DNA of 23,938 nucleotides from a virus. The DNA lies in the IMG/VR virus record IMGVR_UViG_3300044699_000029, positions 1 through 23,938 of that record; one strand, written 5' to 3'. The notes under the pieces are model-generated. The model was not told where the DNA came from, made no database searches, and was given only the letters and a program-made list of their open reading frames with translations. Below, piece by piece: positions 1-23,938 of this stretch (positions are counted from its first letter, which is position 1; each line of letters begins with the position of its first letter). A program made the translations under genes and the position numbers.

Positions 1-19
1 GGCAGGCTGTGCGCTCAGG

Positions 20-809
20 CTAGCAGCCGATGTTGACCCCACGCGCCGCCATGAACGGCGCCGGGTTGACCCTGGCACTGTTGGCGGTGCCGCCCAGGCG
101 CACCTCGAAGTGAAGATGGGGCCCGGTGGCGTTGCCGGTGGCGCCCACCCGCCCGATGCTCTGCCCGGCGGCCACGTGCGCGCCGACCGGCAGAGGCGAC
201 GGGGACGGCATGTGCATGTAGAGGGTGAAGACTCCACCCCCGTGCGAGATGACCACGTAATAGCCCGCGCCGCCCGCCTGATACGCCTTGCGCAAGATGA
301 CCCCGGCGGCGGCGGCCCGGATGGTCGTCCCGTACGGCTGGGCCATGTCCACACCCCCGTGGAAGCTGCCCGTCGACGCGCGCCAGCCGTAGCAGGAATT
401 GCCGTGCTTACCCGACGCGAGAGGGTGTACCCATCCGCTGCCTGACGGCGGGCGGGCGGGGACGCGCGGCGGACTTGCGGGTACGGGTGTTGAGCTGGCG
501 CAGGCAATCAGCGCGCTAGCGCCGACCGGGATAAGCCGCTCGGGCCAGCCGTTGGCTTGCTGGATCGCAGGCCACCGGCTGAACCCGCCGCAGTAGCGGC
601 TGGCCCACCGGCCGTACGTGTCGCCGGGTACAACAGCGACACGTATCGGGGCGGCAGCCGTGGTGAGCGCGGGGCGTAGAGGCGGCACGCTCATTCGGGG
701 TCACGCGTGCCGCTGAGAGCGCCGTGGCGGGCCCGGCCGGTGCACCTGTGGCTAAGGAGATGGACAGGACGCTCAGCGCCGCAGCGGGCACTAGAAGGCG
801 ACGTAACAC
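20..809 (-). CDS. Secreted LysM-M23 peptidoglycan peptidase (one frame break)
   Basis: About 262 residues with one extra base removed. GTG at 809 has GGAG five bases upstream and begins a signal peptide (MLRRLLVPAAALSVLSISLA then TGAPAGPA). The frame is lost near 673-686 and the enzyme continues in another frame, where an ATG at 694 has no ribosome site. A LysM-like domain follows (VVPGDTYGRWASRYCGGFSR to ANGWPERLIPVG), a Pro/Ser linker, then an M23 zinc endopeptidase with HxxxD in FHGGVDMAQ and HxH in GPHLHFEV, plus YYVVISHGGGVFTLYMHM. It cuts peptide cross-links in cell wall. The secretion signal sets it apart from the cytoplasmic GH25 lysin. Confidence 0.82.
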
Positions 810-914
810 TTGATCTCCAGGGTCGGCCGGGGGCACTCGCGCGCTCCGTCATGCCCGGCGTGGGTCGTGTGCCCGGCTGTTTCGGACCCCGGCAATTGAC
901 ATGTGCGCCTGACC

Positions 915-1202
915 CTACGCCTTGCCCCGAAGATTGCCCGGATAGGAGCGCGGCCGCCGCGCTCCGGCCTCACCGGCGTCTGCGGTCACCACCCCGGCCG
1001 GGCATTGGGCGTATTCGGCTTCGAGCATGGGCACCCGTAGGTAGCCCACATGCAGCCCGGCCGGGCCCGTGCCGAACGTCCACCACTCGTGGTCGCCGCC
1101 CACCCCGGCGAGCAGATCGACGGCCTCTTTCAACGCGAGCCGGGGCATGTTCATTTGTCGCATGCCATCAGGCGACCAGACCGAGACGGAGGCGTGCCAC
1201 AC
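915..1202 (-). CDS. Small acidic-core protein, unknown
   Basis: About 95 residues. GTG at 1202 (MWHASVSVWSPDGMRQMNMP) with GATGGG upstream; a TTG at 1208 is an alternative. It has the pattern ALKEAVDLLAGVGGDHEWWT, then TGPAGLHVGYLRVPMLEAE and PAGVVTADAGEAGARR, which I associate with a small actinophage protein family of unknown function. Aromatic and hydrophobic content suggests a compact fold. Confidence 0.55.
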   Translation of the reverse strand: MWHASVSVWSPDGMRQMNMPRLALKEAVDLLAGVGGDHEWWTFGTGPAGLHVGYLRVPMLEAEYAQCPAGVVTADAGEAGARRPRSYPGNLRGKA

Positions 1203-1226
1203 GGGCAACCCATCGTTGAGGCGTGC

Positions 1227-1376
1227 TCAACGGTCAACGGCGAGTATCGACATGATTTGCCAGCCGCCGCCGTGGCGGCGTACGCGCCGCAGCCCGGCCT
1301 TGACTGCGGCCACGTGCACCGGGCTGGCCGGGTCATCGATCGGGTGCGCGAGCGCATACGCCTGCCGTTGGTTCAC
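1227..1376 (-). CDS. Very small basic protein, unknown
   Basis: 49 residues from a GTG (MNQRQAYALAHPIDDPASPV) ten bases after the previous stop; ribosome site weak (GGTGAG). Ends in a basic helix and strand (VKAGLRRVRRHGGGWQIMSI). The reading frame is well placed between two probable genes and has no overlap, which supports it, but its length makes it uncertain. Confidence 0.4.
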   Translation of the reverse strand: MNQRQAYALAHPIDDPASPVHVAAVKAGLRRVRRHGGGWQIMSILAVDR

Positions 1377-1386
1377 CGGGCTGCGC

Positions 1387-1632
1387 TCACCCGGCTGTGG
1401 TGAGTACGCGGATGGTGACCGACACATTGCCGTGTGCTTGGCCCCCGTCGGCGTGGCCGTTGGCCTCCACGATCGTGGTGCGCGCCTCGCCCGCCAGCGC
1501 CACGACATCGGCGAGGTATTTGCGGGTCAGCGCGCCGAGCTCGCCGCCGTACTGGAAGTTGGGGTGTGGGTCGGCTGCCAGCTTCGCGGCCACGTCGGGC
1601 TGCGGCCCGGCGTGGATGACTGAGAACGACAT
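1387..1632 (-). CDS. Small conserved-looking protein, unknown
   Basis: 81 residues, starting MSFSVIHAGPQPDVAAKLAA at an ATG with AAAGGA about nine bases upstream. Helical start and a middle helix (ALTRKYLADVVALAGEART), then a beta end with a His-rich turn (NGHADGGQAHGNVSVTIRVL). Such short proteins after the lysis block are common in actinophages and unassigned. Not recognised. Confidence 0.55.
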   Translation of the reverse strand: MSFSVIHAGPQPDVAAKLAADPHPNFQYGGELGALTRKYLADVVALAGEARTTIVEANGHADGGQAHGNVSVTIRVLTTAG

Positions 1633-1820
1633 TCGGGGGGTCCTTTCCTCGGGGGTGGTTCTGGCAGAGCACGATACGCGGCGCCTCACTTTGACGAGGG
1701 AGGGCCAGGCTCCATGCGCTCGGTGCCTTCACCGTAGAGGAAGCATGTCACGTATTCCCAGCAGCGCCGTGGCATGCGACACGGCCCCGTCAGGCATGAA
1801 CCGGCGCGTTTGTCTTTGGT
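1633..1820. other. Intergenic stretch with no convincing gene
   Basis: With the adjoining palindrome this is about 200 bases without a supported gene. A 22-codon frame at 1729-1797 lacks a ribosome site and is not called. A loose TATCGT on the coding strand is not paired with a good -35 box. An AAAGGA site at the low end belongs to the following gene. Confidence 0.4.
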
Positions 1821-1836
1821 GATCGGCCGATCGGCC
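1821..1836. repeat. GATCGGCC palindrome just after the membrane gene
   Basis: Two overlapping perfect palindromes, GATCGGCCGATC (1821-1832) and GGCCGATCGGCC (1825-1836), lie just past the stop of the membrane gene. On the coding strand the sequence downstream has no T-tract, so a classical terminator is doubtful. It may stall or protect transcripts at the end of the lysis block, or serve as a protein-binding site. Confidence 0.35.
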
Positions 1837-1837
1837 A

Positions 1838-2533
1838 TCACGACTCAGGGGCCTGCACGGCGGCGGGGCCTGTGTCGATGTGCACCGGCGGCGGCGGGGA
1901 CAGCGAGGGCACCGAGGACGGATCCAGCTTGAGCCGGTGAATGTAGGCCAGCATGGCCATGGTGGCGCCCATGCTCGCCGAGGTGAGCGCGGTCGCGCCG
2001 ACCTCGCGCCAGTTAAACGGCGCGCCTGACTCCAGGGTGGCCCGCACAACCTGCAGGACGGCGTCCAGCGCGGGCAGCACCACAAGCCCCACGACGGCTT
2101 GAGCGATGGTGCGGGCCGCCCGGTTACGCGCGTCAGCTTTCAGCCAACTGGTGACCATGTTCTCCTCCACGGTTGTGGCCCGCAGCTCCAGGGTGAGCCG
2201 GTGCACCATCACCAGTGTGATGATCCCGAACACGATCGCAAAGATCCATTCGGGTACACCCAGGCCGAACCCGAGCAGGGTGAAACTCAGCGATTCGATG
2301 ACGACTGCGGCCGTGGTCAGGATCAGGTGCCAGGCGACCTCGCGCACTTGCGGGTCTGGGTCGCGTACGCCGTAGCCGTCGCCCCGGCGCGCCAGATACA
2401 GCACGAGGAACACGATCCCGATGGTGGCCGTCGCCAGCAGCTCGATCATGATGACAGCGATCACGGGCAGCCCGAGGACTACCGCCAGCGCCGCGAACGC
2501 GACCCCGAACCCGATCAGGAATATGGCAATCAC
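1838..2533 (-). CDS. Multi-span membrane protein, candidate holin
   Basis: 231 residues, GTG start in a GTGA overlap. About four to five hydrophobic segments are seen: 2-24 and 26-48 (IAIFLIGFGVAFAALAVVLG, IMIELLATATIGIVFLVLYL), about 68-90 and 92-112 (LILTTAAVVIESLSFTLLG, IFAIVFGIITLVMVHRLTLE), and a weaker one (IAQAVVGLVVLPALDAVLQ). The C-terminus is proline-rich (SVPSLSPPPPVHIDTGPA). It is the largest membrane protein near the GH25 lysin. Holin is the simplest idea, but it is large for one and could be a transport or exclusion protein. Confidence 0.6.
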   Translation of the reverse strand: MIAIFLIGFGVAFAALAVVLGLPVIAVIMIELLATATIGIVFLVLYLARRGDGYGVRDPDPQVREVAWHLILTTAAVVIESLSFTLLGFGLGVPEWIFAIVFGIITLVMVHRLTLELRATTVEENMVTSWLKADARNRAARTIAQAVVGLVVLPALDAVLQVVRATLESGAPFNWREVGATALTSASMGATMAMLAYIHRLKLDPSSVPSLSPPPPVHIDTGPAAVQAPES

Positions 2534-2760
2534 CGGCGCCTACCCATTGCCCGTTGAATTCGATTTGCTAGGTCATCACGCGCTCTTTCAACATCTTTCC
2601 ACTGTCGCCTGGTCGCACGTAAGTCCTGCTCTGCCCCGGCGCGGGCCTCGGCTGCTGCGGCCATTTCCTCGGGCGCGACCGGTTCGGGCATCCACTGCGG
2701 CGGCAGCAGCCGCCGAAGCATCCACATGTGAAGGCGCCGGATCGCCTCGGGCAGGTTCAT
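2530..2760 (-). CDS. Small coiled-coil protein, unknown
   Basis: 76 residues, ATG at 2760 overlapping the previous stop. N-terminal amphipathic helix (MNLPEAIRRLHMWMLRRLLP), a proline-rich bend, then a charged alanine-rich helix (AAAAEARAGAEQDLRATRRQ, KDVERARDDLANRIQRAMGR). Very basic end. Small helical proteins of this type lie in lysis modules of actinophages but have no agreed role. The amphipathic N-terminus may associate with the membrane; this is inference. Confidence 0.55.
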   Translation of the reverse strand: MNLPEAIRRLHMWMLRRLLPPQWMPEPVAPEEMAAAAEARAGAEQDLRATRRQWKDVERARDDLANRIQRAMGRRR

Positions 2761-3056
2761 GTGGGCCCGGTTCGTGTGGGCCCAGTCCAGCCCGGCGGCG
2801 GCTGTTGGGTCGGTGGGTTGGGTGTGATCGCCGATGTTACCGGCGAGATCATGTGTGATATCTGGGCGTCTCGCTCGCCAAGGCGCGCCATAACGGAATC
2901 GTAGGCGTGGCGCCAGTCATCCGCGCGTTTACTGTGTGCCTCGGCGGCCGCCGAGTGCGCGGCGACCGCCGTACGGAAGAACCGGTATAAGAGCCATACA
3001 ACAGCGCCAGAGATGCCCGGCGGGCCGATCAGAGCCGCCCACTCTTGCAGGCTCAC
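2757..3056 (-). CDS. Single-span membrane protein with coiled tail
   Basis: 99 residues, GTG start six bases after the endolysin stop. One N-terminal membrane segment (PGISGAVVWLLYRFFRTAVA), then a helix (AAEAHSKRADDWRHAYDSVM) and a Pro/Gly/Thr-rich end (NPPTQQPPPGWTGPTRTGPT). A single hydrophobic span followed by a charged helix next to the lysin is a common build for small holins or holin accessories; other roles are possible. Overlaps the next gene (ATGA). Confidence 0.55.
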   Translation of the reverse strand: MSLQEWAALIGPPGISGAVVWLLYRFFRTAVAAHSAAAEAHSKRADDWRHAYDSVMARLGERDAQISHMISPVTSAITPNPPTQQPPPGWTGPTRTGPT

Positions 3057-3062
3057 CGGGGG

Positions 3063-4172
3063 TTACGCGGGGGGAGCGACAGCGAGCGCGCCCGGCACCT
3101 GAGGCAGGCTCGTGCGCGAGATGACGTTCTCCACCTCCGCGCGGACCTGATCGGGCGTCGCGCCGCCGCCGCCGGTGGCCCCGCCGCCGCCGCCCGTGCC
3201 GCCGCTGTCCACATCGGAGCCCACGCGCATACCGCCGATCGCGCGAAGCTGCGCCTCGTTGGGCACCACGATGTACTTGGCGCCCAGGCTCTCCATGAGC
3301 AGCCACGCCTTATAGGCCGTGTCGGCGGGCTCGCCGGGCTGCGCCTCGGATTGCAGCGACCGATAGCACACGCCATCACTGCAGTAGATCGTGGCGTTGC
3401 CCTCGACTTTGAGATACATGGGGATCATGTCTTGCCCTTCTCCTGCTGGCGTTCCCTCTTGAATGGCTGCCCAAAGCTGCGCCATGGTGCCCCGGAACGC
3501 GTTGCAATCCGTGGCGTCCGAGGCACCCGGGCAGTTGGCGCCTGATGTGTACTGCCAACCGTTGGGGAGTCTTCCGCCTATGGGATCGTCCCAGCCGGTG
3601 CCGTTGTTACCCCCGGCGGCATCGTAGACCGCGCGCGGTGTGCCGTCGCCGCCGCTGTAATGCGACTGGATCAGCAGCCCCGGCAGCTCGTTCCCGTCGG
3701 CGTTGGGCATGTAATTATTGACCACCCATTGCGGCAGATACCACGTCATCGGCATGCGCGGCTTGGCCCACCACGCGTCGCGGAAGCGCAGCACATCCTC
3801 CCAGCGCGGCCACAGCCCGTTGCTGACCAACTCGGGATAATGCTCGATGTCGGCCATCGCCCAGTCGGATCCGACCTTGTCGGCCTCCGATTCGAGCCAG
3901 TCGGCCTGCCGCATGTGGCTGGCCGCGTCGCCGTGGATCAGGTTGTGATAGGCGCCTCGGTGCGCGTACGCCGCCCGGGCGGCACCCAGGCTCATCTCGG
4001 CGAAGTACGGCGAGGCCCGGTTGAATCCGTTCGGGTCGCCGTAGGTGGCGCGGGCGCACATCACCCCCGATGTCGCCGCCTTGATCAGATCCCAGTCCAG
4101 CGGCGAACCGCGCCGGTTGCGGTCCCAAAACGACACGTCGATCCACAGTGTGCTGATCTCATCACCGGACAT
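3063..4172 (-). CDS. Endolysin, glycoside hydrolase family 25 (lysozyme-like)
   Basis: 369 residues, ATG sharing its A with the upstream TAA. GH25 domain about 1-235: first strand WIDVSFWDRNR, catalytic D-x-E in MADIEHYPE, TWYLPQWVVNNYM, and the closing QYTSGANCPGASDATDCNAF. GH25 enzymes cut the MurNAc-GlcNAc bond of peptidoglycan. No signal peptide, so it needs a holin for release. The C-terminal third is a separate region with IYCSDGVCYRSLQ and KAWLLMESLGAKYIVVPNEA, a Gly/Thr linker (SGGTGGGGGATGGGG) and a helical tail (VRAEVENVISRTSLPQ). The linker suggests a hinged C-terminal module of unknown binding target. Confidence 0.85.
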   Translation of the reverse strand: MSGDEISTLWIDVSFWDRNRRGSPLDWDLIKAATSGVMCARATYGDPNGFNRASPYFAEMSLGAARAAYAHRGAYHNLIHGDAASHMRQADWLESEADKVGSDWAMADIEHYPELVSNGLWPRWEDVLRFRDAWWAKPRMPMTWYLPQWVVNNYMPNADGNELPGLLIQSHYSGGDGTPRAVYDAAGGNNGTGWDDPIGGRLPNGWQYTSGANCPGASDATDCNAFRGTMAQLWAAIQEGTPAGEGQDMIPMYLKVEGNATIYCSDGVCYRSLQSEAQPGEPADTAYKAWLLMESLGAKYIVVPNEAQLRAIGGMRVGSDVDSGGTGGGGGATGGGGATPDQVRAEVENVISRTSLPQVPGALAVAPPA

Positions 4173-4969
4173 TACGGCAGCCCCGCATCCCAGCCCTCAA
4201 AGCTGAATTGGCTTCCGGCGATCCAGTTACCGGCCTCCGGAAAGATCGTGATTGTGGTGTACGGCGCGGCGCCGTTCCATGTGCCGCCGCCCTGCTGCAC
4301 CCATTGGCCGGTGGCCGGGGATTGGATCGTGTTGTCAAAGGTCCACGGCAGGATGGAAGTGTGGCCGCTGGGCGCGTCCAGCCCGGCGAAGTGGAGGTTT
4401 CCTATGGCGAATGTTCCGGCCAGCGCGGCGGCGACAGGCTGCAAGCCGACGTTGGCGAACGCGGCGGCGGTCTGCGCGGCGCCTGATACGGCGGTAGCGG
4501 CAGACTGGGTGTACTGGGTGTTGTAGTTGTTTCCCGTGTCGCCGTTGATCCGGATCCGGCACGCCTGCGCCGCGAACCCGCCCGCGTCGGACCGGGCAAC
4601 CCAGCGAATCGAGCAGCGCTGCAACGGGAACGGCAGCGACGGCAGCGTAAAGACGACCGTGGCAGCCGAGGCGGTCAACACCTTCGCCTTGCGGTACGGG
4701 CTCAGCATGGTCCACGAGCTGGCGACGCTGGGCAGCCCGCCGCCGTTGTAGAACTCAAAGACATTCCAGTCCAGGCGGTGCGAGATGAACCCGAGCGGCA
4801 CAGCGATAGTCGGGTTGGCGGTGAACACGGCCGCCCGCTGCAGGTAGTCGGCGAAGCGGACCGGAGTCAGCTTCTCGATCTGCTCGGCAAGATCCTTGAA
4901 CTGGGCGGCCAGGTCGTTGAGCGCCAACGACTCAGGGGTCCTTATCGAGGCAAGCTTGGTCGTAGGCAC
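4172..4969 (-). CDS. Tail protein with N-terminal coiled coil, candidate receptor-binding protein
   Basis: 265 residues, GTG start with AGGGGAC upstream. N-terminal helix with heptad character (NDLAAQFKDLAEQIEKLTPV) may trimerise. The rest is beta-rich: GFISHRLDWNVFEFYNGGGL, TVVFTLPSLPFPLQRCSIRW, IGNLHFAGLDAPSGHTSILP, and a C-terminal WIAGSQFSFEGWD. Last tail gene before the endolysin, a common slot for the protein that contacts the host. Receptor binding is inferred from order and build only. Ends in a TAATG overlap with the endolysin gene. Confidence 0.55.
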   Translation of the reverse strand: MPTTKLASIRTPESLALNDLAAQFKDLAEQIEKLTPVRFADYLQRAAVFTANPTIAVPLGFISHRLDWNVFEFYNGGGLPSVASSWTMLSPYRKAKVLTASAATVVFTLPSLPFPLQRCSIRWVARSDAGGFAAQACRIRINGDTGNNYNTQYTQSAATAVSGAAQTAAAFANVGLQPVAAALAGTFAIGNLHFAGLDAPSGHTSILPWTFDNTIQSPATGQWVQQGGGTWNGAAPYTTITIFPEAGNWIAGSQFSFEGWDAGLP

Positions 4970-4983
4970 TGCGGGTGTCCCCT

Positions 4984-5874
4984 CTACAACATCGTCAATT
5001 CCAGCAAGGTCAGGCCGCTCGATTTCATGTCATTGTAGGTGCGCCAACGCGTCGACAGTGCCGCGTAGGAGTCGGCGGTGTTGGCGGCGGCGGTCCCGGG
5101 CGGGTAGCCGATCGAATCGAATGGGATACCGATGATCTGCTGGCGGTCGGCCGAAAGGCGGATCCGGGGTGTCACCGGCGTCGCGCCGATCGACACGTAA
5201 AGCGACTCGCCGCCGAACTGCGCCGGGTACTGCAGCAGCAGCGGCGCGCCCGATGCCAGCAGTGCACGGATGGCTGTTTCGGTGGCCTGGTCGGGTGCGT
5301 AGAGCTCCATGGCGTCGCCCACGTCCTGACCGCGCAGCTGATAGACCACGATCGGGTCGGTGCGCTGCGGCGGGCGCAGGACACCCCGGCGGTCGGGCAG
5401 GCTGCGGTTGCCGCGCTCGTGCACGGTCACCCGCATGTTCAGCGACGGATTCAGCGGTGCTTTGAGCCAGTGCCGCCCGCCGCCGGACACGCTCAGCGTG
5501 CCGGTGGAGTAGGCGTCGCCGGGCCGTTCGGCCGCGCTCACGTTGTAGAACACCAACTGATCGAGCGGCGCCTCGTAGTCGCGGCGGGCCCAATGGGTGC
5601 ACACCACGGCCGGGTCGCCGCCGCGCACATCGGTGGTAACCGCGTCGGCGTCGGTGCGTGTCACGTCGGCGCTGTCCACGTCGGGCCAGTACAGGTCTAC
5701 GCGTATGCGGGCCTGGCTGTCGTCGGCGTTCGCGGTCAGGTACGGCCCGTACAGCCCGTTGGCGATCAGCCCGTGAGGGCCGTCGTAGGCGAACCGGCCG
5801 GGCAGCAGCGACGCGCTGCGGCGCAGCACACTGGTCTGCCCGAACAGCTGACGTATCCGGCTCGCGGCGGGCAT
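4984..5874 (-). CDS. Minor tail protein, unknown
   Basis: About 296 residues starting MPAASRIRQLFGQTSVLRRS. ATG at 5874 lies six bases after the previous stop; no strong ribosome site, so coupling to the upstream gene is likely. Beta-rich mixture: LTANADDSQARIRVDLYWPD, DQLVFYNVSAAERPGDAYST and RVTVHERGNRSLPDRRGVLR, then a helix ATETAIRALLASGAPLLLQY and FGGESLYVSIGATPVTPRIR. The pattern of repeated strands followed by a compact alpha/beta section matches actinophage tail-tip proteins of unknown role. Confidence 0.6.
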   Translation of the reverse strand: MPAASRIRQLFGQTSVLRRSASLLPGRFAYDGPHGLIANGLYGPYLTANADDSQARIRVDLYWPDVDSADVTRTDADAVTTDVRGGDPAVVCTHWARRDYEAPLDQLVFYNVSAAERPGDAYSTGTLSVSGGGRHWLKAPLNPSLNMRVTVHERGNRSLPDRRGVLRPPQRTDPIVVYQLRGQDVGDAMELYAPDQATETAIRALLASGAPLLLQYPAQFGGESLYVSIGATPVTPRIRLSADRQQIIGIPFDSIGYPPGTAAANTADSYAALSTRWRTYNDMKSSGLTLLELTML

Positions 5875-5879
5875 CGCGG

Positions 5880-6704
5880 TTACGCCTGCGCGAATTCGAT
5901 GGTGCCGTGTGTGGCCACCACGGCCGTACCGGTCAGGTGGTAGATCATGTGCGGTGCGGTGCCGTCGGGGATGGCGTGGCCCCCGTCGGCCATCGAGAAC
6001 GAGTCGATACCGCCGCCGGGCAGCGCCCGCAGCTTGCGCCCAAGCACCCGGTACATGACCAGACTCAGGGCGCCCGAGGTCAAGGTGGACGCTAGCGCGA
6101 ACGAGGTGGGGCCCTGCACGCCGTAGTCCCCGGCGGCCAGCGAGATGGGCAGCCAGGTGCCCGCCACGGCCGTGGCGGGGATGGTGACCGTCGTGCTGCG
6201 CCCGGCCACGCCTGACGAGTTGGTGTAGACGATCGTGGCGACCACCGGGGCGCCGTTGCCGGTGACCGTGGAGATCTCCACGGCCAGGCCGACGCCGACA
6301 CCGGCGGTGGACATGTTGGCGTCGCGTGGCGGCAGCGTGGCGGGGACGATGGCCTGGGCGCCGGGCGCGGTCGTCACTGACAGACCCGAGTTGTCCCATA
6401 GCCTGTCGACCCAGAACCCGAAATCGACGTTTGGTGTGGCGGCCAGCGGGGCCCAGTCGGCCCAGTTGAGCCAGCACGATTTACCGGCTGCGGCGGCCGG
6501 GGCGGCCACGGTCCCCGAGCGTCCGTTGGACACGATCGCCCCGTTCACGCCGTTGGCCGAGACAGAGCCCGCGCCCGGTGTGCCGGTCAGATACAGGCCG
6601 CTGTGGTAGACCCCGGCCGCCTCGCCGGTGAACGCGTCTTTGGCCCATTCGAGCACGGGCAGACGGCCCTGCATGAGAGCGTCGATGAACCCTATTGTTG
6701 CCAT
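5880..6704 (-). CDS. Minor tail or fibre-like structural protein
   Basis: 274 residues, ATG with AGGGGC upstream. Short helical start (IGFIDALMQGRLPVLEWAKD), then a glycine/serine/threonine-rich beta region: GAGSVSANGVNGAIVSNGRS, VVATIVYTNSSGVAGRSTTV, TIPATAVAGTWLPISLAAGD. The C-terminus (PHMIYHLTGTAVVATHGTI) reads as a further beta strand block. Similar proteins occur in the tail-tip cluster of actinophages. No catalytic motif; likely structural or receptor-facing. Confidence 0.6.
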   Translation of the reverse strand: MATIGFIDALMQGRLPVLEWAKDAFTGEAAGVYHSGLYLTGTPGAGSVSANGVNGAIVSNGRSGTVAAPAAAAGKSCWLNWADWAPLAATPNVDFGFWVDRLWDNSGLSVTTAPGAQAIVPATLPPRDANMSTAGVGVGLAVEISTVTGNGAPVVATIVYTNSSGVAGRSTTVTIPATAVAGTWLPISLAAGDYGVQGPTSFALASTLTSGALSLVMYRVLGRKLRALPGGGIDSFSMADGGHAIPDGTAPHMIYHLTGTAVVATHGTIEFAQA

Positions 6705-6725
6705 CTGCCCCTAGCCCCTTTCCGG

Positions 6726-7513
6726 TTATGTCGGTATGCGTGAGAAACGCATCTCGTGAAGCCACACGATGTAGCCCCCGCCAAGCCCACTGCCGCCGCT
6801 GACGACGGTGCGCAGCGCGACCCGCGCGTATTCCACACCGCCGCCCGGGTGTGTGACTGAGCCGGATTGCCAGTTGCTGCCCGGTGTTGTCGTCGGCCCC
6901 AGCGACATCACGGTGGTTGTGGTTGCCGCGTCGGCCCACCCGTCGGTGACCTCTTGGAACCATCCCACGATCAGCTGCACGGTGACACCGGGCGGCGATG
7001 CTGTGGACAGATACCACAGGCGTCAACGTTGAAGGTCTCCCCGGGCGCGTCGGCGGCGGTGTTGATCGGGATGGCGGCGCTGAAGCTGTAGAAGTCGTCA
7101 GCGTTTTGCAGGTTGGTCATCTGCACCATGGCCAGGCGGTGCGCCACCGGGTCGAAGGCACCCCACAGCACGGGGTTGCCGGTGCCCGACGCGTGGTAGG
7201 AATCCCACATGTACGGGGGCTGCAGGTCGCTGGCGGACGGGTGGCGCTGGGCGTAAAAGCTTCCGTTGGCGGCCAGGTTGCCCGACTGCCCGGCCCGCCC
7301 GCCTACCACGATGCCTTGCATGCTTCCGTTGACCGAGCGGAACAACACCTCCACCTGATCGCCGGGCACGGGCACGTAGCTAGTCAGATAGGGCAAGTCG
7401 ACGGGTGCGGGCCCGCCCATGTTGACCCAGACGATCGCGGCTGTCGCGACCGGGAACGCGACCACGGTGCCGGTGCGGCTGATCGGGTCGCTGGGCCCGG
7501 AGGGTCTGGTCAT
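6726..7513 (-). CDS. Minor tail protein (one frame break)
   Basis: About 262 residues after restoring one base near 7010. The start MTRPSGPSDPISRTGTVVAF at 7513 is chosen for its fit with sibling tail proteins; it lacks a good ribosome site, and in-frame GTG codons at 7534 and 7546 are alternatives. The N-terminal part is an OB-like beta barrel (VPVPGDQVEVLFRSVNGSMQ, GIVVGGRAGQSGN). After VDACGI the frame breaks, and the rest resumes as LSTASPPGVTVQLIVGWFQE through VTHPGGGVEYARVALRTVVS to IVWLHEMRFSRIPT. This is a beta-sandwich pattern. Probably part of the baseplate or tail tip. Confidence 0.65.
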
Positions 7514-7600
7514 GAATGATGCTGTTCCGATCACTAGGCTAAGCACAAGTACCGAAACCGGTGCCCAGGCATGCGGGCACGAGCACGAATCTGGATCTGT

Positions 7601-8754
7601 TCACGGGTTGCCTCCGGTTGTCGAACGTGTCGCTGCCTCCATGGTTGGCGGATCCGGCGTAAGAGGCAGCTCGAACTCATCGGCGATATGGTACTCAGTC
7701 GCCCCGTCCTCGCCGGGCACCCCGAGGATGTCGCCCGCGTCCATCGCCGGATTGGCCACCATCCGCAGCCGCCGCGACCGGGCCGCGCCCACGCTGCGCG
7801 CCAACCTGGCCTGCCCGGCGATCATGGCCTGGCCCGCGTCGCGTATGAACGGCGAGACATGAAGTCGGTCAGATGCCCGATAGGGCCGCCGTAGCGCGTG
7901 GGCGAGGACGGCACATCATCGGTGACGGGCACATACAGCGGCGGCTGGTCGGCGCGCTCCACAAGCACCATCCACCGGTTGACGATGTTCTCCCCGGTCT
8001 GCTCCTCGTCGTCGTTGTCGATGACCGCTTGCGCGCCGGTCGGTAGCGTCCACGCGATCGGGTTGCCGAACGCGGGCACCGGCCTGATCACGAACTCGCC
8101 GCCGGGCCAGACCCGGGTCGGCAGCGCGAACACCTCGGCGCCGATCGCGGCGGCCAGCTGGTCGATCGCGGCGCCGCGTGAGCCTTCCTGCGCATCCCAG
8201 GCGGCCGCCTCGTCCAGCACGGTCTCGGAGTTGGTGCGGTCGTAGACCACGGCCGCCGGGTACACCTCCACGATCAGCTGCGCGATGGTGTCGGGGATGG
8301 AGGCCCCGGCCGGGACACGGCGGATCGCCTCGAACGGTTCACGGTTGACCTGCCACATCGGGTCAACGGCGGTGACCGTCATCGCGCCGGAATTCTTGGT
8401 ACGTGACGGCCGCATCACCTTACCGGCGAAGATCGGGATTTCGTCGTAGACCAGCAGCCCCGACGCGATCGTGCCCACAACGGTCAGCCAATTGCCGTAC
8501 GGGGAGAACATGTCACCCTGGCTCATCGGGTAAAGGGCCTCGGCCGCGTTGAGGGTCAGGCCGCGCCGTTCACGGTTCAGCCCGGTGACGCGCACCGAAC
8601 CGGACTCGACCGGGCTGCCCTCTTGGATCGTGACCTCGCCGATCAGCTTCCCGCCATACCAGGATCGCACCGTGGTGCCGTACGAGTGGGATTGGGCCAG
8701 CAGATCGAGAAAGCGTTGCTGCTCGATCGGGTCGCCGCCGCGTACCTGCCACAC
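7601..8754 (-). CDS. Minor tail protein, DUF5047-like (one frame break)
   Basis: About 384 residues with one missing base restored. GTG start at 8754 with GAGG nine bases upstream. The first frame gives 310 residues: a beta-rich opening (SWYGGKLIGEVTIQEGSPVE), then GSVRVTGLNRERRGLTLNAA and MFSPYGNWLTVV, and a helical insert (ASIPDTIAQLIVEVYPA). At about 7855, just after FMS, the frame is lost; the C-terminus continues in the other frame as PFIRDAGQAMIAGQARLARS and MVANPAMDAGDILGVPGEDG to 7601. These are features of DUF5047-like tail-tip proteins of actinophages. It follows the tape measure, where distal tail proteins lie. Confidence 0.75.
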
Positions 8755-8756
8755 CG

Positions 8757-10634
8757 TTAGTACCTCACCCCGCCGCGCGCCTTGGCCTTGTCCTCACTGA
8801 CCACCTCGCGGGCGGCGAAACGCAGCAGCGAGAGCAGCGCCGCGATCGCCTTGTTGTCCGCTGTGGCGACCACCGAGATGTCGCCACGGCCCCCACCGGC
8901 GGCGGCGGCCGCCATTGCGGCGGCCAGCCCGCCCAGGGCGTTGCCGGTGGACGGCTTGCCGAACATGGCCCGCCGCGAGATGCCCTGCTCGGCCTTCACG
9001 CCTTCCCAGTAGCCGCGAATCGTGTCACGGCCGAACCCCTTGAACAGCTTGGAGGGCGAGCCCAGATCCAGGATCCGGCGCACCGGCGCGGGCACATATT
9101 TGTCTATCAGCTTGCTCAGCTGTTGACCCAGCCACGGGCCCAGGGATTTGATGCCCTCCCACAGCCCGGTGATGACATCCTTACCGGCGTCAAAGAGCAG
9201 GTTCTTCAGGTTGCCCACAGCGCGCAGGACGCGGCCCGGGATCGAGAGGATGTCAGAGATCATCTGCTTGATCCGGTCGCGTATCACATCGCCCACGGAC
9301 ACAAACAGGTGCAGCAGGTATTGGACGAATTCAGCGACCGAGGTGACGAATTGGGCCACAGCCCGGTAGGCGCCCTGCAGCCAATGCCAGGCGGCCTTGC
9401 CAGCATCCACGCTCGCATTGATCACCCGGACGAAATTGCCGATCGTCTCCACCAACAGGGTGATCGTGAACCCGAGTGTATGGATGGCGACAGTCAGCAT
9501 CGGCCCGATGACCGGCAGCAGCTTCTCCAGGATGAACTTGACCGTCACCATGAACCACTTGCCGAGCTGTTCGAGCTCCGGACGGTTCTTCTTGATCGCC
9601 TCGCGTATCGCGCCCAGCGCTTTGGCGCCGTCCTCGCGTAGCCGGTGACCCAAGTCTTTGAGCACGGGCAGCACCCGCACGGCCACGAAGTCACCGAAGC
9701 GGATCAGGTGCGGCATCAGCTGGGTGCCGACCCATTGGGCCACGCTGCGGATGACCGGCACCACGTAGGTGGTGAAGGCGCGGCCCATCCGCTGCACGGC
9801 GGGCACCACCTTTTCCTCCAGAAACGGAATGAACCGATCCGACATGAACGTGCCCAGGCGCATCACAGTCGGCAATACCAGCTTGCCGATCTTCTCTTTG
9901 AACTCGGTCCACGCCACACCGGCGCGTGACAGCGGGTCGGTGGCGGCCGCCGCGACCCCGCCGAACTCGGTCCGCAGCTCTTTGAGGATCAGCTTTTGCG
10001 CCTCTAGCAGCTTGCCCTGAGACACCCACTTTTTGATCTGCTCTTTTTGCTGATCATCGAAGCTGACCCCGACGCGCCGCAATGCCGTGATGCCCTTGAT
10101 CGGATCCTGCAGCGCCTTGCCTATCTGAATCGTCGCGGTCTGCAGCCCGTCGGCGTTGACAATGCCCTTGTTCATCGCGGCGGTCATGTCGATGATCGCG
10201 GCGGTGGTCTGATCGAAGATGTCGTTTCCCTCACCGGCGCTGTTGCGCACCTTGGTGAAGGTCAGCAGCAGGTTGTCGGCCTGCTGGATCAGATCATGTT
10301 CTATGCCGTTGACACGGCCCAGCCGCTCGGCCAGCTTTTCGACTTCCTCCGCCGTGACCCCGGCCGCGCCGCCGGTCGACTTGATCGCGGCGGCGGTGAT
10401 CCGCTCGATGCGCACTGCCTCGCGGGCCTTTTCCACAGAGCTGTGGATCAGCTCGGCCAGGTGCTCGACAACCTTTTCGATGCCCGAGGAGACGAGCTCG
10501 GCGGCGGCGCTGGCCGAAAACAGGCGGCCGAACGAGAGCCCGCCCTCGTGCGCGTGGTGCTCGGCCTCTTTGGTGAACCCGGCCAGGTCCGGGCGCACCC
10601 GCACGAACGCCTCACCGATCTTGCGCCCGGCCAC
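8757..10634 (-). CDS. Tape measure protein
   Basis: 625 residues, GTG start with AGGGGGTG upstream. Sets tail length and passes DNA through the membrane. N-terminal motif GEAFVRVRPDLAGFTKEAEH is typical of actinophage tape measures. A helical first half follows (AREAVRIERITAAAIKSTGG, DNLLLTFTKVRNSAGEGND), then hydrophobic segments between about 310 and 480 (PHLIRFGDFVAVRVLPVLKD, LLPVIGPMLTVAIHTLGF, AEFVQYLLHLFVSVGDVI). The C-terminal GSPSKLFKGFGRDTIRGYWE is a recurrent tape-measure motif. No muralytic domain is visible inside it. At about 1.5 angstrom per residue the tail would be roughly 90-95 nm, on the short side. Confidence 0.9.
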   Translation of the reverse strand: MAGRKIGEAFVRVRPDLAGFTKEAEHHAHEGGLSFGRLFSASAAAELVSSGIEKVVEHLAELIHSSVEKAREAVRIERITAAAIKSTGGAAGVTAEEVEKLAERLGRVNGIEHDLIQQADNLLLTFTKVRNSAGEGNDIFDQTTAAIIDMTAAMNKGIVNADGLQTATIQIGKALQDPIKGITALRRVGVSFDDQQKEQIKKWVSQGKLLEAQKLILKELRTEFGGVAAAATDPLSRAGVAWTEFKEKIGKLVLPTVMRLGTFMSDRFIPFLEEKVVPAVQRMGRAFTTYVVPVIRSVAQWVGTQLMPHLIRFGDFVAVRVLPVLKDLGHRLREDGAKALGAIREAIKKNRPELEQLGKWFMVTVKFILEKLLPVIGPMLTVAIHTLGFTITLLVETIGNFVRVINASVDAGKAAWHWLQGAYRAVAQFVTSVAEFVQYLLHLFVSVGDVIRDRIKQMISDILSIPGRVLRAVGNLKNLLFDAGKDVITGLWEGIKSLGPWLGQQLSKLIDKYVPAPVRRILDLGSPSKLFKGFGRDTIRGYWEGVKAEQGISRRAMFGKPSTGNALGGLAAAMAAAAAGGGRGDISVVATADNKAIAALLSLLRFAAREVVSEDKAKARGGVRY

Positions 10635-10637
10635 CGT

Positions 10638-11359
10638 TCACCCCCTGCCTCGCCACTGCTCCAGCTGCACCACTTCGCCGCCCAGCTCCTCGGCCAGCTC
10701 GCGCCGCGCGCTGCTACGGTCACGTGCCAGCCGCTCACCCAGGCGCATGCCGTGCCCCAGCGCGCCGTCAAGCGGCCTGTCTTCCTCGCCGCCCAGCAGG
10801 GTCAGCACGTGACGGCGCCACGTCCACTCATCGGCGATGTAGAACAGCACCGGCAGCGCCTCACGGCCAAGCGTGGCTAGCCAGCTGCGGCTTGCCGGGT
10901 GACCGTTTCGGCTTCCATCACCACCCGGCGCAGCTCCTCGATGCGCTGCGGGGTCAGCGGCTCTTCCCGCTGGCCCCCACCATCCAATGAGACAACCCTC
11001 AACATAGGTGGCGTGCTCGGCTGCCCAGGCGGCGAGACTCGCGCCGCTTGTGTAGGGAAATCGGGCATCGCAAAGATGTCGGCCACCAGATCGGTCAGGA
11101 TCTCCATGAGCCGATCCGGTTTGGTGTGCTGGCGCCCGCAGTGCTCTTTGAACCGGGCAAAGTCATCGCCGAGCAGCAGCGCGAAGAACTGCGTGACCTT
11201 GGCCAGACCCTCGGGGGTGTCAACGTCGAGATCGGCGAACTGTGCCAGCTCGCCCAGATCCAGGATCGACAGATGCCCCGGGGTGAAGTCGACCCCATCG
11301 AGGGTGAACCCGAACTCTTCTCCGTCCCAGCCGGACGTATAGACACGCTTGGCCATCAT
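10638..11359 (-). CDS. Tail assembly chaperone gpGT, made by -1 frameshift
   Basis: Siphophages usually make a second chaperone by slipping -1 near the end of gpG, joining it to an overlapping T frame. Here the -1 frame is open through the last part of gpG and on to 10638 with no stop, giving about 240 residues. The T part has GREALPVLFYIADEWTWRRH and a charged helical end (ARRELAEELGGEVVQLEQWR). No canonical slippery heptamer is seen. The best candidate is the GGTGGGGGCC run (five G at 10974-10978), about 33 codons before the gpG stop. Of the window's frame changes this is the one best explained as programmed, since it matches family behaviour in direction and place. Confidence 0.72.
10877..11359 (-). 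CDS. Tail assembly chaperone (gpG-like)
   Basis: 160 residues; the start is ATGATG overlapping the major tail stop, so either methionine may be used. Beta-rich N-terminal domain (FGFTLDGVDFTPGHLSILDL) and a helical part (GLAKVTQFFALLLGDDFARF, PDRLMEILTDLVADIFAMPD), the usual build of gpG chaperones that coat the tape measure protein during tail assembly. The C-terminal part is low-complexity up to the stop at 10877. A minority of ribosomes probably shift frame before that stop (see the gpGT entry). Confidence 0.82.
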   Translation of the reverse strand: MMAKRVYTSGWDGEEFGFTLDGVDFTPGHLSILDLGELAQFADLDVDTPEGLAKVTQFFALLLGDDFARFKEHCGRQHTKPDRLMEILTDLVADIFAMPDFPTQAARVSPPGQPSTPPMLRVVSLDGGGQREEPLTPQRIEELRRVVMEAETVTRQAAAG

Positions 11360-11895
11360 GCCCTCGCCGGTGACGCGAAGATCGTCTTAAACGGTTGCAC
11401 GCTGGCGGGCTTCTCGCAGCGCACCTCGAACGGGAACCCGGCCTTAGACGCGCCCTTGCGCCGCTGCGTTTCGATCGCGCCGGTGGACAGGCACTGACGG
11501 AACACCCATCGCTCCTGCAGGTCGTCGGACTCCCACCCGTACATGTTGCGCACGATCGCGGTAAAGCTGGGCGGCTCGAACGTGACGAACCCGCCGCCAG
11601 ACACGATCGTTCCGCCGTTGAGCGCCCGCTTAAGGTTGGTGGCCGTGATCTCGGCCAGGGTGAACTTGACCGAGATGGTGCGGCCGGTCGCGGCGACCAG
11701 CAGCGGGTCCAGCTCCTCGGCGACCGTGACCTCTTCGGTGTTGAGCTGGTAGTTGAAATCGCTGCCCTCGAACGTGTAGCCCAGATCGATCCATGCGACG
11801 GGCCAGGGAGACACCAGGTCGGTGGGCTCCGTCGAACCCAGCAGGGCGATCTTCAGCTTGCCGGGGCCTAGCGATATGGCTGTGGGGTTACCCAT
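11356..11895 (-). CDS. Major tail protein (tail tube subunit)
   Basis: 179 residues, ATG with GGAGCGAGG upstream. Forms the stacked hexameric rings of the tail tube. Features of the actinophage tube-protein type are GKLKIALLGSTEPTDLVSPW, WIDLGYTFEGSDFNYQLNTE, VAATGRTISVKFTLAEITAT and a C-terminal domain with FEPPSFTAIVRNMYGWES and GFPFEVRCEKPASVQPFKTI. Position directly before the tail chaperones is diagnostic. No frame problem; stop overlaps the ATGATG of the next gene. Confidence 0.88.
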   Translation of the reverse strand: MGNPTAISLGPGKLKIALLGSTEPTDLVSPWPVAWIDLGYTFEGSDFNYQLNTEEVTVAEELDPLLVAATGRTISVKFTLAEITATNLKRALNGGTIVSGGGFVTFEPPSFTAIVRNMYGWESDDLQERWVFRQCLSTGAIETQRRKGASKAGFPFEVRCEKPASVQPFKTIFASPARA

Positions 11896-11905
11896 GACCT
11901 CGCTC

Positions 11906-12220
11906 CTATATCGTGAATTTGTCTAGAACCCCGCGCGCGAAGCGTTGCTGGGCTTGGAATTTGGTCCCGTACTCGGGGAAGATCATGTACCAGTGGGCTG
12001 CGTCCCATCCGATGTCGATAGCGCCGGAATCCTGCGACTTGGCCCACTTGTCGCGGATCGATTCCGACCCGCGACCGGTGTGCTTGGGCGCGAGCGCCTG
12101 CATCTGCGAAGCGACCACATCACCCGTCTGTTTGATCAATTGGTGCACGCCGTGGTCGGTCCGCAGCGCCTTGACGGCGGCGCGGTCCCAGACCAGGCGG
12201 GTTTTCGGCGCTTGCGCCAT
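11906..12220 (-). CDS. HK97 gp10-like head-tail joining protein
   Basis: About 104 residues from the ATG at 12220, which shares its A with the previous TAA stop. Family features are VIQ-like helix VHQLIKQTGDVVASQMQALA, LAPKHTGRGSESI and the C-terminal YMIFPEYGTKFQAQQRFARG. The [F/Y]PE[F/Y]GT...F motif is typical of HK97 gp10 proteins, found between portal-associated connectors and the major tail protein. It likely helps finish or stabilise the head-tail joint. Confident in family, less so in exact function. Confidence 0.75.
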   Translation of the reverse strand: MAQAPKTRLVWDRAAVKALRTDHGVHQLIKQTGDVVASQMQALAPKHTGRGSESIRDKWAKSQDSGAIDIGWDAAHWYMIFPEYGTKFQAQQRFARGVLDKFTI

Positions 12221-12733
12221 TACGCCGAGGTCCCCAGGATCACGATGTCGTAGATCACCGATGTGCCCGCGCCGCTGTTGGCGATGCGCAGCAGGTCCGA
12301 GGCGGCGTTGACCACCGGCCACCCGTTGGTGCTGGCGGTGATGGCGAAGAACTGCCCCGGCGGCACGGCGATGGTGTGGGCGGCCGCGCCGAAGGGTCCC
12401 ACGAACTGGGTCGCGGCCGCGCCGCCGATGACCACGTTATTGGTGTTGCCCGCCGCCGCGTACACGAAGATGCCCTTCACCTTCACGAACGAGGCGGTTG
12501 CGCCGAACGCGTCGACCAGCACACCGGAAAGGTCAAGGTCGTCATTGGCCGACGGCGCGATGGTGCGGTTGTCGTCCCACACACGGTCGGCCTGCTCGGC
12601 GCCCGTGCCGTTTGCCAGTGACAGGCCGCGAGCGAAGTTGAGCAGAGACGTGCGGGACTTTCAGATCCAGCGCCTCGGTCATCGTCGTGGTCACGCCGAG
12701 GGTGATTCTGGTATCGGACAGTGCAGATGCCAT
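12220..12733 (-). CDS. Unknown beta-rich structural protein (one frame break)
   Basis: About 170 residues when one extra base is removed. ATG at 12733 with GGGAG nine bases upstream. It begins MASALSDTRITLGVTTTM, loses the frame in the AAAG near 12653-12661, then resumes as SLLNFARGLSLANGTGAEQA and runs to the stop at 12220. The main body is beta-rich and Gly/Ala/Asn-rich: NTNNVVIGGAAATQFVGPFG, HTIAVPPGQFFAIT, IANSGAGTSVIYDIVILGTS. I recall related proteins in phages and prophages of varied bacteria, without a settled role. Within the head-tail joining block a minor structural or tail decoration role is plausible. It ends in a TAATG overlap with the next gene. Confidence 0.6.
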
Positions 12734-12746
12734 TGCGGGTTACTCC

Positions 12747-13244
12747 CTAGATCACGTAGGAATCGACGGCGATGCGGGTTGAAAGGGTGACGATGTCGCT
12801 GGCGTCATCGGGGGTGTAGTCGCCCTCGCCGCCGACGAAATAGGCGCTGCTCTTACCACCGGCCAGGTGCGGGTCGCGTGCCACCATGGCGGCTAACTCG
12901 TCGCCCATGAGCTCCACGGCGATATCGGTCGCCTCCATGTCGAGATCCGGCGGCGAGACGACCATGCGTATGTGCACCGCCACGATCAGCCGCTCGAACG
13001 GCAGCCGCGCCAGACCGTCGACCAGATCATCCTCGCCGTCGCCTGACGCTTGATCGAAAATGAACCCGCCGCCGTAGATGCACACCGGCTCCATGACCGA
13101 CGTGCGCAGCTTGTAGAGCACCTGCACGTTGGACAGCGGGTTGCCGGGCTGGGCGGCGCGGGCGGCGATCGCGCGCATGACGGCCCGCTTGGCCGCGTAG
13201 CCATTGGTCAGGTAGTGCGCCGGGGTGTAGGCGGGATGGGTCAT
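12747..13244 (-). CDS. Tail terminator-like protein
   Basis: 165 residues, starting MTHPAYTPAHYLTNGYAAKR one base after the connector stop. Alpha/beta layout with an N-terminal helix and strands (VQVLYKLRTSVMEPVCIYGG, RLIVAVHIRMVVSPPDLDME, IVTLSTRIAVDSYVI) and a helix (AVELMGDELAAMVARDPHL) fits the tail terminator/neck family that caps the tail tube and joins it to the head. An acidic loop (SGDGEDDLVDG) is conserved-looking. The family is highly divergent, so the call rests on layout and position; another head-completion protein is possible. Confidence 0.5.
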   Translation of the reverse strand: MTHPAYTPAHYLTNGYAAKRAVMRAIAARAAQPGNPLSNVQVLYKLRTSVMEPVCIYGGGFIFDQASGDGEDDLVDGLARLPFERLIVAVHIRMVVSPPDLDMEATDIAVELMGDELAAMVARDPHLAGGKSSAYFVGGEGDYTPDDASDIVTLSTRIAVDSYVI

Positions 13245-13245
13245 C

Positions 13246-14091
13246 TCACACCGGCCCGTCGTAGGCGTACCCGCGATAGGCCGCGTCGGTTTCGGGGATG
13301 CCGGTACTGCGCGGCCCGGCCACCCCGAGGCGGTACACCCCGCCCTCTTGGATCGTGTAGGAGATGGCACGGTCGGGGATGGCCGACTTGCCCAGGGCCA
13401 GCTTGCTGGGCAGCCGGGTCAAGAACGCGTCCTCCACGTCGCCGGGCGTGAACGCCATGCCGTGCTCATACTCCACGATGATGTTGGCCTGCCCGCATGG
13501 CCAATAGCCGGGGCGGTAGATCACCCCGGACGGCTTGGCGGTCAGCGCGGCCACAGACGGAGCGTCAAGCGCGGTGCCGCCGATGATGACCGCGCGTACG
13601 GCCCGCAAGTAGATATCGGGCACGGCCAGAACGCTCTTGCCGTTGCCGTCCAGCGCGTAGCGGGCGAAGCGGGGCACGAACGCGTGCCCGGCGACCCGTT
13701 CGGCCTCCTGCTCGGCGCGGGTACGCGCCGCCTCCAAGTCGGCCGTCGACCAGGTTGTGGTCGACTTGAGCCCGGCGTGGACGCTGCGCATGCGCGCCAG
13801 GGTGCACATGAACCCGCCAACAATCTCCACCTGGTCGGTTTCGGTGACCGCGACCCCGGCGAGGGTGCCCAGCCACTCCACGTTGTAGAAGTCGACCTGA
13901 GCCGAGGCGGGCAGATCGAAGCTATAGGTGCCGGTGGATGGGTGTGTGGTCGCGAACGGGCTACCGGCGATCAGGGTGCCGTCTAGGCGGCGCACGTTGG
14001 CTGTCACGGGTGCGGCGTCGGTCAAGGTTTCGCCCACGATGAACTGGTGCGTGAGCGTCGCCTTGTGCGTGGTCTGCACCCGTGTCAGCAT
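13246..14091 (-). CDS. Head-tail connector/adaptor with N-terminal beta domain
   Basis: 281 residues, ATG with GAAGGA upstream. Residues about 8-90 form a beta-rich module (VTANVRRLDGTLIAGSPF, STGTYSFDLPASAQVDFYNV) resembling the Ig-like or carbohydrate-type beta-sandwich at the start of some actinophage connectors. From about 95 the protein becomes a connector: STADLEAARTRAEQEAERVA with conserved residues, AVPDIYLRAVRAVIIGGTAL and IIVEYEHGMAFTPGDVEDAF. Helices followed by a beta hairpin of this kind dock on the portal ring (gp6/gp15-like proteins). Position just after the capsid block supports this. Confidence 0.72.
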   Translation of the reverse strand: MLTRVQTTHKATLTHQFIVGETLTDAAPVTANVRRLDGTLIAGSPFATTHPSTGTYSFDLPASAQVDFYNVEWLGTLAGVAVTETDQVEIVGGFMCTLARMRSVHAGLKSTTTWSTADLEAARTRAEQEAERVAGHAFVPRFARYALDGNGKSVLAVPDIYLRAVRAVIIGGTALDAPSVAALTAKPSGVIYRPGYWPCGQANIIVEYEHGMAFTPGDVEDAFLTRLPSKLALGKSAIPDRAISYTIQEGGVYRLGVAGPRSTGIPETDAAYRGYAYDGPV

Positions 14092-14094
14092 CGC

Positions 14095-14361
14095 CTATTC
14101 CTTCGAGCCGTCTGCGGTGGTTGCCGTGGTCTGGTGTGCGCTGCTGCGCCGCCCAGCCGGGGCAGAACCCCTGTCCTCGCCCGCTGCGGCCCGCTTCTCG
14201 GCCGCCTTGGCATGCGCCGCCGCCTTGGGCACGTCGGCCCCGGCGGCCTCCAAAACCTTGCGGGCGGCCACCTCGCGGTCGGGTTGACCCAATTCGCGGG
14301 CCAGCTTCAGCTCGGCCAGCGCCTGCTCCACATGCGGGGCCTGCTTTTCGTCACCAGGCAT
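14095..14361 (-). CDS. Small alanine-rich charged protein, unknown
   Basis: 88 residues, ATG with AAAGGGG seven bases upstream. Helical N-terminal half (VEQALAELKLARELGQPDRE and EVAARKVLEAAGADVPKAAA), then a disordered Ala/Arg/Ser/Thr-rich tail ending GSKE. Its position directly before the connector gene is typical of small actinophage head proteins. No known domain; a role as assembly or linker protein is only a guess. Confidence 0.6.
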   Translation of the reverse strand: MPGDEKQAPHVEQALAELKLARELGQPDREVAARKVLEAAGADVPKAAAHAKAAEKRAAAGEDRGSAPAGRRSSAHQTTATTADGSKE

Positions 14362-15088
14362 GTACGAACCCCTTTGCTCTCAGCGTTTCCCGAATGGTCT
14401 CGGCGTCCTGGCGCCTCTGCCGCGCGTAGGGCTCCGAGTAGTAGTCGCCCGGCCGGTAACCGGATCGACCCTCGACATAGGTTTGATCTTTGTTGCGGCC
14501 GCTGATGTCGTAGCGGTCCTGGGTCAGCACGATGGGCGGCACCGGGTCGACCATCAGCCCGGCCAGCTTGCCCACGTCGTGATACCAGGTGTCTATGGCG
14601 GGCAGCTCGGGCAGGTGGCCGGTGTAGGTGAACACGTCGGCGTGCACGACCGGAAAGCACAGGTTGCCGTGGTTGTCGCCGCCATGGGTGAAGATGACCG
14701 ACGGCGCGCTCTGGCGGCGCACGGTGAAATCCCAGCCCGGCGTCAACATGATCCCGTCGTCTCCCCACGACGGCAGGATCCATTCGCCGCGCGCGTGGCC
14801 GATCAGCTCGGCGTAGTAGTAGGCGCTGTGCGCGTACCCGTACCGGCACGGCGCCTCGAACACATGCGCGGCGCCGAGCTGGCGGGCGTGCTCGCCGGTT
14901 TCCGGGTCGTCCGGGTCGTGGGCGATCAGGATTTCGATCAACTCGGGCTGCGCGGCCGTCTCGCGCAGGCTGTAGACCGATCTGGAAAGCATGTCGTGGC
15001 GCGCACGCGAGGGCACCAGCACGCTGATCATGCCGGGGATCCGGTCGGCGGGCGGCACCATCGCGATGGGCAGCATGAGCGCATTCAC
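14351..15088 (-). CDS. Family 2 (GT-A) glycosyltransferase
   Basis: 245 residues. The GTG at 15088 (GTGA overlap, GAGG upstream) is preferred to an in-frame ATG at 15106 without a ribosome site. It opens with the GT2 signature: ISVLVPSRARHDMLSRSVYS (21-40), then LIAHDPDD (54-61). EWILPSWGDDGIMLTPGWD (about 102-120) holds the GDDG acid pair expected for metal/nucleotide-sugar binding. The C-terminal part includes HADVFTYTGHLPELPAID and a basic helical end (ARQRRQDAETIRETLRAKG). No membrane segment, so it would act in the cytoplasm on a soluble acceptor such as a capsid or tail protein. It overlaps the next gene by 11 bases. Confidence 0.78.
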   Translation of the reverse strand: MNALMLPIAMVPPADRIPGMISVLVPSRARHDMLSRSVYSLRETAAQPELIEILIAHDPDDPETGEHARQLGAAHVFEAPCRYGYAHSAYYYAELIGHARGEWILPSWGDDGIMLTPGWDFTVRRQSAPSVIFTHGGDNHGNLCFPVVHADVFTYTGHLPELPAIDTWYHDVGKLAGLMVDPVPPIVLTQDRYDISGRNKDQTYVEGRSGYRPGDYYSEPYARQRRQDAETIRETLRAKGFVHAW

Positions 15089-15753
15089 GGTTGCCTCACC
15101 CACCATCCGGCCGGATGGTGCGAGATGCGGTGCGCCGCCTCAATGTCGACGTCGCGGGCCCACGCCGGGTTGCCTTCCAGACATTGGACGATCGCATCCA
15201 TCGGGTTACCGAGGGCAGGCTCACCGAAGTGGTGTTTACGCCATATCCGCGCGTCGGCAAAGGCGAAGATGCCATCTTCCACGACCAAATAGCAGCCGGG
15301 TGTGACCATCGGCCCGTACGCGGCGATCTCGGCGGCCACATGGGCGTGCGTGTGGCAGGAATCGAGGCTGACCATGGTGCGTCGCCCGAGCGCCAGCGCG
15401 GCCACCTCGGCCACCACGGCCGGGTGAATCGAGTCGCCGCTGATATAGCGGATCCGGCTGATCAGGCGCGGGTACTTGATCCGCAGCGCCGCCCGGTCCC
15501 CGAGGCGCACGCGGAAGTCTACGGTGATCACGTCCAGCCCTTGCTCGGCGAACCACGCAGCCGATTCGCCCGCCATCGTGCCCGTTTCGATGATCAGCTC
15601 GGGCTTGGTGGCCTCGATGATGGCCGCGTACCGGGCGAGGTCGGCCGGGTGCTTAAGCATGTAGCCGTGGCCGGTCACGAATGGGGTGGTCGCGAATTCG
15701 GCGATGGTCGCGGCGGTGTCCACGTGCACCGGCAGCACGGCGGCGGCGCTCAC
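15085..15753 (-). CDS. SAM-dependent methyltransferase, CmcI/cephalosporin hydroxylase-like family
   Basis: 222 residues, GTG start (GAGGTG five bases upstream, GTGA overlap). The SAM site is visible as IIETGTMAGES (54-64), the acidic end of the next strand as VITVDF (D79), and the family's later motif as SLDSCHTHAHVAAEIAAYGP (about 129-148) with CYLVVEDG (154-161). This family includes sugar O-methyltransferases such as rhamnosyl O-methyltransferases, and CmcI. Between two glycosyltransferase-like genes, O-methylation of a transferred sugar is the most likely job; methylation of another target is possible. About normal length, with all core motifs present. Confidence 0.72.
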   Translation of the reverse strand: MSAAAVLPVHVDTAATIAEFATTPFVTGHGYMLKHPADLARYAAIIEATKPELIIETGTMAGESAAWFAEQGLDVITVDFRVRLGDRAALRIKYPRLISRIRYISGDSIHPAVVAEVAALALGRRTMVSLDSCHTHAHVAAEIAAYGPMVTPGCYLVVEDGIFAFADARIWRKHHFGEPALGNPMDAIVQCLEGNPAWARDVDIEAAHRISHHPAGWWVRQP

Positions 15754-16292
15754 AGCGGCACCTCGCTTATGCGGTAGTGCACGTGCACCGGGGTGCAGTC
15801 CCAGGCGATGGGCGCCTCGGCGTGCACGTGGCGGTAATGCCAGGCGGCGAACTCCATGTCACCGAAACGTGGCGCTACCGGGGTGCCGAGAACCTGCCCG
15901 AAGGCCCATAGCAGGCTGGCCGGGAGGTAGACCATGCCGAACCCGAATAGGTGCGCGGTAGCGTCGTCGGGCGTGCAGTAGCGCATGGCCGCATCGCCGG
16001 GCAGGTATCGGCGCACGTTCCACACCGGCGTGCTCAGCCCGGTGCGTTTGGGCGAGGGGTAGACCAGCACCGGGGCCACCAGAACACGCTCGGGGTCGCT
16101 GCGGGCCTGTTTGGCGAACGATTCGAGGGCTTCACGCGACACGGCCGTGTCCCAATCGATGTGGATCACGTCGTCGTGCAGCTCGATCAGCTCGCGGTAG
16201 TCGTGGTCATGGTTGTAGATGCGCCGGGCGTCATCTTGCACGTAGTTGCGCTCGGGCGGGACCATGGCCGGAAACGATCGGATCAGCTGCAC
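15750..16292 (-). CDS. Glycosyltransferase-like protein (short GT-A type)
   Basis: 180 residues from a GTG with a strong AGGAGGTG site about 6 bases upstream. A DWD motif (46-48, in DDVIHIDWDTAVS) sits where GT-A enzymes hold the metal and nucleotide-sugar, preceded by RELIELHDD. Later features are VLVAPVLVYPSPKRTGL, LFGFGMVYLPASLLWAFG and a C-terminal WHYRHVHAEAPIAWD block. The first part of a standard GT2 fold (nucleotide-binding strand) is short or missing, so it is a reduced or unusual enzyme. It is first of three consecutive modification genes; the stop overlaps the methyltransferase start (GTGA). Likely transfers a sugar to a virion protein or trims one; function is inferred. Confidence 0.55.
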   Translation of the reverse strand: MQLIRSFPAMVPPERNYVQDDARRIYNHDHDYRELIELHDDVIHIDWDTAVSREALESFAKQARSDPERVLVAPVLVYPSPKRTGLSTPVWNVRRYLPGDAAMRYCTPDDATAHLFGFGMVYLPASLLWAFGQVLGTPVAPRFGDMEFAAWHYRHVHAEAPIAWDCTPVHVHYRISEVPL

Positions 16293-16295
16293 GTC

Positions 16296-16535
16296 TCACA
16301 CCTCCTGCAGTTGCAGCCCGGCTGCCTTGGCGATTTTCTGGGCTCGGGCGGCGGCCGTACCGGTGCCGCCCGAGTTGACCCACTGATTGCATGCCAGCAA
16401 CGCCATCCCGGCCAGTCCTGGCGCGAGTGTGACCCCGTATGTTGTCGACTTGCTCGCGGTTTTGGAGCCGTTGAGCGTGACGTTGTTCCACGCGCCACCC
16501 GCGAGCGGCCTGACTTGGGTTGTCGTCACTGCCAT
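16296..16535 (-). CDS. Small protein downstream of capsid gene, unknown
   Basis: 79 residues, starting MAVTTTQVRPLAGGAW, eight bases after the capsid stop, with a purine-rich GAGAGGG upstream. Threonine-, glycine- and alanine-rich with few charges, with a hydrophobic middle (TLAPGLAGMALLACNQWVN) and a helical end (ARAQKIAKAAGLQLQEV). It may be a virion accessory or capsid decoration protein by position, but no domain is recognised. Its end contains the strong AGGAGGTG ribosome site of the next gene. Confidence 0.6.
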   Translation of the reverse strand: MAVTTTQVRPLAGGAWNNVTLNGSKTASKSTTYGVTLAPGLAGMALLACNQWVNSGGTGTAAARAQKIAKAAGLQLQEV

Positions 16536-16543
16536 GCCCTCTC

Positions 16544-17974
16544 TTAGAACACAGGTGCGATAAGGCCCGTGCCGTTGACCTTGCCCACCGAGGACGCGAA
16601 CCGGCGGAACGAGTAGGCAAAGTACATGTAGAGCACGAGCGTCACGGCCAGGTTCGCCGCCTTGGGCTGCTCCGCGCGGATGAACTGCGGCGCGGCCGGG
16701 TCGACCCACAGGTGGCATTCATCCGATGCCGCCACGTAGATCTCGTCTTCGGTGCCCGCGCCCAGGGCCGTGGAGCAGTTGTTGTCCACGATCACGACCA
16801 TGCCGTTGGGCAGGATGCCGCGCACCCCGGCGCCGTAGATCTCGGCCAGGTTCACACCGGCGGCCTGCGTCGGGATGCCCGGCTGGCCGAACATCGGCCA
16901 GGTGCTGGTCATCTGCGCCTGCAGCCAATACCAGCGCCGCGAGTGCATAACTGCGATGTCCGGCGTGGCGAACCCGAGCAGGGTCGCCTCCACACCCGCA
17001 GCGGCACCCAGCACCTTCGGGTACAGCTCAGGCCCGGTCGGGGTGGTGTCGTTGTAGGCCGTGGAGACGGCCAGCGCGGCCAGCCCCGTGGTGGCCTGGT
17101 TGATCAGCGTGTTGTCGAACGTGGTCGACAGCGAACGCTGCAGGTCGCTCATCGTCACGTCCTCGATGCCCCGGCCGCGTTCGATGGCCTGGCGTGAGAG
17201 CGACTGCTGACCGGCGGCGGTCTGCACGTTCTCCGTGAGCAGCGTGTCATCCATCGAGGTGGCCGAGACGGTGTCAAATTCGGCCGCCTGCAGAGCCGTG
17301 GTCAGACCCGTGGTGATCTGGGAGATGTTCACGGTCATGCCGTCGGGCGGCAGGTCGTGACGGTTGCACGCATCGGCGAAGGGCTGCAACGCCCGCGCCT
17401 TGGGCGCGTACATGTCGGTGAGGTACTGCGGCACGGTCAGACCGGCGAACGCGGACGTACCGGCGTCACCGGCGGCACGCTGAATGTACTTGCCGCGCTC
17501 CACGCGCTCCTCGCGCATGTGCTGGATCAGCCGCGACTCGGCCTCCGGGTCGCGGTGCACGAACGAGGCGGTCACGTCGCGCAGGAACTTGCCACCCTTG
17601 CCGGTGTTGCCCTGGTGATAGGTGCGCTCTTCCTGCCCGATGCGGGCCACCCGGTCGTAGGCGGGCAGCGGCACACGGGTGTGCGTGTCGACGCCACGCG
17701 TGGCCAGACCCTCGTCGGCGGCTTCCTCGGCCTCTTTGGCGTTCTTGAGCTGCGCCAGCTTGGCCTTGATCCCGGCGGCGTCCTTCTTGGCCCGCTCGAA
17801 GCCTTTCATCGCGGCGGCGACCTCGGCGTTGTCCTCGTCGGACAGCTCTGCCTTGCCCTCGTTCTTGGCCTTGGCGTGGATCGTTTTGACTGTGGCCAGG
17901 CAGCGCTCCTGCCGCCTGGTAGCCAGGTCGAGCTCGACCTCATCGGCCATGATGAGCTCGTCGAATGTGGTCAT
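16544..17974 (-). CDS. Major capsid protein with N-terminal scaffold domain
   Basis: HK97-fold shell protein, 476 residues. ATG at 17974 has GAGAGG upstream and starts MTTFDELIMADEVEL. Residues about 1-100 are charged and heptad-like (AKAKNEGKAELSDEDNAEV, GIKAKLAQLKNAKEAEEAAD), the delta or scaffold domain that the upstream protease removes during maturation. The mature shell domain probably begins after the basic stretch around 125-170; its core includes GLTVPQYLTDMYAPKARALQ, ISQITTGLTTALQAAEFD and PDIAVMHSRRWYWLQAQ. The last section (VTLVLYMYFAYSFRRFASSV) is typical of this capsid family. No separate scaffold gene is visible, in line with the fused domain. Confidence 0.93.
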   Translation of the reverse strand: MTTFDELIMADEVELDLATRRQERCLATVKTIHAKAKNEGKAELSDEDNAEVAAAMKGFERAKKDAAGIKAKLAQLKNAKEAEEAADEGLATRGVDTHTRVPLPAYDRVARIGQEERTYHQGNTGKGGKFLRDVTASFVHRDPEAESRLIQHMREERVERGKYIQRAAGDAGTSAFAGLTVPQYLTDMYAPKARALQPFADACNRHDLPPDGMTVNISQITTGLTTALQAAEFDTVSATSMDDTLLTENVQTAAGQQSLSRQAIERGRGIEDVTMSDLQRSLSTTFDNTLINQATTGLAALAVSTAYNDTTPTGPELYPKVLGAAAGVEATLLGFATPDIAVMHSRRWYWLQAQMTSTWPMFGQPGIPTQAAGVNLAEIYGAGVRGILPNGMVVIVDNNCSTALGAGTEDEIYVAASDECHLWVDPAAPQFIRAEQPKAANLAVTLVLYMYFAYSFRRFASSVGKVNGTGLIAPVF

Positions 17975-18119
17975 GATGTTGCCTCTCGGGCATAGGGAAC
18001 GGAACGGTTCTCCCATGCGCCGACGGCGTCCGGATCTCCGGGCAGTCGTGCGATCCAGCCCGGAACATCCGCCGGGCCCGGAAACGGGCATATGAAGGTG
18101 TGTCAGGGGGTCGCGCGGG
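17975..18119 (-). promoter_or_regulatory. Hairpin-containing leader of the capsid gene
   Basis: This 145-base gap is one of the longest in the operon and lies directly upstream of the most highly expressed protein. It holds a 6-bp GC stem (GCCCGG/CCGGGC at 18058-18063 and 18072-18077, 8-base loop), a CCGGA/TCCGG near-palindrome at 18030-18041 and an imperfect GGGAAC/GTTCTCCC pair at 17994-18013. There is no T-tract, so it is not a standard intrinsic terminator. No clear -35/-10 pair was found. It could be an RNA processing or stabilising element or hold a promoter; this is inference. Confidence 0.3.
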
Positions 18120-19875
18120 CTAGCTGAGTGCTTCCGACATCGCCAGCCACGCTTCCACTGAGGACAGAGTACGGCCTGACCTGATTTCGGTGTCAGGGTC
18201 TGCGGGGTGCTGTGCCGCGACGGCCACGCCGTGGCCGGTGCGGGTCTGGCGCGGCACGCTCAGGTCGGCGCGCCGGTTGAGCCGGTCAAGCGCCTCGCGG
18301 GCCACACCGAGGGGAAGCTGGGCGATCTCGTCCAGAACCTCCCGGGAACGGGCCCCGATCGACGTGTAGGGGTTCGCGCCGAAGTTGACGGCCGACACAT
18401 CGCCCCGGTGGATGTCGAAAGCGTTGATCCTGAACGTGGTGAAGTCTTCCGACCATGCCCCGTCATCGATCATGAACGCGAACGACTGCTCTGTGGTGAT
18501 CTTGTCGTTGATGTTGGTGACCAGGTTTTGCACCTCGGTGCGCTGCGGATTGAGCCAGGCACGATCCCACATGCCCGTGCCGTCGGCGCCCAGGTCCAAT
18601 GTGTTGGCGATCGCCGTGCGCGCCAGCGCCAAACCCATGTGATTGATCAAAAAGACGGTGTCTGGGCTACGGGACAGGGTGTTGTCGGCCGAACCGGTCG
18701 ACACGATCTCGGTGTAGGGGCCTGCCCAGTCCCACATGTCGTAGCCGACCTCGAACACGGTGGCGTAGCCCTCGACGACGAAGAACGGTTTCCCGTCGCG
18801 GGTTTCCTCGCGCACCCGCAGCCGCGTGGGCAGGGTGATGGTCGGTATGGCGATGCCTGCCCCTTGCCCGCCGATCCATGCTGTGGACAGGCGCCGGGCG
18901 GCCCCGAGCGGTACCTTGGGTGCCCGCACCGGCCTCGAACAGCTCACGGCGGCGCGCGGCGGCGTCGCGTATGTCGCGGGTAGGCGGCAGCACGGCTTGC
19001 GGCGCTGCTTGCGGCGGTGCGGTGCGCTCGCGTGTGTGCACTGCGGCGCGCGCCGGGCGGGCGGTGCGGGTCACCGATCCCGGGGCGGGTGCCTGCTCGC
19101 GGCTGGCGTAGCGGTAGCCGAACGATTCCATGTTGAACGTGCGGGTTTCGACACCCTCGCCCACGTCCTGCTGCGGGCGTTCCACGGCCAGCACCGAGTC
19201 GGCCAGCCCCATTTGGACGGCCTCGCGGGCGAAAGCCCACGTTTCGGCCAGCATGAGCTCGCGCCACGCGGTCGGCTCGCCGCCGCGCGCGGCCGCGTAG
19301 ATCTCGGCCACGTTCGCAGACTGCCGATCGAGGAACACTTGCGCCGCGCCCATGTCGCTGGCCTGTCCCTCTTGAACCATCGACGCGTCATGGATCATCA
19401 TCTGTGAGCCGGGCATCATCACGATCTCGTCCCCGGCCATGGCGATGACCGAGGCGCCCGAGGCGGCCAGCGAGTCGACATACACCATGATCCGCGCCGG
19501 GTGGTGATTGAGGGCGTTATAGATCGCGATCGAGTCGAATACGGAGCCGCCGGGCGAGTTGATCCGCACCTTGATCTGTTCCACGTCCAGCGCGGCCAGG
19601 TCGGCGGCGAACTTCTTCGCGCTGACCCCCATCGAGCCGCCGATTTCGTCATAGATGAACACGGTCGCGGTGGACGGGCCGTCGCGTGACTCGCCCGGCG
19701 CGAGCGGTGCCGGTTCGCGGATCTCATACCAGGGCAGCTTGACTTGCGACATCTGCCGGGGTGTGAGCCCGAAACGTTCGGCGTGCTCGATCAGCCGCGC
19801 CGCTGTGCGTCCCACGCGGCCCTGCAGGCGGCGCACGTGGACGCTTTCGGCCTGCTGGTCGTCGATATTGGACAT
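18120..19875 (-). CDS. Fused ClpP-like and HK97-type prohead protease (one frame break)
   Basis: Two protease domains that cleave capsid scaffold in other phages appear joined here, about 584 residues. Residues about 68-235 are ClpP-like (S14): INSPGGSVFDSIAIYNAL, catalytic Ser139 in SLAASGAS and His162 in MMIHDAS. A proline/alanine-rich linker follows (about 235-320). The second domain is HK97 prohead protease (S78): GYATVFEVGYDMWDW, His in FLINHMG, Ser in EQSFAFMI, and DVSAVNFGANPYTS. The ClpP frame stays open to 18667 but past about 18920 it is only a shadow of the second domain. The second frame has no credible start (GTG at 18947 lacks a ribosome site, no ATG before the conserved part). 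Removing one base in the CCC near 18918-18920 gives one protein. Alternatives: programmed frameshifting, or two genes with an unrecognised start. Confidence 0.8.
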
Positions 19876-21177
19876 CAGGTTGCCCCTTCCCAGGCGGCCG
19901 GTGGGCCTGACTCGATTGCCTTGGTGGCGCCGCCCACGTGCGCTAGAACCCGTATCGGGGCGGCGGCCATGTCTGTGTCTGTGTGGTCTGGCCCGGCGGC
20001 CAGCGAGGCGGTGCCGGTGGCCGGGGCCACGCGCGGCGCGCCGAACAGCCGCACATATTCGGCCTCTTGATCCGGTGTCAGCGGCGGCCGGTTATCCAGC
20101 TCGCGGGCCTCGCTGACCGTCAGGCGCCGCTTGTCGATGGCCGCGTTCATGACCTCGCCACGCGCGGCTGGATCCATGCGCAGCAGGGCATCAGTGTTCA
20201 GCTTGACGAAACGCGGCCTCGGCAGCAGCTTGGTGAGGTTCTTCTCCCGCCGGTTGACCGCCGGACCCAACTGCATGATCAGGAATTGGAGGTTTCTTTG
20301 GGTGATCGTCGCGTAGGTGACGGTGCCCGGCGCGGAAATCGCGGCGTCGATCAGGTCGGCCGGGCAGCCCAGAAACCGGGTGATGTCGGTCAGGCCGAAA
20401 CGGCGCCCTTCGATCCACTCCATGCCCGCCTGCTCGGCTTGAACCATGTCGTATTCCCACGCGGACCCGTACACGAACAGGTCGCCGTCGCTGACCGTGG
20501 CGTTCCACCGGTCTTTGAGGATCCCGGCTTCCTTCGCGTCGACCACTTTGCGGTCGGTGTTCTTAAGCCGCGCCTTGGGTACGGCGGCGCCGCCGAACCA
20601 ATCCAGCGCGAACTGTTGCATGGAGAGGTATTCGCCCACGGACCAGGCCGCGTAGGCCAGCGGGGACAGCCCGGCGGCCACCCGGCCATCACATACTGGC
20701 GCTCATGCCACACCTGGTCGCGTGTGAACTTCTCACCGAAGATGCGGTAGCTGACCGTGCCGTCGCGGTCCTGGATCACGGTGCACGCCGAGATGGGCAT
20801 CAGCTCGATGCGGGAGGGCAGCCCGAGCGCGTTGCGGGCCGTGATGAGCCCGATCGCGTTACCGGCACGGTCCAAATCCATCTGTGAGGCGTACATCCAG
20901 TCCATGTAGTCCCACTCTTCGCCGCCGGGCGCGAGCAGCACCGGCGGCGTGGGCCTTTCGACTGGACTTTGCCGACCTTGGTGAACACGTCAAGGGGGAA
21001 TGTCGACATTAGACCGGCGCGGGTCTGCAGGCATGCCCAGACAGCGGAGTGGCGCATCGAGGATTCATCGGTGACGACGACCGAGCCTTTGCGGCCGCCG
21101 GACCCGCGCGACGGGATCAGCGGGCCGTCGACATTGGACACCGCGTCGCGGCGGGCGAATCCGCGCAACAGGCTCAC
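19875..21177 (-). CDS. Portal protein (two frame breaks)
   Basis: Portal ring subunit at the DNA-entry vertex, HK97/phage_portal type, about 434 residues once two missing bases are restored. The first third starts at a GTG (21177, GTGA overlap, with AGGAAGGGG upstream) and carries SAVWACLQTRAGLMSTFP, a typical portal N-terminal helix. The frame is lost in the GGCCC run near 20951-20955 and resumes as VLLAPGGEEWDYMDWMYAS. It is lost again near 20671-20683 and resumes as AGLSPLAYAAWSVGEYLS, running to the stop at 19875. Portal features include ALGLPSRIELMPIS, MQQFALDWFGGAAVPKA and GMEWIEGRRFGLTDITRFLG. The stop overlaps the protease start (ATGA). All three pieces read as portal with nothing lost between them, so a short indel each time is the simplest account. 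Confidence 0.88.
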
Positions 21178-21356
21178 GTTTCGGCCCCTTCCTCGTCGCG
21201 GGCGCCGCGTTCGATCAGCCGCGCGCTTGCCAGCAGGATGATCCCGCCGCCGATGGTGCACGCAAATCCCATGAACGGGTAGAGCAGCACGCTGACTCCG
21301 GCCGCGATCGCCAGCGCTCCGAGAGCATCGAGTACGGCGACCACGGTACGGCTCAC
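21174..21356 (-). CDS. Small two-helix membrane protein
   Basis: 60 residues, GTG start sharing one base with the terminase stop (TAGTG) and ending in a GTGA overlap with the portal gene. Two hydrophobic stretches (LDALGALAIAAGVSVLLYPF and ACTIGGGIILLASARL) form a probable membrane hairpin, followed by a charged tail (IERGARDEEGAET). A membrane protein wedged between terminase and portal is unusual but known in actinophages, without an agreed role. Ideas such as exclusion or membrane docking of packaging would be guesses. Confidence 0.7.
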   Translation of the reverse strand: MSRTVVAVLDALGALAIAAGVSVLLYPFMGFACTIGGGIILLASARLIERGARDEEGAET

Positions 21357-23012
21357 TATCGGGGCTCCTCGCAGGCGGGGGAATCATCCATAGCATGCCA
21401 CCAACCGGCGTCCCTGGGGTAAATGGCTTTGCCGCAGCGCACACAGCGGCGGCTGGAGTCCACCGTGTCCAGCACGTCATAGTCGTCTTCGCCCAGTGTG
21501 TCCTCGCCGAGCATGGCTAACACCACACCATACAAAGGGCCCAGCTCGGAAGACACTCCCCGCTTGACGAACGTGAACGAGCCGCCCGGCATCGGCAGCG
21601 GCCGCGCCTGACCCAGCGCCCGATCAAGCTCGGGCTGGCCGGTGTGCCACAGCATCGGCCCGGTGTAGACGATGGGCTCATCGGTGGCCGGATCCCGAAG
21701 GGTTTCCTTACGCAGCTCGCCCGTGGCGTCATAGAACCGGCCACACGCGGCCGCGATCTCGTTCTGATTGGGTGTGAGGCACCTTGACCCCGGCATTGCG
21801 CAGCGGCACCAGCAGCGAGGTGGCCTGGCGGCGCACGTCGATGACCACGGCGTAGGGATCCTGCGCCTCGATGATCTCCATCAGGCGGGGTTGGATCCAC
21901 TCCACCCCCGGCGCGTCGACCGGGATGCGGTATCCCGGCTCGACTACCTCCACGTGAATATCGCCATCAGAGCGGCGGCCAGCTGCCAGAATCCAGCCGC
22001 GCGAGCGATCCTCGCTGATCTCGGCCGCCAGCACGGGCCGCCCGGCGATCTGGGAGTCTGGATCCAGTCGACCGTCCCATGTCGTCTCGCGGATCAGCGC
22101 CCACTTCGCGACTGTCTCTTTGGGTTCCCATCCCAGGTATTCGGCGTTGAAATCGACCAGGTCGAAGTCCTCGAAGTCCTCGGCCACCTTGGCCTCCGAG
22201 ACAGTGATGCCCAGGCCCGGCATCGCCAGGCGCCACGTGGCCGGGTCGCCCGGATCCATGCCCTCGGGGGCTGAGAAGTCGAAGAATGCGGTGCCGTGGT
22301 TGACCCCGGCCTCCGCGCGGGCCCGGCCACGGTCGCGTTTGCGTTTCAGGTAGGGCCATGTGCCCGGCAGCGCCCGCGACAGCCCCGGGATCATCGAGAG
22401 CACCCACAGCTGCGACCACGGCCGGGTCAGCATCGCCGGGCGCATACCCAGCTCGGTGCGCGCGTCCGGCCGCGACCACGCCTCGTCAATGAACCCGAGA
22501 TCGAGGGTGTCGCCCGTTCCCGACGTTTTACCGGTCGTGGACCCCGGCGACCAGATCGAACCGTTGCGCCAGATCATCGCCTCACGGTTTGTGGTCAGCC
22601 GGGGATGGAACATGTCGCGAAACGCGCGGGTTTTGCCCAGCCGGGCCACGTGGATATCGCGCCACTTCTCCCGCGCCTCGTCGGCGGTCTGCGCCGTGTA
22701 GAGGATGCGCTGCGGGCCCGTGTGGGCGAACCCGATACAGCGGTGCGTCGCCACGGAGAGCACGAGCTCGCTCTTGCCGGTGGCCTGCCGGGGCCCGATC
22801 ACGACCACCTGACCGTAGGCGCGCAGCCCCGTCTGCGGGTCGATCTCCATGGCGATATCGGCGATATAGCGCTGGTGGGGCATGTACGGCCTGCCGAGGC
22901 GCCGCGCCACCTCCGCAAGGCGCGGGCCCAGCGTCGGGCGATCAGGCGTCCGGGGAGTCGAATACCGGGGTAGCCATATCCTGGAATCCGCTCTCTGGGC
23001 TGTCAGCGTCAC
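21356..23012 (-). CDS. terL: Terminase large subunit (one frame break near 21779)
   Basis: ATP-driven motor and nuclease that cuts and pumps DNA into the prohead. With the frame restored it is about 551 residues, a normal length. Walker A is GPRQATGKS (about 73-81), Walker B is LDLGFIDEA (170-178). Nuclease-type acidic positions are in LAAEISEDRS (about 331-335), YAVVIDVRRQA (D392) and CGRFYDA (about D428). The GTG at 23012 is chosen for the GGAGGT eight bases upstream. Near 21779 one extra base shifts the frame: the first part would run on to 21729, while the rest resumes as LTPNQNEIAAACGRFYD in the other frame; skipping one C restores a continuous protein. The C-terminus ends in a CxxC...C tail (CVRCGKAIYP) that looks like a small zinc ribbon. 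Confidence 0.9.
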
Positions 23013-23307
23013 CCGTCGCCACCTCCACAATCCTGTCCATTGTCAGGCGCAGCGAATCAATCAGCTTCCCTAAAGTAGACGGGCTGTTAGTCCCCATCGC
23101 GTCGATCGCCCGCGCCAGCACCAGCGCCGCCTCGGAAAGGGTCGCCCGCGACGACAGCTCACCCGGCGGCGCCTTGGGCAGTCGCTTCAGATCCCGGCGT
23201 ACCGCACCCTCCACCTTGCCCACCCGGCGGCGGGGTGTACGGATCCCGGACGGATGATCTTCCGGTGGTGTGGCCACGGCCAGGTGCGCCTTCGCCGCCG
23301 CCCTCAC
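22942..23307 (-). CDS. terS: Terminase small subunit (probable)
   Basis: About 121 residues, starting at a GTG that overlaps the ribbon-helix-helix stop (GTGA) with AGAGGGG upstream. The protein has a basic N-terminal half (RTPRRRVGKVEGAVRRDLKR) and a helical middle (LSEAALVLARAIDAMG). This layout and its place directly before the large terminase match the short terminase small subunits of actinophages. In that role it would recognise the packaging site on concatemeric DNA and regulate the large subunit. The assignment rests on context and general resemblance, since small terminases diverge quickly. It overlaps the large-subunit start by about 70 bases. Confidence 0.65.
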   Translation of the reverse strand: MRAAAKAHLAVATPPEDHPSGIRTPRRRVGKVEGAVRRDLKRLPKAPPGELSSRATLSEAALVLARAIDAMGTNSPSTLGKLIDSLRLTMDRIVEVATGDADSPESGFQDMATPVFDSPDA

Positions 23308-23552
23308 CTCGTGCCCCTCTCCGGCCGCACAGTCGACATGCGCTCCATCAGGCGCCGGTTCTCCTCCATCTTCGCCGCCAGCCGCGTCCGGAACTGCGGA
23401 TCGGCCTTGCGGGCCCTCGCATACGCGGTCAGCGCGCTCAGGGTCAGCGCCGCCCGGGTCACACCCTCGACATCGGCGATGACTTCCAGCTCCTGCGCCA
23501 GCCACTCCGGCAGCCGCAGCGTGGTCGTGCGCACGGGCCCGTTGGCCGTCAT
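23304..23552 (-). CDS. Ribbon-helix-helix (CopG/Arc-type) DNA-binding protein
   Basis: About 82 residues starting MTANGPVRTTTLRLPEW. The segment TTTLRLPEWLAQELEVIAD is a typical ribbon-helix-helix start: a short basic beta-strand, a Pro-Glu turn, then an amphipathic helix, followed by a second helix (VEGVTRAALTLSAL). The C-terminal half is basic and helical (FRTRLAAKMEENRRLMERM). Such proteins bind DNA as dimers, usually as repressors. Position immediately before the terminase genes suggests either autoregulation of the late operon or a role in recognising the packaging site; this is inference. The start at 23552 overlaps the upstream stop (ATGA), and the stop overlaps the next start (GTGA). 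Confidence 0.75.
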   Translation of the reverse strand: MTANGPVRTTTLRLPEWLAQELEVIADVEGVTRAALTLSALTAYARARKADPQFRTRLAAKMEENRRLMERMSTVRPERGTR

Positions 23553-23860
23553 TGCTTTTGCCTCCGATCGATGTCCTCTACCCACGCCACAGCCACGGCC
23601 GCCACGTCGATCAGCCGCGCCCGCAGCGTGCCCCCGGCCGTCTGCGCGAACGCCTTAGCGACCGCCTCGTCCATGATGTGGCGCCACGTGCCAAACCCCA
23701 TACCAAATGCGATCTTGCACGCGGTCGTGGCGAGACGCGCCGTGCCCGTGGAGCTGAACGAGCCAGTGCCGTCAGGATGATTCGACACACCCCAGCGGGC
23801 ATCTTGGCGGGCCCGCTCCCCGGCCACCTCGGCCAGAACCCGCGATATCGGTTCAGTCAT
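23549..23860 (-). CDS. Conserved phage protein with ERARQDARWG motif
   Basis: About 103 residues starting MTEPISRVLAEV. It carries the motif ERARQDARWG followed by NHPDGTG, a combination I recall from many actinophage proteins without assigned function; the rest is helical and alanine-rich and ends in a basic tail. The ATG at 23860 is chosen because GGAG and GAGG lie just upstream, while the longer GTG start at 23923 has no ribosome site. The stop overlaps the next start as ATGA, so the two genes are probably translated together. No catalytic residues can be named, and a MazG-like or other nucleotide-related role would be a guess. It is the first gene of the visible late operon. Confidence 0.7.
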   Translation of the reverse strand: MTEPISRVLAEVAGERARQDARWGVSNHPDGTGSFSSTGTARLATTACKIAFGMGFGTWRHIMDEAVAKAFAQTAGGTLRARLIDVAAVAVAWVEDIDRRQKQ

Positions 23861-23938
23861 CTTCCTCAATCTCCGATCTTCATCCGCCCAGCCCAAGCCC
23901 ACCCGCGAAATCAAGCCGCACACACAAAATCAAAAAAA
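23861..23938. other. AT-rich right edge, no gene
   Basis: The last 78 bases hold no convincing gene. The extreme edge is A-rich on the + strand (T-rich on the coding strand), unlike the GC-rich rest of the window. A GTG at 23923 would extend the first gene by 21 codons but has no Shine-Dalgarno site. The edge could be a contig end, a packaging end or the tail of an upstream non-coding region; nothing here separates these. Confidence 0.4.

Follow-up and report, generated by a model that had tools for sequence, protein, structure and literature searches.

The three overlapping genes that follow the major capsid protein (MCP) gene of an uncultured phage most probably constitute a late head-operon module that O-methylates a virion glycan, in a manner resembling the cassette of mycobacteriophage Corndog and built from non-homologous parts. 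The probability assigned to this reading is roughly two in three (0.66), with both the acceptor and the sugar being putative. The sequence analyzed, referred to here as the window, is the complete stretch of 23,938 bases of the IMG/VR virus contig IMGVR_UViG_3300044699_000029, with a G+C content of 67.3%. Its minus strand displays a head-to-tail operon in the order terminase, portal, ClpP-like and S78 proteases, MCP, cassette and head-tail adaptor. The genes of the cassette and its neighbours are listed in Table 1.

Table 1. Cassette genes and neighbouring genes on the minus strand of the window.
Feature	Coordinates	Strand	Basis
Major capsid protein (MCP) gene, upstream neighbour	16544..18091 (start possibly 17974)	-	phrog_2263 major head protein, 2.1e-41
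Small gene in the capsid-cassette gap, ~79 aa, function without assignment	16296..16535	-	ORF from ATG 16535
GTc, 180-aa probable minimal GT-A glycosyltransferase, GTG start	15750..16292	-	Conserved family and motifs
MT, SAM-dependent O-methyltransferase, CmcI/rhamnosyl O-methyltransferase family	15085..15753	-	PF04989, 1e-35
GTa, GT-A fold / GT2-type glycosyltransferase, GTG start	14351..15088	-	phrog_14945, AF2, Foldseek
Small 88-aa gene in the cassette-adaptor gap	14095..14361	-	phrog_1869, 0.006 (family of unassigned function)
Head-tail adaptor (connector), downstream neighbour	13246..14091	-	phrog_442, 2.3e-16; phrog_30828, 7.6e-44

A preliminary description of this DNA had placed three overlapping minus-strand genes between capsid and connector. 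The open reading frames bear this out, with the phrog_2263 match upstream and the phrog_442 match downstream, and a small gene is also present on each side. A 77-aa equivalent of the one on the capsid side occupies the same place in contig L102. Successive cassette genes share a 4-base overlap (GTGA) at both the GTc/MT and the MT/GTa junction. The Shine-Dalgarno (SD) site of GTc, described beforehand as among the strongest in the window, is indeed the strongest among 25 starts tested, at -11.6 kcal/mol (AGGAGGTG). For GTa, the GTG at 15088 is favoured over the ATG at 15106 (anti-SD duplex energy -7.6 versus -1.7), and the start given earlier at 15106 therefore probably lies 18 bases too far upstream. 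Values of GC3 in the cassette genes range from 0.85 to 0.89, and relatives were found with 40-96% identity for GTc and MT and 53% for the closest relative of GTa, so the three frames are considered to be coding. Scanning from capsid to adaptor revealed no promoter-like sites of the sigma-70-like consensus, which was the only type covered, and no terminator-like sites on the minus strand. Sequence evidence supports the proposed cassette for sugar transfer and O-methylation and its tie to the expression of the capsid.

By sequence, MT is a member of the CmcI/rhamnosyl O-methyltransferase family, with sugar O-methylation as its predicted activity. The match to PF04989 spans positions 14-205 of the 206 in the profile (1e-35; 123.8 bits against a cutoff of 23.2), and the acidic SAM/metal residues D79, D131, E159, and D160 are invariant in 31 sequences; the CmcI-family label that the middle gene had been given is upheld on both counts. 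In the alignment with CmcI (PDB 2bm8), D131, E159, and D160 lie opposite the corresponding Asp, Glu186, and Asp187, which we take to be the metal ligands of that enzyme. PF04989 takes its name from the rhamnosyl O-methyltransferase, and Rv2959c belongs to it as well. Rv2959c methylates position 2 of a rhamnosyl residue in mycobacterial glycolipids (PMC2958813). The resemblance of MT to the CmcI/Rv2959c family thus comprises the full-length profile match, the conserved metal ligands and the SAM motifs. Unlike the cellular CmcI-family enzymes, MT represents a phage branch that is often fused to a glycosyltransferase, and the cellular genomes searched contained only distant relatives, 31-53% and mostly 31-45% identical.

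GTa is confidently modelled as a GT2-type glycosyltransferase of GT-A fold. The AlphaFold model, obtained from a 33-row alignment, displayed a pLDDT of 84.6 and a pTM of 0.85, and GT-A enzymes were returned throughout the matches listed by Foldseek against the PDB (best E 4.9e-8). The closest folds among those listed were PcManGT, TarP, TarS, and SpsA. It should be noted that the fold is shared with PcManGT, TarP and SpsA, but that the TM-score to solved enzymes is only ~0.4-0.6. GTa also matched the glycosyltransferase family phrog_14945 (4.9e-5), while the match to PF00535 (6.5e-4, 20.1 bits) fell below the cutoff of 23.3; acidic residues D58, D60, D61, D110, and D111 are invariant in its conserved family. 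The earlier GT2 identification of the third gene is therefore retained on the basis of phrog_14945, the fold model and the Foldseek matches.

Scanning IMG/VR with the MT profile recovered 67 contigs, figures here being counts of contigs, some near-duplicates (e.g. L026 and L027), and not of independent events. A glycosyltransferase domain, GTn, is fused in front of MT in 27 of the 67 and forms a separate adjacent gene in 20, and all six members tested belong to the phrog_34859 glycosyltransferase family. GTa is located no more than 2 kb downstream of MT in 51/67 contigs. With regard to the conservation that the preliminary description had proposed to survey, the full glycosyltransferase-methyltransferase-glycosyltransferase trio is kept in 45/67, and a labelled MCP lies upstream of MT in 51/67, usually with the adaptor downstream. 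Beside the capsid gene, a glycosyltransferase and a methyltransferase recur, either adjacent or fused. The fused GTn-MT forms constitute one clade (support 97/87), and the MT of the window branches just outside it. The slot before the CmcI-type MT can be filled by GTn, by a phrog_14775-type GT2 (fused to MT in L022, separate in L045, L052, L054, and L056) or by GTc, and GTa is missing or replaced in some relatives. Further sugar enzymes accompany some cassettes, namely GT-B, a GT17-type enzyme and NAD-dependent epimerase/dehydratases (L009, L048, L049, L051, L059, L066-L068), with NAD-dependent sugar-nucleotide epimerases or GT-B enzymes added at L009 and L066-L068. No match was obtained for the window DNA against phage records, nor for the GTc, MT, and GTa proteins against 50,697 phage records.

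These associations also bear on whether MT might instead methylate a small molecule or the side chain of a protein, independently of sugar transfer. The family founder, CmcI, is an antibiotic-tailoring enzyme and not a sugar enzyme, and PF04989 covers both kinds of activity. Such a role is decidedly unlikely, given the fusion and adjacency to glycosyltransferases counted above and the recurrence of the pairing with other methyltransferase families, including the TylF-type O-methyltransferase of Corndog, a type acting on macrocin, a sugar.

Several other arrangements were observed among the surveyed contigs. In L029 (7414-8817) GTn is fused with an FkbM methyltransferase, in L044 (2546-4108) a Methyltransf_11-type domain is fused with a GT-B glycosyltransferase, and in L045 (6540-8450) a GTa-like domain is fused with a methyltransferase-like domain. 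In L009 (4392-9914), L064, and L066-L068, the head slot holds cassettes that include NAD-dependent epimerase/dehydratases together with additional methyltransferases and enzymes of the GT17 or GT2 type, which places nucleotide-sugar synthesis beside the capsid gene.

GTc is quite probably a glycosyltransferase, judging from context and motifs. The main reason is that non-homologous parts are swapped between cassettes while the pair of sugar transferase and methyltransferase persists; the second is the GT-A order of its motifs. A motif scan recovered relatives in 21 contigs, including the window, and in all of them GTc lies directly behind the MCP; in 20/21 a SAM methyltransferase is no more than about one gene away (the exception being L103). 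The conserved elements are (D/E)WDxAV, a strand-helix FGFGMxYLP, D..F.GW and a C-terminal His, arranged as in GT-A enzymes. The DxD-like motif (D/E)WDxA is kept in 14/14 members, and its metal-binding role is putative. Such conservation across 21 contigs, the position of GTc in the exact slot that glycosyltransferases fill at other loci, and its occurrence after a GTn gene in L120 argue against the somewhat unlikely alternative that GTc is a head-associated or methyltransferase-partner protein, the window cassette then consisting of MT and one glycosyltransferase. That alternative draws on the searches of Pfam, PHROG and PDB sequences, in which neither GTc alone nor 14 family members gave a convincing match, on profile comparisons with glycosyltransferase families, which were not significant, and on a short N-terminal half. 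GTc is ~35 residues shorter than GTn before the DxD-like motif, and part of the usual nucleotide-sugar pocket, or nucleotide-binding half, may be absent. The label GT-A-like, previously applied to this gene, is thus favoured by context and motifs and finds no counterpart in the Pfam, PHROG or PDB matches. Likewise, the fold predictions that had been suggested gave a GT-A fold for GTa and none for GTc, whose model from a two-sequence alignment reached a pLDDT of 32, a value that also counts on the side of the alternative.

Comparisons did not support descent of GTc and the glycosyltransferase domain of the fusions from a common ancestor (HMM E 0.7; profile-profile P 0.097, or 0.17 with the full family). 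The best profile comparison was that with the Corndog-type glycosyltransferase family (L091 gp34), with P 0.0037, a suggestive value that is not significant after ~50 comparisons. The idea that all methyltransferases adjacent to GTc belong to the MT family of the window was rejected by tree and Pfam, those linked to GTc being mostly of the Methyltransf_24 type and sometimes Methyltransf_23/11. Among the GTc contigs, the window and its sibling L008/L114 alone carry the CmcI-type MT close to the fused clade. The window is therefore regarded as a hybrid of two cassette lineages, since the neighbour of its GTc is CmcI-type where elsewhere it is mostly Methyltransf_24.

Treatment of this gene set as unusual in the preliminary description is not sustained, since head-operon sets of O-methyltransferase and glycosyltransferase have already been described in cluster O mycobacteriophages (PMC4351075). 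The Corndog head operon includes an O-methyltransferase along with two glycosyltransferases and a putative N-acetylglucosaminyltransferase, a set proposed to modify the capsid (PMC4351075). PMC12363180 and PMC11600133 cite a report of virion glycosylation in Che8, Corndog and Myrna. Like the window, cluster O phages (Corndog gp35-gp38; Firecracker gp33-gp36) carry consecutive overlapping O-methyltransferase and glycosyltransferase genes in the head operon. The Corndog cassette lies between portal and protease, whereas that of the window lies between MCP and adaptor; its methyltransferase is of the TylF/Methyltransf_24 type and its glycosyltransferases are of other families, whereas the MT of the window is CmcI-type. 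Profiles of MT, GTn and GTa matched none of the four Firecracker proteins gp33-gp36. The window cassette would thus work like that of Corndog and not be a member by descent, the two being not homologous at profile level. What is new in comparison with Corndog is the different slot, the different enzymes, the frequent bifunctional fusion and a small family unnamed in the libraries searched.

An analogous cassette is present in Actinoplanes phage phiAsp2 (L100, AY576796, 13288-16467; Pas33-Pas35). Here, Pas33 is a phrog_14775-type glycosyltransferase, Pas34 joins a GTa-like domain to a methyltransferase (GTa profile 1e-82; 53% identical to L045 over the full length) and Pas35 is a further probable glycosyltransferase. 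Unlike the window, phiAsp2 has neither a CmcI-type MT nor GTc, and its genes follow the tail-fibre and, as deposited, head genes, whereas the window cassette fills the MCP-adaptor gap. The idea of a glycan cassette could be tested in this sequenced phage.

The role of GTc, the order of steps, the type of sugar, the virion acceptor and the benefit to the phage are what we infer, the acceptor from position and by analogy with Corndog-type precedents. The three enzymes would be co-translated immediately after the capsid protein. GTc, or at other loci the GTn fused to MT, would move a sugar from a host nucleotide-sugar onto a virion protein, most likely the MCP or a further head protein synthesized concurrently. 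MT would then O-methylate a hydroxyl of the attached sugar, and GTa would add a further sugar or glycosylate a second site. The exterior of the head would thereby acquire a defined methylated glycan. Because of the head-operon position and translational coupling, the target is expected to be made at the same time, with the capsid as the first candidate; a place next to its gene is no proof that the capsid is the acceptor. After the enzyme identities, sequential action of GTn and MT is the best-supported step, because the two activities are fused. Several GTc cassettes contain no other recognisable glycosyltransferase, and for these the sugar claim therefore rests wholly on GTc. More tentatively, and with somewhat less than even confidence, the MCP-adaptor gap may serve as a dedicated exchange site for glycan modules across a large group of uncultured phages whose hosts are high-GC and probably actinobacterial, in which the bifunctional enzyme methylates a capsid glycan and GTc represents a new minimal family of ~180 aa with a reduced nucleotide-binding half.

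The same enzymes could be directed at a host cell-surface or secreted glycan, for receptor masking, superinfection exclusion or lysis timing, instead of the virion. GT2 enzymes and rhamnosyl O-methyltransferases act on actinobacterial cell-envelope glycolipids (PMC2958813), and the wall-teichoic acid enzymes TarP and TarS are among the closest folds to GTa. We consider this unlikely: one would expect a set that modifies the surface to be early or to lie among lysogeny genes. The cassette is not a separate moron, being placed inside the head operon with translational overlap and recurring between MCP and adaptor, and neither a lipid-carrier nor a flippase partner is present among the labelled ORFs of the locus maps.

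Glycosyltransferases with hydroxymethylated bases as substrates are familiar from phages, and the enzymes might accordingly hypermodify phage DNA with glycosylated and methylated bases. This is barely credible for a cassette in the head operon, away from replication genes. Moreover, PF00303 (thymidylate synthase/hydroxymethylase-type) was detected in the positive controls and in 0 of 17 cassette records of 34-68 kb, a set separate from the window record, which is a fragment. Homologues restricted to DNA-modification contexts had been named as evidence against a virion glycan, and this PF00303 result in the 17 large records does not display such a restriction. Tet_JBP (PF12851) was likewise found in 0/17 records, but its controls were silent too, so this says little.

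Capsid glycosylation in phages is known from a handful of mycobacteriophages, in which it is reported to lower antibody recognition. If the module is retained in one slot beside the capsid gene by dozens of diverse phages, and is rebuilt time and again from non-homologous parts, methylated virion glycans would be a widespread trait under strong selection. Effects on antibody recognition, host binding and particle stability, suggested in the preliminary description, are putative. For environmental phages the antibody argument, which concerns phages within animals, can be dispensed with; protection from degradation, or altered contacts with hosts or surfaces, would be equally plausible. The fused enzyme provides a simple handle for testing, as a single protein would be expected both to place a sugar on a known neighbour and to methylate that sugar.

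Two other genes of the head operon look frameshifted in the window. The ClpP-like and S78 protease (18120-19875) is split over two overlapping frames, corresponding to a single 584-aa ORF in L008, and the portal (19875-21480) is similarly split, corresponding to a single 535-aa ORF in this near-identical sibling; the splits represent either assembly or sequencing indels or real changes. At 3063-4172 lies a possible endolysin, judging from a similarity to glycosyl hydrolase family 25 that is weak and falls below the cutoff (E 0.0014).
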